NCBI GenBank assembly: GCA_013178005.1
Contig: JABLXL010000009.1
Coordinates: 1-64,000, forward strand
Direction: 5' to 3'
DNA from: Actinomycetota bacterium
GTDB lineage: Bacteria > Actinomycetota > Geothermincolia > Geothermincolales > RBG-13-55-18
Length of the DNA stretch: 64,000 nucleotides
Shown here in pieces: positions 1-64,000 of the stretch. The position numbers and the translations under genes are program-made. The notes under the pieces were generated by a model that ran no database searches, was not told the DNA's origin, and saw only the letters and a list, made by a program, of their open reading frames with translations. Position 1 is the stretch's first letter, and every line of letters starts with the position of its first letter.

Positions 1-192
1 CCGGACCGGAGGCCGGGGACAGATCGGGGTGGGGGGAATATGCGCAGGTCCAGTGTGGTCCACTTTCATCACCTCTTTCCGTGCAACCAGGTGGCGTTCT
101 TCCGATGCTTCCCCGGCCCGGCCGGCCTCAGCTTTCCGCCTTTCACGAATGCCTCCACCCGAAGCAGCCGCTTCCTCGCACGCTTGGCTCAT
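1..192 (-). CDS. Possible fourth gene of the ABC operon, cut by the window edge
   Basis: An open frame starts at an ATG whose last two bases and the next A form an ATGA overlap with the TGA stop of the ABC ATPase gene, and it runs without a stop to the left edge (64 codons visible). A second in-frame ATG at 67-69 is preceded by an AAAGAGGTG Shine-Dalgarno sequence and could be the true start. The visible residues are rich in Ala, Glu, Arg and Pro and match no domain I recognise. The overlap suggests translational coupling, but with only the first part visible the frame may be open by chance in GC-rich DNA. Confidence 0.33.
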   Translation of the reverse strand, partial: MSQACEEAAASGGGIRERRKAEAGRAGEASEERHLVARKEVMKVDHTGPAHIPPTPICPRPPVR

Positions 193-872
193 ACCTCGAT
201 TCCCCGGAGCTTCCCGTCCTCCATGCGGTAGGCCCAATCCGCCGCGCGCAAGATTCCCTCGTCATGGGTCACGATGACGACGCATTTTCCGTCCCTGCGC
301 GCCAGCTCCACCAGGATGTCTACCACCACGGCACCCGTGGCGCTGTCCAGGTTTCCGGTGGGCTCGTCGGCCAGGATGAGGTCGGGGTCATTGGCGAGGG
401 CGCGCGCTATGGCCACCCTCTGTTTCTCGCCGCCGCTCATCTTGTTGGTCCTCATCCTCTGCACCCTTCCCTCTATGCCCATGCGCTCGAGGAGCTCCGA
501 GGCCCGCCTCCTCTGCTCGTCGGCCGGAACCCCCACCAGGTCCATGGGCAAGGTCACGTTTTCCATGGCCGTGAGCGCCGACAGCAGGTTGAAGAACTGG
601 AACACGAACCCCACGCGACCGCGGCGGTATTGAACCAGGTCGGTTTCGGGACGGCATATGTCCTCCCCGAAGACCACGATCTCGCCCGCGTCGGGCCTCT
701 CCAGGGAGCCCACGAGATACAGGAGGGTGGTCTTGCCCGAACCGGAGGGTCCCAGTATCACCGTGACTTCCCCCTTGCGTGCCCGCATGCTCACCCCATC
801 CACAGCGGTCACCTCTCCCGCCCTGGTCTTGAAGGCCTTGGTCACGTCTTTTATCTCCAGCATGTCCTGCAT
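189..872 (-). CDS. ABC transporter ATP-binding protein (MacB/LolD type)
   Basis: This 227-residue protein is a single nucleotide-binding domain of the MacB/LolD/FtsE class, the size usual for that class. It has a Walker A (GPSGSGKTTLL, about residue 42), the Q-loop (FQFFNLLSALT), the signature MSGGEKQRVAIARAL, a Walker B ending in LILADEPTGNLD and the switch His (VIVTHDE). It would sit on the cytoplasmic face and power the permease encoded 12 bases upstream. Members of this class drive mechanotransmission or lipoprotein/peptide export rather than classical solute import, and no solute-binding protein is nearby. The start has GGGGTG just upstream. Confidence 0.93.
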   Translation of the reverse strand: MQDMLEIKDVTKAFKTRAGEVTAVDGVSMRARKGEVTVILGPSGSGKTTLLYLVGSLERPDAGEIVVFGEDICRPETDLVQYRRGRVGFVFQFFNLLSALTAMENVTLPMDLVGVPADEQRRRASELLERMGIEGRVQRMRTNKMSGGEKQRVAIARALANDPDLILADEPTGNLDSATGAVVVDILVELARRDGKCVVIVTHDEGILRAADWAYRMEDGKLRGIEV

Positions 873-884
873 CTCATCACCCCT

Positions 885-2417
885 TTACTCCATGCTCAGC
901 ACCTGTGCCGGCCGCAGCCTGGTGATCCAAACCAATGGAACCAGCATTCCCAGGAAGCTTATGGCCAGCAGGATGAGGATTCCGTAGAGGAGCATGCTCC
1001 CCCGGTATACCACCTCGAGATCCGCGGCTTCCTCCTGGCCGGAAACCACCGCGAACCTGCCGCCCTCCTTGTAGAGACGGTCGCCGCCCATGCCCATGGG
1101 GCCGGCAGCGACCTGACCCGGCATCCCTCCGGGTACCTGGGTCTCCGCCGAGGCCTCCTGCGAGGACGGCTGATTGCCGCTCAGCAGCCAGTCCCCCATC
1201 TTTTGTGAGACCATGGCGGTTGCCCCGGTGGCGAGGATTATGGCCACCAGGCAGATGCACAGGACCTCCGCGGCATACTGTACGATGACCTGGCGGTCGG
1301 TGGCGCCTATGGCCTTGAGCACGCCGAGCTCCCTGGTCCTTCCCCCGACGATGATGGCCATGGACAGGAGGATGATGAGCGCGCACGCGCCCAGAGCTCC
1401 CACAAGCCCAATGAGGGAGGTCTTTCCCACCTTGAGCAGCGGGTCGGCTATGGACTCGTAATCGGAATAGTCGGTGGCGAGTTCGTACTTGTCGCCGTCG
1501 GCGATCTCCGTTTCGAAGGCTTCCTGGAGCTTCCCGGTGCTGTCAACGCTGTCGAAATAGTATGACCCCAACTCCACGTAGCCGGGTGTGCCGTTCAGCT
1601 CCTGCACCACCGACAAGGGGGCGTAGAATGTGTCCCCCATGGGGTTGAAGGTCTCGGTATTCGAGCCGCTCTCCTGCTCCTGTGCCTCGACGCTGCGGTA
1701 TATGCCGATCACCGTCAGCTCCACCTCGGCCGTGCGTCCGTTCTCGCCGCTTTTTTCCGCGACGATTAAGTCGCCTACGCCTATCCCGTTTTCCTCCGCG
1801 AGCGTCTCCTCAACCATCACCACCGGGTTGGCGTCCAGATAGTCCTGGTAGGTGTAGAACGACCCCTCTACCAGTTCCTTGTTCCCGAGCATGAAGTCGG
1901 CGACCGACGAGCCGTCCGTGTTGCCCTCGAAGGTGAATGAGCTGGAGCTCAAAGCCGCGGGGGCTTCGCCCTGGGGGCCCCTCTCCCGCATGGAGAGCAT
2001 GGTCTCCATCTGGGTGTTGGTTATATCCGGCAGGGTGATGCGCGCTTCCAGCACCTTATCGTAGGTGACGATCTCATCCATCTGGGAAAAAGCGTCCGCC
2101 AGCTCCTCGGGGACCAGGAACCTGGTTTTCTGTTCCTGAATCTCCTCCTCGCTCATCCTTCGCGCCCGGGCGGCCCGCTCCGACTCCTCCTGTGACCGTT
2201 CCTCCTCGAAGACCGCCATGCGGTATTCGGAGCTGACCCTGACCTCCGCGTAATTGCCCACGCTCCTCTTCACCTCGCCCACCTGGCTGTCCGCGGCCAG
2301 CTTCACCGCCAGCATGGAAAGGGAGAAGGTCAGGCAGACGAAGAGCAGGAGCAATACCACCAGGTTCCGCAGGGGGTGCCGGAGGAAGCTCCTGACTCCC
2401 CTCTTGATCGAGCGCAT
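885..2417 (-). CDS. FtsX/MacB-type ABC transporter permease
   Basis: This is a 510-residue membrane protein. One transmembrane helix near residues 15-38 is followed by a large extracytoplasmic domain with charged, coiled-coil-like stretches (about residues 60-110) and then three helices around residues 330-355, 380-400 and 475-500. The LGVLKAIGATDRQ segment after the second helix is typical of FtsX-type permeases, which follow 'RE.GvLkAiGat'. A low-complexity Gly/Pro/Met/Gln segment (about residues 420-460) lies in the last external loop. The protein should pair with the adjacent ATPase, and the lipoprotein gene 22 bases upstream is probably cotranscribed. The substrate is unknown. Confidence 0.9.
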   Translation of the reverse strand: MRSIKRGVRSFLRHPLRNLVVLLLLFVCLTFSLSMLAVKLAADSQVGEVKRSVGNYAEVRVSSEYRMAVFEEERSQEESERAARARRMSEEEIQEQKTRFLVPEELADAFSQMDEIVTYDKVLEARITLPDITNTQMETMLSMRERGPQGEAPAALSSSSFTFEGNTDGSSVADFMLGNKELVEGSFYTYQDYLDANPVVMVEETLAEENGIGVGDLIVAEKSGENGRTAEVELTVIGIYRSVEAQEQESGSNTETFNPMGDTFYAPLSVVQELNGTPGYVELGSYYFDSVDSTGKLQEAFETEIADGDKYELATDYSDYESIADPLLKVGKTSLIGLVGALGACALIILLSMAIIVGGRTRELGVLKAIGATDRQVIVQYAAEVLCICLVAIILATGATAMVSQKMGDWLLSGNQPSSQEASAETQVPGGMPGQVAAGPMGMGGDRLYKEGGRFAVVSGQEEAADLEVVYRGSMLLYGILILLAISFLGMLVPLVWITRLRPAQVLSME

Positions 2418-2439
2418 TTCCCATCCCTTCCCTTCGGCC

Positions 2440-3228
2440 TCACCCGGCGAAACCGGAGAGGTTGATCTCCGCCTTGTCGCCGGTCTCGGTGTCGTAGATG
2501 ACCAGGTTGGTGCCGTCCATGGTGACCCCCTCGTTCTTCGCCGTGCTCAGGGGATTGAGATCGAAGAAGAGGAATACGTCCTCGGCCGTCTCTCCGATAC
2601 GCAGCTTGTAGGAAACCGACTGCAAGGTGCTGAGATCCAGCAGGGACGCCGAGATCATGTTGGCGGAGACGTAGCCGCCGTAGGCCCCGTCGCTTCCGTA
2701 ATAGTCCTCGTAGAGGTCGGCGTCGATGGCGGAGTTCCAGAGGCGGAAGGAGAAATCCGAGAGGTCGACCAGCTCGCCGCTCACATTGGTGATGGATAGC
2801 TCCACGTAAAGGAAGTCTCCCGCCACTTCCCTGGTGTTCGTCCCGGCCACGGTGGCGTTGCTGTCCTCCCTCGAGACCGAGACCACGGTGAAGTTCGCCC
2901 CCGATAGGTACGCCGTCTTGGTGATCCCGGCGGTGTTCTGCGAGCTATTGGAGCTCGAGGTGGAGGTGCCGGTGGCGCTACCGGACGTCGTGTCCGAAGA
3001 GGAAGCGGTTGCGCTCTCCGCGACGCCCGAGGCGGCGCTCGTGGATGTGGAGGCGCCCGATGACTCGGAAGTCGCGGCTCCGGGAGGGAGCTTGGACGAG
3101 CTCCCGGCGGACTGGGTGGACGCATTGCCTCCGCCGCACGAAGCCGCCACCAGCGCAACCGCCACGAGCAACACCGCCGGGGACACCAGTTTCAACGTCC
3201 TTCTCGTCTTTCTGCGTTCCCTTTTCAT
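2440..3228 (-). CDS. Secreted lipoprotein with DUF4352-like domain
   Basis: I chose the ATG at 3226-3228 because AAAGGAGATGAG lies directly before it; two upstream in-frame ATGs lack such a site. The 262-residue product has a basic N terminus, a hydrophobic stretch and a lipobox (AASC), so it should be a lipoprotein anchored outside the cytoplasmic membrane. A Ser/Thr/Ala/Gly-rich linker (about residues 30-100) leads to a beta-rich domain in which a conserved 'NTREVAGDFLYVELSITN' type of motif recalls DUF4352 immunoprotease-inhibitor-like domains. It heads the operon with the FtsX-type permease and ATPase and may be the periplasmic partner of that transporter. Confidence 0.85.
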   Translation of the reverse strand: MKRERRKTRRTLKLVSPAVLLVAVALVAASCGGGNASTQSAGSSSKLPPGAATSESSGASTSTSAASGVAESATASSSDTTSGSATGTSTSSSNSSQNTAGITKTAYLSGANFTVVSVSREDSNATVAGTNTREVAGDFLYVELSITNVSGELVDLSDFSFRLWNSAIDADLYEDYYGSDGAYGGYVSANMISASLLDLSTLQSVSYKLRIGETAEDVFLFFDLNPLSTAKNEGVTMDGTNLVIYDTETGDKAEINLSGFAG

Positions 3229-3729
3229 CTCATCTCCTTTGCCTTTCATTCCATGCATTGGCGTTTGCCGTACGAGTAAATGCTAGGAGGCGAAAGTTAA
3301 GGATTTGTGGAGCGGCGCTGTGACATGTGTAAAACAAGACGGGGCGTCAGGCGGGGGCTGAGCGGAGACGAGCAGGGTGTAGGGACGCACAGGCGGGAAT
3401 CTGACTTGCGCCGGCACATCTCCGTGAAGGCATTCGGTTAGCTGCCTCGGCCTACGCGAATTGGGGATGAGCTCGACGCCTAGTCAACCGGCGGATCTCG
3501 GTGAAGGTATTCTACGAGCGGCCTGAAAAGCCGCACCTATCTGGCGACCGAAGGGCGCTTCGTCGGTATCCTCTCGTGACGAAAGGATGGCTCGCCTTGC
3601 CTTTTATTGCATCTCGTAGATATCGGTGACGCTTTAATGGTAATTTATTCTAGCTATAGGGCCACATGTTCGAACATGCGGGTAAATGCATTTAGCGACA
3701 TTTGGCGAGCTTCAATAAGAGGAGCCTTT
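3229..3729. other. Intergenic region upstream of the lipoprotein operon
   Basis: No convincing coding frame. It should hold the promoter of the leftward lipoprotein/ABC operon and the 3' end of the leftward histidine kinase transcript. It is less GC-rich at 3600-3720, and the only structured element I see is the 14-base palindrome listed separately. Confidence 0.6.
3665..3678. promoter_or_regulatory. Perfect 14-base palindrome, possible operator
   Basis: CATGTTCGAACATG is a perfect palindrome between two leftward transcription units. It has the symmetry of a dimeric-regulator site. It is not the Gram-positive LexA box, where the half-sites point the other way (GAAC-N4-GTTC). The regulator is unknown. 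Confidence 0.3.
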
Positions 3730-4944
3730 CTAGTGCTTTTCTGCCAAGGCTATGGGTAGGGTGAAAAGCATGGCGGTTCCGCTCCCGGGCTCGCTCTCCG
3801 CCCACATGCGCCCGCCCTGCGCCTCCACCAGTCCCTTGGCGATGCTCAGGCCCAGTCCCGTGCCGCCCGTATCCCTGGCGCGCGAGCTGTCCGTGCGATA
3901 GAAACGCTCGAACACCAGGGGGAGTTCTGCGGGCTCTATTCCCGGACCGTTGTCCGCCACCCAGATAATGATCTCGCCCTCGTCGGCTCGTGCTCCGATG
4001 TCTATGCGCCCTCCCCGGGGGGCGTACCGCAGCGCGTTGGAGAGAAGGTTGTGAAGAACCTGGCTCAACCTCCCCTGGTCGGCCAGGGCGTCGGGGAGTC
4101 CCCGCTCGATGGTCACCTCCACGTTTATTTCCTTTTCCGCCAGCTCCCTTTCGAAGACGGCCACGGCGCTTCTCAGCGCCTTTTCCAGGTCGACGGGCAT
4201 GAGGTCCAGCTCGATCTGCCCCGCGTCCACCAGCGCCAGCTGGCGCAGGTCCTCGACCAGGCGCGAGAGCAGGTTGTTGTTCTCCATGAGCACGGAGAGC
4301 ACCCCTTCATCCAGCTCGATCACCCCGTCCTCGAGGGCCTCCAGGTGTCCCCTCAGGACGGCAAGGGGGCTGCGAAGCTCGTGCGATATATCCGTTACCA
4401 TCTTCTTGCGCAGGGCCTCGTTTCTCGCCAGGTTCTCCGAAAGGGTTTTGAAGGCCTCCGCCAGCTCCTCCACCTCCTTGTCCCCCTTGACGTCGACTCC
4501 CCCGCCGTAATCGCCTCCCGCCACGCGGTGCGTTGCCTCGGTGAGCAGCGCCAGCGGCTTGGAGATGCGGTTGGAGAGGTAATAGCTGAGCAGGAAGGCC
4601 AGGACCACCCCCAGCAGTCCGGTGAACACGTAACTGAGGTTTATGGCGAGCAGGCGCTCGCTTTTCTCCGCCGAGAGGTCGCCGGGGTGCGGGGGCGGGG
4701 GGGGCGGCACCTCCCCGCTTTCCACCCACACCCGAAACCCCTCGTAAGTGCGCTCGAACTGCCTGTGCACCAGCAGGTTGGAGATGACCGCGAAAAAGAC
4801 GATGCAGGCCAGGGTGGAGCCCAGAATGGCGAAGAAGAGCTTCGTCCTCAGGCTAAACCTTTTCCTTCCTCTCTTTCGCCCGGAAGCGGTATCCGACGCG
4901 GTGGACGGTCTCGATGAACGTCCAGCCGCCTTCCTTTCCCTCAA
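3730..4944 (-). CDS. HAMP sensor histidine kinase
   Basis: This two-helix membrane sensor kinase has transmembrane segments near residues 34-56 and 96-120 around a short extracytoplasmic loop with a Pro run. A HAMP region (about 120-175) is followed by the H-box DISHELRSPLAVLRGH, an N-box (NLLSNALRYA), G1 (VADNGPGI) and G2 (GGTGLGLSI). It should phosphorylate the response regulator encoded directly upstream. The only ATG in frame (4944) makes the gene overlap the regulator by 92 bases. A CTG about 6 bases after an AAGGAAAAGG sequence, just past the regulator's stop, could be the real start and would give a protein of about 370 residues. Confidence 0.9.
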   Translation of the reverse strand: MRERKAAGRSSRPSTASDTASGRKRGRKRFSLRTKLFFAILGSTLACIVFFAVISNLLVHRQFERTYEGFRVWVESGEVPPPPPPHPGDLSAEKSERLLAINLSYVFTGLLGVVLAFLLSYYLSNRISKPLALLTEATHRVAGGDYGGGVDVKGDKEVEELAEAFKTLSENLARNEALRKKMVTDISHELRSPLAVLRGHLEALEDGVIELDEGVLSVLMENNNLLSRLVEDLRQLALVDAGQIELDLMPVDLEKALRSAVAVFERELAEKEINVEVTIERGLPDALADQGRLSQVLHNLLSNALRYAPRGGRIDIGARADEGEIIIWVADNGPGIEPAELPLVFERFYRTDSSRARDTGGTGLGLSIAKGLVEAQGGRMWAESEPGSGTAMLFTLPIALAEKH

Positions 4945-5557
4945 GCTTTCTCCTTATGTTCTTGACGTGGGTATCGATGTTTCTGTCGTACCCCTCGTAA
5001 TAATCTCCCTGGGTCATGCGGATGATCTGCTCGCGGGAGAGCACCATGCCGGGATGGGATGCCAGGGCCTTGAGCACGGCGAACTCCATCGGGGTCAGGG
5101 GAACCTCCTCGCCGTTCAGGGTGGCGCGGTGGCCTCTTCCCTCCACGGTCAGGGGACCGGCCACGATATTGTCCTCATCGCCCGCGCCCTCACTGCGCCT
5201 GCGCAGAAGGGACCTCACCCTGGCCACGAGCTCCCGGGGGCTGAAGGGCTTGACCACGTAATCGTCCGCGCCGAGCTCCAGGCCCAGGATGCGGTCGTCC
5301 TCGTCCGAGCGCGCCGAGAGGATGACTATGGGCACGTTCGATTCCCTGCGCACCTCGCGGCAGAACTCCAGGCCGTCGAGGCGCGGCATGAGCACGTCCA
5401 GGATGATCAGGTCCGGTCGCTGTTCGCGCCAGAGCTCGAGGGCCTTGAGCCCGTCCCCGGCCTCCAGGGTGGGATACCCCTCCCTTTCCAGGTAGGCTTT
5501 AACGAAGCTCACGATGCGCGGCTCGTCATCTACGATAAGTATCTTCTCTCTCCTCAT
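4853..5557 (-). CDS. OmpR/PhoB-family response regulator
   Basis: The protein has 234 residues from the ATG at 5555-5557, which has GGGAG seven bases upstream; an ATG 12 codons earlier lacks a site. An N-terminal receiver domain has the acidic pair (IVDDEP), the phosphoacceptor Asp in LIILDVLMP and the Lys in DDYVVKPF. The C-terminal winged helix ends in the TVHRVGYRF signature of the OmpR/PhoB family. It is the first gene of a two-gene unit with the sensor kinase. A Ser- and Glu-rich linker joins the domains. Target genes are unknown, though the upstream repeat listed separately hints at autoregulation. Confidence 0.95.
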   Translation of the reverse strand: MRREKILIVDDEPRIVSFVKAYLEREGYPTLEAGDGLKALELWREQRPDLIILDVLMPRLDGLEFCREVRRESNVPIVILSARSDEDDRILGLELGADDYVVKPFSPRELVARVRSLLRRRSEGAGDEDNIVAGPLTVEGRGHRATLNGEEVPLTPMEFAVLKALASHPGMVLSREQIIRMTQGDYYEGYDRNIDTHVKNIRRKLEGKEGGWTFIETVHRVGYRFRAKERKEKV

Positions 5558-5660
5558 ACCGGACTCCCGACCTGTTCCAAGCGCGAAGCACAAGACGCCC
5601 CGCGTACGGCCTCAACACCCGGACAGGCGCAGGCCTTCGCGCGTCCTCGCATCGTTATTC

Positions 5661-5688
5661 TATCCACGTATTATTAAGAATTTGTGAA
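5661..5688 (-). promoter_or_regulatory. Three hexamers at 11-base spacing upstream of the response regulator
   Basis: On the minus strand the sequence reads TTCACA-N5-TTAATA-N5-TGGATA, three related hexamers at one helical turn, about 100 bases upstream of the response regulator start. OmpR/PhoP-family regulators bind direct repeats of this geometry (TT.ACA-N5). An autoregulatory site is an inference; the third hexamer is a weak match. Confidence 0.28.
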
Positions 5689-5724
5689 GGCGGGGTGGGC
5701 TTGCGGGGAGGCTATTAGGTCAAT

Positions 5725-5958
5725 TCAATATATGCCTATGTCCCTCTTCACCTGCTCGAGGTTGAGCGCCCGTTCCAACCCCCGGGGAAGGCGGGCCTTT
5801 CCCCTGTGACCGTATTGAAGGGTCCACTTGAGTAGCTTTTCCAGCGCGGCGGAAAGCTGCGACAGGTGGTCGATGATGTCCTGCGGGAGGAAGAAATTTG
5901 CCTCCGGCTCGGGCACCAGCATGGAGAAATCGTTTGAAAGCGTATCGCCGACCGCCAT
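5725..5958 (-). CDS. Small hypothetical protein
   Basis: A 77-residue frame begins at an ATG with GGAAAGGATGG about 12-20 bases upstream. The product has an amphipathic middle (IIDHLSQLSAALEKLLKW) and a basic C-terminal part, no signal peptide and no Cys. I do not recognise it. It stands alone, 168 bases from the response regulator start and on the same strand. A longer frame through the same DNA is Arg/Pro-rich and looks like a reading-frame shadow. Confidence 0.5.
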   Translation of the reverse strand: MAVGDTLSNDFSMLVPEPEANFFLPQDIIDHLSQLSAALEKLLKWTLQYGHRGKARLPRGLERALNLEQVKRDIGIY

Positions 5959-6182
5959 ATCTCAAGCACCATCCTTTCCCAACCCCCGGCCTTGCCCCCC
6001 CCCACGAGATCAAGGCCCGGCGGAACCGCCACGCACTGGGTTCAGGACCATTATAACCGCATGGAGGCTCCGGCACCCGAACGCCATAAGAGGCGGCGCA
6101 TGCTTGCTGTTCCGGCGGTATAGGGTTCGGTTCCTCTGCGTGCGCGGGCGTTGGCGCGGGAGGAGGTCGGCATGCCCTCATA

Positions 6183-6211
6183 TTGACAAGAGAGGAAGGT
6201 TGTCCTAGATA
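6183..6211 (+). promoter_or_regulatory. Sigma-70 promoter of the prenyltransferase gene
   Basis: TTGACA (6183-6188), 17 bases, then TAGATA (6206-6211) fit a housekeeping promoter. It points at the UbiA-type gene and implies a 5' leader of about 205 bases, GC-rich, with complementary GGCGGATC and GATCCGC segments about 50 bases apart. Confidence 0.6.
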
Positions 6212-6426
6212 TACTACGGTGCGGGCGATCCAGCGGCCCGCGCCTCTGGCGGATCTCTCTCCCGGCGCGTGCTGGAGGGGTCGCGCGGCCCGCGGGCGTG
6301 ATCCGCTGCAGTACCCAACGTTGTCAGCCATCCTTGGACAGGGAGAGGAGGTCCGGGGTCGGAGCCGGCGCGCCACCGCCACACGCCGTGGAGCGTGCGA
6401 GCCGAGGCTCCTTCCCTGAATTGACG

Positions 6427-7332
6427 ATGAAAAAATACCTCGAGCTGAGCAGAGCCCCTTTCTTCACCGCCATCATCACCCCGGCGCTGCTGGCCGCGGC
6501 CCTCGCTTTCAGGGACACGGGGACCTTGGACTGGACCAGGTTCACCCTGGTGATGGCGGGGCTGGTGGCCGCCCACGCAGCCGCCAACCTCTTCAACGAC
6601 TACTTCGACTACCGGCTGGGCGCGGACACGATTGAGGTGAGGCGGACCCCCTTCAGCGGCGGTTCCCCACACCTGGTGGAGGGGAGGGAGCGGGAGGGCA
6701 CTTTTCTGGCCATGGCCCTAGGCTCCCTCGCGGTTTGCGCCGGGTGCGGCGTCGCGGTCATGTTCCTGCTGGGAAGATCGTTCCCTCCCGTGCTGGGCAT
6801 CGGTGCGGCGGGAGTGCTTATCGGGGTGTTCTACACCGCTCCGCCCCTCAAGCTCGCCTACCGGGGCCTCGGGGAGGCGGCCATTTTCCTGGCCTTCGGC
6901 GTCCTTCCGGTGCTGGGCGTGTTCTACGTTCTCGCCGAGCGCTTCACCTTGAACGCCTTCCTGGCCTCGCTGCCCCCGGCTTTCCTGATCACCGACATCA
7001 TCCTCATCAACGAGTTCCCCGACCTCCAGACGGACCGCGAGGCGGGAAAGCTCACCCTGGTGGCGCGCCTGGGCAGCGGCTTCTCGAGATACGTGTATAT
7101 CATCATGGTGGTCGCGGCCTACGCGCTGGTGGTGGCCTTCTCGTTGCTCGAGGTCTACGGGGGGTGGGGCTTCCTCGGCCTCGCCGGCCTGCCTTTTTCC
7201 CTTCCGGCCTCGGCCATCCTGTGGAGGGAACACGACCGGGCGGACAAGCTGGTCCCCGCCCAGGCCATGACCATACTGGCCCACCTGGCCACTGGCCTCG
7301 CGCTCGCGGTGGGGATATGGATCTCGGCATGA
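6427..7332 (+). CDS. UbiA-family prenyltransferase (MenA-like)
   Basis: The 301-residue polytopic membrane protein has the two Asp-rich motifs of the UbiA family: NLFNDYFDYRLGAD (about residues 55-68) and NEFPDLQTDREAGKL (about 194-208). Both bind the Mg-diphosphate of the isoprenyl donor. The ordering and the 'ND..D...G.D' form are closest to MenA (1,4-dihydroxy-2-naphthoate prenyltransferase), but no other menaquinone gene is nearby, so the acceptor is uncertain. I chose the ATG at 6427; a TTG two codons upstream is possible and neither has a strong ribosome site. It is followed 85 bases later by a polyprenol-kinase-like gene, suggesting a shared isoprenoid role. Confidence 0.88.
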   Translation: MKKYLELSRAPFFTAIITPALLAAALAFRDTGTLDWTRFTLVMAGLVAAHAAANLFNDYFDYRLGADTIEVRRTPFSGGSPHLVEGREREGTFLAMALGSLAVCAGCGVAVMFLLGRSFPPVLGIGAAGVLIGVFYTAPPLKLAYRGLGEAAIFLAFGVLPVLGVFYVLAERFTLNAFLASLPPAFLITDIILINEFPDLQTDREAGKLTLVARLGSGFSRYVYIIMVVAAYALVVAFSLLEVYGGWGFLGLAGLPFSLPASAILWREHDRADKLVPAQAMTILAHLATGLALAVGIWISA

Positions 7333-7417
7333 GGCGGCGCGGGGCGCACGGCGCCTTTCGCGGAGCCGCCCCGAGGCGGAACGGGCCGCCGGCAGGCAAA
7401 CGTCGGAGGCGATTGGG

Positions 7418-8107
7418 TTGAAGGACTTGTACCTGACCCTGCTATGGCTGGGAGTGCTGGGCGGAGGAGCGGCCTTCTGCGTGCTGGTGCGCGGCAAGGG
7501 CCTTCGCACCACCTACGTGCGGGACCTCCTGCATATCGGAACGGGGCTCTGGGTGTTCGGGCTTCCCTTCTGGGAGAAGCCCACGGCGCCCGTGATAATG
7601 GTGTGCGCGGCCTTCCTCGCGGTGCTTTCAATGCCCTTACTTAAAAACCGCGTTCCCGCCCTGGAGAGCTTCTATTCCTCGGTATCCGACGATGAGGAGA
7701 GGTGGTCGGGCATCGTCGTCTACGTCTTTTCCTTCGCCCTCTTCACCGCCCTGGGTTTCCACCTGGACAGGCTGTTCGCCGCCGCGTGCGCCATGGGGAG
7801 CCTGGCGGTGGGAGACGGCCTGGGGGGGCTGCTCGGCTCCGGCCTGGGAAGGAGGAGGTACCGGCTGCCCTGGGCGAAGGAAAAATCCTACCTCGGCTCC
7901 CTGGCCGTGGCCTTCGGGTCCCTCGCGGCCATCCTCATCATGGCTTGCTGGTTCCGTTACGTCGCGGACCTGCCCGTCGCCTTCAGGTGGGGGCATTTCG
8001 CGGCGAGCGCTTTGCTGGCCTCCGCGGCGGAGGCGTTCTCGCCCCGCGCTTCTGACAATTTCTTCCTTCCGGCGACGGTCTTCCTATACCTTTCCCTCGC
8101 CTTGTAA
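7418..8107 (+). CDS. Phytol/dolichol-kinase-like membrane protein
   Basis: The gene starts at TTG 7418 with GGAGGC seven bases upstream, and no better ATG exists. The 229-residue product has about six hydrophobic segments. The GDGLGGLLGSGLGRRR segment, the later KEKSYLGSLAVAFGS and the C-terminal SDNFFLPATV match the CDP-archaeol synthase / dolichol kinase / phytol kinase (VTE5) fold, where these motifs bind CTP and the polyprenol. It would phosphorylate a free isoprenoid alcohol, consistent with the prenyltransferase gene just upstream. A CTP:phosphatidate transferase activity cannot be excluded. The downstream gene converges on it. Confidence 0.72.
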   Translation: MKDLYLTLLWLGVLGGGAAFCVLVRGKGLRTTYVRDLLHIGTGLWVFGLPFWEKPTAPVIMVCAAFLAVLSMPLLKNRVPALESFYSSVSDDEERWSGIVVYVFSFALFTALGFHLDRLFAAACAMGSLAVGDGLGGLLGSGLGRRRYRLPWAKEKSYLGSLAVAFGSLAAILIMACWFRYVADLPVAFRWGHFAASALLASAAEAFSPRASDNFFLPATVFLYLSLAL

Positions 8108-8339
8108 CCTACACCCTGCGAAACCGGGCATGGGACTTGTCCTCACGGGGTGCGAGGAAACAAGGCGATGTGACTTCCCGACACCCGACCTCGAGCGTGA
8201 CCGCGAGGCATCGGGGACGGCTGCCCGGAAACGCAGCTTCCGGCGCCACCGATGAGAAACGAACGTCCATTACGAAAAGCTTTCTCGCCACTAGTCACCC
8301 GAGATGTCGAGGACGCTTACGCGGGAAAGGCGCCCGCCG

Positions 8340-9266
8340 TCAGCGAGCGGACTCAAGCAACTCGTCCAGGCGCAAGGGGGCGGGGCGCCCCTCCGCCTCC
8401 ACCAGGGCGATGGCGCCCTGTGGACAGGCGGCGCGGCAGGCGCCGCAGCCCATGCAGGCCTCGCGGTCCAGGACGGGGGGCTGGTGCTTGCCGCCGGGAG
8501 CGAGCGCCTCGAAGAGGCAGGCCTTGACGCACTTCCCGCAGCCGTTGCAGTCAGATGAGAAAGAGGGCTCCAGCCCTGAGTGGCCGTAGAAGGGCACGCC
8601 GTGGAAGCGGTGGGACTTCAGCGCCACGCAGCAGCACGGGCAGCAGTTGCATATGGCGTAGAAGCGGCCCCGGGTCACGTCCTTGAAGAAGGCGGCGTGC
8701 AGGCACCCGGCCTCGTCCGTCCGGCGCAGTATCTCCACCGCCTCCTCCGCCGTGACCCGCCGGCAGAACTCGGGCTGGTGGTCCAGGATGTAGCTGACGT
8801 AGGGCTCCCCGATGACCAGGCACACCTCGTCGGGCTGGCAGTGGTTGGGAGAGGTCATGCGGCAGACGCACTTGCAGGCGAGGATGGCGTCGGGATTCTC
8901 CAGCACGATGTCCCTGCACATGCTGAAGGGGATGATCTTCTCCAGGTCGCGCAGCTCGATGTTCTCGGAGACGGTCACCAGTTTCTGCGCCTCCTCCAGG
9001 GGCACCAGCTTGCCGTGGTAGGTCTCGGCGTAATGCCTCTTCATATGGCCGGGGATGCGGTGGGCGAAACCCGTCGCCAACCTCCCCATGCGGATATATT
9101 GCAGGGTGTGGCTCATGTAGAACATACCGTGCAGCCAGAGGTCGGGCCGGTGCCACCCCACCGACCTGATATAGGCGCGGGTGGACGGTTTCATGCGCGA
9201 GACCGCGAGGGCCCCCACTCCCGCCGCCAGTGCCGACAAGCCGATCGCCGCTTTCGCGCTCTTCAT
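8340..9266 (-). CDS. Cys-rich ferredoxin-type protein, paralogue A
   Basis: This 308-residue protein is one of five paralogues in the window (others start at 10890, 15913, 19699 and 49374). A hydrophobic N-terminal segment (residues 8-22) may anchor it. Residues 131-136 are CKCVCR, CLVIGE follows at 149-154, and CNCCPCCC lies at 206-213. Two 4Fe-4S ferredoxin motifs close the protein (CNGCGKCVKAC near 240 and CMGCGACRAACP near 272). The ferredoxin clusters imply electron transfer. The Cys-rich N-terminal module is not one I can name. AGGAGGGAGATC precedes the ATG. It appears monocistronic. Confidence 0.82.
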   Translation of the reverse strand: MKSAKAAIGLSALAAGVGALAVSRMKPSTRAYIRSVGWHRPDLWLHGMFYMSHTLQYIRMGRLATGFAHRIPGHMKRHYAETYHGKLVPLEEAQKLVTVSENIELRDLEKIIPFSMCRDIVLENPDAILACKCVCRMTSPNHCQPDEVCLVIGEPYVSYILDHQPEFCRRVTAEEAVEILRRTDEAGCLHAAFFKDVTRGRFYAICNCCPCCCVALKSHRFHGVPFYGHSGLEPSFSSDCNGCGKCVKACLFEALAPGGKHQPPVLDREACMGCGACRAACPQGAIALVEAEGRPAPLRLDELLESAR

Positions 9267-9627
9267 GATCTCCCTCCTGACCCCGTTTCCCCCTCCCAGG
9301 CGAAAGCGGTCGCCATGGCGCGTGCGCGCGCCCGCGTATCAAGATTACAACGTCCGGCGGGGAAAGCGAAGTCCTGGGAGACGTGGGGTTGTCTGGTGGG
9401 CGTTCGTTTTCTCTTCGAAGGTCAGGGACGTTTGCCAAGTCCTACCAACCCGGAAGAAGCCCACCGGGACAGCACCGCGTAGCGATGTCCGGCTTGGAAA
9501 GCGACATGGCATTACGCAGCCCGGTCCCGCGGCTATCCGTTTACGGAAGGGCCCGGCTCGAACGCCGGTCGCGGCGCGCGTTCTCCGGTTACCGGTAGGG
9601 GTGAATACGGGATGCAGGCGCCCCCCT
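9267..9627. other. Intergenic region between two ferredoxin-type paralogues
   Basis: No coding frame I would defend. It must contain the promoter of the leftward paralogue A and the 3' end of paralogue B. No clear hairpin or repeat was seen. Confidence 0.55.
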
Positions 9628-10890
9628 TCAGGGGCGTGCCTCGCGGCGGTATTTCCGAGCCACCTGCCAGGCCGACTTGAGCATCCCGGGCGCCTGCCCC
9701 GCGATCAGCGAGAACATGTTCTTCGGCGGGCGGTGGTGATCGGGAACCGGCATCATGGTCACCGCCTTCGCCTTGTCGCAGGTCACCGCGCATAACCCGC
9801 ACCCGATGCAGCGCTCCGGCAGGCGGCGGTACCCCTTGCCCTTGGTGTCCACGATAAGGGCCGCCGTGGGGCAGACCCTGGCGCACTTGCCGCAATGGGT
9901 GCACCGGGATGCGTCGACCGAGGGGATGAAATGCGGCGGCGCGATGACGCTGGGGCAGGCGAACTCCGTCACCAGGCGGAAACTGTAGCAGCAGCAGGCG
10001 CAGCATGAGCAGGAGGCCTGCCCCTTGCCCTCCTGCATGTTGATCACCCAGCTCACCAGCCCGTTCGCGGCGGCCTCGGCCTTTATCTCCAGGGCGTCCC
10101 TGCGGCTCACCTCCCGGTACCAGCCGTCGTTCACCCTCTTCTCCACCCATTCCCCCATCACCAAGCAGTTCGAGATGGGTTTGCCGCAGCCTTTCCCCAG
10201 CACCTCCGCCGACATGCGGCACTGGCAGTTGGTCACCGCGAACCTGTCGTAGCGCTCCAGGATCATCTCCAGCTTGTCATAGGGCATCGCCGACTGGCCG
10301 GCCTGTATCGCCTCGCTCAGCGGCACCACCCTCGCGCTGTTCATCTTGTAAGCCCGCTGGTAATCGAGCATCCAGCCGGTCATGAAGAGGTCCTCCCAGA
10401 GCTCGATGAAGCGCTTGTGCCAGTCGCTCAGGTTCTCCGGGTCGTGCCCCATGAGGGTCTCCTCGAATATCTCGCCCAGGATGCGCTTCATCTTGTAGCG
10501 TTTTTTGCCGCCGCTTCCGCTGCTGCCTATGGACCTCTTCTCCGTCTCCAGGCGGTTCAGGATGCCCTCCACCTCGGCCACCGGCCTTCCCTCGATCCTG
10601 GCCAGCTCGGCGCAGCTCGTTCCGCGGTAGGGGCGCAGGTGCCGGACCAGGGAAGCCTCCTCCTCCGTCCACAGGTGCTGGACGAAGGCCACCAGCTCGT
10701 CGCACAGGGGCGGGTTCGACAGGAGCGGGGTCGCGAGCGCCTGGGCCGCGTCGAGGCAGGCCTTGGGGACCCGCGGGTAATCGCCGGGCAGCCTGGGCTT
10801 GACCCGGTAGGGCCTGGGATCGGTGGGGCGGATGACGCCTTCCTCCACGACGACGAAACGCCGGGCCCCGCCTTCTTCCTGTGGTGCCAT
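9628..10890 (-). CDS. Cys-rich ferredoxin-type protein with extra N-terminal domain, paralogue B
   Basis: At 420 residues this is the longest of the five paralogues. The ATG at 10888-10890 has GGAGAG four bases upstream. Residues 60-150 form an extra domain with a winged-helix-like pattern (LVRHLRPYRGTSCAELA, then VEGILNRLETEKR), which could sense a signal or bind nucleic acid. The shared core follows: CQCR at 222-225, CLVMGE at 242-247, CSCCACCC at 294-301, then two 4Fe-4S motifs (CTHCGKCARVCP and CIGCGLCAVTC). No signal peptide is present, so it is probably cytoplasmic. The fusion suggests redox-linked regulation, but that is inference. Confidence 0.82.
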   Translation of the reverse strand: MAPQEEGGARRFVVVEEGVIRPTDPRPYRVKPRLPGDYPRVPKACLDAAQALATPLLSNPPLCDELVAFVQHLWTEEEASLVRHLRPYRGTSCAELARIEGRPVAEVEGILNRLETEKRSIGSSGSGGKKRYKMKRILGEIFEETLMGHDPENLSDWHKRFIELWEDLFMTGWMLDYQRAYKMNSARVVPLSEAIQAGQSAMPYDKLEMILERYDRFAVTNCQCRMSAEVLGKGCGKPISNCLVMGEWVEKRVNDGWYREVSRRDALEIKAEAAANGLVSWVINMQEGKGQASCSCCACCCYSFRLVTEFACPSVIAPPHFIPSVDASRCTHCGKCARVCPTAALIVDTKGKGYRRLPERCIGCGLCAVTCDKAKAVTMMPVPDHHRPPKNMFSLIAGQAPGMLKSAWQVARKYRREARP

Positions 10891-10959
10891 GACTCTCTCC
10901 AATCACTACGCTGCGCTTACGTTTATCTCTCACAAGCCATGTGGGCCAAAGGAGGCGGG

Positions 10960-11094
10960 TCACAACGCGACCCTGAACGGTATCTTCCACCGGTTAGTTA
11001 TCGCGTATCTGGGGTGCGTCAGCCAGGCGAACACGATCACCGGCGAGGAGAAGAGAAGGCCGAAGAGCATGCACTTGGGTCCGACGCCGAACAT
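10960..11094 (-). pseudogene. Truncated membrane-protein fragment (isoprenylcysteine methyltransferase-like N terminus)
   Basis: A 44-codon frame encodes MFGVGPKCMLFGLL followed by a hydrophobic helix and PRYAITNRW, then a stop. The pattern resembles the first helix of isoprenylcysteine carboxyl methyltransferase-type membrane proteins, which continue for 100 or more residues; nothing similar continues here in any frame. The frame also extends upstream without a clear start. It is probably a gene remnant, though a short membrane peptide is possible. Confidence 0.28.
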
Positions 11095-11481
11095 CGACCT
11101 GCGGGCGTTTCCTTCAGGCACCTCGCGGACCACTTCCTTTCCCTTGCCACTATACCAGAACCGTTCCGCCCCGTCCTCTCGGACGGCCCGGCCCCGGGTG
11201 CCACACACCTCAGGACCGGGAGATCCGCGCCGCGGCCATCCGGCTCCGAGCGTCGCGCAGAACTCCTGGGCTGGATGGAGGCCGGGGTTAAGAACAGGGC
11301 GGGGACTAACCGATAAGATAGTCGGCGGTTCGCGCGGCGCGGCACTCAAGAGAGGCGCGCGCGTCGCCCGCCACATGAACACATGCATCCTCAGGCATCC
11401 CGCCGAGCGGCGGAAGTGGCGGACCGCCACGTTCCTAATGGAAACAGGAGATATCGGAAGATAACGCGGCGGAGGTGGACG
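11095..11481. other. Intergenic region between divergent genes
   Basis: Nothing convincing beyond its expected promoters. Long open frames here lack ribosome sites and are Arg/Pro-rich, as expected of shadows in GC-rich DNA. Confidence 0.45.
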
Positions 11482-12924
11482 ATGGGAGGAAGGTGCTTGC
11501 CGGGGAATGGGGGCATGCAACGCTCCCGGCGCGGGCGAACCGGAGACAATTACGCGCGCGCAGGAAAGCGGCTTTTCGTCAGCATGTTTCTGGTAGCATG
11601 CCTGGTGGCGAGCGCGCCGGGCTGCGGAGATAAGAAAGGGGGTCGGGATATGCAACCCGCGTTGGAGGTTTCGCCCCAGCAGGTGCTCGTGGGCGACCCC
11701 GTCAGCATCAAGGTCACGGGGCTGTCGCCGGGCGAGATGGCCTCGCTCCGGGTATCCGGCCAGGACCAGTTCGGCAACACCTGGTCGGCCGAGGCTTCCT
11801 TCGAGGCGGACGAGACGGGGACCGTGGACACCTCTCGAGACGCTCCCACGGACGGATCCTACCAGGGAGTGGACCAGGCAGGGCTCTTCTGGTCCATGGT
11901 CTGCGCCCCCGCGGGGGAGATGGTATCGCCCTTCGCCGCCATCACCACCTATGTCGTCTCCCTGAGCCTGGACGGACAGGAAGTGGCAAGCCAGGAGGTC
12001 CAGCGGGTGGTGGACGTCGACCTGAAGAAGGAGAACCTGAGCGACCCCGTGGTGGGAGTTTTCATAACGCCGAAAGAGATAGAGGAACCCACGCCGGCGT
12101 TGATCGTCCTGGGCGGGTCCGAGGGCGGTTACAACGAGCGCTGGGCGACGGTCATCGCCTCCAAGACGCGCATGCCCACCTTGGCCTTGGCCTACTTCGG
12201 GGCCCCGGGACTGTCCCAGACCCTGGAGAACATCCCCCTGGAGATCGTGGAAAAGGCCATAGCGTGGCTCAACCAGCAGGAGGTCGTCGCCAAGGACAGG
12301 ATCGGCGTCGTCGGGGCGTCGCGGGGAGGAGAGCTGGCCATGCTGGCCGCCTCGCTCTTCCCCCAGGTGAAGGCGGTGGTGGGATACACTCCCAGCGGCG
12401 TCATCTGGGGAGGGATCGGCGAGGGGGACGCCCCGGCGTGGACCTACCGCGGCGAGGCCTTTCCCTACCTCAGGACGATGTTTAGCGAGGAGCAGGAGAG
12501 GCTATTCCGCGAAGCCCAGGAGAAGGGGACGCCCTACCTCGACGCGCCCTCCTTCGAATATAGCCTACAGCAGCAGAGCTCGCTCGTTGAGAAGGCCACC
12601 ATACCGGTGGAGCGCTCGCAGGCGGCGTTCCTGCTCATCGGCAACCCCGGGGACGGGGTGTGGCCGTCCGATAAGCTCTCCCGCATAGCCATCGACCGCC
12701 TGGACGCTCACGGTTACCCGCGAGCCCACCAGCTGCTCTCCTACGAGGACGGGGGGCACATGCTCATCCCCTACCCCTTCTTCCCCACCACCATGCGCCA
12801 GTTCTACCTGCCGACGGTCAGGGTCTGGGAAGGCTTAGGGGGGACGGCGGAGGGCGCCGCCAGGGCCGCGGAGGATTCCTGGCCCAAGGTGTTGGAGTTC
12901 CTCCGGGACGAGCTGGGGACTTGA
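11482..12924 (+). CDS. Exported BAAT-family acyltransferase/thioesterase lipoprotein
   Basis: The ATG at 11482 has GGAGGT five bases upstream; a second in-frame ATG at 11515 is possible. The 480-residue product has an Arg/Lys-rich N terminus, a hydrophobic segment and a lipobox-like ASAPGC, so it is probably a lipoprotein. An N-terminal beta-sandwich like the acyl-CoA thioester hydrolase / bile acid-CoA:amino acid N-acyltransferase (BAAT) N-domain precedes an alpha/beta-hydrolase domain. Likely catalytic residues are Ser280 (GASRGG), Asp391 (GDGVWPS) and His426 (GGHMLIPY). Animal BAAT uses Cys; Ser is typical of thioesterases in the family. Export is odd, because the usual acyl-CoA substrates are cytoplasmic. 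Confidence 0.85.
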   Translation: MGGRCLPGNGGMQRSRRGRTGDNYARAGKRLFVSMFLVACLVASAPGCGDKKGGRDMQPALEVSPQQVLVGDPVSIKVTGLSPGEMASLRVSGQDQFGNTWSAEASFEADETGTVDTSRDAPTDGSYQGVDQAGLFWSMVCAPAGEMVSPFAAITTYVVSLSLDGQEVASQEVQRVVDVDLKKENLSDPVVGVFITPKEIEEPTPALIVLGGSEGGYNERWATVIASKTRMPTLALAYFGAPGLSQTLENIPLEIVEKAIAWLNQQEVVAKDRIGVVGASRGGELAMLAASLFPQVKAVVGYTPSGVIWGGIGEGDAPAWTYRGEAFPYLRTMFSEEQERLFREAQEKGTPYLDAPSFEYSLQQQSSLVEKATIPVERSQAAFLLIGNPGDGVWPSDKLSRIAIDRLDAHGYPRAHQLLSYEDGGHMLIPYPFFPTTMRQFYLPTVRVWEGLGGTAEGAARAAEDSWPKVLEFLRDELGT

Positions 12925-13035
12925 AGCATGGTTCGTGCACCTTTGGGGTGAACAAGCCGACGCCCCGGGGACCGGTTCTTAATGCGTTCCCGGGTCTTGA
13001 AGTGTGATGCGTGTTTCTTCTGTGCGAACAAGCCG
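12918..13035 (+). repeat. Imperfect direct repeat that includes the end of the preceding gene
   Basis: Bases 12918-12959, which contain the last codons and stop of the BAAT-type gene, recur at 12994-13035 with about 30 of 42 bases identical. Both copies read G.CTTGAAG at the start and GAACAAGCCG at the end. The copies are 76 bases apart. The similarity is modest but extended. Confidence 0.45.
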
Positions 13036-13262
13036 CGCTATCGTTTGGCCGAAGCGGCTGATTACCAATTATTGGGTATCTTCGTACAGGTATGGTTCTT
13101 CCACCGCCGACATCTCATCTCCGGTATCGAGCGCAGAATAGCATCGCGAGAAAAATAATATAAGGCGGCGGACCTCGATCATGGGCATATGCCTTCCCCC
13201 ATCGGGATATAATGGCACTGGCGCGGCGCGATGGGCTGAGGATGAAGAGCGAGGTGATGGGG

Positions 13263-13796
13263 ATGGCGGATATGCCGGACTACGAGAGATACCCGGTCAG
13301 CGAGGAGGAGATGGGCAAGCGCTACCGCAACTGGACGGAGGCGCTCGCCAGGTTCGTGGTCACCCTCTACCGCGTCGGCAAGGAGGTGGGGGGAGAGGCC
13401 TTCGTGGACAGGCTGCGGGACGAGTTCTACCGCCAGGGCAAGAAGGGCGCCCACATGTGGATGGCCCTCTCCGGCAGCAGCCCCGAGGACTTCGTGGACT
13501 GCATGGGCCTCCCCAAGCTGCAGGACACCATCGACGATTCCTTCGCCAACTTCTGGGACGGCTACGTGGAGAACACGCCCCAGGCCTTCGAGAAGGAGCT
13601 CAAGACATGCCCGGTGGCGAGGATCTGGTCGCGGGAGCCCGACCTGTGCGAGGTGATGCTGGGCGCTTCCCTGGTGGGGATGCTCGAGGAGCTGAACCCC
13701 GCCTTCGTGACGGAGGGCTTCAGCAGGCTGCTGACCAAGGGAGACCCGGTATGCCGCTTCCGCGTGGAGCTGAAAGAGGGTGGGGATGAGGGATAA
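13263..13796 (+). CDS. ATC-hydrolase-like protein
   Basis: Several in-frame starts exist (13212, 13242, 13257, 13263, 13272). I chose 13263 because GAGGTG lies six bases before it; the product is then 177 residues. The alpha-helical protein ends with FVTEGFSRLLTKGDPVCRF, which resembles the C-terminal 'GD..C.f' motif of the L-2-amino-thiazoline-4-carboxylate hydrolase family (PF14196). In many bacteria that family marks proteins of unknown substrate. A possible -10 element TATAAT lies at 13208. It stands alone. Confidence 0.6.
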   Translation: MADMPDYERYPVSEEEMGKRYRNWTEALARFVVTLYRVGKEVGGEAFVDRLRDEFYRQGKKGAHMWMALSGSSPEDFVDCMGLPKLQDTIDDSFANFWDGYVENTPQAFEKELKTCPVARIWSREPDLCEVMLGASLVGMLEELNPAFVTEGFSRLLTKGDPVCRFRVELKEGGDEG

Positions 13797-14147
13797 GGCG
13801 GCGGCGGTGCGCATCGCCGGGGGCATCCTCATGGGATGACGGCGCCGCGCCCGCCGGCGGCTATACCCCGCTCTCCCAACACGCGTCATCGGCATTGATC
13901 GTTTTCCATCCCGCCTCCGTGACAGCTCGGTCCAGGGCCGCCTAGCGTCCCTTTCTGTTCTCTTCTTACGCTTCCCTCCAGCGTCATGTATCAAACTAGA
14001 CGACGCGTTTCTCGGATCGTCATCTCGCGGGAAAGACGAGCGGATGGAAGCAATGGTGAGGTCTCGCGGCCCGATCCCTTTAACCAGCTTCCTGTGGCGG
14101 TCCAGATCATAACCGTGATATGGGAACGTGCGTGGGAGACGGCGCTT
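13797..14147. other. Intergenic region before the convergent HEPN gene
   Basis: No coding frame, repeat or hairpin that I can defend. Confidence 0.5.
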
Positions 14148-14576
14148 TCAAGGACCCCGGCGTCGCGGCTTGGTTTCCTCGGGGAGGCGTTTCAGGATCG
14201 CCTCGTAAACCTGCTTGGCGAGCGTCAAAGCCTCTTCCGCCTCCTGCGAGGTTGGCTCCTCGAGCTCTCCGGGATAGCGGAACTTCCACGCATACTCCGT
14301 CAGAACTGCCGCTTTTCGGAGCAAGGTCTCCAAGGTGCTATCCAGCTTGGAGCATTGCTCTCCCAGCTCCACGAGATTGTGGGTCTTCCGAAAGGGAACG
14401 TCATTCCACGATAAGAACCCCTTCAGCGATTTTTCTACCAGTTGCTGGGCGTGGAAAACGATATCCGGCGTGATCGGAGGGTCCGCGGTCAGCTCGTATT
14501 CCGCCGCCCTCATATCCACTTCGGCTTTCGCCAGCCAGCTCCTGACCTCTTCGATCCTGACCGGATCATGCGGCAT
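14148..14576 (-). CDS. HEPN-domain protein of a MNT-HEPN pair
   Basis: The 142-residue protein begins WLAKAEVDMRAAEYEL and continues VFHAQQLVEKSLKGFL, the classic opening of HEPN domains, and it has RKTHNLVELG near residue 70. HEPN proteins paired with minimal nucleotidyltransferases act as toxins or stress RNases that the partner modifies. The strict RX4-6H RNase motif of the best-studied HepT proteins is not obvious here; the KTHNL form belongs to the other HEPN subgroup, so RNase activity is uncertain. The ATG at 14576 lies inside the end of the upstream nucleotidyltransferase gene (11-base overlap), showing translational coupling. Confidence 0.85.
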   Translation of the reverse strand: MPHDPVRIEEVRSWLAKAEVDMRAAEYELTADPPITPDIVFHAQQLVEKSLKGFLSWNDVPFRKTHNLVELGEQCSKLDSTLETLLRKAAVLTEYAWKFRYPGELEEPTSQEAEEALTLAKQVYEAILKRLPEETKPRRRGP

Positions 14577-14901
14577 ACAGGATTCTCCCCTCCTCCGCGA
14601 TGGTAGCAGAAAGAGAAGCCTTGAGATGCAAGCGGCTCTCGAAATAGCTCCTTGTCCAGACCAGAACGTCCGCGGCTGTGCCAGTGCCCCACAACCTTTC
14701 GTAGGCGAGATGACTGCGCCTGCGCTCTGGCGGGGCATCATCCGGCACGATGACCAATAGATCGTAGTCGCTTTCGGGCCCGACATCTCCCCTGGCCATG
14801 GACCCGAATAGATATATCCGATCAGGTTGATATGCCTCTATGAGGCGGCGGACTATCTCGTCGAGAACGGCATCCCGTGATGACCCTGAAATTTTTCCCA
14901 T
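14566..14901 (-). CDS. Minimal nucleotidyltransferase of a MNT-HEPN pair
   Basis: The 111-residue protein has the polymerase-beta-like active site GSMARGDVGPESDYDLLV, which fits the GS-X10-DxD motif of MntA-type antitoxins, preceded by a short helix (LIEAYQPDRIYLF). Such enzymes inactivate their HEPN partner by adding AMP or oligoAMP to it. The third catalytic carboxylate may lie in ADVLVWTRS. Order nucleotidyltransferase then HEPN is common. The pair is isolated between unrelated genes, as expected of a mobile toxin-antitoxin-like cassette. Confidence 0.88.
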   Translation of the reverse strand: MGKISGSSRDAVLDEIVRRLIEAYQPDRIYLFGSMARGDVGPESDYDLLVIVPDDAPPERRRSHLAYERLWGTGTAADVLVWTRSYFESRLHLKASLSATIAEEGRILYAA

Positions 14902-15073
14902 CGAACCGACTCCTTTCGCTGGCTCTCATTTTAGCATGTCAGGGCGGCTTTTAAACGCCAGGACGGATTCCGATGAAAATGATAAAACCCGAGGACCTTT
15001 AATGGGAGACGACTTCGTAGGGCGCTGGAATAATCTCGCTTTTCAAAGCATATTCGTTCCCTCAGCCGATTCT

Positions 15074-15913
15074 TCAGCCGTCGGAGCCGATGTCCACCCG
15101 CTTGCCCAGGCGCTCCAGGCACAGGCGTGCATAATCCGGGTCCTCCACGCGGACGCGGATGGCCCCGCGGGGACAGGCGGCTGCGCAGCGTCCGCAGGCC
15201 TTGCAGTCGTCCCCGATGACGGCGCGCCCGCCGTCCAGGCGGAGTTGTGAGAAGATGCAGTAATCCTGGCATGCCCCGCATCCGTCGCAGCCCTCTCCCA
15301 CCTCGACGCTGACCCCCTCCAGCCTTACCATTATGCGCATCGCCTCGGGCTGCAGGTGCGGCAACAAGCCGATAAGGCAGCAGCAGGAGCAGCAGAAGCA
15401 GACGGTCATGAAGTGCCGGTAGTCGCTGACCCCGAAGGCGCGGGCGTCCACCCAGGACTGCCCGATACAGGGGACCAGGCCGGAGGATACCGCCCTGCGC
15501 AGGTGCTCCCGGGCTTCCTCAACGCTGGCCTCGCGCCCCATGGCCGGGTCCAGCTGGCGGGTACCCTCCCCCAGGAAGAGACAGCCGATGCCGGGGTCGT
15601 GTTCTGTGCAGCCCGTGGAGGAGCGGCAGAAGCAGTGGTCCACGATAAAGCGCCGCGAGGCCCGCTCGATCAAGCCCTCCACTATCGATTCGGGGACGCA
15701 CGAATCCGGGGGCACCGTTACGCTCTCGCCCACGGGGATGCAGCTGAAGGTGTTCCCCCGCATGATGGAGGCGCTGATGCGGTCCACCGGCCAGACCCCT
15801 CCCAGCCAGCGGAGCACTCGCCGGTACCTGCGGGCCAGCCCCACCGGGCTCATGGGGAACCTGAAGTTGTCGAAGACAAGCTTGCGCAGGGTCATAGGCA
15901 CGTGCTCCCGCAT
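15074..15913 (-). CDS. Cys-rich ferredoxin-type protein, paralogue C
   Basis: This 279-residue paralogue has CFCR at 94-97, GCLFLGEG near 110, a VEEAREH segment, CFCCSCCC at 172-179 and two C-terminal cluster motifs (CDGCGACQDYC and CKACGRCAAACP). It groups with paralogues D and E, with which it shares the spacer pattern GC.F.GEG...-DP..GR-.S.EEA and the GVS...HF.TVCFCC block. An ATG six codons downstream also has a GGGAG site, so the start is uncertain. No signal peptide is evident; the N-terminal 40 residues are basic and amphipathic and may contact a membrane. It has no operon partner. Confidence 0.82.
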   Translation of the reverse strand: MREHVPMTLRKLVFDNFRFPMSPVGLARRYRRVLRWLGGVWPVDRISASIMRGNTFSCIPVGESVTVPPDSCVPESIVEGLIERASRRFIVDHCFCRSSTGCTEHDPGIGCLFLGEGTRQLDPAMGREASVEEAREHLRRAVSSGLVPCIGQSWVDARAFGVSDYRHFMTVCFCCSCCCLIGLLPHLQPEAMRIMVRLEGVSVEVGEGCDGCGACQDYCIFSQLRLDGGRAVIGDDCKACGRCAAACPRGAIRVRVEDPDYARLCLERLGKRVDIGSDG

Positions 15914-16120
15914 GCTGACTTACCTGCTGCGGAATCTCTCATATGCACCTCCTGGTGCTGATATTCTACCAACAAGTGAGCGTGTTGCGCCTTGCCGTTG
16001 TTTCCTGCATAGCATGGAGAGTACTGCTGTCTTCGGGGAGAAGATGATTTGCCGGTACCCGAGCCTACGACCTTCGCGGAGTATATTTCGATCCAATAGA
16101 CGTATTGAGCTTAAGGACCA

Positions 16121-16147
16121 TTAAAATGCGAGGCCTTTCGGCCTCGC
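16121..16147 (-). terminator. Intrinsic terminator of tRNA-Asn
   Basis: An 8-bp perfect stem (16128-16135 with 16140-16147, GCGAGGCC/GGCCTCGC, four-base loop) lies nine bases past the tRNA end and is followed on the minus strand by ATTTTAA. Confidence 0.8.
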
Positions 16148-16156
16148 TTGGTTTGC

Positions 16157-16232
16157 TGGCTCCCCGGGAGGGACTCGAACCCCCAACCTAGTGGTTAACA
16201 GCCACCCGCTCTACCGGTTGAGCTACCGGGGA
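16157..16232 (-). tRNA. tRNA-Asn (GTT)
   Basis: The 76-base gene folds as a cloverleaf with the 7-bp acceptor stem TCCCCGG/CCGGGGA, D-arm AGCTCAACCGGTAGAGC, anticodon loop CTGTTAA (anticodon GTT, Asn), a T-arm containing GGTTCGAGTCC, discriminator G and an encoded CCA. It is transcribed alone and is followed by an intrinsic terminator. Confidence 0.97.
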
Positions 16233-16398
16233 ATGAACTCTCCTTGACGCGCTTTTACCTGCTATTTTATTTTTCCGCTCCCGTCGCGCGATTTCAAATT
16301 ATATGATACCACGCGGTTGGGAACAAGCCGCACTCGGGATGGCAGTGGGATAATAGGATGTGACGTGTTTTGGCCATGCGGAGGAGGAAGGACATCCT

Positions 16399-17493
16399 AT
16401 GGGGGTGAGCAAGAGACGCCCGGGAGCCCTCGCCCTTGTCCTTATCCTTTCGGTCGGGGTCTGCGTGCCGGCAGGTTGCGAAAGCCATGGGCAAAAGCCG
16501 GATGCGCGGGACCAAAGCAGGGGCCAACCCCCATCCATCGGCGAGGTCAGGACCTGGGCCTACCAGTTGCAGGGTCTGGATGAACCAGGCGCGGTGGAGG
16601 CGTTGGAGACCTCTTCCTACGACATGCTGGTGCTCGAGCCCACCTGCACCGACTGGTCGGGCGGAAGCCGGGATTTCGACACGGCGGGGATGGTCGAGAG
16701 GCTCAAGCGATCGCCCGCGGGCGACGGGATCCACCGCAAGCTCGTCCTCGCTTACCTTGACATCGGGGAAGCCGAGGACTGGCGCTGGTACTGGACCTGG
16801 TCGAAGGAATGGGAAACGGGCGAGCCTTTTCCGAATGACTGGCCGGGCTTCATCCTCGCCCCTGATCCGGACGGCTGGGAGGGCAACTATCCGGTGGCAT
16901 ACTGGGATCCAACCTGGAAGGACATCATGGTCTACGGCAAGGGCACCGGCTCGCATCCGGATAGGGAATACAGGAGCGCCCTCGACGAGGTGATGAAACA
17001 CGGCTTCGACGGGGTCTACCTGGACTGGGTGGAGGCTTACGAGGACCCCGACGTCGCGAGGACCGCCGCGGAACAGGGGGTGGATGCGGCCGAGGAGATG
17101 GCCCGCCTGATAGGGGAGATAAACGACTACGCGGCGCGCACCGACCCCGCGTTCCTCGTCGTGCAGCAGAACGCCGCCGCCCTGGCGGAAGATAGGCCGG
17201 AGACCCTGCGCTATATCGACGCCATAGCCCAGGAGGCGATATGGTACGACGGCACCGCCTTTGATAACTGGGATGATCCCAGGGGCGCGGATGTCCGCCA
17301 GGATCCCGACCTGACCGCGTACTACCTGGAGCTCCTGAGCTCCTATAAAAGGCAAGGGATACCGGTGTTCGATTGCGAATACGCGGACGGGGAGGCGGAA
17401 CGAGCGTACGCCTTATCGCGGGAAGAGGGCTTCGTCCCGTACTGCACCCGCCGGCCGCTCTCCAGGCTCACTGGCACTCCGCCGCCGCGTTGA
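16399..17493 (+). CDS. GH114-like secreted glycoside hydrolase (lipoprotein)
   Basis: The ATG at 16399 has GGAGGAAGG nine bases upstream. The 364-residue product has a signal peptide with a VPAGC lipobox. The mature part is a TIM-barrel-like domain with conserved blocks of the TM1410 / GH114 family: VRTWAYQLQG, LVLAYLDIGEAEDWRWYW, FDGVYLDWVEAYED and IPVFDCEYAD. The carboxylates in LDIGE, YLDW and DCEY are likely catalytic. Known GH114 enzymes are endo-alpha-1,4-polygalactosaminidases that cut galactosamine-rich exopolysaccharides, so the protein may act on the cell's own or a neighbour's matrix. No polysaccharide cluster is adjacent. Confidence 0.85.
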   Translation: MGVSKRRPGALALVLILSVGVCVPAGCESHGQKPDARDQSRGQPPSIGEVRTWAYQLQGLDEPGAVEALETSSYDMLVLEPTCTDWSGGSRDFDTAGMVERLKRSPAGDGIHRKLVLAYLDIGEAEDWRWYWTWSKEWETGEPFPNDWPGFILAPDPDGWEGNYPVAYWDPTWKDIMVYGKGTGSHPDREYRSALDEVMKHGFDGVYLDWVEAYEDPDVARTAAEQGVDAAEEMARLIGEINDYAARTDPAFLVVQQNAAALAEDRPETLRYIDAIAQEAIWYDGTAFDNWDDPRGADVRQDPDLTAYYLELLSSYKRQGIPVFDCEYADGEAERAYALSREEGFVPYCTRRPLSRLTGTPPPR

Positions 17494-17559
17494 CCCCTCG
17501 CGCGTGGGCTTTCCCGGGCTTGGGCACGGCGGGGAGGGCTTTGACGGACGCCGTTCCCC

Positions 17560-17967
17560 TCAACTCCCGCCGGCGCCTCTTTTGCTAAGCAAGCCCTTTT
17601 CCCGCGCCATGCGGCGGGCTTCCCGAACCGACCACCAGATCTCGTAGGCCGCCCAACCCAGGAGAAGGACGGTAAAGATTCCCGTCAGCACGGCTTGCGC
17701 GCGGGCACTGCCGCGGAAGAGAAGCGCGAAGCCGCAGTAGGCGGCGGCGAACGCTCCGGCGAAGACGGTGTGCGCGCCGCCCCTGGCGTTTATGGCGTAC
17801 CAGATCTCCTCGTCCTCGTACTGGTAACGCGAGACGCGGTAACCGTACCAGCTGTTAGGGGGTACCCGCCGGTTGGCCAGGGGCAGTCCCAGCCCCACGA
17901 AGAGCAGGGCGCATAACCCAGAGATAACGCTTGCCACGTATCCTTCCATATCGTTTTGATCGGTCAT
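17560..17967 (-). CDS. SdpI-family small membrane protein
   Basis: The 135-residue protein has three or four hydrophobic segments (about residues 10-30, 65-85 and 90-110). NRRVPPNSWYGYR near residue 35 matches the N..yGyRt motif of the SdpI/YhfL family. B. subtilis SdpI gives immunity to the SdpC toxin and senses it, but most homologues have no tested role. No toxin gene or SdpR regulator is adjacent. No clear ribosome site precedes the ATG; an in-frame ATG at codon 7 is an alternative. Confidence 0.75.
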   Translation of the reverse strand: MTDQNDMEGYVASVISGLCALLFVGLGLPLANRRVPPNSWYGYRVSRYQYEDEEIWYAINARGGAHTVFAGAFAAAYCGFALLFRGSARAQAVLTGIFTVLLLGWAAYEIWWSVREARRMAREKGLLSKRGAGGS

Positions 17968-18122
17968 ATCGATACAGAGGTTTATTGTGCCCGCTTACGC
18001 CGCACCTTATAAGACGCCCCTTCTTCATATACACCATGTCAAGAAATGTATGTTCTCATCCGATATATGTTTTATCGGTCGTTGTTAATCCCGTCGGTCA
18101 CCGGCAGCAACAGGAGGGCGAA

Positions 18123-18557
18123 TTGCAGGCTTCAAACCGCGAGAACCACGAGCAGGATCGTCGCAGGGAGGTCAGGACGAGCTTCTTCACCCGCAAGCTT
18201 GCCTCTAAGTTGCGGGAAAAAGGCCAGGACATACCCGACTCGGTGATCGGTTTCCTGGACACGCCGCTCTGCCGGATGGACGAGAGGCAGCGCACGTACT
18301 TCGAGGAGAAGTTCCGTCCCCTCATCCCCCGCCTGTCCGCCGTACTGGAGGAAGTCTATATGGAGCTTGGCGCGGACGTTGAGGGCTGGGAAGACATGCT
18401 CACCTTCGGTTTCAGCAACGAGACCCCTATAACCATCTGCGCCAGAGCGGTGCTCGCGCGCAAGGAGAGACAGGCCAGAGAGGAGTCGCTGATCAAACGG
18501 GGCGTGGGCCTCGAGACCAGGAGGATCGTGCTTCCGCCCGACCTCGTCAGGGCGTGA
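18123..18557 (+). CDS. Hypothetical protein
   Basis: The frame is open from 17931, but the likely start is TTG 18123, which has AGGAGG five bases upstream. The 144-residue product is charged, without signal peptide or membrane helix. It contains a helical region with FFTRKLASKLREKG and a middle part with FLDTPLCRMDERQRTYF. I do not recognise a domain. The C-terminal half has an amphipathic helix rich in Arg and Glu. It is transcribed divergently from the SdpI-like gene. Confidence 0.6.
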   Translation: MQASNRENHEQDRRREVRTSFFTRKLASKLREKGQDIPDSVIGFLDTPLCRMDERQRTYFEEKFRPLIPRLSAVLEEVYMELGADVEGWEDMLTFGFSNETPITICARAVLARKERQAREESLIKRGVGLETRRIVLPPDLVRA

Positions 18558-18871
18558 GGGAAAACGCCTTAGGCTACAATGATCCCCACGGTCCGATCAC
18601 CCTGGAAAAAAGCGGCAGCGTAACGGGTGATGTGCCCGGGAAGATCGTCTCTTTAAATGATCCAAGCCGAGATCGGGCTTCCTATCGACGCGAAGTCATG
18701 ACGCCGGTTTCGGAAACGACGGAAATCGCGCAGGCCCATTCTTCTCATTCATAAGAGTGAAAAGCCCGCGCTTATCGTTAACGAGCCCATGGGTCGGTTT
18801 ACTTCCATTCCGGTGTAGGCGATCCAACTCCAAGGGGAGAGGCTCCGTCTTCGCGGCCCCCCGCGTCGGGA
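18558..18871. other. Intergenic region between convergent genes
   Basis: A 66-codon frame starting at a GTG that overlaps the previous stop exists here, but it has no ribosome site or recognisable pattern. No terminator-like hairpin was found. Confidence 0.45.
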
Positions 18872-19699
18872 TCAGGTCACATCCGCGTAGCTCTCTATGC
18901 GCCGGAAGGCCTCCTCCATCATGCGGTCCCCGTCGGCCACCCTTATAGTGATGGCGTGGCGCGGGCAGGCCTCCACGCACAGGCCGCATCCCTTGCAGTC
19001 CTCGGTGATGCGAGCCCGCTTGTCCTCGATGAGGATGGCTTGCGAGAAGCACTGCTTCGCGCACTTGCCGCAGCCGTCACATTCCTCCGAGACCTCGATG
19101 CTCAATCCCTCCAGGCGGTGCATGCGGCTCCGCACGTCCGGGTCCCAGCTCAACTGGTTGCGCATGGCGATGCAGCAGCAGGTGCAGCAGAAGCAAAGGG
19201 TCAAGAAACGCGACCAGTCCTTCATCCTCACGCCGAGCATGAACGGGTCGGGGTCGACGCGCCCGATCTGGGGGATGAGCCCGGCGGCGATGGAGCGCTC
19301 CATGTGCGCAAGCGCCTCCTCCACCGAGACCGCCTTGCCTATGCTGGGGTCGATCTGCTTCGCCCCCTCGCCCATGAAGATGCACCCGATCTCCATGGGG
19401 AAACGCTCGCAGCGGCAGCCCACCCGGCACATGCACAGGGGGATGATGACGCGGTGGCAGGAGCGGCGGATCATCTCCGCCACCAACTGCTTGGGGACCA
19501 CCGTGGAACCCTCCGCCTCCAGCTCCTTGTTGATGGGGATGAAGGTGACGTCGTAATGGTCCCGGTTGACGATCCACCCGAAGAGCTTGCCCACCACTGG
19601 CCAGGCGGTGGTCTTGGCCCAAAGGTCGGTGACCGGCTGCCAGACGGAGATGGCCCAGAGCATGGTGCGCCAATCCCTCTTGATCAGGCTTTTCCTCAT
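18872..19699 (-). CDS. Cys-rich ferredoxin-type protein, paralogue D
   Basis: I chose the ATG at 19697-19699, which has GGGGGTAGAG directly before it, over an upstream frame. The 275-residue product has the family motifs CMCR (89-92), GCIFMGEG (105-112), VSVEEALAHM, CFCCTCCC (169-176) and two 4Fe-4S motifs (CDGCGKCAKQC and CKGCGLCVEACP). It is closest to paralogue C by eye, sharing LEGLSIEV before the clusters. The N-terminal 45 residues contain Trp-rich hydrophobic stretches that could sit in a membrane. It is divergent from the phosphatidyltransferase gene, 117 bases away. Confidence 0.83.
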   Translation of the reverse strand: MRKSLIKRDWRTMLWAISVWQPVTDLWAKTTAWPVVGKLFGWIVNRDHYDVTFIPINKELEAEGSTVVPKQLVAEMIRRSCHRVIIPLCMCRVGCRCERFPMEIGCIFMGEGAKQIDPSIGKAVSVEEALAHMERSIAAGLIPQIGRVDPDPFMLGVRMKDWSRFLTLCFCCTCCCIAMRNQLSWDPDVRSRMHRLEGLSIEVSEECDGCGKCAKQCFSQAILIEDKRARITEDCKGCGLCVEACPRHAITIRVADGDRMMEEAFRRIESYADVT

Positions 19700-19816
19700 C
19701 TCTACCCCCTCGCGCTTCCCCCTCCGCACGTGAACGTCTTGATTGTAACCCCGGGCGCCACCACGGGCCAGCGCGCGCCCTTTCCACCCCGCCAAGGTAG
19801 GGATAGAATATGTTCC

Positions 19817-20362
19817 ATGAAGGGTTACGGCATTAGAGGATGGGCGGTCGAGAACGCCAAGGTGATCGCGGACGTGCTCACGGGGATCAGGTTTTTCGTG
19901 GGGCTGCTCATCGTCATGTGCGCCTTCTTCGCCGAGCCCTCGCTTCTGCCCCTGGTGGTGGCGCTCACCCTAATCGGCTGGACCACGGACGTCCTGGACG
20001 GCAAGATGGCGCGCATGGACCGCACGGGGAAAAAGACCTGGGTCGGGGACTTCGACTTCGCCACCGACCTCATCCTCATCTACTCCGGCCTGCTGTATTT
20101 CGTGACCGCGGGATACCTCCCATTGCGCCCATTCCTGTTCTACGGCGCCTACGCGGCGGTGACCGGCCTGATCTGGACCAAGAAGTCGGTGATGATGGCG
20201 GTGGCCGCGCCCATCGCCGCCGTGCCCATCATCCTTTCCTTCGTGCATTACCCGCTTTGGGGTTGGGTCTTCCTGGGATGGATCGCCTTGGACCTTATCC
20301 TGAACTGGTCCGACTTCACCTCCGAGATAAAGGAGTTCATAGACGACGTGGAGGAGAGTTGA
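19817..20362 (+). CDS. CDP-alcohol phosphatidyltransferase family protein
   Basis: The 181-residue membrane protein has the core of the CDP-alcohol phosphotransferase motif, DVLDGKMAR, followed by DFDFATD. These carboxylates bind two metal ions and the CDP-linked lipid. Between them the spacing differs by one residue from the usual DG-X2-AR-X8-G-X3-D-X3-D, with the Gly shifted. Three or four hydrophobic segments follow. The enzyme would make a phospholipid such as a phosphatidylglycerol or phosphatidylinositol precursor, but the sequence does not fix the acceptor. The ribosome site (GGTAGGG) is weak and 10 or more bases away. Confidence 0.8.
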   Translation: MKGYGIRGWAVENAKVIADVLTGIRFFVGLLIVMCAFFAEPSLLPLVVALTLIGWTTDVLDGKMARMDRTGKKTWVGDFDFATDLILIYSGLLYFVTAGYLPLRPFLFYGAYAAVTGLIWTKKSVMMAVAAPIAAVPIILSFVHYPLWGWVFLGWIALDLILNWSDFTSEIKEFIDDVEES

Positions 20363-20571
20363 GGGAGGTGCCGTTCCCCGCAGCTTAATCACTCGTAAAA
20401 GGTGGCCGCGCGGTATCGGCTAGACTGTCCAGGGTCGGTTTTTCATATCGCCGCCTTTTCGCCGGGCTCCTCTTGCTGAAGCATAGGAGGCAGCTCGGAG
20501 ATGATTCGTGATAGCGCGGGAAGAGAGCTGGTAGTCAAGGTATGGGCAGACAACCAAGCGTTGCGTTTGGA

Positions 20572-20601
20572 TCGTATTGCCCGAACTCAATGGCGAAGAG
20601 C
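20572..20601 (+). repeat. Dispersed 30-base repeat, copy 1
   Basis: CGTATTGCCC.-ACTC-.GGCGAAGAGCC also occurs at 61147-61176 with 26 of 30 bases identical. Read on the minus strand both copies encode LFA(I/V)E(F/Y)GQY. This copy ends 20 bases before the GAF-ANTAR start, inside its leader. Confidence 0.5.
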
Positions 20602-20621
20602 CTTTTTCCTGGGGAGGGTAA

Positions 20622-21320
20622 TTGGCTGAGAAGACCTACCGCAAGGGACAGATCGAGGCCCTGGAGGAGGTGAGCAGGGCCATCGTGTCCGACCTCTACC
20701 TCGAGGACATCCTCAAGCTCATCGTCATGGTCACCGCGGAGGTGATGGACTCCAGCATCTGTTCGCTGCTGCTTTTGAACGAGAAGGAAAACCGCCTGGA
20801 GATAAAGGCCACGCAATCGGTGAGCGAAGGCTATCTAAACAAGCCCACGGTGAAGCTGGGCGAGGGCATCGCCGGGTTGGTGGCGCTCGAGAACCGGCCC
20901 ATACAGGTGCGGGACGTGCGCGAAGACCCACGCTATATCAACAAGGAGGTGGCGGTCAAGGAAGGCCTGTGTTCCCTGCTCAGCGTGCCCATGTGCGTTA
21001 AAGGCAAGGTTATCGGGGTGCTCAACTGCTACACCTCCGAGCCCAGGGAGTTCAGTCCCGAGGATATAAGCCTGCTCACGGCAGTGGCCAACCAGGCGGC
21101 GGTGGCCATCGAGAACACCGAGCTGCTGGTGAAGACGCGCATCGTCCAGGAGGAGCTGGAGACGCGCAAGCTGGTGGAGAGGGCCAAGGACATCCTCATG
21201 CGCGACCGCTCCATCAGCGGCGAGGAAGCCTACCGGCGCATGAGGCGCAAGGCCATGAACACGCGCAAGAGCATGCGCGAGATCGCCGAGGCCATCATCC
21301 TCGCCGACGTGGAAACCTAG
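20622..21320 (+). CDS. GAF-ANTAR antitermination regulator
   Basis: The gene starts at TTG 20622 after GGGGAGGG. The 232-residue protein has a GAF domain (about residues 10-165, with LGEGIAGLVALENRPIQVRDV and SLLSVPM typical of the fold), a helical linker and an ANTAR domain (about 170-225: LVERAKDILMRDRSISGEEAYRRM, split here by AKDILM and EEAYRRM). ANTAR domains bind RNA hairpin pairs with hexanucleotide loops and block intrinsic terminators. Such a target lies 0.3 kb downstream in the leader of the glutamate-synthase-like gene. The GAF domain probably binds the effector, which is unknown. It contains two Cys pairs (SSICSLL and GLCS...MC) that could make it redox- or ligand-sensitive. Confidence 0.93.
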   Translation: MAEKTYRKGQIEALEEVSRAIVSDLYLEDILKLIVMVTAEVMDSSICSLLLLNEKENRLEIKATQSVSEGYLNKPTVKLGEGIAGLVALENRPIQVRDVREDPRYINKEVAVKEGLCSLLSVPMCVKGKVIGVLNCYTSEPREFSPEDISLLTAVANQAAVAIENTELLVKTRIVQEELETRKLVERAKDILMRDRSISGEEAYRRMRRKAMNTRKSMREIAEAIILADVET

Positions 21321-21591
21321 GACCCTAAGATTCCCTTTTTTCGCTCCTTGCGCATCTATTACGGCATATGGCGGACGGATTTCACATTGCTTCACCATTC
21401 GCCTCCGTTTACGCCGTGTCGTTTCGTCAAGCGCTTTCCGAGATGAGGTAGGCTGGAAGACCAACCTTTCATCCCGGCGGTCAGGCTTCAATAAGGAAAA
21501 AGGGCGGTCTCCCAAGTGTTTGATCGGGTTGATTTGACGCTGAGCGCGTTTCCCGATGCTGTATCGTTTCGGTAGGCGCTTTCCGGTTCCC

Positions 21592-21619
21592 TTGACAGGG
21601 AAACGGGTTATGCTATTAT
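21592..21619 (+). promoter_or_regulatory. Sigma-70 promoter of the glutamate-synthase-like gene
   Basis: TTGACA (21592-21597), 16 bases, TATTAT (21614-21619). Transcription would begin near 21626, just before the two-hairpin leader element. Confidence 0.8.
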
Positions 21620-21633
21620 TTTCTAGGTTTGAG

Positions 21634-21678
21634 GCCCGGCACAAAGGGGTGCCTGGGCGTTGGACACAGACGTCCGGC
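21634..21678 (+). promoter_or_regulatory. ANTAR two-hairpin RNA target
   Basis: Hairpin 1 pairs 21638-21642 (GGCAC) with 21649-21653 (GTGCC) around the hexaloop AAAGGG (21643-21648); GCCC/GGGC extends the stem with one bulged base. Hairpin 2 follows at once: 21659-21665 (GTTGGAC) pairs with 21672-21678 (GTCCGGC) around the hexaloop ACAGAC (21666-21671). Both loops have A at position 1 and G at position 4, the conserved features of ANTAR-protein targets. Hairpin 2 uses the 5' arm of the downstream terminator, so the two are mutually exclusive. The match is by inspection only. Confidence 0.85.
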
Positions 21679-21701
21679 AGCAAAAAGTCGGGCGCTTTTT
21701 T
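21671..21701 (+). terminator. Regulated intrinsic terminator in the glutamate-synthase-like leader
   Basis: CGTCCGGC (21671-21678) pairs with GTCGGGCG (21687-21694) over 8 bp with two G-U pairs around an eight-base loop, followed by C and six T. Formation would require that ANTAR hairpin 2 is open. Confidence 0.85.
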
Positions 21702-21741
21702 ATTTGTGAAAGGCAGCAGAGGGATTAAAAGGAGGACCGGC

Positions 21742-23313
21742 ATGAGTTTCAGCAAACCCAACTCCAGTGAGGCGACGCTCACACGCCTTCGCACAGGAAA
21801 GGACTACTGCCCCTTCAGCGGCATGTGCGTGACCTGCGTGGAGGGGTGCACGGGGTTGTGCGAGATCGGTAAGTCCGCTTACCGTGGAGCGGAAGTGCTG
21901 TATCCCCAGCCTTTCGGCGGAAGCACCTCGGCTTCACAGAAGGACTACCCCGTCGACTACTCCCACCTCAACATCATGGGGACCGCGGTGGGCGCGGTGG
22001 GCATCGAGCCCGACCCGGACGTGGCCACCTTCCCCGCCGTGAACCTGGAGATTGCCATAGGCGCCGCCAAGGACTTGAAACTGCGTCTACCTTTCGTGAT
22101 TCCCGGCCTGGGATCCACCGACGTGGCCAAGAACAACTGGGAGGGACTGGCCATCGGCTCAGCCATCAGCGGCACCATCCTCACCATAGGCGAAAACATC
22201 TGTGGCATGGACGAGAAGTCCGTGATCGAGAACGGGCGGGTCGTTGATTCCCCGGACCTCATCCGCAGGGTGAAGCTTTTCCAAGACTGGTACGACGGTT
22301 ACGGCGCCATCGTGGTGCAATCCAACGTGGAGGACACCCGCCTCGGAGTTCTGGAATACGCCCTGGACAAGCTGGGAGTCCAGGTGGTCGAGCTCAAGTG
22401 GGGACAGGGGGCCAAGGATATCGGGGGCGAGGTCAAGATACGTTCCCTGGAGAAGGCCCAGATGCTCAAGCAGCGGGGCTACATCGTTCTCCCTGACCCT
22501 GAGGCTGAAACCTCCAAGCAGAACTTCTACAAGACCTTCAGCGAATTCGAGCGCCACTCGCGTATCGGCTTCGTGGACGAGGAATCCTTCGTAAACAGGG
22601 TCAAGGAGTTGCGCGACGCTGGCGCCAAGTACGTCTTCCTCAAGACCGGTGCATACCGCCCCGCCGATCTGGCCCGCGCGGTCAAGTTCTCCTCCCTGGC
22701 CAAGATCGACCTCCTCACCGTTGACGGCGCAGGAGGCGGCACCGGCATGAGCCCGTGGCGCATGATGAACGAGTGGGGAATCCCCACCATCCACCTCGCT
22801 GCCATGACCTATGAATACGCCAAGCGCCTGGCGGACAAGGGCCAGTACGTGCCGGACATCGCCATCGCGGGCGGCTTCACCCTGGAGGATCACATCGTGA
22901 AGGCGCTGGCCATGGGAGCGCCCTACTTCAAGCTGGTGGGCATGGCTCGTTCGCCCATCGCCGCGGCCATGGTGGGAAAGACCATCGGCAAGCTCATCGA
23001 GGAGGAGAACCTCCCCAAGGCCATCTCCTCCTACGGCAACAGCGTGGAGGAGATTTTTGTGGCCGCCCCCGAGCTGAAGGAGCGCTACGGCGATCGCTTC
23101 AAGGATATCCCCACCTCCGCTATCGGTGTTTACACTTACTACAAGCGCCTGGCCCAAGGGATAAGGCAGCTCATGTGCGGCGCGCGCAAGTTCGCCCTGG
23201 AGTACCTGAGCCGCGACGACCTCTGCTCCCTGACCAGGGAATGCGCGGAGATCACTGGCATCCCCTACGTCATGGATATCGACAAGGACGAGGTGGACAA
23301 GATACTGGGCTGA
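21742..23313 (+). CDS. FMN-binding glutamate-synthase-family protein
   Basis: The ATG at 21742 has GGAGG six bases upstream. The 523-residue protein corresponds to the FMN-binding synthase domain of glutamate synthase (GltB-like), without an amidotransferase domain. The VDGAGGGTGMSP block (about residue 331) and the later IAIAGGFTLEDHIVKALAMGA are typical of the barrel that holds FMN. Six Cys within residues 24-42 (CPFSGMCVTCVEGC and GLCEIG) add a Cys-rich N-terminal segment that may bind a cluster. Such stand-alone proteins may make glutamate with ammonia from separate subunits or have another amino-transfer role. ANTAR control of this gene fits nitrogen metabolism. Confidence 0.88.
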   Translation: MSFSKPNSSEATLTRLRTGKDYCPFSGMCVTCVEGCTGLCEIGKSAYRGAEVLYPQPFGGSTSASQKDYPVDYSHLNIMGTAVGAVGIEPDPDVATFPAVNLEIAIGAAKDLKLRLPFVIPGLGSTDVAKNNWEGLAIGSAISGTILTIGENICGMDEKSVIENGRVVDSPDLIRRVKLFQDWYDGYGAIVVQSNVEDTRLGVLEYALDKLGVQVVELKWGQGAKDIGGEVKIRSLEKAQMLKQRGYIVLPDPEAETSKQNFYKTFSEFERHSRIGFVDEESFVNRVKELRDAGAKYVFLKTGAYRPADLARAVKFSSLAKIDLLTVDGAGGGTGMSPWRMMNEWGIPTIHLAAMTYEYAKRLADKGQYVPDIAIAGGFTLEDHIVKALAMGAPYFKLVGMARSPIAAAMVGKTIGKLIEEENLPKAISSYGNSVEEIFVAAPELKERYGDRFKDIPTSAIGVYTYYKRLAQGIRQLMCGARKFALEYLSRDDLCSLTRECAEITGIPYVMDIDKDEVDKILG

Positions 23314-23336
23314 TACCTGCCCGGCGACATCCAGAG

Positions 23337-23368
23337 GGCCTGGCCACGTTCAAGGGGCCAGGCCTTTT
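23337..23368 (+). terminator. Intrinsic terminator after the glutamate-synthase-like gene
   Basis: A perfect 9-bp stem (23337-23345 GGCCTGGCC with 23356-23364) and a 10-base loop, followed by TTTTCC. Confidence 0.88.
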
Positions 23369-23446
23369 CCTTATCCCATATTATGGCAGCCTCCCCCGGC
23401 GGACATTTCCAGGGCATCGATAGCCGGGCTTCGCGGAATATCCCCT

Positions 23447-23474
23447 TTTACAAGCCGGTGCCAGTCCCTATAAT
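23447..23474 (+). promoter_or_regulatory. Promoter of carAB
   Basis: TTTACA (23447-23452), 16 bases, TATAAT (23469-23474). The leader to the TTG start is only about 32 bases, too short for attenuation. Confidence 0.7.
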
Positions 23475-23512
23475 ATACGGAAGATTCGAGGACGGGAGGT
23501 AGGCGTAACCAC

Positions 23513-24664
23513 TTGACCGATAAGGCTGTCATCCTGCTCGAGGACGGGAAGTACTTCACCGGTACCCCCTTCGGAGCCCGCGGCACCGCCACGGGCGAGC
23601 TCGTGTTCAACACCAGCATGACCGGCTACCAGGAGGTCCTCACCGACCCCTCCTACAAGGGCCAGGTGGTCACCATGACCTACCCCCTCATCGGCAACTA
23701 CGGCGTCAACGAAGAGGACCTGGAATCCCCCCGCCCCCAGGTGGAGGGCTTTGTGGTGCGCGAGTGCTGCCGCTACCCCTCCAACTGGCGGGCCACCGCC
23801 TCCCTGGACGAATACCTCAGAGAGCATGGCATCGTGGGTATCGAGGGGGTGGACACCCGCGCAGTGACCCGGCACATACGCTCCCTGGGGGCCATGATGT
23901 GCATCGTCTCCTCGGAGGACACCGACCTGGCATCGTTGAAGCAGAAACTCGACCAGGCCCCGGGATACGTGGGGGTGGATCTGGTCGCCGAGGTCGCCTG
24001 CACCGAGCCCTACCGCTGGGAGGACCCGCGCACCCCGCCCATGGGGCGCGGGGTGCTGCCGGACGTCTCCGGGAAAGGAGAGCGCCCCCTGCGGGTGGTG
24101 GCCTATGACTGCGGCATCAAGCGCAACATCCTGCGCATCCTCTCCCACCTGGGCTGCGAGGTGGTGGTGGTCCCCGCAAACACCACCGCCTCGAAGGTGC
24201 TGGGGATGGGCCCGGACGGCATCTTCCTCTCCAACGGCCCCGGGGACCCGGCGGCGGTCACCTACCTCATCGACGAGGTGGCCAAGCTGGTGGGAGTTAA
24301 GCCCATCTTCGGAATCTGTCTGGGGCACCAGATCCTCGGCCTGGCCCTGGGGGGGCGCACCTTCAAGCTCAAGTTCGGGCACCGCGGAGCCAACCAGCCG
24401 GTGAAGGACCTGCGGCGGGGCAACATCCTCATCACCGCCCAGAACCACGGCTTCTGCGTGGACCTGGAGGCGGTGAAGGCCGACACCGAGCCCACCTTCG
24501 TCAACTTGAACGACGGCACCCTGGAGGGATTCCGCCACCGGCGCTACCCCGCCTACTCGGTGCAGTTCCACCCCGAGGACTCGCCGGGGCCCCACGACGC
24601 CGTCTACCTCTTCGGGGATTTCATCCGCGACATGCGCGCCGGGCGGGGTGAGGGCCGTGCCTGA
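23513..24664 (+). CDS. carA: Carbamoyl-phosphate synthase small chain
   Basis: The 383-residue protein is the glutaminase subunit that splits glutamine and passes ammonia to CarB for carbamoyl phosphate, feeding pyrimidines and arginine. The N-terminal CarA domain ([17 protein letters not shown]) is followed by a class I amidotransferase domain with nucleophile Cys269 in [10 protein letters not shown] and the His-Glu pair in FHPEDSPGP. The start is TTG, with GGAGGT 12 bases upstream, a rather long spacing. carB follows 56 bases later. It is preceded by the terminator of the glutamate-synthase-like gene and its own promoter. Confidence 0.97.
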
Positions 24665-24720
24665 GTCCATGGGCCCGCGGGCGGTCACGCGGAGAAGCCG
24701 GGCTGCCGACGCGTGCCGGG

Positions 24721-27990
<3,270 letters not shown>

Positions 27991-28028
27991 CCTCTGGGAG
28001 CCTTTGCTTTTCGGCCTCACCGGCTGCG

Positions 28029-28141
28029 CCGGCTATAACCACAATTAAGTGGCAGGATGAACATGGTGAAAACCACCCGGACGATGTTGGCCTTTCTCCA
28101 AACCGGCTATAACCGCGATATAGCGGCCGGATGAACATGGT
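28029..28141 (+). repeat. Pair of 39-base hairpin-bearing direct repeats
   Basis: Copies at 28029-28067 and 28103-28141 share CCGGCTATAACC at one end and GGATGAACATGGT at the other. The centre is a hairpin in both, but the bases differ in a compensating way: CCAC-N6-GTGG in copy 1, CCGC-N6-GCGG in copy 2. This looks like a REP-type structured element just past the carB stop. Confidence 0.7.
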
Positions 28142-28174
28142 CCCGTTGAGGGGCGGCGATTCACCCCGTCCCGC

Positions 28175-28693
28175 TCACTCCACGGGGTTGACGATCTTGC
28201 TGAACATGAGCGGCAGCGTGGCGTCGATGTATTCAAGCGAGAGCACGTAGTCGTCCCATTCCCCGCCCCGCGGCACGGTCCCGCCCCAGAAGACGAGCTC
28301 CACCGTGCGCGTGGACGAAGGCGGTATCGCCGATGCGCTCAAGGGCGCCTCGGCGCAAAAGGACCGGAACTGCATAGGCGAAAAGGTCCTCTGCGTCGAA
28401 AGGGCGGCCGGGTTTTCCTTGCTCGCCAGGACGAGGTGGAATTCCCTTGGGTGCAGGTCGATGGTCCTGGAGTCGCGGTTGACCGCCTCCACCTCGACCA
28501 GCACCTTCCTCGCTCCCCCCTCCTCAGAGATCTCGCACCCGTTCACGCTGAGACGGATGTCCGGGGCACCGACATAGGCACCCGCCACCTTTACGTCGCT
28601 GCGATCGAGATCCGCGGAAAGCGCGAACCAAACCGCGAACCCAAGGATGATGATGGGGATCAACAAACCTATGAATAATCGAGACGAAAACAA
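28175..28693 (-). CDS. Membrane-anchored hypothetical protein
   Basis: I prefer the TTG at 28691-28693, with AGGAGGTG seven bases upstream, over a GTG three codons earlier. The 172-residue product has one N-terminal hydrophobic helix (LFIGLLIPIIILGFAVWFAL) and an extracytoplasmic beta-rich domain. The pattern (NGCEISEEGG...VLVEVEAVNRDSRTIDL) recalls DUF4352-like immunoglobulin folds, as in the lipoprotein at 2440-3228, but the similarity is weak. It has two Cys outside the membrane that could form a disulfide. Function is unknown. Confidence 0.7.
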   Translation of the reverse strand: MFSSRLFIGLLIPIIILGFAVWFALSADLDRSDVKVAGAYVGAPDIRLSVNGCEISEEGGARKVLVEVEAVNRDSRTIDLHPREFHLVLASKENPAALSTQRTFSPMQFRSFCAEAPLSASAIPPSSTRTVELVFWGGTVPRGGEWDDYVLSLEYIDATLPLMFSKIVNPVE

Positions 28694-28990
28694 GAACCCC
28701 ACCTCCTAGCTTCCTGGAGCGTGGGCTTCGTTTTTGCGTCCTCGAACCGCTAAGGGTATATTTTTCTCGCCTATTTCCTGCCGTTCTTTCTCACTTATAT
28801 TATACTACTCCGAACATACTATATCCTGTTCGAAGTTATACCGTCGCGTTATCGCCCGGCCCAGCCGCATTTTCTACGCTTCATCCACGACCTTACCCCG
28901 GAAAGCCGGAGGTGATTCCCAAATGCCTGAACCGGACTCCTTGAAAAACGCCATTTTCTTCCTTCCAGGAAAGGCCGGGTCCGGCCCGCC

Positions 28991-30535
28991 CTACGTGGCC
29001 AGGGCCGCCCTCAGGAGTTCGGGGTCGCCGCTCCTCATCGCGGCCACGATCTCGCCGTAGACCTTGCCGGCCTCCACCCCGAGGCCGTCGGTCTCTTTTA
29101 TCTCACCGCGCGCGAAATCGTACTCGTAAAGCCCGAAGCGAGGCTCGAAGCTGCCCCACTCGTAGTTGTCGGTGAGCGACCAGAAGGAATACGCGCCGAT
29201 GTCGATGCCTTCCGCCAGGCATGCCGCGACCTCCCCCAGCATGCGCTTCAGGAAGACGTCGCGGGTAAGCCCGTCGCGCCGCGGCGAGGCGGGGCCGCCT
29301 TTCGGCTGCCGGTGGCACATACCGTTCTCCAACACCAGGATGGGCAGCCCGCCCGAGTCCTCGGCGTAGCCGCGGATCACCTCGCCGAACTCCCGCGGGT
29401 CATAACGGTTCTCCCACAGGGGGGTGTGCAGGAGGGGTTCCCTCTCCCGCACGCGGCGCGGGGTGGGGAGCTTGGGGGCGTAGGCGGCGGCGAAGGGATC
29501 GTAGATATCGAGCCCGAGGTAGTCGGCCGCCCGCTCCCGCGACATGGAGTAAACCGCGTTGATGAGGCGTTCACGGCCCAGGGGATCAGCCAGCCTGGCG
29601 TATAGCTTGTTTATAAACCGGTAGTAGCGGGCCTGGAACGCTCCGTGCCCCCATCTCTCATCCGCGAGGCGCGAGAACCTGCGGTCCCACGCCTCCTTCC
29701 TGTCGCGCATGTATTCCCGCAAGTCCGACCTGGGGATCCCCCTCGAGGGCGCCAGGATGAGATCGAAACCGGCCTTGTCCAGGGCGTAGAAGCACATGCA
29801 GTAATTGTTGAGGCCCACCCTTGGCGGCTCCCACCCCATTTCCTCGTATAGGCCATGGAGCTTTTCGTAAGCGGCGATATGGGCGAGGGAGAGGTTTTCG
29901 CCGGCGCGCCTCGCCGCCGATATCCCCTTCTCTCCGTGGGGATGCTCGCCGGTCACGTACGCGAGGAGGCCGAGGAGGTTGGGCTCGTTTATGGTCACCA
30001 AGGTCCTGACCGGCCGCTTTCCGCTTCTTTCCAGGCGCTCGTTAACCTCGCGGGCCGCCCTGCAGGCGTAAGAGGAGAACAGCTCCGGGGCGGAGTCATC
30101 CAGCCAGAGGTCAGTGCCGCACCACGCGGGATGGGTGAAATGGTGTAAAGTTACCACCGGCTCCATCCCCGCGTCCATCACCGCGCCGATGATCTCCGCG
30201 TAGCGGTCCAGGGCGCCATCGTCCCACGCCGGGGGCGGCGCCTTGCCCGGGAAGGCGGCGGGCTGCATCCTCGCCCACTCAAGGCTCAAGCGGAAGGCGT
30301 TCAAGCCGAGCGAGGCCGCGAGCTCGATATGTTCGTGGAAACCGTCCCAGAAGCGGCAGGTGTCGCCGGGTTCCTCGACCTTGCTTTCGCGTTCCCAGAC
30401 CGCCCAGTTGTTGTACGGACCCCCCTGCCGGTTATATCCTCCTTCCACCTGGTAGGCGGAATTGCTCACCCCGAAGAGAAACCTCTCCGGCAACGCGAAC
30501 CCATCCGCGTCCTTTTCCCCTCCCCCTTTGCTCAT
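28991..30535 (-). CDS. GH1 beta-glycosidase
   Basis: The 514-residue protein is a full-length glycoside hydrolase family 1 enzyme, starting at an ATG with GGAGGGG upstream. It has the N-terminal FLFGVSNSAYQVEGG signature, the acid/base Glu in VTINEPN (about residue 190) and the nucleophile Glu in ILVLENGMC (about residue 395), and closes with YSFWSLTDNYEWGSFEPRFG. No signal peptide is present, so it should cleave beta-linked glucosides or galactosides taken into the cytoplasm. It lies alone; the GH13 enzyme 7 kb away is not in the same unit. Confidence 0.95.
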   Translation of the reverse strand: MSKGGGEKDADGFALPERFLFGVSNSAYQVEGGYNRQGGPYNNWAVWERESKVEEPGDTCRFWDGFHEHIELAASLGLNAFRLSLEWARMQPAAFPGKAPPPAWDDGALDRYAEIIGAVMDAGMEPVVTLHHFTHPAWCGTDLWLDDSAPELFSSYACRAAREVNERLERSGKRPVRTLVTINEPNLLGLLAYVTGEHPHGEKGISAARRAGENLSLAHIAAYEKLHGLYEEMGWEPPRVGLNNYCMCFYALDKAGFDLILAPSRGIPRSDLREYMRDRKEAWDRRFSRLADERWGHGAFQARYYRFINKLYARLADPLGRERLINAVYSMSRERAADYLGLDIYDPFAAAYAPKLPTPRRVREREPLLHTPLWENRYDPREFGEVIRGYAEDSGGLPILVLENGMCHRQPKGGPASPRRDGLTRDVFLKRMLGEVAACLAEGIDIGAYSFWSLTDNYEWGSFEPRFGLYEYDFARGEIKETDGLGVEAGKVYGEIVAAMRSGDPELLRAALAT

Positions 30536-30787
30536 CACCCCTCCTTTTCACGTCATGCAACGCCGTCCCACAAGGCCGTCCGCCAATCCCGGTCAGCGTG
30601 ACGCCAGCCAGCCGCCAAGAACTTTCCAGATTTTCAACCAGGCATGGGATAAGGGCTCCTCCTCCACCTTCACCGTTCCCGTTCAACATGGCCTTGCCGG
30701 CCATCAACAAACTCCCCGGTTTTCACCCGGGCATGTTGCAAGGGCCTCCCCCGCTGCCATATGGGACAAGGGTTATTTCCTCTTTTC

Positions 30788-31531
30788 TCAGTCAACCATT
30801 ATACCGCCGTCGATGATCAATGTCTGTCCCGTCATGTAAGTCGCGTCCTCGATCAGGAAAGCCGCCGCCCTGGCTACCTCCTCCCCCGTGCCAAAGCGCC
30901 GCATGGGGATGCGGGGAATGATCTTGGCCTTGTAGTCCTCGGGCATCCACGATATGAGCTCCGTCTCGATATAGCCGGGGGCGATGGCGTTCACCCTGAT
31001 GCCGTGTTTCGCCACCTCCCTGGCCAGGCAGACGGTGAATCCCGTGATACCTCCCTTCGATGCGGCGTAGGCGGTCTGGCCCGGCCCGCCGATCATCCCC
31101 AGTATGGAGGAGATGTTCACCACGCATCCCCCGACGCCCCTCCTTATCATATCCCCCACCGCATGCTTGGCCATGAAGAAATACGAAAACAGGTTGACGC
31201 GGAGCGTGCGCTCCAGGTCGCCTTCCTCCAGGTCCTGGATGGGCGAGAGCTGCCCCATGCCGGCGTTGTTCACGAGGATATCCACTCCGCCGAACTCCTC
31301 CACGCATCTGCCGACCACCGAGGCGGCGCCTTCCTCGGTGGCCAGGTCCGCCTGCGCCACCACGGCACGGCCGCCTCGCTCCTCGATGAGGCCCTGCACC
31401 TCGCGGGCGGCCTCCACGCGGCTCTGGCAGCAGACCACCAGGTTGGCTCCCCTGGAGGCCAGCTCCAGCGCTATGGACCTCCCTATCCCCCGCGACGAAC
31501 CCGTCACTATGGCGTTGCTACCCTTTATCAA
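30788..31531 (-). CDS. FabG-like short-chain dehydrogenase
   Basis: The TTG at 31529-31531 has AGGAGGT four bases upstream and gives 247 residues, the exact usual length of FabG-type reductases; an upstream frame is open but is not used. The NAD(P) motif is TGSSRGIG, the NNAG motif is VNNAGMGQ, and the catalytic residues are Ser (NISSILG), Tyr and Lys (YAASKGG). It would reduce a 3-oxoacyl thioester or a similar ketone. It follows a membrane protein gene with a two-base gap, so the two are cotranslated. Confidence 0.9.
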   Translation of the reverse strand: MIKGSNAIVTGSSRGIGRSIALELASRGANLVVCCQSRVEAAREVQGLIEERGGRAVVAQADLATEEGAASVVGRCVEEFGGVDILVNNAGMGQLSPIQDLEEGDLERTLRVNLFSYFFMAKHAVGDMIRRGVGGCVVNISSILGMIGGPGQTAYAASKGGITGFTVCLAREVAKHGIRVNAIAPGYIETELISWMPEDYKAKIIPRIPMRRFGTGEEVARAAAFLIEDATYMTGQTLIIDGGIMVD

Positions 31532-31533
31532 CC

Positions 31534-31959
31534 CTACCTCCTTCTCGCCTTGTAACCGCCCGTCCCCATGCGGCCGCGACCCCGTATCCTGCGCCGCGCG
31601 GAAACCGCCATCCACAGGTTGAAGAGGAAGAATATTCCTGCCGCCGCCAGGGTCGGCCACGAGCGGAACCCCACGGCCGCTCCCAAGTGCATGGCGGCCT
31701 TCGCTTCCACCATGGGGTAGCCGCGCGGCCTTATCAGCGGCATACTTTTATCAACTGCCTTCCTGAGGCGACTGCGCAACCGGACGGTCCAGATCAATCC
31801 CGAGGCCCACAGCACGATACCCGATGGAATTGCTATCCAGGGCGAAATTGACATGCGCCAGTGCAGGGCATAAGCCGCGATCACGCTCGCAATGATCACC
31901 ACGGACTCGATGAGAAATACCAGCCGCAATCTCCCGAACCCTTCTGCGTTTCCCCGCAA
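31534..31959 (-). CDS. Hypothetical membrane protein
   Basis: The 141-residue protein has three hydrophobic segments (about residues 13-33, 38-58 and 105-120) separated by a basic loop (RLRSRLRKAVDKSM) and ends in an Arg/Gly-rich tail. The layout recalls the N-terminal part of isoprenylcysteine carboxyl methyltransferase-like proteins (RPRGYPMVEAK), but the SAM-binding half is missing. It ends two bases before the FabG-like start, so the pair forms an operon. Confidence 0.65.
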   Translation of the reverse strand: MRGNAEGFGRLRLVFLIESVVIIASVIAAYALHWRMSISPWIAIPSGIVLWASGLIWTVRLRSRLRKAVDKSMPLIRPRGYPMVEAKAAMHLGAAVGFRSWPTLAAAGIFFLFNLWMAVSARRRIRGRGRMGTGGYKARRR

Positions 31960-32239
31960 GGCACCTCTCCTCGTTTACACCCGGTCCTAAGCGCCCCCAT
32001 CCCGGTTTGCACGGAGCGTCGTGTAATCCATCTCGTGTCGAAGCGCACTTCCCTCACTACCGGCCACCGCGGCCGACGACGGAGACACCGCCGCGCCCCC
32101 GAGACCGCCACCTTTCGACCGCCCGAACCTACGGGTGAGCAACGCCGTGAAGGAATCGCTCACGCGAACATCGGCATGGATCCTCGCGCAAGCCAGCCTT
32201 CACGCGGGTTTCGCCCGCCCGAGGACGAGGTGTCCAACC

Positions 32240-33172
32240 TCAAAGGGGATCGACCCCGCGGGTCCGCTCCCCCTCCGTCTTCCGGCGCAGGAAGCGGCCC
32301 GCCTTCTCCAGGGCCGCGTCGCTCTCCGGCACCAGGGTGGCGAAGAACTGCCACACGTGGAACATGCCCTCCCAGACGTCCAGCTCCACCTCCACCCCCG
32401 CTTCACCCGCTCTCTCGGCCAGCCTGACGGCGTCGTCGAGCAGGATCTCCCGCGTGCCGACCTGGATGAGCGTGGGCGGAAGCCCCGAGAGGTCGGCGTA
32501 AATGGGCGAGGCGAGGGGATCCCTGGGGTCCCGCCCCGCAAGGTACATGGCGGCTTCGCGCCTCAGGGCCCGGGCGGACAGCATGGGATCCCTCCACCCC
32601 ACCTTCCCGACGCTCTCCCCCTTTACCTCGAGATCCGTCCACGGGGAAAGGAGGAACGCGGCCGCGGGCAGGGGGATCCCTTTCCCGCGCATGGAGAGCA
32701 TGGCCGCGACCGCCAGCCCTCCGCCCGCGGAATCCCCCGCTATGGCCAGGCTACCGGCCTCGTAGCCGCGGTCCAGGAGCCACTGGTAAGCCATCACAGC
32801 GTCCTCCACCGCGGCGGGGAACGGGTGCTCGGGGGCCAGGCGGTATTCCACGGATAGGGCGCGGCATCCCGCCTCCTGCGCGAGCCGCGAGACCAGGGTC
32901 CGGTGGCTGCCGGCCGACCCCACCACGTACGCTCCCCCGTGCAGGTAGAGGACGGCCCGCCCTTCATCCTCCCCCTCGGGTACCGCCCACTCCGCTTTAA
33001 TGCCGGAGACCTCCTCCCTTCGCAGGTCCACCCCCTTTACGGGAAAGGAAAGGCGGGGAACCACCCCGTCGAACCACCATCGCTGGTAGGATATGGAAGA
33101 TAACGATTCCATCTGGACCAGGCGGCTGAACATCACCAGGAGCTCCGCGACCCGAAAGCGCAGACTCGGCAT
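32240..33172 (-). CDS. Hormone-sensitive-lipase-family esterase
   Basis: The 310-residue alpha/beta hydrolase has the oxyanion-hole motif YLHGGAYVVGS (HGG form), the nucleophile elbow IAGDSAGGGLA (Ser near residue 148) and a C-terminal GMFHVWQFF carrying the catalytic His. The Asp is probably in TREILLDDAVRL. The family hydrolyses short-chain esters. It begins four bases after the stop of the upstream dehydrogenase gene, so both belong to one transcript. The substrate is unknown. Confidence 0.92.
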   Translation of the reverse strand: MPSLRFRVAELLVMFSRLVQMESLSSISYQRWWFDGVVPRLSFPVKGVDLRREEVSGIKAEWAVPEGEDEGRAVLYLHGGAYVVGSAGSHRTLVSRLAQEAGCRALSVEYRLAPEHPFPAAVEDAVMAYQWLLDRGYEAGSLAIAGDSAGGGLAVAAMLSMRGKGIPLPAAAFLLSPWTDLEVKGESVGKVGWRDPMLSARALRREAAMYLAGRDPRDPLASPIYADLSGLPPTLIQVGTREILLDDAVRLAERAGEAGVEVELDVWEGMFHVWQFFATLVPESDAALEKAGRFLRRKTEGERTRGVDPL

Positions 33173-33176
33173 GGCG

Positions 33177-33998
33177 TCAACCTGCCTTTCGGACCTTTTT
33201 TATGGCGTGGTCCATGGCCAGCTCGACCACCCACGGGAAGTGGCGCTTCATGAAATAAAGCATGCGGGCGGAGCCTGGCCCTATGAAGAACCTGCCCTTC
33301 TCCAACCCCTTTATCAGGGCCCTCGCCACCTCTTCCGGCTGCATGAGGCCGCCGCCCTCGCTCACCGCGACCGTCTCCGGCGGCTTATTGCGGTTCTCCA
33401 CCTCGAAGCCCGGGGTATCGGTGTCCGGCGGGCAGAGGATGGACACGCGCACCCCGTGGGGCTTGAGCTCGCTCTTCAACACCTCGGTGAGCCCGAAGAG
33501 GGCGAACTTGGAGGCGGCGTAATCGGAGTAGCCGAAAACACCCATGAAACCCAGCACGCTGGACACGTTGACGATATGTCCCCCGCGTTCCTTGAGGTGG
33601 GGCAGCAGGGCTTTTATGGCGCTCCAGTTGCCGTAGAGGTGAAGCTTCATGGAGTCGTCCAGCTGCCGGTAGGAGATGTTCTCGAAGTAGTCGGGGAGCG
33701 CCCTCCCCGCGGAGTTGATGAGGATGTCCGGAGGCCCGAAATCATCCACCGCTTCCCCCATCACCCGGTCCACCTGGTCCGGATCGGTGATGTCGAGTTG
33801 CCTGAACGCGAAGCGCTGAGATCCGCTCGCCGCGCGGCTGGATATCCTCTCCAGCGCCTGCTCCAGGCGCTCCCGGCCCCGGGCGAAGACGATGACGTTG
33901 CAGCCGCGCTCCGCTAGAAGCTCCGCTGTCGCCAGGCCGATGCCGCTGGATCCCCCCGTGATGTAAACGTTCTTGCCCTCGAAGCCCTTGCCTTTCAT
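33177..33998 (-). CDS. 3-ketodihydrosphingosine-reductase-like SDR
   Basis: The ATG at 33996-33998 has GAGGGGGG upstream. The 273-residue SDR has TGGSSGIG, INSAGRA, Ser in NVSSVLG and YAASKFA. The C-terminal part (CPPDTDTPGFEVENRNKP, SEGGGLMQPEEVA) resembles 3-ketodihydrosphingosine reductase (KDSR) more than FabG. That would suggest reduction of a long-chain ketone, perhaps a lipid intermediate, but no serine palmitoyltransferase is in the window. It is the first gene of an operon with the esterase. Confidence 0.82.
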   Translation of the reverse strand: MKGKGFEGKNVYITGGSSGIGLATAELLAERGCNVIVFARGRERLEQALERISSRAASGSQRFAFRQLDITDPDQVDRVMGEAVDDFGPPDILINSAGRALPDYFENISYRQLDDSMKLHLYGNWSAIKALLPHLKERGGHIVNVSSVLGFMGVFGYSDYAASKFALFGLTEVLKSELKPHGVRVSILCPPDTDTPGFEVENRNKPPETVAVSEGGGLMQPEEVARALIKGLEKGRFFIGPGSARMLYFMKRHFPWVVELAMDHAIKKVRKAG

Positions 33999-34439
33999 GC
34001 CGCCCCCCTCGAGCTCAGCGCCCTCGCGCGTCGTCCCCCATGTGGTTCCGCTTCCCGCGTCCCGGTCGAGACCCTTCGTGGCCGACTCGGTTTGCCCGGC
34101 CTCCCTCGCCACGCCCTTCCGCGTTGTGCGATGCCGGCCCGAGGCCACACGGACCCGGCCTCGCCCGGCTCCAGAGAAAAGGATATTTCCCGCCGCTTCA
34201 TTTGGCAAACGGCGGGGGTTCGCATGGCGTGGCGCCGGCCGCCCGGCTCAAACACCGGAAATGCCGTTTCTTTTCCCCGCCCCGTTCCAGCTTGGCCCGC
34301 CGGGGTGAAGGGGTGATGTATCGAAATTGCTTTTTCCCGAAAGCGCTTGCCCGAACGATACAGCGGGGATTCGCGGCCGGCGCGGGGTGGTAAGATATTG
34401 CCATCGGGCAAGGAGCGGCTACGGGCGGAGGTCGGGCCG
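33999..34439. other. Divergent promoter region between the SDR operon and pncB
   Basis: No coding frame that I trust. It must hold promoters for both directions. GC-rich, with no clear -10/-35 pair. Confidence 0.45.
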
Positions 34440-35642
34440 ATGACCGGAGGAAGAGTGAAATCGATCGGTCCCCAGAGCATCCTGGACACGGACCTGTACA
34501 AGCTCACCATGCAGCAGGCCGTCTGCAAGCTGTACCCCTGGTTCAAGGCGCGTTACCAGTTCATCAACCGGGGCGGGACTCCCTTCCCGTCCGGGTTCGC
34601 GGCCGAGCTCAGCGAGCACGTCAAGGGCATGGCCGAACTGCGCCTCACCGGGGAGGAACGGGAGTGGCTGGCCGGCAAGTGCCGGTACTTCAGCCCCGTG
34701 TACCTGGATCTCCTGGAGGGATACCGCTTCAACCCCGACGAGGTGGAGATACGCCAGGAGGGAGGCGACCTCTCCATAGTCATCGAGGGCTACTGGTACA
34801 CCACCATCCTCTGGGAGGTACCCCTCATGGCCCTCATCAGCGAGCTCTATTTCGAGCTCACCGGCGAGAAGGACAGGGCTCGCCCGGAGGACGAGGTGCG
34901 CGCGCGCAACCTGGAGAAAGCCCACTTCTTCAAGGAGCACGGCATTCGCTTCGTGGATTTCGGCACCCGGAGGCGCTTCTCGTACGATAACCACCGCCGC
35001 CTCATACCCGACCTCATGGAGGCGGGGGAATTCCTGCTGGGAACGAGCAACGTCCACCTCGCGCACCTCTACGGCCTCACGCCCGTCGGCACCCAGGCGC
35101 ACGAATGGTTCCAGTTCCACTCCGCCAAGTACGGTTTCCGCATGGCCAACCAGATGGCCCTGCAGCGCTGGGTGGACGTTTACAAGGGCGACCTGGGCAT
35201 CGCCCTAACCGACACCTACGGCACCGAGAACTTCTTTCACGCCTTCGACGGTTACTTCGCGCGCATCTTCGACGGGGTGCGACAGGATTCCGGCGACCCA
35301 TTCCAATTCCTGGAAAGCGCAATAGAGCACTACCGGAGGCTGGGCATCGACCCCGCGGGAAAGACGGTGGTCTTTTCCGATTCCCTCAACCTGGAGCTCG
35401 CGCGATCCCTTCACGAAGCCTGCGCCGGCCGGGTGAAGGACCTCTACGGCATCGGCACCTTCCTCACCAACGACGTGGGGGTGAAACCCCTGAACATGGT
35501 GATAAAGATGGTGGCCTGTCAGCCCCACTACGGCTCGGACCGCTGGGTGGACGCGGTGAAGATATCCGACGACGAGGGAAAGTACACGGGGGCGAGGGAG
35601 GCCATAGAGCTGGCCCGCAAGACCCTTTTCCTGGACGGGTGA
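34440..35642 (+). CDS. pncB: Nicotinate phosphoribosyltransferase
   Basis: The 400-residue enzyme makes nicotinate mononucleotide from nicotinate and PRPP in NAD salvage. The start has GGAGGT eight bases upstream. It has the family blocks DTDLYKLTMQQAV at the N terminus, FGTRRRFSYDN (His/Arg region), GTSNVHLA, VRQDSGDP with FSDSLNLE, and YGIGTFLTNDVG. The length matches the short PncB class. No NAD-related gene is adjacent, although larB, whose substrate derives from nicotinate adenine dinucleotide, is in the window 12 kb away. Confidence 0.95.
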   Translation: MTGGRVKSIGPQSILDTDLYKLTMQQAVCKLYPWFKARYQFINRGGTPFPSGFAAELSEHVKGMAELRLTGEEREWLAGKCRYFSPVYLDLLEGYRFNPDEVEIRQEGGDLSIVIEGYWYTTILWEVPLMALISELYFELTGEKDRARPEDEVRARNLEKAHFFKEHGIRFVDFGTRRRFSYDNHRRLIPDLMEAGEFLLGTSNVHLAHLYGLTPVGTQAHEWFQFHSAKYGFRMANQMALQRWVDVYKGDLGIALTDTYGTENFFHAFDGYFARIFDGVRQDSGDPFQFLESAIEHYRRLGIDPAGKTVVFSDSLNLELARSLHEACAGRVKDLYGIGTFLTNDVGVKPLNMVIKMVACQPHYGSDRWVDAVKISDDEGKYTGAREAIELARKTLFLDG

Positions 35643-35680
35643 TCGCGCCGCCGCGCGCTTCGTAACGGGCATCCTTATCT

Positions 35681-35852
35681 CTCGGGAAACATCCCTGCCC
35701 TCGCATACAGCGTTACCATCGACGCACGGTTACTCGCGAGGAAGCGAAGGAAAAGGTCTGGGGTTATTTCGCGGGAAACACCCCCGCTTTCGCTTGCCGC
35801 GCTCCCAACAGCTCGCGGTCACTCGCCGGGAAGCGCGGAAAGAGGTCTGGGA
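35681..35852 (+). repeat. Tandem imperfect repeat, about 85 bases per unit
   Basis: Unit 1 (35681-35763) and unit 2 (about 35769-35852) share GGGAAACA.CCC, CTCGC..GGAAGCG and AAAGAGGTCTGGG or close variants in the same order. No coding sense. It lies between pncB and the convergent gene at 35908. Confidence 0.55.
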
Positions 35853-35907
35853 AAAGAAGACCTGGTCGGCCGGTGGAGCGAGGATGCAGAAGGCGTGGCC
35901 ACGACAG

Positions 35908-36366
35908 TCAGCGCTCGGATAATCCGCTAGGATATATGAACACCCTGCACGCGGTGGCGCCTTCGGGGATGCTCTCCTCGATGGTGAGGCTCGCGCCGAC
36001 ATAGCGGAGCATGGCGCGGTCTTGCTCCATGGCCGCGTCGCACACGCCCGCGTGCTCGGGCCGGTCGAAGCCGTACGGGCACCTGGCCAACACCAGCTCC
36101 AGTTTGCCCTCGCTTTCTCTCAGCTCCTGGAAGTCGATGTCCATGGCCTTGAGCGCCCGCTCGAGGTCTCTCTTAAGGGCGCCGGCGGAGGCCCCATCCC
36201 TCATCCTGTAGGGAGAGCAGCGGCCCAGTAAGGCGATGCCTTTTCCCATGGCCCTAACCGCCGCATCTCCCGCCACCGGCACGCGGTACAGTTGCCGGTA
36301 GGCCGATCCCAGCAGGAGCATGAATCTCTTTCGTAAGTGCATGGACGCTTTGGCGACCCCCTTCAC
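35908..36366 (-). CDS. Hypothetical protein coupled to the CDF transporter
   Basis: I chose the GTG at 36364-36366 because it overlaps the transporter's TGA (GTGA), the usual sign of coupling; an ATG eight codons later is possible. The 152-residue product has a basic N-terminal helix and a C-terminal domain with LVLARCPYGF, GVCDAAMEQD and ATACRVFIY. The C....C....C.f.i pattern resembles the ligand-binding ends of V4R- or ATC-hydrolase-type domains, and the Cys may bind a metal. Its link to a metal efflux gene is suggestive only. Confidence 0.6.
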   Translation of the reverse strand: MKGVAKASMHLRKRFMLLLGSAYRQLYRVPVAGDAAVRAMGKGIALLGRCSPYRMRDGASAGALKRDLERALKAMDIDFQELRESEGKLELVLARCPYGFDRPEHAGVCDAAMEQDRAMLRYVGASLTIEESIPEGATACRVFIYPSGLSER

Positions 36367-37256
36367 GAGAAATGGCACTCCTCGTCCGGCAGGCATGCCT
36401 CCGTCTCAGCCTCCAGGGTCACGTGCACCACGTTGTGATCCCGGCGCAGCATTTCCTTCAGCCCCGCGATGGTCTCCCGCAGCTCGCTCACGCGCGTATC
36501 CTCCACCACGATATGGGCGCTCAGGGAATAGAGGTGGGAGCCTATCTCCCAGATGTGGAGGTCGTGCACTCCCGCCACCCCCGGAGTGCCCGAGATGTCG
36601 GAGAGTATGTCCCGGTAATCCACGCCCAGGGGGACCGACTCCATGAGGATATGAATGGATTCGCGCATGATCTGGAAGGCGCTCACCATAATGAGCAAGG
36701 CTATGCCCAGGGTTATGGCGGGGTCCACGAAGGCCCAACCGGTCAGCAGCACTACCACGCCAGACACCACCACCCCCAGGGAGACCAGCGCGTCGGTCAG
36801 GAGGTGGAGGAAAGCGCTCCTCAGGTTCAGGTCGTCCCTGCCCGCGCGCAACAACAGGGCCACGCTGCCGTTGACCAGGAAACCGACCCCGGCCACGGCG
36901 ATCACCACGCTCCCCCTGACCTCAACCGGGTCGATGAACCTGCGTATGGCCCCGTAGGCGAGGAAAAAGCATATCCCCGTGACAAAAAGGGAGTTGACGA
37001 AGGCCACGATTATCCCCATGCGGTGGTAGCCAAAGGTCTTGCCCTCCGTTTTCGGCTTGGTCATGGCGCGCGCGGCGATAAGGGAGAGGACGAGGGCGAA
37101 GGAGTCGGAGAAGTTGTGCCCCGCGTCGCCCAGCAGCGCCATACTCCCGGCGACCAGCCCGAAAACCACCTCGAAGACGAGGAAGGCGGTGTTGGCGGCC
37201 AGCGCCGCCGCAAGCCGCCTGCCGGGTTGGAACCCGTGGTGGTGAACGGAGCTCAT
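36363..37256 (-). CDS. Cation diffusion facilitator (CzcD/ZitB-type)
   Basis: The ATG at 37254-37256 has AAGGGAAGGG upstream and gives 297 residues. The protein has six transmembrane helices with the paired metal-site motifs HNFSDS (helix 2, AGHNFSDSFALV) and HLLTDALVS (helix 5), which form the HxxxD zinc sites of CDF exporters. A His-rich N terminus (SSVHHHGF) and a cytoplasmic domain with VHDLHIWEIGSH follow. It should export Zn2+ or a similar ion in exchange for protons. The next gene overlaps it. Confidence 0.95.
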   Translation of the reverse strand: MSSVHHHGFQPGRRLAAALAANTAFLVFEVVFGLVAGSMALLGDAGHNFSDSFALVLSLIAARAMTKPKTEGKTFGYHRMGIIVAFVNSLFVTGICFFLAYGAIRRFIDPVEVRGSVVIAVAGVGFLVNGSVALLLRAGRDDLNLRSAFLHLLTDALVSLGVVVSGVVVLLTGWAFVDPAITLGIALLIMVSAFQIMRESIHILMESVPLGVDYRDILSDISGTPGVAGVHDLHIWEIGSHLYSLSAHIVVEDTRVSELRETIAGLKEMLRRDHNVVHVTLEAETEACLPDEECHFS

Positions 37257-37409
37257 GTGGATCCCTTCCCTTGACGCTCGAGAAGCCCCCGGCCTGCCGT
37301 TCTTCGCGGCATGGCCGCGAGCCGGATCAGGCTTTGAGCATAACACAAGCGTCGGACCTGACGCCCGGGCGCGATGGAGGGAAGGGGGGATGAGGCAACT
37401 CCGCGGCCT

Positions 37410-39041
37410 TCATGCCCTCTCCAGGATCGCGGCCTGGTAGGGCCGTAAGAAAATGGTTTCCAGGCACACTTCATCGCAGCCCATGCGGTGGGTCGAGATC
37501 AGCACTCTCCACTTCCCGTCACCCCGAGGCACCCGCAAGCGCCGGAGCGACACCTGGCGCGGGGAGAAGTTGAGGAGCACCGCTACGGCCTCCCCGCCCG
37601 CTTCCCTCAGGTAGGCGAACACTCCCCCGGGGGCTCCCTCGATGGCCCGGTAGCTGCCTGCCCGCAGGGCGGGCCTCTCCCGACGTAGGCGTATGAGGCG
37701 TCGGTACCAGTTGAGCAGGCTGTAGGGATCCGCGTCCTCTCGCTCCACGTTCCTTTCGGGGTGGGAAGGACCCAGGGGGAGCCACGGCTCCGAACGCGAG
37801 AATCCGGCGTACCTCCCCCCGTCCCACTGCATGGGGGTGCGACACCCGTCCCTGCCCACGGGAATGGGCCAGAACTTCTTCCCGATGGGATCGTCCATCC
37901 TGCCGCGCGGGATGCGCGCCTGGGGCATGCCGATCTCCTCCCCGTAATAGATGATGGGTGTGCCACGCAGGGTGAGCAGCATGGCCGCCGCCACCTTCGC
38001 CCTGGCGTACGCGTCCCTCCTCCCACCCAGGCGGGTGAAGGAACGCGGGAGGTCGTGGTTGTTCAGGTAATAGCACGGCCACGCGCGTTCGGGGATGTTT
38101 TCCTCCAGCCAGCCCACCGACTCGCGGAAGGCCTCGGCCCGCCATCTCCGCTGCGCGAAGTGAAGGTAGAAGGAGAGGTGCAGCGCGTCGGTGCCGTCTC
38201 CAAGGAGGGCGACCGCATCCTCGCGCGTGTCGGTGAACACCTCTCCCATCATCATGCGCCCGGGATATCCGTCGAGGAGGCGCCGCAGCTCCCTCACCAG
38301 CTCGACGCTCTCGGGGCGGGAACGATCATAGAGGTGCCGCTGCCAGTCGTAGGGGCGCAGGCCAGGCTTGCGCGGGTTGTCTCGCAGCAGTTCGTCCTCG
38401 TAGAGAAAGTTTATGAGGTCGAGGCGAAAGCCGTCCACGCCCCGCTCCAGCCAGGACTTCACGGCCCCGAACAACGCCTCCCTCACCTCGGGGTTGCGCC
38501 AGTTGAGGTCGGGCTGGAAGGGTAGGAAGGCGTGGTAGTAATACTGGCCCGTGGCCTCGTCCCATTCCCACGCGCTCCCCTCCACCACCGCCCGCCAGCG
38601 GTTGGGCGGCTTGCCCGGAGCCCTGCCGTCGCGCCAGATGTACCAGTCGCGCCTGGGGTTGTCGCGCGAGGAGCGGGATTCCAGGAACCAGGGATGGCGG
38701 TCGGAGGTGTGGTTGAGCACCATGTCCAGGATCACCTTCATGCCCCGGCGATGGCACTGGGAGAGCAGCTCCTCGAAGGTCTCCATGTCTCCGAAAAGGG
38801 GGTTAACGGAGAGGTAATCGCTGACGTCGTAACCGAAATCCCTCATGGGCGAGGCGAAAATGGGCGTCAACCACAAGGCGTCCACGCCCAGCGAGGCCTC
38901 GGTGCCGTCGTTGAGGTAATCCAGCTGGTCGATGATGCCCCGCAGGTCACCGTTGCCGTCGCCGTCGGAGTCGGCGAAGCTGCGCACCGCTACCTGGTAT
39001 ATGACCCCCTTCTTCCACCAGGGCATGGCTTCCAAGTTCAT
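37410..39041 (-). CDS. GH13 alpha-glucosidase / alpha-amylase-family enzyme
   Basis: The 543-residue enzyme has the GH13 regions I (DMVLNHTS), II (GFRLDLINF, with the nucleophile Asp), III (MMGEVFTD, acid/base Glu) and IV (YLNNHDLPRSF). It lacks a signal peptide. The opening WWKKGVIYQVAVRSFADSDGDG and the overall size place it with oligo-1,6-glucosidase / alpha-glucosidase / trehalose-synthase-like subfamilies. It should act on maltose- or isomaltose-type sugars in the cytoplasm. GGGGGAAGC precedes the ATG. Confidence 0.93.
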   Translation of the reverse strand: MNLEAMPWWKKGVIYQVAVRSFADSDGDGNGDLRGIIDQLDYLNDGTEASLGVDALWLTPIFASPMRDFGYDVSDYLSVNPLFGDMETFEELLSQCHRRGMKVILDMVLNHTSDRHPWFLESRSSRDNPRRDWYIWRDGRAPGKPPNRWRAVVEGSAWEWDEATGQYYYHAFLPFQPDLNWRNPEVREALFGAVKSWLERGVDGFRLDLINFLYEDELLRDNPRKPGLRPYDWQRHLYDRSRPESVELVRELRRLLDGYPGRMMMGEVFTDTREDAVALLGDGTDALHLSFYLHFAQRRWRAEAFRESVGWLEENIPERAWPCYYLNNHDLPRSFTRLGGRRDAYARAKVAAAMLLTLRGTPIIYYGEEIGMPQARIPRGRMDDPIGKKFWPIPVGRDGCRTPMQWDGGRYAGFSRSEPWLPLGPSHPERNVEREDADPYSLLNWYRRLIRLRRERPALRAGSYRAIEGAPGGVFAYLREAGGEAVAVLLNFSPRQVSLRRLRVPRGDGKWRVLISTHRMGCDEVCLETIFLRPYQAAILERA

Positions 39042-39407
39042 GCTTCCCCCGAGGTCGCCTCAAGATCCCCTGCCCGTCGCTCAAGCGGCGGCTCCGCGTG
39101 CGTCCCGGATCCACCCGGCATCGCAGTCCCGGTTCCCACGCCGTGCGGACGCGGCGCCGGCCGGGATAGCGCTCCCGCATCGCGTTCTTCCGATCCGTCC
39201 GGTGAGGCCCATATTATACCGCGCGCACCGCGTTGCCGGGCCATTCCGGCCGCCCTTCGTCGTGCGCCGCGGGCATCCGCCCGCCCCCTCGCCGTCCCTC
39301 CGGGGCAAACCGGGCCTGAGGCTCCCGGGTTCCCATCCCAAATCCTCCGCCATCTGTTATATTGGGCTGAAGGGCGGGAACAGGCAAGGCATGGGAGGAC
39401 GGCGAAC
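39042..39407. other. Divergent intergenic region between GH13 and CoA-transferase genes
   Basis: Nothing beyond a TATATT near 39356 that could be a -10 element for the rightward gene. No -35 partner is obvious. Confidence 0.4.
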
Positions 39408-40565
39408 ATGGTCATGGCACTGGAGGGCATAAAGGTCATCGATCTCAGCCGGCTGGCGCCGGGGCCTTACTGCGGCATGATCCTCGGCGACCTGGGAGCG
39501 GAGGTCATCCGCGTGGAGGCCATGGACAAAAGGGCGCGCGCCGAAGGGGTCCTGGGCCTGAGCGACGAGCTGGCGGAGATGCTCCGGGCCTTCAACCCCC
39601 AGGGCAGGAACAAGCGGAGCATCGTCATCGACCTGCGCAAGGAGGAGGGCCGGGAGGTCTTTATGCGCTTGGCGCGGGACGCCGACGTGATCATCGAGGA
39701 GTTCCGTCCCGGGGTGGTGAAGCGGTTGGGGATCGATTACGAGGCGGTGCGCGAGGTGAACCCGGAGATCATCTACTGCTCCATCACCGGTTACGGGCAG
39801 ACGGGGCCTTACGCCCAGATGCCGGGACACGACCTCAACTACATCGCCATGGCCGGCGCGCTGGGGGTGATCAAGGACGAGCGCGGCAAGCCCGTCTTCC
39901 CCTCCAACCTCCTGGCGGACATGGCCGCGGGGGGGATGCACGCCGCGCTGTGCATCCTGGCGGCGCTGGTGGCGCGCTCCCTCCACGGCGTGGGGCAGTA
40001 CGTGGACTGTGCCATGACCGACGGGGTGGTGAGCCTCATGCACATGGAGCCCATCCTGCGTCACACCAGCGGCCTGCGCGGCCTTCCCTATTACGACGTC
40101 TTCGAGACCGCGGACGGCAAGTGGTTCAGCGTCGGGAACGTGGAGCCGTGGCTGTGGGAGAACTTCTGCCGCGCGTTGGGGCGTGAGGACCTCATCCCCA
40201 TGCAGCGGGAAGTGGACAGATATGACGACCTCCGCGCGGAACTGCGTGCCATTTTCAAGCAGAGATCGCGCGACGAGTGGTTCGAGTTCTTCAAGGACAA
40301 GGACGTGTGCGCGGCCCCCGTGCACGAGGTCGAGGAGGCGGAGAGGGACCCGCACCTGCGGGAGAGGGAGATGTTCATAGAGCTGGAACATGAAAAATTT
40401 GGAAAGATCACCCAGGTGGGCATCTCCATGAAGCTGTCCCGGACCCCCGGGCGAGTGCGCTTCCCGGGATGCGGCCCGGGGCGGCACACCGACGAGGTCC
40501 TGGCGGAGCTGGGATATAACGAGGCGGAGATCGGAGAATTGCGCGAGAGAGGCGCCGTGGCCTGA
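39408..40565 (+). CDS. CaiB/BaiF-family CoA transferase
   Basis: The ATG at 39408 has GGAGG nine bases upstream; the 385-residue product has the length of alpha-methylacyl-CoA racemase and type III CoA transferases. It opens ALEGIKVIDLSRLAPGPYC, has IIEEFRPGVVKRLGID, and carries the conserved catalytic Asp in PGHDLNYIAMAG. YYDVFETADGKWFSVG and the C-terminal DEWFEFFKDKDVCAAPV are typical. It either moves CoA between acids or racemises an acyl-CoA. It precedes a DapA-family gene by 57 bases, probably in one operon. Confidence 0.92.
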   Translation: MVMALEGIKVIDLSRLAPGPYCGMILGDLGAEVIRVEAMDKRARAEGVLGLSDELAEMLRAFNPQGRNKRSIVIDLRKEEGREVFMRLARDADVIIEEFRPGVVKRLGIDYEAVREVNPEIIYCSITGYGQTGPYAQMPGHDLNYIAMAGALGVIKDERGKPVFPSNLLADMAAGGMHAALCILAALVARSLHGVGQYVDCAMTDGVVSLMHMEPILRHTSGLRGLPYYDVFETADGKWFSVGNVEPWLWENFCRALGREDLIPMQREVDRYDDLRAELRAIFKQRSRDEWFEFFKDKDVCAAPVHEVEEAERDPHLREREMFIELEHEKFGKITQVGISMKLSRTPGRVRFPGCGPGRHTDEVLAELGYNEAEIGELRERGAVA

Positions 40566-40622
40566 AGCGGGCCCGGACAGTCCGGGCGCCTCGACGCGTC
40601 CCGGCTAAAGAAGGGGGGAAGC

Positions 40623-41510
40623 ATGAAGAGGTTCGAGGGGATCTTCGCGGTCATGCTCACCTTGTACGACGATTACGGGAACATAGACCGCGAGGCGATG
40701 CGGGAGATGACGGACTACCTGGTGGATTCGGGAGTGCACGGCCTGGTGGTGCTGGGGAGCAACGGAGAGAACCCCTACCTGACCCACCACCACCAGAAGG
40801 ATGCCATCGACACGGTGGTGAACGCCTGCGAGGGGCGCGTGCCCGTGATCGTGGGGGTGAACAAGAGGGGCACCGAACCCGCCATCGACATGTCCACCTA
40901 CGCTGAGGAGGCGGGAGCCGACGGGATCCTGCTCGCCCTGCACCGCTTTTACAACCTGGACGAGGACGCGGTCTTCGATTTCTACCAGCAGGTGTGCGGG
41001 AGCGTAGGTCTTCCGGTGCTCTTCTACAACTTCCCCTCCAACACCGGGCTCTCCCTGCCCCCTGAAAGCATCGCGCGCGTCGCGACGATAGAGAACCTGG
41101 TGGGGGCCAAGGAGACCATCTTCGACGTGGACGAGGTGCGCCGGCTGGTGGAGGCCACGGAGGACGACTTCTGCGTCTTCACCGGCATGACCTTTAACCT
41201 CGTGGAGACCATGGCGGTGGGGGCGTGCGGAGCCATCTGCCCCCTGCCCAACTTCATACCCCGGGTGACCGTGGACCTTTACGAGGCATGCAAGGCCGGG
41301 GACGGTGGAAGGGTGGATGAGCTGCAAAAGGCTGTCTACGCGCTGGCCCCCCTGCTGGCTTCCACCCCCACCCCCCACGCCATGCAAAAGGAAGCGCTGC
41401 GGCTGCTGGGCCATCCCGTGAAGCCCCACGTCAAGGGTCCTCTGCCCCGCCTCACCTCCGAACAGGCCAAGCTGGTGAGGGAAACGCTGGAGAACGCCGG
41501 CCTCCTGTAG
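40623..41510 (+). CDS. DapA-family (N-acetylneuraminate lyase superfamily) aldolase
   Basis: The 295-residue protein has the Schiff-base Lys in NLVGAKET (about residue 159), Tyr in LFYNFPSNTG and the GxxGE-type motif as GSNGENPYLT. These are the catalytic elements of the dihydrodipicolinate-synthase/lyase superfamily. The substitution of the usual TTGE by SNGE and the His-rich THHHQK after it depart from true DapA. Linked to a CoA transferase, it probably splits or makes a 2-oxo acid in a catabolic route rather than lysine synthesis. AAAGAAGGGGGG precedes the ATG. Confidence 0.88.
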   Translation: MKRFEGIFAVMLTLYDDYGNIDREAMREMTDYLVDSGVHGLVVLGSNGENPYLTHHHQKDAIDTVVNACEGRVPVIVGVNKRGTEPAIDMSTYAEEAGADGILLALHRFYNLDEDAVFDFYQQVCGSVGLPVLFYNFPSNTGLSLPPESIARVATIENLVGAKETIFDVDEVRRLVEATEDDFCVFTGMTFNLVETMAVGACGAICPLPNFIPRVTVDLYEACKAGDGGRVDELQKAVYALAPLLASTPTPHAMQKEALRLLGHPVKPHVKGPLPRLTSEQAKLVRETLENAGLL

Positions 41511-41763
41511 GGCATATCTTTACGGCGGCGCGCCGCCCAACCCGTCGGTACCGGTCAGGCGACCCTTCGACCATATCTTTTAGGCGCGGCACGGGAGAAA
41601 GATCTCGACAGGGCGCGGACTCCTCCACAAGGATCGCTCATGATTTCAACGCTCCGGCCCGGGGGCGGCCCCGGTCCCGTCCCGGGGACAACAGCCTTTC
41701 CCGCAATAGCCCGCGAATGGGTATCATTATCGAAGAAGACCAAAGCCGTGGGAGGTAATCGAG

Positions 41764-41988
41764 ATGAAGACCTGGGGCCTTTCCATCGGGGAGGCGGAGC
41801 GCATGGAGCTGGAGCGGGTGGTCATGGACAAGGACGCCGAAGCCGCACTGGCCTTTCTCCAGAAGGTCATCTACCCCAAGGTCAAGGAGAGCGAGAAGCC
41901 GGGCAGCTGTTTCCACGACGCCTCCAAGCCGGTGCAGCAGCTTGAGCGCCCGGTGGACAGGCACAAGAAACTTGGTGATTTCCGCTGA
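41764..41988 (+). CDS. Small hypothetical protein
   Basis: The 74-residue frame starts at an ATG with GGAGGT seven bases upstream, a strong site. The product has a helical N-terminal part (EAERMELERVVMDKDAEA) and a C-terminal Lys-rich tail with one Cys (PGSCFHD). I do not recognise it. A GC hairpin (42007-42013 with 42026-42032) follows 19 bases after the stop but has no T-run. Confidence 0.65.
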   Translation: MKTWGLSIGEAERMELERVVMDKDAEAALAFLQKVIYPKVKESEKPGSCFHDASKPVQQLERPVDRHKKLGDFR

Positions 41989-42090
41989 TCCTGGGAAAGG
42001 GAGAACGGCGCGCTTCTCCTCAACGGCGCGCCGCGAATATGCGCTAACGCGTCGCCCAAAGAGTCGTGTGCGAGGAACGTATACGGTTTC

Positions 42091-42337
42091 GGCGAGGAGT
42101 GAGATCATGAAGGCAGGTCGTCGACCCGTTTCCCTTTTCCTCCTGACCCTCTCCCTTGCCCTGGTATCCGGCGCGCTCTTCGGCGGCTGTTCCGGGGCCG
42201 GAGGCGCCGTTGATTTCCGGCGAGGGGCGAGATCATGAAGGCAGGTCGTCGCCACGTCTCCCTGTTGTTCCTGGCTCTCTCCCTGGCCCTGGCATCCGGC
42301 GCGCTCTTCGGCGGCTGTTCCGGGGCCGGAGTCGCCG
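42091..42337 (+). repeat. Tandem duplication of a lipoprotein gene's 5' end
   Basis: 119-base units at 42091-42209 and 42219-42337, offset exactly 128 bases, carry the ribosome-site region, the ATG and the signal-peptide codons. About nine in ten bases match; differences include GTCGACCCG/GTCGCCACG and CTCCTGACC/TTCCTGGCT. Unit 2 belongs to the intact glutaminyl cyclase gene. Confidence 0.85.
42107..42238 (+). pseudogene. Duplicated signal-peptide stub upstream of the glutaminyl cyclase gene
   Basis: The 43-codon frame encodes a lipoprotein signal peptide (MKAGRRPVSLFLLTLSLAL, lipobox GGC) almost identical to that of the next gene, then SGAGGAVDFRRGARS and a stop. Its TGA overlaps the ATG of the next gene (ATGA). 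It may be the scar of a local duplication, or a short lipopeptide translated together with the enzyme. If translated, it would couple initiation of the downstream gene. Confidence 0.65.
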
Positions 42338-43086
42338 AGAACACTGGGGCGGGCGACATACCCGTATACGCCTATACCGTCGAAGCCTCCTACCCTCACG
42401 ACCCGGACAACTTCACCCAGGGGCTTTGCCTGGTGGACGGAGTGCTCTACGAGGGGACCGGGCTTTGGGGCAGCTCCCGCCTGATCAAGAGCGGGTTCCC
42501 GTCCGGGGAGCCGCTCGCCTCCCTGTCCCTCGCGCCAGAACACTTCGGCGAGGGGGTCACGGTAATGGGCGACGAGGTGTTCCAGCTCACCTACACGTCC
42601 CATCTCTGTTTCGTGTACGACCGGGATGACCTTGGGCTCAAGCGGACCTTCACCTACCCCACCGAGGGGTGGGGGCTCAGCCATGACGGGAGCTCGCTCA
42701 TCATGAGCGACGGCACCTCGTACATCCATTACCTGGACCCCCTGACCGGGGAGGAAACGCGCCGCGTCCAGGTCTCGAACGGCGACGGGCCGGTTGCGAA
42801 CCTCAATGAGCTGGAGTACGTCGACGGCGTCTTGTATGCCAATATATGGAAGACTGACCTCATCGCCGCGGTGGACCCGGAGACCGGGAAGGTGACGGCG
42901 TGGATAGACCTGGCGGGCTTGAACCCGGAGCCGGACAGGCTCGTCGATCCCTACGTGCTCAACGGTATCGCCTGGGACCCGGAAAACGGCCACCTGCTGG
43001 TGACCGGAAAGTGCTGGCCGTATCTGTTCCGCATCTCCCTTCATGACCCATCGCGCCCCCAGGAGACCAATGAAGAGAGGAAATGA
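42235..43086 (+). CDS. Glutaminyl-peptide cyclotransferase lipoprotein
   Basis: The 283-residue product has a signal peptide with a FGGC lipobox. The mature part is a five-bladed beta-propeller of the plant/bacterial glutamine cyclotransferase family (PF05096): YPHDPDNFTQGLCLVDGVLYEGTG, with the conserved FTQGL, GVTVMGDEVFQLTY, VSNGDGPVANLNELEYVDG and NGIAWDPENGHLLVTGK. It would cyclise N-terminal Gln to pyroglutamate on exported peptides. It starts at the ATGA overlap with the duplicated 5' stub. Confidence 0.9.
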   Translation: MKAGRRHVSLLFLALSLALASGALFGGCSGAGVAENTGAGDIPVYAYTVEASYPHDPDNFTQGLCLVDGVLYEGTGLWGSSRLIKSGFPSGEPLASLSLAPEHFGEGVTVMGDEVFQLTYTSHLCFVYDRDDLGLKRTFTYPTEGWGLSHDGSSLIMSDGTSYIHYLDPLTGEETRRVQVSNGDGPVANLNELEYVDGVLYANIWKTDLIAAVDPETGKVTAWIDLAGLNPEPDRLVDPYVLNGIAWDPENGHLLVTGKCWPYLFRISLHDPSRPQETNEERK

Positions 43087-43416
43087 ACATCCGGCCGCCT
43101 TCGTTTCCTCTCCTTGATACGCGGCTCACTATCGATCGACAGCCCCACTGTTTGCCTTTGTCCCATCGTTTGCTCAAGCGTTGTCTTGTCCCGGAGGCTT
43201 GCCCCGCTTCCGGGAAGATAGAACGGAGGTGCGCTGCCGTCCCGCGCAGAGAGCGGGGCACGCGATATCCGCCTCCGCCTTGCGGGTCGCCTGCAAAGAC
43301 GACGTCCTTCTGAGGGCGGTAATTGAAGCGGTATCGGCAGATCGTATTCGTCGCTGCACTTCTTTCGTAGGCAGGTCCGAGAAGGAAAAAGAGGAGAGGC
43401 CACTCAACTCGATGTT
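43087..43416. other. Intergenic region upstream of the RRM gene
   Basis: No coding frame I would support; the RRM promoter follows directly. Confidence 0.45.
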
Positions 43417-43445
43417 TTGCTTTGCCCGCTTCTTTCCCTTACAAT
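43417..43445 (+). promoter_or_regulatory. Promoter of the RRM protein gene
   Basis: TTGCTT (43417-43422), 17 bases, TACAAT (43440-43445). It gives a leader of about 83 bases. Confidence 0.6.
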
Positions 43446-43451
43446 AAGCTG

Positions 43452-43503
43452 GATGCCCGCTTGGGGGGCATCTTCCCCGCGTCCAGGGTGTCGTTACGCG
43501 GGG
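43452..43503 (+). promoter_or_regulatory. Two hairpins in the RRM mRNA leader
   Basis: GATGCCC (43452-43458) pairs with GGGCATC (43466-43472), and CCCCGCG (43475-43481) pairs with CGCGGGG (43497-43503). They fill most of the leader, leaving AAAGGAG and the start unpaired. Long structured leaders are known for cold-induced RNA-binding proteins; a role here is inference. Confidence 0.5.
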
Positions 43504-43534
43504 AAGGCCTGAGAAAGGAGCTGAAGGTCGCAAG

Positions 43535-43807
43535 ATGAACATCTACGTAGGCAACCTGAGCTATGGTTCGACTGAGGATTCCCTGAGGAGCCTCTTCGAA
43601 TCGTACGGCACCGTCGACACGGTAAGCATCATCATGGACCGCAACACCGGGCGTTCCCGCGGTTTTGGCTTCGTGGAGATGCCGAACGATGACGAGGCCA
43701 AGGCCGCGATAGCGGAATTGGACAACAAGGAGTTCGAGGGCCGCCAGCTGAGGGTGAACGAAGCTCGCCCCAAGCCGGAGCGCAGGTCTAACTACGAGAG
43801 CTGGTAG
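43535..43807 (+). CDS. RRM-domain RNA-binding protein
   Basis: The 90-residue protein is one RRM domain with RNP2 (IYVGNL) at residues 3-8 and RNP1 (RGFGFVEM) at about 45-52, followed by a short basic tail (RPKPERRSNYESW). It resembles the cyanobacterial Rbp and other small bacterial glycine-poor RRM proteins, which bind single-stranded RNA and are often cold-induced. It is monocistronic with its own promoter and structured leader. AAAGGAG lies 15 bases before the ATG, farther than usual. Confidence 0.93.
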   Translation: MNIYVGNLSYGSTEDSLRSLFESYGTVDTVSIIMDRNTGRSRGFGFVEMPNDDEAKAAIAELDNKEFEGRQLRVNEARPKPERRSNYESW

Positions 43808-43914
43808 ATTCGGCCTCACAATCGTATAGGGGAGACCGCCCCGCATACTTCGCGCCTTATCCCGCTCAATCCTGACGTAGGAATCGGCGACGTTTTGGCG
43901 TGCCCGTGAAGACC

Positions 43915-46416
43915 TTATTCTTCCCTTCCCGGCAACGAGCCCGCCACCACGTGTCCCCCTACCACTCCGTCGCCGCCGTCGAAGTACATGGGGCGCTCGG
44001 CGAGGATAGGCCGGTCGGAGAGCACGCGCGTGGAGAGCTGGAAGCCCCACCCGGCGTGCTCGTTCACGAACACCGTCTGCCTGGTCCCCGCCGGCAGGCG
44101 CAGGGTCCGTTGCTCCAGGGCCCCCATTTCCTGCGTGAAGTACTGCACGAGCACCTGGGCGTCTTCCACCCCGGGGTTGTAGAGGCACAGCCAGGTATGA
44201 AAGGACTCGTCCGTGTACCCCTCGGCGAAGAACCATTCATTTGAAGCCGCGGCGATGCCGGCCAGGCAATCCCCGCCGTCCCACCCCGCGCCGGATCCCT
44301 GGTAGCGGAAGTACATGGGGCGCTCGGCGAGGAAAAAGGAGGTGGAGGCCAGCACCACGCTCACGTCTTTTTCCCTCCCCACCTCGCCGGGCACGAACAC
44401 GGTGAGGCGCTTGCCCGGCTGCACCACGTAGGATTTCTCCACGGGGTCTCCCTGGCCTTCGCCGAAGCGGAAGGACGCGTACACGGTGATGAGACGTGTC
44501 CCGGGGTTCTGGAGGGTAAGCCACTCCTCGAAACCATCCCTCGTCGTTCCCTCGGCGAAATAGTAAAGCTGCGAGAGCCGTGTGGCGCCGGGCACGCAGT
44601 GGCCTCCCTTCCAACCCCGCCCCGAGGTACCGGAATAGGTGAAATACATGGGGCGTTCCGCCACCACGGGAACGGAGGAGACGAGCTTCAGGGAGGCCTG
44701 GTAGCCGTTTCCCAGGATGTCGTTGACCTTGAAGCTGCGCCGCGAGCGCGGCGGCACTGCGAATCCCTCCCTCACCACCTCGCCCTCTTCCTGGGTCTGG
44801 AAGCGGAAGGTCAGCGCCGCGGCGTCGTTTCCGGGGTTCAGCACGCATATCCATTCCTCGAAACCCTCTCCCGTGTACCCCTCGGCGAAGTACCAGGTGG
44901 CCGAGGGAGACGGCACGCCGGGGGCGTCGTGGCCGCCCTTGATATGGCCTCCGTAGGTGAAATACATGGGCCTCTCCGCCGCCACGGGCAGGTCGGACTC
45001 CAGCGCCACCGAGACCTCGCGGCCCGCTCCCACGTCGGCGTTGACCAGGACGGTGACGCGGGACTCCGGGGGCACCGGGAGCAGCCTGGTCAGGTTGGAG
45101 CCGTCGGGGAAGAGGTAGGTGACCGCCGCCCGCGCCGCTTGGGACCCGGGGTTTCCGAGGCAGAGGAACTCGCGAAACCCCTCGCCGGTATAACCCTCCG
45201 CGAAGTAGAGGGTATGAGAGGCGCGCGCCCGCCAGAGCTGGGCGCCGTTCAGGTTGGACGCGGCCGCAAAGAGGCCCCCTCCCCCTGCCAGCAAAGAGGG
45301 CGCCGAGATGTTCCCGAAGTCGCCCAAACCCCCTTCCCCCTGCAGATGCCAAGATGTCCCGTCGTAGCGCCAGACCTCGCATCCCCCATCCTCGTTGTAG
45401 GTGCCCACGTAGAGATCCAGGCCTCCGGCCGTCATGGACGCGGCCGAGAGGTTGGACCGGTCGCCGAAACCGCCCTCCGCCACCCGGGTCCAGTTGGCCC
45501 CGTCGAAGGACCACACCTGGCAACCGTTCCCGCCCGAGGTGTCGTAGGTGCCCACGTAGAGGGCGGCGTTGTAGACGGACATGGACGCCGCCTTGCGGTT
45601 GTCGGCATCACCGAAGCCCGGCCCTATGGGCGTTCCGGGCCCTCCCTGACCCACCTCCTGGAACCAGCGGTCGCCGTCGAAAGACCATACCTGGCATCCG
45701 GAGGTGTAATCGTTGTTGTACGTCCCCACGTACAGGGCTCCGTAATAAGCCGCCATGGACGTGGCCCCCTGGTTGTCACCGTCCCCGAAGCCTCCCTCCG
45801 CCACCCTCTCCCAGGCGTCCCCGTCATAGCTCCAGACCTGGCAGCCCCCGGCGTTAAAAGTGCCGGCGTATAGCCGGCCCGAGAACACCGCCATGCTCGT
45901 CACGTCGGTGTTCCCCCGGTCGCCGAAACCGGGCGCGGTGGGGGTCCCGGCCGGGCCCTGGCCCACCTCCTGCCGCCAGGAAAGGCCGTCCCAGGACCAT
46001 ACGCGGCAACCGGTGTCCGGATTTCTCAGCCCCAGGAAAAGCCTGGAAGAATAGACGGCCATGCACGACACGTTGTTGTTCTCGGGGTCGCCGAAACCGG
46101 GCGCGGTGGGGGTCCCGGCCGGGCCCTGGCCCACCTCCTGCCGCCAGGAAAGGCCGTCCCAGGACCATACCTGGCACCCCTCCGGGTTATAGGTGCCCGC
46201 GAAAAGCCTCCCGCCGTGGAAGGCCATGGCGTTTATCTCCGTATTGCCCGGCACGCCGAACCCGCTTGCCGCCTTCCGTTCCCAGGACCAGGCGGCGCTG
46301 AAAGAGGCGGAGAGCGGGGGCATGCGGATGAAGGCAACAAGGATTACAGCCCCCAGCACGGCAAGAGCCGCGCGGGTCAACTTACTTTCGTTTTTCCGCA
46401 ACTCCCCTATCCTCAT
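43915..46416 (-). CDS. Large secreted two-part repeat protein
   Basis: The 833-residue product has an N-terminal hydrophobic segment (about residues 15-32) that is a signal peptide or anchor; GAGGAG lies before the ATG. Residues 45-400 hold seven or so units of about 56 residues with the pattern MAVY...LYVGTYN..GCQVWSWDG..W, a kelch- or beta-propeller-like array. Residues 405-825 hold four or five units of about 100 residues marked YFAEG(Y/T)T.EGFEEW.C..NPG and ending AERPMYF. The second repeat is common in secreted proteins of some deep-branching actinobacteria and may mediate surface assembly. Function is unknown. Confidence 0.8.
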   Translation of the reverse strand: MRIGELRKNESKLTRAALAVLGAVILVAFIRMPPLSASFSAAWSWERKAASGFGVPGNTEINAMAFHGGRLFAGTYNPEGCQVWSWDGLSWRQEVGQGPAGTPTAPGFGDPENNNVSCMAVYSSRLFLGLRNPDTGCRVWSWDGLSWRQEVGQGPAGTPTAPGFGDRGNTDVTSMAVFSGRLYAGTFNAGGCQVWSYDGDAWERVAEGGFGDGDNQGATSMAAYYGALYVGTYNNDYTSGCQVWSFDGDRWFQEVGQGGPGTPIGPGFGDADNRKAASMSVYNAALYVGTYDTSGGNGCQVWSFDGANWTRVAEGGFGDRSNLSAASMTAGGLDLYVGTYNEDGGCEVWRYDGTSWHLQGEGGLGDFGNISAPSLLAGGGGLFAAASNLNGAQLWRARASHTLYFAEGYTGEGFREFLCLGNPGSQAARAAVTYLFPDGSNLTRLLPVPPESRVTVLVNADVGAGREVSVALESDLPVAAERPMYFTYGGHIKGGHDAPGVPSPSATWYFAEGYTGEGFEEWICVLNPGNDAAALTFRFQTQEEGEVVREGFAVPPRSRRSFKVNDILGNGYQASLKLVSSVPVVAERPMYFTYSGTSGRGWKGGHCVPGATRLSQLYYFAEGTTRDGFEEWLTLQNPGTRLITVYASFRFGEGQGDPVEKSYVVQPGKRLTVFVPGEVGREKDVSVVLASTSFFLAERPMYFRYQGSGAGWDGGDCLAGIAAASNEWFFAEGYTDESFHTWLCLYNPGVEDAQVLVQYFTQEMGALEQRTLRLPAGTRQTVFVNEHAGWGFQLSTRVLSDRPILAERPMYFDGGDGVVGGHVVAGSLPGREE
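45918..46170 (-). repeat. Near-identical 85-base repeat inside the secreted protein gene
   Basis: Bases 45918-46002 and 46086-46170 are identical or nearly so over 85 bases, 168 bases apart (56 codons, one repeat unit). They encode the W-R-QEVGQGPAGTPTAPGFGD part of two adjacent units. The rest of the units has diverged, so this part was recently homogenised or duplicated. Confidence 0.85.
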
Positions 46417-46826
46417 CCCGGTTCTCCTCTACAGACGGACGCCTCCCGCCCCTTGTTATCACTGGGGAAACCCTCGACGTTCCGTTCCCGTCGTAGGGCC
46501 ATGCGAGCAGGGCCGTTTTCCCGAACCTCATTCGCCCGGGCTTTTTACGTGCCGCCCTTCCAATCCAACCGCAATGAGACTGCAAACTCGCGGCCTTCGC
46601 TTTCCGGCGACCCGCAGGCGACATGTTCTCCTTGTCCCCTGCGCGCTACGGTCCGCTTCGCGACCTCCATGCACCGATCCCAAACCGCCGGAGATGTCAT
46701 TGACCCAACTCTTCCACACGGAAATATTCCAGGCCGGCACGCATTAAACCTTTGCGGCGGGAAGGCGTTCTTCGGCGCCGCCTTTACGCCGATCGCGCAT
46801 CGAGGTAAAAAGACTACGGTGATCCC
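46417..46826. other. Intergenic region between divergent genes
   Basis: Open frames on both strands here lack ribosome sites and domain patterns. No recognisable element apart from expected promoters. The 5' part of the truncated cupin is not found. Confidence 0.45.
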
Positions 46827-47027
46827 ATGCATCACCAAACCGTATGGTTCATAATGGTCCTGGAGGGCGCCATCGAGCTCAACCTGGACGGCGACAAGAA
46901 CTACCGCATGGAAACTGGCGACACCGCCTACTGTAACGGGCAGCGCATGCATTGCTGGCGCAACGTCTCCGGGGAGAAGTCGGTGATGTTGAAGGTGCTC
47001 ACGCCGCCCTACGGGCTGGAGCGCTGA
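46827..47027 (+). pseudogene. Truncated cupin
   Basis: The 66-residue frame starts inside cupin motif 1 (only the second His of HxH and VLEG remain: MHHQTVWFIMVLEG) and keeps motif 2 (GDTAYCNGQRMHCWRN). An in-frame TAA lies seven codons upstream, so the first half of the usual domain is missing. It may be the remnant of an HTH-cupin regulator or a very small cupin that works as a dimer. There is no good ribosome site. It ends 26 bases before larB. Confidence 0.55.
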
Positions 47028-47053
47028 GAGAGCGTCTTAACGGGGAGGGGTCC

Positions 47054-47821
47054 ATGCGCAGGGAGGAACTCGCGGAGATACTGGAAAAGGTGCGGCGCGG
47101 CGAGTTGGGCGTGGAGGAGGCGACCTCCCGCATAGCCATGGAGCCCGTGACCGACCTGGGTTTCGCCGTGCTCGACCACCACCGCGAATTGCGCAAGGGG
47201 CTCCCCGAGGTGGTCTACTGCGAGGGCAAACCCATGGACACCATCCGTCCCATCGTGGAGACTCTGCTGGAGAAGAACCAGGGCAACATCCTGCTGACGC
47301 GCGCCTCCGAGGAGGTCTACGAGGAGGTGCTGCGCGTCTTCCCCCAGGCCGAATACCACCGCCAGGCCCGCTACGTGCTCATCCGCAGGGAAGAGCGGGA
47401 GCTGGTGGGGAAGATAGTGGTGGCCACCGGGGGCACCGCGGACATACCCGTGGCCGAGGAGGCCAGCATCGTGGCGGAGCTCACGGGGAATCGCGTGGAG
47501 AAGCTTTACGACGTGGGCGTGGCGGGCATGCATCGCGTCCTGGCGCGCGCCGAGGTGTTCGTGGGGGCCAACGTCGCCGTGGTGGTGGCGGGCATGGAGG
47601 GAGCCCTTCCCAGCATCGTGGGGGGCATGGTGGAATGCCCAGTGATCGCGGTGCCGACATCGGTGGGGTACGGGGCCAACCTGGGAGGCATGGCCGCCCT
47701 CCTGGGCATGCTGAACTCATGCGCCATGGGGGTCGCGGTGGTGAACATCGATAACGGGTTCGGGGCCGGCTACATCGCCAACCTCATCAATAAGGCCGCG
47801 GTCAGGGGAGGCGGAGGTTAA
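47054..47821 (+). CDS. larB: Nickel pincer cofactor biosynthesis protein LarB
   Basis: The ATG at 47054 has GGGGAGGGG upstream. The 255-residue protein has a short N-terminal helical part ([33 protein letters not shown]) and a C-terminal AIR-carboxylase (PurE-like) domain with [36 protein letters not shown] and [12 protein letters not shown]. LarB carboxylates and hydrolyses nicotinic acid adenine dinucleotide in the first step of the nickel-pincer cofactor of lactate racemase and relatives. larC and larE are not in the window. Confidence 0.93.
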
Positions 47822-48236
47822 GCCTGCCAGGATGCGCCGGAAAACCCTTATTCCGGCCTCTTGAGTGGCCTTGATTGTTGGCACTGTGTTGAGCTATCTG
47901 CAAATACCTGGCGCGAGGAAACCCGTGTTTCGCCTCGCGGGCGGGGACTCTTATCGGAATCGCAAGACTGAGGAACTTCTCTCGACATGAGGAAAACGGT
48001 TTTGGCCTCGTCGGCGGGATACATCGATCTTCTCTTGGCGGCGTAGGCGGATGGTCCGCGGCCGGATCGTATGTTGCATGCGACTACCATCGCGGGGGGC
48101 GGGTATCCATACTCCCCTAGGTCGGTTACTCGGGATGCCCGAAAACAAAGCCCCGATCCCTTGGGGCGCGGCATGATGCCTCGTGATCGGCTGATGCCGG
48201 TTGCGCTTAGGTTCGGACCAAGCCGTAGCCGCTCCC
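47822..48236. other. Intergenic region between convergent genes
   Basis: Contains a small hairpin just past larB (CCGGAA 47837-47842 with TTCCGG 47851-47856) without a T-run. Otherwise nothing recognised. Confidence 0.45.
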
Positions 48237-48824
48237 TCAGGGCGTGATATAGTACCTCATGATGGACTGGCGCTCGCCTGACCTCGCCACTTCCTTGAAA
48301 CCCGCGGCGCGGAAAACGGGCTTGAGGCCCATGTATCCCGAGGAGCCCGTGATGCTGTCGGGGACGTCCACCGGGTATCCCTCCACCACCTCCGCCCCGT
48401 TCCCTCGCGCGTATTCCACGGCGGCCTCAAGCAGGAGGCGCATGAGGCCGCGGCGGCGGTACTCCTTGGGAATGTAGAAACAGACCACCGACCACACCGG
48501 CCGGTCGTCGATCCTCCTCAGCTTGGGCGACCTTTCCAGGGAGGCGAAGTTCTCGCGTGGGGCCACCGAGCACCAGCCGACCGCCTTCCCGCCGTGGTAG
48601 GCGAGGATGCCGGGCACTTCGCCGGACTCCACGATGGCCTTCATGGCGAGGCGGTTTCCCTCTCCTACCTGTTTCTGGAAGCGCGCGCGGCTCACCCTCC
48701 ACCACATGCACCAGCATCCGCTGTACGCACCGTGCTCCCCGAAGAGCTCCTCGAAATCACCCCATCGCTCCGGGGTCAGGGGGTGGAATTCGAGGTCTCC
48801 CGAAACCAGTTTTTCACTATCCAT
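48237..48824 (-). CDS. GNAT-family acetyltransferase
   Basis: The 195-residue protein has a GNAT domain with the acetyl-CoA loop in YIPKEYRRRGLMRLLL (R-R-R-G-L) and strands around VWSVVCFY. An N-terminal GCWCMWW motif (about residue 37) is shared with a subgroup of GNAT proteins of unknown substrate. GGAGGTCGA lies before the ATG. It stands alone and faces larB. Confidence 0.88.
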   Translation of the reverse strand: MDSEKLVSGDLEFHPLTPERWGDFEELFGEHGAYSGCWCMWWRVSRARFQKQVGEGNRLAMKAIVESGEVPGILAYHGGKAVGWCSVAPRENFASLERSPKLRRIDDRPVWSVVCFYIPKEYRRRGLMRLLLEAAVEYARGNGAEVVEGYPVDVPDSITGSSGYMGLKPVFRAAGFKEVARSGERQSIMRYYITP

Positions 48825-49373
48825 TCGACCTCCATCCTCGCGACCCCGGAACCATGCCCGAGATCGCGCCCTTGCTTATTCTACCTCAAACCCACCTCTC
48901 CAGCGCGGCCTTTCGGACAGAGGGGAAAAGATACGCTCCGGGGAACCCGGACGTTACCCGGGCCGCCATTAACGGATCCAGGGCGGATTATATCGCCGAT
49001 AGCGCCGTCCCGCGGTGGCCACGCCGGTCTCATCACGCATGATGTGCCCGAGTCGGCCGCGATGGTAGGCGACCGCGAATTGGAGAGCGGTCCTCGGTCA
49101 AGGACTGCTTGACCTGCCTTCAACCGAGGCGCGCTGGGTTTCATCGCCGAGAGCGCCGTCACGCGCGGACCACGGCGAATCCAGCGCGAATGACGCGTCC
49201 AGCCCAGCCGTAATGTAAGGTCAACGTTAATTGGGAAACGTTCCCCGGGCAAGGACGCCTCGAAAGCTCGTTCCCATAGCCATGGCTCCGTGGCATGATA
49301 TCCTGGAGGCGGCGGCTGCGAGATCCGCCGGCCCTCCGGCGGGGCCGCTGTGGAAAGCAAACGGGAGGGGAAC
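48825..49373. other. Intergenic region upstream of ferredoxin-type paralogue E
   Basis: No coding frame supported. A perfect hairpin, CCGCCGG (49325-49331) with CCGGCGG (49336-49342) around CCCT, lies 31 bases before the start of paralogue E and would be in its leader; it has no T-run. Confidence 0.5.
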
Positions 49374-50186
49374 ATGTCAAGTCCGCTATGGTTCGTAAAT
49401 CTCGTGAGGAAGACCTTTCCACAGCGCTTTCTCATGGCCAGGCTCACCAAGCTGCCCCTCTTGGGCAAGGGCATCGACTACCTTCTCTTCGACCGCGACG
49501 ATATAATCTACCTTCCCAAGGACAGGACGGTCACCATCCAGGAGGAGGTGGAGGCGGAAGGCGTGGTGATGCCCTCCCGGGTGATCGACGCTTTCATCGA
49601 GAAGGCCAACTACCTATGGATAATGAACACCTGCATCTGCCGGGAGGCCACGGGGTGCAAGGACTACCCCGTCGAACTGGGGTGCCTCTTCATGGGGGAG
49701 GCGGCCATGGGCATAAACCCCCGGCTGGGGCGGCGCGTCACCAGGGAGGAAGCCCTGGAACACGTGCGCAAGTGCCGCGAGGCGGGCCTCTTCCAGCTCA
49801 TCGGGAGGAACAAGCTCGACACCATGTGGCTGAACGTGCGCCCCGGCACCAAGCTTCTGACCGTCTGCAACTGTTGCCCCTGCTGCTGTTTATGGAAGAT
49901 ATTACCAGTACTATCGCGCAAGGTGAGCGACAAGGTGCAGCGCATGCCCGGGGTCAGGGTAACGGTCACGGAGAGGTGCGTGGGCTGCGGGAAGTGCGAG
50001 AAAGGCGTGTGCATAGCGGATGCCATCCGGGTGGCGGGAGACCGCGCGGAGATCAGCGAGGATTGCCGCGGCTGCGGCCACTGCGTGGAGGTATGCCCCA
50101 ACGACGCGATCGAGCTCACCATAGAGGACCCCGCGTTCATGGACAGCCTCATCCCCCGCATCTCGTCCCTGGTGGACGTGACCTGA
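49374..50186 (+). CDS. Cys-rich ferredoxin-type protein, paralogue E
   Basis: The ATG at 49374 has GGGAGGGG upstream. The 270-residue member has CICR at 87-90, GCLFMGE near 103, VTREEALEHV, CNCCPCCC at 165-172 and two cluster motifs. The first cluster is CVGCGKCEKGVC, with four rather than three residues before the last Cys; the second is CRGCGHCVEVCP. It has no signal peptide; the first 40 residues are basic and hydrophobic. The four other family members lie 30-41 kb away on the opposite strand. Confidence 0.83.
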   Translation: MSSPLWFVNLVRKTFPQRFLMARLTKLPLLGKGIDYLLFDRDDIIYLPKDRTVTIQEEVEAEGVVMPSRVIDAFIEKANYLWIMNTCICREATGCKDYPVELGCLFMGEAAMGINPRLGRRVTREEALEHVRKCREAGLFQLIGRNKLDTMWLNVRPGTKLLTVCNCCPCCCLWKILPVLSRKVSDKVQRMPGVRVTVTERCVGCGKCEKGVCIADAIRVAGDRAEISEDCRGCGHCVEVCPNDAIELTIEDPAFMDSLIPRISSLVDVT

Positions 50187-50272
50187 AGTGACCGGAAGAG
50201 GGGACCATGCCGTGCACGGCGTCATCGTAAAAGAAACGCGCGCATTTCGTCCCTGGCGAGCGTGACCTGAAG
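50164..50272 (+). repeat. Direct repeat of the gene end of paralogue E
   Basis: The last codons and stop of paralogue E (50164-50188) recur at 50248-50272, 84 bases downstream, with 22 of 25 bases identical. Confidence 0.6.
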
Positions 50273-50299
50273 AAGGGGGCTTTGAGGGAGGACTGGAAA

Positions 50300-50935
50300 A
50301 TGGACTGGATCGACGTCACCGCGACCATCCGCGGCGGGATGCCGCGCTGGCCGGGAGACGAGGAAGTGGTGGTCGAGCGCACCATGGACCTGGAGCGGGG
50401 AGACGCCTATAACCTCTCCCGCGTGGCCATGGGGCTGCATGCCGGCACCCACGTGGACGCCCCCCTGCACTTCCTGCCCGACGGGGCGGGCGTGGACGAG
50501 ATGCCGCTGTGGCCCGCCGTGGGCGAAGCCCGGGTCGTAGCCATAACCCGGGTGCCCGTGATCACCGTCCCCGACCTGGAACCCCAGGCGATAAGGCGGG
50601 GTGAACGCGTCCTTTTCAAAACGGACAACTCGGAGCGGGCCTGGGAATCAGAGCCCTTCAGGGAGGATTACGTGTACCTCTCCACCGAGGCGGCGGAATA
50701 CCTGGCCGAAAGGGAGGTCGCGCTGGTGGGCATCGACTACCTCTCCGTGGGCCCGCCGACGGAAGAAGCGGCGGAAGTTCACCGCACGTTGCTCCGCGCC
50801 GGGATATGGGTTGTCGAGGGCCTGGTATTGTCCGGGGTGGATCCCGGCCCTTACGAGCTGGTCTGCCTCCCGCTCAAGGTGGCCAGGGGAGACGGAGCGC
50901 CGGCGCGCGCGATGCTCAGGCCCTTGCCCTCATAG
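50300..50935 (+). CDS. Cyclase/arylformamidase-family metal hydrolase
   Basis: The ATG at 50300 has GGAGG eight bases upstream. The 211-residue protein has the family's metal-binding motif HAGTHVDAPLHF (about residues 52-63) and the later VGIDYLSVGPP and GIWVVEGLVLSGVDPG. These hydrolases include kynurenine formamidase and isatin hydrolase and open amide or lactone bonds with Zn or Mn. No tryptophan-catabolic genes are nearby, so the substrate is open. It follows paralogue E by 113 bases and could be cotranscribed with it. Confidence 0.9.
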   Translation: MDWIDVTATIRGGMPRWPGDEEVVVERTMDLERGDAYNLSRVAMGLHAGTHVDAPLHFLPDGAGVDEMPLWPAVGEARVVAITRVPVITVPDLEPQAIRRGERVLFKTDNSERAWESEPFREDYVYLSTEAAEYLAEREVALVGIDYLSVGPPTEEAAEVHRTLLRAGIWVVEGLVLSGVDPGPYELVCLPLKVARGDGAPARAMLRPLPS

Positions 50936-51383
50936 AGGGCCATGAGAAGCCTGGGCTGTTTGCCCCTGTTGCCGTTTTGCGTCCCGACCTTTGCCCGCCT
51001 CGCCTTGTCCCTCAAAACGATGATCAACGTTATGGCTCCAGTCGGTATCCCGGGATCATCCCGTCGTCCGCTCCACCTTGCTTCACCGTATCCCCATACA
51101 CGCCAGCTGACGCTCTATCCCTGCCGGCACTCCCTCCTTTGTCCTGGAGATTCGCGCCGGCTGCGTGATGCCCGCGCCATAGCGGAGCAACCACGATCCT
51201 CGCGCCCACCCTCGGTGATTTATTTCGAGAGCCTCGCATAGAATCCTCTATTTCGTTTCGTCTTCGCGTCCGTCTCCTCCCACCCAGCCATGTGCCTATC
51301 AACCAAAACGACCCGTTATTACCTAACGGTTTGTGCGCTAGAAGTCGGGCTTGAATGGCTCAGCGCCCGCGGGCATATGAGCC
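50936..51383. other. Intergenic region between convergent genes
   Basis: No coding frame, hairpin or repeat I can support. Confidence 0.5.
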
Positions 51384-52058
51384 TCAAGCCATAGATTCGG
51401 AGAGGATCTCCTCCGCCCTGGCCAGGGCACTTTCCTCGAGCCGTGTGATCCGGCGGCCCCGCAGTCCCTCCGCGAAAGCGGAAAGCTCTTCCCGGGCTTT
51501 CGCCTCCCTCAGGGCGCGGACCTCCCGGTCCAGGGGGCGCGTCGCCTGCAACTTCATGCTCCCCTCCAGCCATCCCTCGGGAAAATACCAGTCCTTGAAC
51601 CAGCGCAGGCCGATGCCCCAGAGGTACCGTCCCAGGGGAGTCACCGGGGGAGGAAAACCCCGCTTGAGCCCCTCCTCGGTTTCCCGGAAGAGGGGGTGGC
51701 CTTCTCCACCGTAGATCACCATCATGGACCCGCCGGGAGGGACCAATCCACCCAGGAGCGAGAGGAGCGTGGAGGTCAGCCCCTCCCTCTCCATGTCCAC
51801 CACGACGCCGCCCTCGAACCCGGCGCTGGGCTCGTAGCGGAATTCCAACCAGGGCTTGATGAAATCGCCCCTCCCGGCGAAGAACAACCCCTGGACCACC
51901 GGCTTGCGGGAGAGCTCTCCTTCCCGCGCCAGGAACAGGTTGAAATACGTCTCCCTGCCCGTCCTTCCCGGCTTGGGATCGCGAGCCGCCAGAGCGTAGG
52001 GGTCGACCGACTCGCCGTCCAGCGCGCCAACAAGGATATCCCAAGGGCTTTCCATCAT
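51384..52058 (-). CDS. DUF1122 family protein
   Basis: The ATG at 52056-52058 has GGGAGGAG upstream; the frame is open further but without a site. The 224-residue cytoplasmic protein contains MMVIYGGEGHPLFRETEEG and then WFKDWYFPEGWLEGSMKLQ (each under twenty residues here), which I recognise as the DUF1122 signature known mostly from archaea and a few bacteria. Function is unknown. Conserved Glu, Asp and His in the two blocks could form an active site. It is divergent from rubrerythrin. Confidence 0.72.
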   Translation of the reverse strand: MMESPWDILVGALDGESVDPYALAARDPKPGRTGRETYFNLFLAREGELSRKPVVQGLFFAGRGDFIKPWLEFRYEPSAGFEGGVVVDMEREGLTSTLLSLLGGLVPPGGSMMVIYGGEGHPLFRETEEGLKRGFPPPVTPLGRYLWGIGLRWFKDWYFPEGWLEGSMKLQATRPLDREVRALREAKAREELSAFAEGLRGRRITRLEESALARAEEILSESMA

Positions 52059-52488
52059 CCGCTTCTCCTCCCACCAAAACAAGGTCAGACGTGCCCGAGC
52101 GCGTCCTTCACCCGCCCCGCCGGCCATTTCCGCCCAACCGGCCCATCCGGTCGAACCCCGAGGCTCCTGGGGCGGCCGCGAGGAACCTTTTAAAAAACTC
52201 ATGGCCGCATATCGCCTCGGCGAAAAAGCGCGACCGTTCCGCGGCGGCCGGGAGCCCAAGGCCGTGACGTAAAGGCGGGATAAAGGGCGCGCCCTCGCAC
52301 CCCCAGGGCGCATGCCAGAACCCGGAGGGGGCACGTAAGGCTTCGCCGTGCCCTCGCTCCCCACGGGATATTCTTCCCCGCGAGAAGGCTTTTCCACAAG
52401 GGACGTCAAGGCGCGGAAAGATGGTTAATCGCCTTTCGGGATGGGAAAGATAATAGCGCACGGAAGGCAGAGAAAGGAGGTAGGATAA
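52059..52488. other. Divergent region upstream of rubrerythrin
   Basis: The region must hold the rbr promoter; a GATAAT at about 52450 could be its -10 element. No coding frame I trust. Confidence 0.45.
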
Positions 52489-52992
52489 ATGCGTGAGATG
52501 ACGGAGAAGTTTCTCGGCGACGCTTTCGCGGGCGAGAGCATGGCGCACATGAAATATCTCCACTTCGCGGACAAGGCCGAGGAGGAGGGCCTGACCGAGA
52601 TGGCCAGGATGTTTCGCGCCATCGCCTACGCGGAGAGGGTGCACGCCGGCAACCACCTCGGGGTGCTGGGCGGCCTGAAATCCACCGCGGATAATATCCA
52701 GACCTGCATCAACGGAGAGACCTTCGAGATCAACGAGATGTATCCCGCCTACAACGCCGTCGCCAAGCTGCAGGACGAGGAGGGCGCGGTGCGCAGCACC
52801 TACTACGCCCTGGAGGCGGAGAAGATCCACGCCGACTGGTACAAGGCGGCCAAGGAGGCGGTGGACAAGGGCGAGGACGTCAAGGTGGGGACCATCCAGA
52901 TCTGCAGCGTCTGCGGCCACACCCGCGAGGGAGAGGCCCCGGACAAGTGCCCCATCTGCGGGGCCTCCAAGGACAAGTTCGTCCAGTTTTAA
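52489..52992 (+). CDS. rbr: Rubrerythrin
   Basis: The 167-residue protein has a four-helix diiron domain with the two E..(H) motifs (FAGESMAHMKY; AIAYAERVHAGNH; EAEKIHADWY) and a C-terminal rubredoxin-type domain with CSVCGH and CPICGA holding one Fe. Rubrerythrin reduces hydrogen peroxide in anaerobes. AAAGGAGGTAGG lies before the ATG. The superoxide reductase gene follows 57 bases later, so peroxide made from superoxide is removed by the next enzyme in the same operon. Confidence 0.97.
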   Translation: MREMTEKFLGDAFAGESMAHMKYLHFADKAEEEGLTEMARMFRAIAYAERVHAGNHLGVLGGLKSTADNIQTCINGETFEINEMYPAYNAVAKLQDEEGAVRSTYYALEAEKIHADWYKAAKEAVDKGEDVKVGTIQICSVCGHTREGEAPDKCPICGASKDKFVQF

Positions 52993-53049
52993 TCGGGAAA
53001 GATAATGCGGCGGGGGTCCGCCGTCGCGGGATGACGAGGAGGTAAGGGT

Positions 53050-53427
53050 ATGGCGGAGAGGTTGGAGATCTACAAGTGCGAGATATGCGGGAACATCGTG
53101 GAGGTGCTCCACGGGGGCAAGGGGACCCTGGTCTGCTGCGGAGAGGACATGATCCGGCAGGTGGAGAACACCGTGGACGCCGCGGTGGAAAAGCACGTTC
53201 CCGTGGCGGAGGTCCTCGACGACGGGGTGCTGGTGAAGGTAGGAGAGGTGGCCCATCCCATGCAGGACGACCATTACATCGAGTGGGTGCAGATCCTCGT
53301 CGAGGACAAATCCTACCGCATCTTCCTGAAGCCAGGCATCGCGCCCGAGGGCAAGTTCAGCGTGCCCAAGGAGGGTATCACGGCACGCGAGTACTGCAAC
53401 CTCCACGGACTCTGGAAGTCAAGCTAG
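53050..53427 (+). CDS. dfx: Desulfoferrodoxin (superoxide reductase)
   Basis: The 125-residue protein has both iron centres of class I superoxide reductases: the desulforedoxin site (YKCEICGNIVEV, then VCCGEDM) and the catalytic site (EKHVPV, VAHPM with the next His, and YCNLHGLW), where Fe is bound by four His and one Cys. It reduces superoxide to peroxide without making oxygen. GGAGGTAAGG lies before the ATG. It follows rubrerythrin and converges on the peroxiredoxin gene. Confidence 0.97.
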   Translation: MAERLEIYKCEICGNIVEVLHGGKGTLVCCGEDMIRQVENTVDAAVEKHVPVAEVLDDGVLVKVGEVAHPMQDDHYIEWVQILVEDKSYRIFLKPGIAPEGKFSVPKEGITAREYCNLHGLWKSS

Positions 53428-53545
53428 CCCTCTTCCGGGGCCGGGTCCCGGCAAGGCTCCCCGCGCGCCGGGCGGGAAGCGCCACGGCCACGCCATGGAC
53501 AATGGCGAGAAAGCGACGGAGTCTCCGGAAAGCAGGAAGCGATAA

Positions 53546-53567
53546 GGGGCGCCCGAGTGGGCGCCCC
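53546..53567. terminator. Bidirectional hairpin between dfx and peroxiredoxin
   Basis: A perfect 9-bp GC stem (53546-53554 GGGGCGCCC with 53559-53567) and loop GAGT between two convergent genes. It lacks a T-run on either side, so it may act as an RNA-stabilising hairpin rather than a full terminator. Confidence 0.6.
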
Positions 53568-53584
53568 TGGTCTAGCTCGCGTAT

Positions 53585-54310
53585 TTAGAAAGCGTTGTCC
53601 ACCTTCCATACCTTCCATACCTTTCCAGCCAGGTCCGGCCCGGGCTTGAGGGTCGGCCTTCCGGGCTGCCAGCCGGAAGGCATGACCTCGCCGGTCTTGG
53701 CCACGTGCTGGAAGGCCTTGACCTGCCTGATCAGCTCGGCGACGTTGCGCCCCACCGGTGGGGTCATGACCTCCATGGCCTGAATGACCCCGTCAGGGTC
53801 GATGAGGAAGCGGCCGCGGATATTCACGCCCGCGTCCTCGTCATAGACGCCATACGCGCGCCCTATGCGTCCTCCGGCGTCGGTGAGCATGGGGAAGGGC
53901 ACGCCTCCCTTCACCATCTTGGAGAGCTCCTCCTCCTGCCATATCTTGTGCGTGAACCTGCTGTCCACGCTCATGGAGAGGACCTCCACGCCCAGCTTCT
54001 TCAGCTCCTTGTACTTTTCGGCGACCGCCGAAAGCTCGGTCGGTCATACGAAGGTGAAGTCCCCGGGATAGAAGCAAAGCACCACCCACTTCCCCCTGTA
54101 ATCCGACAGCTTGACGTTCTTGAACCCGCCATTCAAGTAGGCGCTGGCTTCGAAATCGGGAGCGGGTTTTCCCACCTGGGCGATCACCGTCCCACCTCCT
54201 CCCTCCGCTGGGGTCTCGCTCTCTTTCGCCGCCGCGGCCTTGGGCGCTGCGATGATGCCCCTGGCCGGCTTGACGCACAGGTCTTTCGCTTCCGCCCTTG
54301 GAGCCGCCAT
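53585..54310 (-). CDS. Selenocysteine peroxiredoxin (AhpC/Prx1 type, UGA at the peroxidatic position)
   Basis: The ATG at 54308-54310 has GAGGAGG upstream. Reading TGA 54044-54046 as selenocysteine gives 241 residues. Residues 84-92 are FTFV-U-PTEL, exactly the peroxidatic motif FTFVCPTE of the AhpC family with Sec89 for Cys. Sequence on both sides is unbroken family sequence ([30 protein letters not shown]), so a stop by chance is unlikely. The usual resolving Cys in GEVCP is Met here (GEVMPSGW), so the enzyme is probably 1-Cys type. An unusual Ala/Pro-rich N-terminal extension of about 40 residues carries Cys12. It should reduce peroxides in the cytoplasm, next to rbr, dfx and trxB. Confidence 0.9.
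54022..54042 (-). promoter_or_regulatory. Candidate SECIS hairpin after the UGA codon
   Basis: Directly after the UGA (one base apart) CGACCG (54042-54037) pairs with CGGTCG (54027-54022) around a nine-base loop. Bacterial SECIS elements lie in this position. An alternative fold pairs CCGA with TCGG. The fold has not been tested against SelB requirements. Confidence 0.4.
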
Positions 54311-54402
54311 CACTTCACCTCCTCCTCGCTCACGCGATCGCTTTCCCCCACGCGCACATGGCCAGGGCGCCTCCCCTTGTCCGCCAGGGGATACCCCGGC
54401 CG

Positions 54403-54684
54403 CTAGCCCTTCAGCTCCTCGACCTCTTCCTTGCCCTCCTCCAGCTCCTTGGCCTGCTCCTGGTCTTCCATGAGCAGGAGGGCCTGGAACTCGCCCACGT
54501 GGGTCTTCTCCTCCCTGGCGATGTCCAGGAGCACGTCCTTGATGAGCTTGTTGTCGGTCATGGCCGCGAGCTGCTCGTATAGGTTCACCGCGTCCAGCTC
54601 GGCGATCATGCCCACGCGGCAGATCTCCCGGTCCAGCTCCTTCTGGCTCATCCTGGACAGGTCCTTCGGGATCTCCGAAAGCAT
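54403..54684 (-). CDS. Encapsulin-cargo-like ferritin-like protein (FLP)
   Basis: The 93-residue protein starts at an ATG with AAGGAGGT upstream. It has a short N-terminal part ([17 protein letters not shown]) and two helices with the diiron ligands [12 protein letters not shown] and [15 protein letters not shown], ending [14 protein letters not shown]. The same order of motifs forms the ferritin-like domain fused to the Pyrococcus furiosus encapsulin and the FLP cargo of Thermotoga. Here it is a separate protein, and no shell gene follows; a peroxiredoxin gene does, 92 bases on. It may store iron or remove peroxide as a multimer. Confidence 0.82.
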
Positions 54685-54823
54685 ACTCGACCTCCTTTTC
54701 CTTGCGCGCCAACCGCCTTCCGGCGCCGTGGCGCCCGCTTAACTCAACCTATCGAAGGTAGCCCTGTTTCCCCGATAGACCCATTGTTCCCAAGTTCGCA
54801 ACCGAAATAACGCCGGAGCATGA

Positions 54824-54858
54824 TTGACAATTATGGTATTATAGTACCAGAATATTGT
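54824..54858 (+). promoter_or_regulatory. Promoter and dyad operator of the Rrf2 gene
   Basis: A -35 TTGACA (54824-54829) begins a dyad: ACAAT (54827-54831), TGGTA (54834-54838), six bases, TACCA (54845-54849), ATTGT (54854-54858). Its AT-rich symmetric form, 20 bases before the start, suits autorepression by the Rrf2 protein. No ideal -10 is seen. Confidence 0.55.
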
Positions 54859-54875
54859 TATAAAAGGGAGGCGGC

Positions 54876-55328
54876 ATGCGAGGAGTCCTGAACATATCCG
54901 AGGCCTTCTCCCTGGCCCTCCACTCCGCCGCCCTGGTGGCGGCTTCAAGCGGCGGGAGGGAGACGGCGAAGTCCATGGCCGAGGCCATGGGCGCATCGGA
55001 GAACCACCTCTCCAAGGTGCTCCGGCGCATGGTCAGGGAGGGGATCCTGGTTTCCGCCCGGGGACCGGGTGGCGGGTTTTCCCTGGGCAAGCCGGGCGGC
55101 GAGATCACCCTCATGGAGATATACCAATGCGTCGAAGGGCCTTTCCGGCCTGTCGAATGTATCGCTCCCACGCCCGTATGCGGGGGAGGGGGGTGCGTAT
55201 TCGGCGGACTGCTGGAGAAGGCCTCCGCGGAGTTCAGGGAGTACCTGGAAAACACCACCGTCGAGGACATCAAGCGATGGCTGGGAAAGGGTGAGCGCCA
55301 TGAAAAGAAAGATCGTGGAGATCGATGA
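54876..55328 (+). CDS. Rrf2-family Fe-S transcription regulator
   Basis: The 150-residue protein has an N-terminal winged helix (AEAMGASENHLSKVLRRMVREG) with the wing GPGGGFSLGKP, then a dimerisation helix. Between them are three Cys (CIAPTPVCGGGGC, C-X6-C-X4-C), as in IscR and NsrR, where they hold an Fe-S cluster that senses redox state or NO. The ATG has GGGAGGCGGC upstream. The ferredoxin-type gene overlaps its 3' end by 29 bases, so the two are cotranslated. It probably regulates itself and nearby stress genes. Confidence 0.92.
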   Translation: MRGVLNISEAFSLALHSAALVAASSGGRETAKSMAEAMGASENHLSKVLRRMVREGILVSARGPGGGFSLGKPGGEITLMEIYQCVEGPFRPVECIAPTPVCGGGGCVFGGLLEKASAEFREYLENTTVEDIKRWLGKGERHEKKDRGDR

Positions 55329-56070
55329 GGAGAGATGCGACGGCTGCGGCCTCTGCGCCGAGGCGTGCGCGGAGGGCGCCATCCGTATCGTCGACGGAAA
55401 GGCGCGGCTGGTGAGCGAGAGCTATTGCGACGGCCTGGGGGCCTGTATCGGAGAATGCCCGCGCGACGCCATCACCATCGTGGAGCGCGAGGCGGACCCC
55501 TTTGACGAGGAAGCGGTGGCCCGTCACCTCTCCTCCGCCGCAAACGAGAACCCGGAGGCCGACGGTAGGGAAACGGGCAAGGCGACCGCGGACGAGCTTC
55601 CCTGTGGCTGTCCCGGCGCCATGGCAAGGGAAATCGGGCAAACGGAAGCCGGCCCGCCCGAAAAGGAAGGGGGCCCCGTGGTCTCCCGCCTGCGCAACTG
55701 GCCGGTGCAGCTCCGCCTGGTCCCCGTCAACGCCCCTTACCTGCGCGGCGCCGACCTCTTGCTGGCGGCGGACTGCACGGGGTTCGCGTCGCCGGACCTG
55801 CACCGCTCCTTCCTGGAGGGGAAGGTGCTCCTGGTGGGCTGCCCGAAGCTGGATGACGCCGCCTCACACCGGGAGAAGCTGGCCTCCATACTGCGCGATA
55901 ACGACATCCGCAGCCTCACCGTGCTCTTCATGGAGGTCCCCTGCTGCTCCGGCCTGGTCAACCTGGCTCGGCAGGCCCTCTCCGACTCCGGCAAGAGGGT
56001 GATCTTCCGCGCCGTGAGGCTGGGAATAGGAGGCAGGGTGCTGGAGGAGCTGGAGCCGGTGTGCGCCTGA
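55300..56070 (+). CDS. 4Fe-4S dicluster protein linked to the Rrf2 regulator
   Basis: The ATG at 55300 lies inside the Rrf2 gene and has AAAGGGTGAG upstream. The 256-residue protein opens with cluster motif CDGCGLCAEAC. The second motif, CDGLGACIGECP, has Leu in place of one Cys; this 'CDGLGAC' form recurs in a family of Rrf2-linked iron-sulfur proteins. An acidic linker follows, then a C-terminal domain with ADLLLAADCTGF, VLLVGCPKLDD and VPCCSGL, which may bind another cluster or cofactor. It is probably a cytoplasmic electron carrier; its partner is unknown. Confidence 0.85.
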   Translation: MKRKIVEIDEERCDGCGLCAEACAEGAIRIVDGKARLVSESYCDGLGACIGECPRDAITIVEREADPFDEEAVARHLSSAANENPEADGRETGKATADELPCGCPGAMAREIGQTEAGPPEKEGGPVVSRLRNWPVQLRLVPVNAPYLRGADLLLAADCTGFASPDLHRSFLEGKVLLVGCPKLDDAASHREKLASILRDNDIRSLTVLFMEVPCCSGLVNLARQALSDSGKRVIFRAVRLGIGGRVLEELEPVCA

Positions 56071-56118
56071 CGGCCTTCAAGCAAGTGGAGATGCGGCGCT
56101 TGCGGGTATAATGTCTTT

Positions 56119-57972
56119 ATGGAAGAGGGGAAAAAGAAAAAGCTCTGGCTTTACGCGGTCTACGGGGCGATAGCGCTCGCCATCATCTTGAGCATCCAGT
56201 TCGCCAATCCCTTCCAGCCCAAGGAGATAGACTATAGCGAGTTCCTCTCCCGCCTTGACGCCGGGGAGATAACCAAGGTAGTGATAACCGACACCCGCGT
56301 CGAGGGCAAGTACCGCACCGAGGAGGGCGAACAGGACTTCACGGCGAGCCGCATACCAGGCGCCGAGATCCAGGACCTCGTGAGCGCCCTGGAGGAAAAG
56401 GGGGTCGCGTTTTCGGGCAGGATCGAGAACACCTTCTGGCGCGACTTCCTCTTCACCTGGATACTTCCCCTGGGGCTCATCGCCTTTATATGGTTCTTCG
56501 TCTTCCGCCGCCTCTCGAGGCGCATCGGAGGCGCAAGCCCCATCTCCTTCGGCCAGTCGAAGGTCAAACTCTACGACAGCAGCGTGGACAGGGTCACCTT
56601 CGACGACGTGGCGGGGCTGGACGAGGCCAAGCAGGAGCTGCGCGAGATCATCGACTTCCTGCGCAACCCACAGAAATACCGCAGCATCGGGGCGAGGATC
56701 CCCAAGGGCGTGCTCCTGGTGGGGCCCCCGGGCACCGGGAAGACCCTCATGGCGCGCGCCGTGGCGGGTGAGGCCGGGGTCCCCTTCTTCTCCATCAGCG
56801 GCTCTCAGTTCATGGAGATGTTCGTGGGCGTGGGGGCCGCCCGCGTGCGCGACCTGTTCGAGCAGGCCAAGGCCAAGGCCCCATGCATAGTTTTCATCGA
56901 CGAGATCGAGACCATCGGGAAGGTGCGCGGCGGCATCATCGCCAGCGGCGGCACCGAGGAGCGCGAGCAGACTCTCAACCAGCTCCTCTCCGAGATGGAC
57001 GGGTTCGACCCTCAGACGGGAGTGATCATCCTCGCCGCCACCAACCGTCCCGAGGTGTTGGACAGCGCCATCCTCAGGCCGGGCCGTTTCGACCGCCAGA
57101 TAATGATCGACCGCCCGGACATAAAAGGGCGGGAGGAGATACTCAAGGTGCACGTGCGCAAGGTCAAGCTCGCGGACAGCGTGGACCTGCGCAAGATCGC
57201 GGCGCGGACCCCCGGCTTCGCCGGCGCCGAGCTGGCGAACGTGGTCAACGAGGCGGCCCTGCTGGCGGCGCGCAAGAACAAGAAACAGGTGGAGGAGGAG
57301 GATTTCGAGCAGGCCATCGACCGCGTGGTGGGCGGGCTGGAGTTGAAGAGCCGGGTGATGAGCGAAAAGGAGCGGAGGGTGGTTGCCTTCCACGAGGTGG
57401 GGCACGCCCTGGCGGCCTCCCTGCTGGAGCATGCCGACCCGGTGCACCGCATCACGGTCATCCCCCGTGGCATCGGCGCCCTGGGCATGACCATGCAGCT
57501 CCCCGAGGAGGACCGATACATCATGACCAGGCCCGAGCTGGAGGACCGCCTGGCGGTGCTCCTGGGAGGCAGGATAGCGGAGGAGGTGATCTTCGGCGAG
57601 GTCTCCACCGGGGCCCAGAATGACCTGGAAAAAGCCACCATCCTGGCCCGCAAGATGGTCGAGGACTACGGCATGAGCGACAGGATCGGGCCGGTGACCC
57701 TGGGGCTGGAGCGGGGGGCGCGCCTCCTCATGGGAGAATTCTCCTACGGCAAGGAGGCCAACTACAGCGAGGCCACCGCCGAGCTCATTGACCAGGAGGT
57801 CAAGGGCATCATCATGCGCAATTACGGGCGAGTGAAATCGCTCCTCGAGGAGAGGCGGGAGCTCCTGGAGGAGATAGCGGAGTTGCTCCTGGACAAGGAG
57901 ACGCTGGAGGGAGAGGAGTTTCGCGCCCTGCTCCAGGAGCGGCGCGAAGGCAGCAGGGCTGCGCTCCCCTGA
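56119..57972 (+). CDS. ftsH: ATP-dependent zinc metalloprotease FtsH
   Basis: The 617-residue protein has the FtsH layout: helix 1 (about residues 9-28), a short extracytoplasmic domain, helix 2 (about 113-132), an AAA+ domain with GPPGTGKT (about 202-209), FIDEIETIG and the [12 protein letters not shown]...RPGRFDRQ, and a zinc protease domain with HEVGH at 425-429. The third ligand Asp lies in [10 protein letters not shown]. It degrades misassembled membrane and some soluble proteins. It lies between the Rrf2-ferredoxin pair and trxB; gaps are 48 and 46 bases, so an operon is likely. Confidence 0.97.
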
Positions 57973-58018
57973 TCCGCCGGATCGGCAAGAGGGGGCAAAA
58001 GGTCAGGGGGCGAATCGG

Positions 58019-58954
58019 ATGGAACGCACCAGGGACGTGATCATCATAGGGGCAGGCCCTGCGGGGCTTTCCGCCGGCGTGTACTGCGCGCGCAAGATGC
58101 TGGACACCCTGGTGGTCTCGCAGAACGTGGGCGGCCAGGCCACCTGGTCCTGGGAGGTGGAGAACTACCTTGGGTACCAGCTGATCACCGGCGTGGAGCT
58201 GGCGGAGCGCTTCCGCGAGCACCTGGAGAACTTCCGCGTGGAGCTGCGCGAGGGGCGCACCGTGAACGCGCTCTCCCGCTCGGGCGACGCCTTCTCGGTT
58301 GCCACGGAAAAAGAGGGAGAGACGCGCGGGCGGGCGGTTATCGTGGCCTCGGGCAAAGTCCCCCGTATGCTCGACGTGCCCGGCGAACAGGAATACCGCG
58401 GGCGCGGCGTCGCCTACTGCGCCACCTGCGACGCCCCCATCTTCCGGAACCGCAGGGTGGCGGTGGTCGGCGGTGGGAACTCCGCCCTCGACGCGGCCTT
58501 GCAGCTCTCCGGCATCGCCGAACGCGTCTACCTCATCACCAACGAACCGACCCTGGGCGGAGACGAGATAAGGCGCGGCCAGGTGCTCGACTCTCCCGCC
58601 GTGGAGGTCCTATATTCCACGCAAATCACCTCCATCACGGGCGACAGGTTCGTCAACGGCCTGACCTACTCGAGGGAGGGAGAGGAAAGCGCCCTGCAGG
58701 TGGAGGGGGTCTTCATAGAGATCGGGAGCGTCCCCAGCACCTCTTTCCTCCCCCCGGAGGTGGAGCTCAACGCGCTCGGCGAGATCGTGGTCGACTCCAA
58801 CAACCGCACCAGCGTCCCAGGCCTCTTCGCGGCAGGGGACGTCACCGACGTGATCGAGAAACAGATCATCATCGCCGCCGGCGAGGGGGCCAAGGCGGCG
58901 CTCTCCGCCTACGCCTGGCTGGTGGAAAAGGGGCTGGTGACGAACCGCGCCTGA
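58019..58954 (+). CDS. trxB: Thioredoxin reductase
   Basis: The 311-residue flavoprotein has the FAD motif GAGPAGLSAG at the N terminus, the redox pair CATC (about residues 138-141), the NADPH motif VVGGGNSALDAAL and the C-terminal GLFAAGDVTD. It passes electrons from NADPH to thioredoxin or a similar carrier, which could serve the selenocysteine peroxiredoxin 4 kb away. ATC in the CxxC is usual for TrxB. It is the last gene of the ftsH unit. Confidence 0.95.
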   Translation: MERTRDVIIIGAGPAGLSAGVYCARKMLDTLVVSQNVGGQATWSWEVENYLGYQLITGVELAERFREHLENFRVELREGRTVNALSRSGDAFSVATEKEGETRGRAVIVASGKVPRMLDVPGEQEYRGRGVAYCATCDAPIFRNRRVAVVGGGNSALDAALQLSGIAERVYLITNEPTLGGDEIRRGQVLDSPAVEVLYSTQITSITGDRFVNGLTYSREGEESALQVEGVFIEIGSVPSTSFLPPEVELNALGEIVVDSNNRTSVPGLFAAGDVTDVIEKQIIIAAGEGAKAALSAYAWLVEKGLVTNRA

Positions 58955-59071
58955 CGGGCTTCACCTGTATAGTTTAAAATACAGCTGATCGCCACCGGGG
59001 CTCACAGGCTAACCAACAATGTCGGCGCCTTGGTGGTATCTGCCGGTTAACGAAAACAAGGGGGTTGTCAC

Positions 59072-59596
59072 ATGAAGACCTGTGCGAGGTGCGGAAGGGA
59101 AAACCAGGACGGTTCCGCCTTCTGTTCATACTGCGGGAGGCCCTTCACGCCGGATGCAGAGGCACAGGTGAGAAGCGACGCGCCCACCCCTCCCGGGCCT
59201 GCCTTCCAGCAGGGAGGACCTTACGCCCCTGCGCCGCCACCCTTCGGTCCGGCCTCGCCCTACCCGCAGCAACCCTACCCGTCTGGAACGCTCTACCAGG
59301 CGCCCTATTACTCCGCCCCACAGCGGAACAACGGAAAGGCCACGGCCTCCCTGGTGCTGGGCATCATCGGTCTTTTCGTGTGTCCCCTCATCTGCTCCGT
59401 GATGGCGATACTCCTGGGGGGCTCCGCCAAGAACGAGATCGCGGCCAGCGCCGGGCGCGAGGGGGGAGAGGGGCTTGCCACGGCAGGTATCATCCTGGGG
59501 TGGGTAGGCGTCGTGTTTTCCGTTATCTGGATCATCATAGTCGCCTTCGCGGTCGCGAGCAGCAACGCCGTCCTGATCCCCTTCTTCGCGCGCTGA
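59072..59596 (+). CDS. Zinc-ribbon DUF4190 membrane protein
   Basis: The 174-residue protein begins with a zinc ribbon (CARCGRENQDGSAFCSYCG), has a Pro/Tyr-rich linker (YPQQPYPSG, PYYSAPQ) and ends with two membrane helices of the DUF4190 type (KATASLVLGIIGLFVCPL; GLATAGIILGWVGVVFS). Such proteins are common in actinobacteria and of unknown function. It resembles the neighbouring RDD protein in its zinc-ribbon and Pro-rich head. GGGGG lies eight bases before the ATG. Confidence 0.85.
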   Translation: MKTCARCGRENQDGSAFCSYCGRPFTPDAEAQVRSDAPTPPGPAFQQGGPYAPAPPPFGPASPYPQQPYPSGTLYQAPYYSAPQRNNGKATASLVLGIIGLFVCPLICSVMAILLGGSAKNEIAASAGREGGEGLATAGIILGWVGVVFSVIWIIIVAFAVASSNAVLIPFFAR

Positions 59597-59952
59597 CGAA
59601 CCGGCGTCCGCTGAAAGCCGCTCATGGCGCGCGGACCCGCGCCGCCACGTAAAGGCGAAAACAACCTGATGCATTGCATTCATTGCATTTATAGCTGGCT
59701 GCAACAACCATGCGACGCCATGGTAATGTGCCCGACGGTTTGGCTGCGGCATCCCAATGCCGATCATTGCATTCAATGAGCGGCTGCATAAAGAACAGAT
59801 GTCTCATATAGAAGATGGACTCGTTTCAAGAGCCCGCCTTCCATGTCATGCGGACGCTATATCCACGCACCGGCTGGGCTGGCTGAGAGGCGCTGGAGAT
59901 GCCCGGTTTCGCGCAAGCAATCCACCCGCCGGGGCGGGTGTGCATGGCAAAC
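59597..59952. other. Intergenic region downstream of the DUF4190 gene
   Basis: No coding frame supported. ATGCATTGCATTCATTGCATTTA near 59668 (quoted in part) is a run of GCATT repeats that recurs inverted near 59764. No gene was found. Confidence 0.45.
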
Positions 59953-60110
59953 GGTCAGGGCTCCGCGTAGATCACGAAGGTGTGCGCGATCTTGTCATGC
60001 CAAGCTTGCCTCGCGCTACTGGGTCGTTTTCAGAGCGGCCGCAAGAAAAAAGGTCAGGGCTCCGTGTAGATCACGAAGGTATGCGCGATCTTGTCATGCC
60101 AGGCTTGCTT
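59953..60110 (-). repeat. Direct repeat of the 3' end of the RDD gene
   Basis: About 58 bases at 59953-60011 repeat 60052-60110, the last codons and stop of the RDD gene, with about five mismatches; the offset is 99 bases. Confidence 0.8.
59955..60012 (-). pseudogene. C-terminal fragment of an RDD-family gene
   Basis: In frame the repeat encodes QAWHDKIAHTFVIYAEP and a stop, the same end as the intact RDD gene with Thr changed to Ala. The sequence on its other side (60013-60051) has no RDD similarity, so only the gene end was copied or kept. Confidence 0.65.
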
Positions 60111-60689
60111 GCGATCGTCGAAGCCCGCCCAGATGTAGCCGATGGCGCATACCAGTCCGGACAGGAACTTGCCCACGATCTCCCGCAGCGCGGCCGTGCC
60201 GTAGGATACGGGGCCCATGTCCTCCCCCACCACCTTGAGCTTGAGGAGCATCTTGCCCAGCGTGGCGCCGTACCGTCCCGTCATGATGGTGTAATAGGCC
60301 CAACCGGCCCCGACCCTTATCAGGTTGAAGAGGATGAGCAGGCCAACGCTGACCCCCTCGTGCCAGTCCCAGGAACCCCAGACATAAAACCTGTCGCTTA
60401 AGGCCGAGAAGATGAGGTTGATGGGAAAGAAGGCAACGCCAAGGATGAGGCCGTCTATGAACGCCGCCACGAACCTGATCCAGAACCCCGCGTAATGTGG
60501 GTAGCCGGGTTGCGGGTACCCGTAGCCAGATGGGTATTGTTGCCAACCCGGAGGCGGGTAGGCCGGTTGGCCGGGCGGAGGCGGATATGCCTGCCCTCCC
60601 GGAGGCACGGCCCCGAAGGGCTGGGCGCATCCGGAACAGAAGGCGGCGTCATCGGGATTTTCAGCACCGCACCTGGGACATCTCTTCAT
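60054..60689 (-). CDS. Zinc-ribbon RDD-family membrane protein
   Basis: The ATG at 60687-60689 has AAAGGTGG upstream. The 211-residue protein has a zinc ribbon (CPRCGAENPDDAAFCSGC), a Pro/Tyr/Gly-rich linker and an RDD domain of about three helices: GFWIRFVAAFIDGLIL (R and D), GRYGATLGKMLLKLKV and the C-terminal WHDKIAHTFVI. RDD proteins are transport-like or of unknown role. Same head architecture as the DUF4190 gene nearby. Confidence 0.88.
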   Translation of the reverse strand: MKRCPRCGAENPDDAAFCSGCAQPFGAVPPGGQAYPPPPGQPAYPPPGWQQYPSGYGYPQPGYPHYAGFWIRFVAAFIDGLILGVAFFPINLIFSALSDRFYVWGSWDWHEGVSVGLLILFNLIRVGAGWAYYTIMTGRYGATLGKMLLKLKVVGEDMGPVSYGTAALREIVGKFLSGLVCAIGYIWAGFDDRKQAWHDKIAHTFVIYTEP

Positions 60690-60902
60690 GTCTTCCACCT
60701 TTCTCTTCTAGTAAAGCCCTTCCCTCTACCCCGCCCCATTTTATCTTATGGGGCGCCTTTTCTGAACCCAGGCACCCGGGCAGGCCCGTTCCCGGGAACG
60801 GCGCAAGGACCGGGGCGGCGGGCGGAGGCCAACTGCATGTCGTGCCCGGTTATTAACGTGCCATATCGATCCTTTCCCCTCAATTGCGCGCGGGGGAGGC
60901 GC

Positions 60903-61057
60903 CCGATCTCGCCGCTGGCCGCTAGAGAACAGGTGGTCATTTGATTTCGTGGATAGAGATGTCGCTTCGGAAACGCGGGCGGAGGACACATCCGATCTCG
61001 TCGCTGGCCGCTAGAGAACAGGTGGTCATTTGATTTCGTGGATAGAGATGTCGCTTC
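60903..61057 (+). repeat. 66-base direct repeat
   Basis: 60903-60968 and 60992-61057 are identical but for one base (CGCCGCTGG/CGTCGCTGG). Each copy runs from CCGATCTCG to GATGTCGCTTC. Unlike its surroundings it is AT-richer in the middle (GGTCATTTGATTTCG). No coding sense. Confidence 0.9.
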
Positions 61058-61146
61058 ACCAGCGAAAAATCCCTATATTCGCATGCGGAGTTCACCGTGT
61101 GATAAGGGTTTCGATAAGGTGTAATCGCGCCGTCGAAAATCAAGAG

Positions 61147-61176
61147 CGTATTGCCCATACTCTACGGCGAAGAGCC
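61147..61176 (+). repeat. Dispersed 30-base repeat, copy 2
   Basis: Matches 20572-20601 at 26 of 30 bases. It lies in the leader region of the FAD oxidoreductase gene, 167 bases before its start. Confidence 0.5.
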
Positions 61177-61342
61177 GTGTTACTATATGAAGGGTGAATG
61201 AACCGCGGCTATGTGGGAACACCGGCCATGGGCGATGGCCGCGTGGCTTGAAGCCCTGGATCCTGGCTCGTTCCACGCGTAAGCCGATACCCGGTGCTCT
61301 TTCGTCCTGGGAGGGGTCCCATCAAATGGGGAGGGGGAGCAC

Positions 61343-62431
61343 ATGGGAGAGCAGATCGTCGTGGGGGCGGGGCTTGCGGGGTTGTGCGCGGCGATAAACC
61401 TCCGCCGCGAAGGCCACGAGGTCAGGGTGCTGGAGAGGCGCGACGGCATCGGCGGCCCGGCGCGCGACATGTCCACCGGGGAACTCACCTACGTCATGGC
61501 CGACGGCACCCCCATGGAAACCGAAAAGCTGGCGCGCTACACGGGCATCGACGTGTCCCCGGCCTGCGTGCCCCTGGAGAGCAACCGCATCTACAGTTTC
61601 GGGCGCCGTTTCGACACCTACTTCCCCCGCAACGTGCCCGCCGTGCTGGTGGAACGGGGCTCGCGCAAGGATTCCCTGGATATGCTCCTCTATCGCATCG
61701 CCGTGGAAGAGGGGGTTAAGTTCGAGTTCAACCATCCCTTGAAGACTCGGCGCGATTTCGACCAGCTCCCCCCGCGCACCATACTGGCCACCGGGCTCTT
61801 CCGGGACACCTTCGAGGCGCTGGGCATACCCTTCGTGCCCGTGTACGGCCTTTTCGGCCAGGGCATGGTGGCCGAGGGTTACCGGGGTCCCCAGGTCATC
61901 CTGTACATGGACCGTTACACCTGGGATTACGCCTTCTTCTCCACCATCCACGGCCTCGCGGGGGCCCTGCTCTTCCAGCGCAAGAAGCCCCTCACCCGCG
62001 AGGCCATCGCCTGGTTCCCGGCCCAGCTCGCCCGCGACGAGGGGATAGAGTTCCCGGAATGGCACGAGCTGGACGTGGGCGTGCTCCCCATGGGCTCCTT
62101 CAACAACCCGCGCCTCTTCCACGACCGTTTCATCCTTGCCGGGACCCTGGCCGGGGCGCAGGACCCGGTGCTCCTCTTCGGGGTGCACGGGGCTTTGGTC
62201 ACGGGGAAGATAGCGGCCATGGCGCTTAGCCGCCCCGAGGAAGCGCGGCGGGAGTTCCGCAGGGTCAACCTATTATGGAAGCTTAGCTACCTCAACCGTC
62301 TCTTCGTCGAAGCCACCTTCCCGTGGGGCTTGCGTTACCTCAGCCGTGCCGGACTGGTCCTCTATCCCTATTACGCCGACTTCGCCCTGCGCTATTCCTT
62401 CCTCTTCGTTCCGGGCTGGCTCAGGGTATAG
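61343..62431 (+). CDS. FAD-dependent oxidoreductase (geranylgeranyl-reductase-like)
   Basis: The ATG at 61343 has GGGGAGGGGGAG upstream. The 362-residue protein opens with the FAD-binding motif VVGAGLAGLCAAINLRREGHEV and ERRDGIGG (quoted in parts), and has a later FAD contact region VGVLPMGSFNN...ILAGTLAGAQDP. The C-terminal 60 residues are helical and aromatic (LRYLSRAGLVLYPYYADF). The layout fits the p-hydroxybenzoate hydroxylase / geranylgeranyl reductase superfamily. It may saturate or oxidise an isoprenoid or a lipid; the evidence for the substrate is weak. Confidence 0.82.
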   Translation: MGEQIVVGAGLAGLCAAINLRREGHEVRVLERRDGIGGPARDMSTGELTYVMADGTPMETEKLARYTGIDVSPACVPLESNRIYSFGRRFDTYFPRNVPAVLVERGSRKDSLDMLLYRIAVEEGVKFEFNHPLKTRRDFDQLPPRTILATGLFRDTFEALGIPFVPVYGLFGQGMVAEGYRGPQVILYMDRYTWDYAFFSTIHGLAGALLFQRKKPLTREAIAWFPAQLARDEGIEFPEWHELDVGVLPMGSFNNPRLFHDRFILAGTLAGAQDPVLLFGVHGALVTGKIAAMALSRPEEARREFRRVNLLWKLSYLNRLFVEATFPWGLRYLSRAGLVLYPYYADFALRYSFLFVPGWLRV

Positions 62432-62602
62432 AAGCTTTCGGCGCGGGGTCTCCCACCAGAGGCGCACGTCTTCGGGTGCTCCCCGTCACTCTGACCTTTA
62501 TTTCTGCTCGGGCCGGGCGACATGGACTGCGGCGCTTATTTCCACGTTGCCCCTTTGTCTCATGGTTTTCTCTTCGTTCCGGGCTGGCTCAGGGTATAGA
62601 AG
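62402..62602 (+). repeat. Exact 33-base repeat of the gene end of the FAD oxidoreductase
   Basis: 62402-62434, covering the last ten codons (FVPGWLRV) and stop, recurs without change at 62570-62602. Offset 168 bases. Confidence 0.9.
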
Positions 62603-62785
62603 GTCCCGCGTGGGGCCTCGCGCCCAAGGCACGCGGCCTCGCTTTCGCCAAGCCGTCCATAAGTTCCCAAACGGGTTGAGGGCAAGCCGGAACCTCGCCG
62701 TGGTGTCTTCGTCACCCCAGGCGTAGTAAACTCTCCTTGCCGGCGAAAGATCTCGAGTTAACGGCTCGAAAGTCGGGTGGTGTAT
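62432..62785. other. Intergenic region with the repeated gene end
   Basis: Apart from the 33-base repeat no gene or hairpin was found. It should hold the promoter of the beta-propeller lipoprotein. Confidence 0.5.
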
Positions 62786-63907
62786 ATGTCCCCTATACGC
62801 AACGGGTCAGGATGCCGCTCCCGAGTCGCGGCATTAAGGCTGTGGATAGTCTTTCTAGTCGCGCTTCTCGCTATCCTGACCCTCCCGGCGGGTTGCAGGT
62901 CCTCGCGAGTGGGCGTGGAGGAGGAGGGCGGGGGCGAGAGCGCCACGAGCCCGGAGCAATCGCAACCGCTGTCGCCGGAGCCGGCCGCGCCGGACTATGT
63001 CACCGGCCCCGTCACCGGCCTGCGCCAGGTGAAGACCCTCCTGGTGGAGGCGGGGCCCAAGTCGGTGGAGCTCATGCCCGGCGGCGATCGCATCTTCGTC
63101 AACGACCTCTACGCCCACAAGAACTTCATCTTCGACGCCGACACCTACGAGGTGCTGAAACGGGTGCCCCTGCCGGACGAGCCGGTGGAGGCGGGCTTCT
63201 CCCCCGATGGCCGCTACGCCTGGGTGTCCTTGTACAACTCGTCCAAGGTGGTGCTGGTGGACACCGAGGCGGGCGCGGTGGTGGGCGAGGTCCCCACCGG
63301 GAGCATTCCCAAGGAGATCGCGGTGAGCCCGGACGGCAAATGGGTTTACGTGGCCAACTGGCAATCCAACACGGTGACGGTGGTCGACGCCGCGGCGCGG
63401 ACCAGGGTGAAGGACATATCCATGTACGGCACCCCCCGCGGCATGCTCTTCTCTCCCGACGGGACAAAGGCCTATGTGTGCGTCATGGGAGGGAACACCC
63501 TGGCCGAGGTGGACGTGGCGGGCGGGCATACGGTGGCCAGGCAGATCCCCTGCGGCGAGAATCCCCGCCACGCCGTCCTGTCCCCCGACGGCGGCACCAT
63601 CTACGTGAGCAACAACATTCCCGGCACCATAACCTACGTCGACCGCGCGGCCGGCGCCCCAATCGCAACCGTGAAGGTGGGCAACAAGGCGCGCACCATC
63701 GCTATCACCCCCGACGGGGCCTACCTCTTCGTCTGCAACTACGACGACAACACCGTGGGGTGCGTGGACATCGCGGCGCGCAAACAGCTCTTCACCATCC
63801 CTGCCTCCAAGCCCATCGGCATGACCGTGGACGCCCGCGGAGAGCGCCTTTTCGTCTCCAACTACGCCCCCCCGCAGGTCACGGTGTACGAGATCGTGCG
63901 TCCATAG
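62786..63907 (+). CDS. YncE/YVTN-type beta-propeller lipoprotein
   Basis: I chose the ATG at 62786, after two in-frame GTGs. The 373-residue product has a signal peptide with lipobox LPAGC, a Glu/Gly/Ser-rich linker and about seven blades with the pattern SPDG..(A/V)YV.....N.V.VVD.....V..I..G..P (for example VSPDGKWVYVANW and LSPDGGTIYVSNN). The family includes surface-layer-type YVTN repeat proteins and PQQ-dehydrogenase-linked propellers, whose roles are mostly binding. It sits outside the membrane. Confidence 0.92.
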   Translation: MSPIRNGSGCRSRVAALRLWIVFLVALLAILTLPAGCRSSRVGVEEEGGGESATSPEQSQPLSPEPAAPDYVTGPVTGLRQVKTLLVEAGPKSVELMPGGDRIFVNDLYAHKNFIFDADTYEVLKRVPLPDEPVEAGFSPDGRYAWVSLYNSSKVVLVDTEAGAVVGEVPTGSIPKEIAVSPDGKWVYVANWQSNTVTVVDAAARTRVKDISMYGTPRGMLFSPDGTKAYVCVMGGNTLAEVDVAGGHTVARQIPCGENPRHAVLSPDGGTIYVSNNIPGTITYVDRAAGAPIATVKVGNKARTIAITPDGAYLFVCNYDDNTVGCVDIAARKQLFTIPASKPIGMTVDARGERLFVSNYAPPQVTVYEIVRP

Positions 63908-63939
63908 CCCGGATGGCCAGGGCTTGCCATTCAACCGGA

Positions 63940-64000
63940 TTATTCCAGGTAATCGCGGAGCTTGGCGGAGCGGGTGGGGTGGCGCAGCTTGGCCAGGGTC
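63940..64000 (-). CDS. rpoD: C-terminal end of an rpoD-type sigma factor (partial)
   Basis: The last 20 codons of a minus-strand gene encode TLAKLRHPTRSAKLRDYLE and a TAA stop. The 'LRHP.RS.KLRD(F/Y)LE' ending is diagnostic of region 4.2 of the housekeeping sigma-70 factor. The rest lies beyond the right edge. Confidence 0.88.
   Translation of the reverse strand, partial: TLAKLRHPTRSAKLRDYLE

What the first reader, a model, noticed from the sequence alone, without database searches (positions are those of the whole stretch)
54403..54684. Encapsulin-type ferritin-like protein without an encapsulin
The 93-residue protein has the motif order of the ferritin-like domain that is fused to or packed in encapsulin shells (ELDAxNLYEQ, REEKxHVGEF, ending ELKG), but the adjacent genes code for the selenoperoxiredoxin and an Rrf2 regulator, not a shell. 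It may be a shell-free form, or the shell may lie elsewhere.
Basis: partly seen in the sequence, partly recalled or inferred. Interest (0 to 1): 0.5.

Follow-up and report, generated by a model that had tools for sequence, protein, structure and literature searches.

The report
Shell-free relative of encapsulated ferritin
A small protein of the iron-oxidising kind that is usually locked inside a protein shell is made here without any shell we could find, as in relatives from many other microbes, and it lies beside genes that defend against oxygen damage.

Summary
Confirmed and extended. ORF 54403-54684(-) encodes a 93-aa EncFtn-type ferritin-like protein (FLP). Its best PDB match is the Pyrococcus furiosus EncFtn domain (E 1.5e-22), and its AF2 model has the EncFtn fold. 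The mapped ferroxidase ligands (E29, E59, H62) are conserved. The host genome (97% complete) has no family-1 encapsulin match (PF04454), and the protein ends at helix 3 without a targeting peptide.

It belongs to a clade (99/97 support) of stand-alone 91-104-aa proteins from many bacterial and archaeal phyla. Shells are absent from 79 of 79 genomes holding the 80 best relatives, from 32 of 32 in the window's phylum sample, and from 40 of 41 in an archaeal phylum sample, where the same search recovered 45 of 45 shell-fused FLPs (sets overlap).

Superoxide reductase (SOR) genes lie within 1.5 kb of 22 of 127 unique loci; in the 80 relatives, 20 SOR matches lie within 2 kb and 1 at 2-10 kb.

Best reading: a shell-free di-iron ferroxidase/peroxide scavenger working with SOR, peroxiredoxin and rubrerythrin; the catalysis is inferred. 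EncFtn relatives lacking encapsulin were noted in print (2016, 2024), so this is a new variant of a known kind.

The parts
54403..54684 (-). EncFtn-type ferritin-like protein, 93 aa, no targeting peptide, not fused to a shell
   Evidence: ORF; PDB 5n5e E 1.5e-22; PF22277 27.2 bits, cut-off 27.0; AF2 pLDDT 93.2; Foldseek 5n5e TMq 0.84
53585..54310 (-). Sec-containing peroxiredoxin PrxU, 92 bp downstream of the FLP on the same strand (probable operon, inferred)
   Evidence: NF040737 390.1 bits, cut-off 270; one in-frame TGA, U89; AhpC-TSA 140 bits
54876..55328 (+). Rrf2-family regulator, divergent from the FLP
   Evidence: PF02082 95.2 bits; TIGR00738 82.3 bits, cut-off 73.3
54685..54875 (.). 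Divergent intergenic region between FLP and Rrf2 genes; presumed site of promoters and operator (inferred)
   Evidence: sequence read; upstream regions compared by eye
53050..53427 (+). Desulfoferrodoxin / superoxide reductase, convergent with the PrxU gene
   Evidence: TIGR00320 178.7 bits, cut-off 146.9; PF01880
52489..52992 (+). Rubrerythrin with rubredoxin-like domain, upstream of the superoxide reductase gene
   Evidence: PF02915 84.6 bits and PF21349 45.5 bits
55300..56070 (+). Ferredoxin-domain protein (256 aa) overlapping the end of the Rrf2 gene; possible electron carrier (inferred)
   Evidence: Fer4 45 bits

Best explanation
A free-standing EncFtn-type ferritin-like protein that works in the cytosol without an encapsulin shell. 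Shown: the sequence, predicted fold and mapped ferroxidase ligands of EncFtn; no targeting peptide; no family-1 shell match in this genome and in nearly all examined genomes with close relatives; clustering with superoxide reductase (SOR), peroxiredoxin and other oxidative-defence genes in part of the loci. Inferred: two subunits join face to face to make a di-iron site, pairs build a ring (a decamer in solved EncFtns), and the site oxidises Fe2+ with O2 or H2O2, removing both Fenton reactants when the cell meets air. SOR turns superoxide into H2O2; PrxU, rubrerythrin and this protein remove the H2O2. The ferric iron probably passes to the cell's canonical ferritin rather than to a shell.
For: Best PDB match and fold are EncFtn. 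Mapped ligands E29, E59, H62 are kept in 127, 127 and 126 of 127 proteins. No PF04454 in the own genome, in 79 of 79 genomes of the 80 best relatives, in 32 of 32 high-scoring genomes of the phylum sample and in 40 of 41 of the archaeal sample; positive control 45 of 45 fusions. No targeting-peptide pattern in 0 of 127, whereas the FLPs beside a shell in 7 phylum genomes all end in T[VI]G[SD]L tails. One clade, 99/97. SOR within 1.5 kb in 22 of 127 loci and some tested oxidative-defence gene in 36 of 127; SOR 20 times within 2 kb against once at 2-10 kb in the 80 relatives. Own genome has a canonical ferritin.
Against: No activity or oligomer was tested. 91 of 127 loci have none of the tested defence genes within 1.5 kb (98 of 127 had full flanks). 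SOR is also more frequent in the FLP-positive genomes of the phylum sample as such (25 of 32 against 82 of 364), so shared anaerobic life may explain part of the link. One archaeal genome of 41 (G741) does hold PF04454 shells at other places. Absence of shells in the phylum sample alone is weak (Fisher p 0.06). One relative (L031) has Tyr for His62. Isolated R. rubrum EncFtn aggregates when loaded with iron (PMC5012862, passages), so a shell-free form needs a sink for ferric iron.
Confidence: 0.55

Rival explanations
1. A half-size rubrerythrin-like peroxidase: the di-iron site reduces H2O2 with electrons from rubredoxin, ferredoxin or the neighbouring ferredoxin-domain protein, and does not handle free iron.
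For: Oxidative-defence neighbours; PF02915 26.0 bits against 22.8; sulerythrin and rubrerythrins follow the EncFtns among di-iron folds (Z 8.8 and below); the own genome already has a canonical ferritin.
Against: Sequence and fold are closest to EncFtn; no rubredoxin domain in the 93 aa; a full rubrerythrin lies 1.4 kb away in the window.
Confidence: 0.2
2. An iron carrier: it binds Fe2+/Fe3+ and hands it to ferritin, SOR or other iron enzymes, with oxidation only incidental.
For: Ferritin is among the recurrent neighbours within 6 kb (9 of 80 loci); short intergenic distances to SOR in archaea (12 SOR frames within 200 bp downstream on the same strand).
Against: The mapped di-iron ligand set is kept almost without exception, which speaks for catalysis; most loci lack a ferritin neighbour.
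Confidence: 0.12
3. The protein sits in a compartment that PF04454 does not detect (a family-2 encapsulin or a ferritin cage).
For: The family-2 search was uninformative, since its controls were silent.
Against: No targeting peptide; PF04454 detected 45 of 45 fused shells down to 37.9 bits.
Confidence: 0.05
4. Ordinary encapsulin cargo whose shell gene lies elsewhere in the genome or in the missing 3%.
For: The assembly is a 98-contig draft, 97% complete.
Against: No PF04454 in the own genome, in the two same-genus genomes or in the other family members of the phylum sample; no targeting peptide.
Confidence: 0.03
5. A decaying leftover of an FLP-shell fusion that lost its shell.
For: The protein ends where the P. 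furiosus protein runs on towards the shell (alignment).
Against: 62-96% identity across the 80 listed relatives, 22 invariant columns, one supported clade over both domains, intact frame and start.
Confidence: 0.03

Closest known systems
Pyrococcus furiosus EncFtn domain, fusion-FLP (PFC_05175; PDB 5n5e, 2e0z)
   Same: Nearest solved relative by sequence and fold; gap-free alignment to the last residue; same mapped ligands and an Ala at the R. rubrum Glu31 position
   Different: There the domain is fused to the shell; here it is a separate 93-aa protein and no shell gene was found
'Non-EncFtn' group (PMC5012862, passages) and s-FLP class such as NE0167, PDB 3k6c (PMC11202242, section 5 read)
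   Same: EncFtn relatives without a targeting peptide; reported without the encapsulin sequence, or as formerly classed non-encapsulated
   Different: Sequence match to 3k6c is marginal (E 0.14); whether the 2016 group holds this clade was not tested (its list was not seen)
FLP with targeting peptide: R. rubrum EncFtn (5da5), M. xanthus EncB/EncC (7s5c, 7s8t), H. ochraceum (5n5f)
   Same: Same fold and mapped ferroxidase ligands
   Different: They carry a targeting tail and are cargo of a shell (PMC11202242); here no tail and no shell
Rubrerythrin / sulerythrin
   Same: Di-iron ferritin-like superfamily; oxidative-defence context
   Different: Longer single chain forming the whole bundle, often with a rubredoxin domain (recalled); here a 93-aa hairpin with one ExxH

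Membership tests
EncFtn-like superfamily (Pfam PF22277) | Score over the Pfam gathering cut-off | tested here: met
   27.2 bits against 27.0, i.e. barely
EncFtn-like superfamily (Pfam PF22277) | Two long antiparallel helices plus a short C-terminal helix | tested here: met
   AF2 model, helices 14-42, 46-73, 75-92; 5n5e first in Foldseek, TMq 0.84, Z 11.8
EncFtn-like superfamily (Pfam PF22277) | Ferroxidase ligands (R. rubrum E32, E62, H65) | tested here: met
   E29, E59, H62 by the offset of +3 in the printed 5n5e alignment and equal-length spans for R. rubrum; kept in 127, 127, 126 of 127
EncFtn-like superfamily (Pfam PF22277) | Iron-dependent decamer with the di-iron site between subunits | not testable with these tools
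   only a monomer was predicted
Encapsulin cargo FLP (NCBIfam NF058679, TIGR04535) | Score over NCBI's cut-offs | tested here: not met
   70.3 against 90 and 53 against 125 bits
Encapsulin cargo FLP (NCBIfam NF058679, TIGR04535) | C-terminal targeting peptide or fusion to the shell | tested here: not met
   protein ends at ELKG after helix 3; pattern absent in 127 of 127
Encapsulin cargo FLP (NCBIfam NF058679, TIGR04535) | Family-1 shell gene in the genome | tested here: not met
   0 matches of PF04454 in G000
Encapsulin cargo FLP (NCBIfam NF058679, TIGR04535) | Any other shell (family 2) in the genome | tested here: inconclusive
   PF19307: no match, but no control genome rang either
Rubrerythrin | Score over the Pfam gathering cut-off of PF02915 | tested here: met
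   26.0 bits against 22.8, over residues 24-87 only and profile 5-71 of 137
Rubrerythrin | Whole four-helix bundle with both ligand motifs in one chain | tested here: not met
   93 aa, one ExxH, three-helix hairpin model
Short FLP (s-FLP, NE0167 type) | No long tail or apparent targeting peptide | tested here: met
Short FLP (s-FLP, NE0167 type) | Clear sequence kinship with NE0167 | tested here: inconclusive
   phmmer E 0.14; fold Z 11.1; not placed in the tree

The most novel reading that the evidence does not exclude
EncFtn-type ferritins form a large, mostly overlooked shell-free branch across bacteria and archaea (many phyla, DPANN and Patescibacteria included). There they act as naked ring-shaped ferroxidase/peroxidase modules beside superoxide reductase, and this free state may be the one from which shell fusion and cargo targeting later arose.
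Probability: 0.35. Interest if true: 0.65.

Novelty: new variant of a known kind. Interest (0 to 1): 0.45.

Why it matters
EncFtn proteins are described as oxidising iron for storage inside a shell (PMC11202242, section 5). A well-supported clade that is almost never found with a shell, but lies beside superoxide reductase and peroxiredoxin genes in part of its loci, separates the ferroxidase chemistry from compartment storage. It makes the function of a naked EncFtn testable with small proteins. It also bears on whether the shell association is ancestral or acquired, and it warns against annotating such genes as encapsulin cargo.

Tried and rejected
Shell elsewhere in the genome: searched and rejected for family 1; family 2 inconclusive. 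Decaying remnant: rejected by conservation. Rubrerythrin membership: rejected on architecture, kept as a functional rival.

Residues separating free from fused proteins (E37, L53, Q67, L71 and others) were considered as signs of a new interface. This was dropped because the P. furiosus fusion protein shares E37, L53 and L71 in the alignment, so they mark the archaeal fusions of the sample rather than freedom from the shell.

Horizontal transfer: phylum and domain labels are scattered on the tree, but 97 columns cannot resolve it, so no claim is made. An Rrf2 operator was looked for by eye upstream of the FLP in 18 loci; only a recurring GGGAATAAT-like string was seen and not tested. ESCRT-III rows, one of which (9ftl, Z 9.1) scores above sulerythrin, are taken as chance likeness of long helices (rmsd about 10).

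Literature: searches listed no paper on a shell-free EncFtn beside superoxide reductase (open-licence papers only; listings seen). Of two papers more was seen: passages of PMC5012862; outline, abstract, passages and sections 5 and 10 of PMC11202242. The listing was mostly unrelated papers. A 2019 Biochemical Journal paper on archaeal EncFtn (DOI recalled) is not held.

Rows dropped before counts: in the phylum sample, 57 genomes matched; 32 at 139 bits or more, 18 with a best hit of 39-69 bits, and 7 with only hits under 37 bits (G097, G201, G180, G352, G081, G318, G210), which were left out; none of the 7 has a shell. In the archaeal sample 112 genomes matched; 41, 45 and 21 were counted, and broken or weak hits in G667, G536, G516, G480 and G608 were left out; of these five G667 has a weak shell match (26.7 bits). 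The 111-bit border was set after seeing that the best fused protein scores 109.6 bits; there is no gap in scores at that place. Only fetched loci entered the tree and the neighbour counts: the 8 archaeal genomes at 111-139.5 bits and some others beyond the 30-locus limit were not placed. Rows over 85% identical to a kept row were left out of the tree. In one search self-hits of the rubrerythrin query were not filtered in the fused class, so its 5 of 28 is an upper bound. In one search other recurrent clusters (an antisense-frame cluster in 44 loci, FtsH-like and ABC-transporter-like proteins, named by my reading) were not pursued.

Full report
The ORF. Window 54403-54684 on the minus strand is a 93-codon ORF with an ATG start and GGAGG upstream. 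The best PDB matches by sequence are the EncFtn domain of P. furiosus (5n5e, E 1.5e-22, 82.7 bits) and the P. furiosus shell protein that carries this domain (2e0z, 1.9e-21). M. xanthus EncC follows at 1.4e-7; R. rubrum EncFtn, H. ochraceum EncFtn and N. europaea NE0167 are marginal (E about 0.1-0.5). The printed match to 5n5e runs without gaps to the last residue of the window protein, i.e. the window protein stops where the P. furiosus chain runs on towards the shell. Pfam EncFtn-like passes by 0.2 bit and Rubrerythrin by 3.2 bits. The NCBI encapsulin-associated models are missed by a wide margin (70.3 against 90, 53 against 125).

Fold and active site. An AF2 model from a 40-row alignment has mean pLDDT 93.2, with helices 14-42, 46-73 and 75-92. 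Foldseek ranks 5n5e first (TMq 0.84, E 9.2e-7; only two chains have E at or below 0.001), then other EncFtns. VIA-align gives Z 11.8 (2.1 A, 89 residues) for 5n5e, 11.1 for 3k6c and 5da5, and 8.8 for sulerythrin. That tool warns that helical bundles can reach such Z values by mere arrangement, so the sequence match carries the weight. With the +3 offset of the 5n5e alignment, and equal-length spans for R. rubrum (alignment not printed), the R. rubrum ligands E32, E62 and H65 (numbers as in the PDB titles) fall on E29, E59 and H62. They are kept in 127, 127 and 126 of 127 stand-alone proteins; Y36 is in all 127. The position of R. rubrum Glu31 is Ala28 in all 127 and in 28 of 28 fused archaeal proteins.

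No shell found. The Pfam shell model PF04454 finds nothing in the window's genome (3.6 Mb, 98 contigs, 97% complete, 2.5% contamination). The FLP is single-copy at E up to 10. A family-2 model (PF19307) also finds nothing, but none of its controls rang, so this says little. The genome has one clear canonical ferritin on another contig (133.5 bits).

A clade without shells. All 80 are stand-alone, 91-104 aa; so are 127 of 127 unique proteins after adding further genomes. Record titles name Actinomycetota, Nitrospirota, Chloroflexota, Patescibacteria, Thermodesulfobacteriota, methanogen and ANME lineages, Bathyarchaeota, Asgard and DPANN archaea; most are drafts from metagenomes. Their 79 genomes give no PF04454 match (0 of 50 and 0 of 29). 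In 396 genomes of the window's phylum the FLP profile hits 57: 32 genomes at 139-160 bits, and nothing between 139 and 69 bits. None of the 32 has a shell, against 37 shells in the 396 (Fisher p 0.06, weak alone). Of 18 genomes with a best FLP hit at 39-69 bits, 7 have a shell, each within 500 bp of an FLP hit. The FLPs next to those 7 shells end in T[VI]G[SD]L tails, like the targeting peptides described in PMC11202242; the FLPs of the other 11 genomes lack that tail, though one (L226) ends in ETGSL. One shell genome (G442) has a second FLP without the tail (L229).

Archaeal comparison. In 300 genomes of the phylum of G032 (a Bathyarchaeota genome; Thermoproteota by recall), 41 carry an FLP of 111 bits or more, all unfused (open frames 93-171 aa). 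45 carry an FLP in one frame with a shell (349 aa or more; at most 109.6 bits), and 21 carry an unfused FLP at 77-105 bits. PF04454 detects the shell in 45 of 45 fusions, in 1 of 41 of the first group (G741, shells far from its FLP) and in 0 of 21 of the last (Fisher p 0.004 for 1 of 41 against 51 of 259). So the shell search is sensitive there, and unfused FLPs go with absence of a shell. These sets overlap with the 79 genomes (for example G028, G032, G061, G065, G068), so the counts must not be added up.

Tree. In a 145-row tree on 97 columns, all 89 high-scoring stand-alone rows form one side of a branch (99/97; a single change in 99% of 200 bootstrap trees). The 22 fused and 17 intermediate stand-alone archaeal rows are interleaved. 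The root is not inferred, the bootstrap had not settled, and 68 of 142 inner forks are open. The tree therefore cannot say whether free or fused came first, nor show transfer between phyla.

Neighbourhood. In the window the order is rubrerythrin(+), desulfoferrodoxin/SOR(+), then PrxU(-), FLP(-), then Rrf2(+) and a ferredoxin-domain protein(+). In the 80 relatives, within 6 kb where the contig allows, recurrent clusters include SOR (21 loci), peroxiredoxin (17), rubrerythrin (10), A-type flavoprotein-like (10), ferritin (9), thioredoxin-reductase-like (9), Fe/Mn SOD (4) and catalase (4) (one representative of each checked in Pfam). Of 127 unique loci, the window included, 22 have SOR, 17 peroxiredoxin and 36 at least one tested oxidative-defence gene within 1.5 kb; 91 have none. 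Of the 22 with SOR, 9 belong to the window's own lineage and 13 to others. Comparison groups gave 0 of 25 (actinobacterial low-scoring or shell loci), 4 of 20 (intermediate archaeal) and at most 5 of 28 (fused). As an internal control in the 80 loci, SOR occurs 20 times in 293 kb within 2 kb of the FLP and once in 763 kb at 2-10 kb (binomial p about 1e-10; related loci are not independent). SOR neighbours occur in Actinomycetota, Patescibacteria, Methanobacteriota, Thermoplasmatota, Helarchaeota, Nanobdellota, Woesearchaeota and two unnamed archaeal genomes. In the phylum sample 25 of 32 genomes with the high-scoring FLP and 82 of the other 364 have SOR, which shared anaerobic life alone could explain.

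Mechanism. Shown: identity, mapped ligands, predicted fold, lack of a targeting peptide, no detectable family-1 shell, and the genomic company. Inferred from EncFtn biochemistry (PMC5012862, passages; PMC11202242, section 5): pairing of subunits creates the di-iron site and rings assemble with iron. Isolated R. rubrum EncFtn aggregates when iron is added, whereas the complex with its shell shows ferroxidase activity without precipitates (PMC5012862, passages). A shell-free form thus fits detoxification rather than bulk storage: consume Fe2+ and H2O2 or O2 together, next to SOR, which makes H2O2, and pass ferric iron on, perhaps to the canonical ferritin. The acceptor and the true oxidant are unknown.

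Known or new. PMC5012862 (passages) already reports a 'Non-EncFtn' group lacking the encapsulin sequence, and PMC11202242 (section 5) a class without targeting peptide, once called non-encapsulated. The searches (open-licence papers only) listed no description of this clade or of its link with superoxide reductase. I therefore file it as an EncFtn-like superfamily member, not as encapsulin cargo, and as a new variant of a known kind.

Noticed in passing
   Followed up: no
L003, L004, L005, L007, L083, L092 and others, upstream of the FLP start: A GGGAATAAT-like string recurs some 50-130 bp upstream of the FLP start in loci of the window's lineage (GGGAACAAT in the window); it may be a promoter element or operator (by eye, no test against chance).
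   Followed up: no
G741:C1:786229-787026 and 1360571-1361368: The only genome of 41 with a high-scoring free FLP that also has PF04454 matches: two of equal score (115.6 bits) far from the FLP at 2083845.
   Followed up: no
L202-L221 (archaeal intermediate-scoring FLPs): A second set of unfused FLPs, 93-105 aa, interleaved on the tree with shell-fused ones and without PF04454 in their genomes (0 of 21 genomes), hinting at repeated gain or loss of the shell.
   Followed up: partly
L031:5253-5531: A relative in a bin named Candidatus Nitrosotalea has Tyr in place of the otherwise invariant His62 ligand.
   Followed up: no
L229 (G442:C1:782559-782792): A second FLP without a targeting tail in a genome that has a shell with a tailed FLP beside it.
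   Followed up: no
window 53585-54310: In at least 7 related loci a peroxiredoxin frame downstream of the FLP breaks off at the same ...DFTFV place as in the window, as expected for a conserved Sec codon; the peroxiredoxin Sec codon was not studied further.
   Followed up: no
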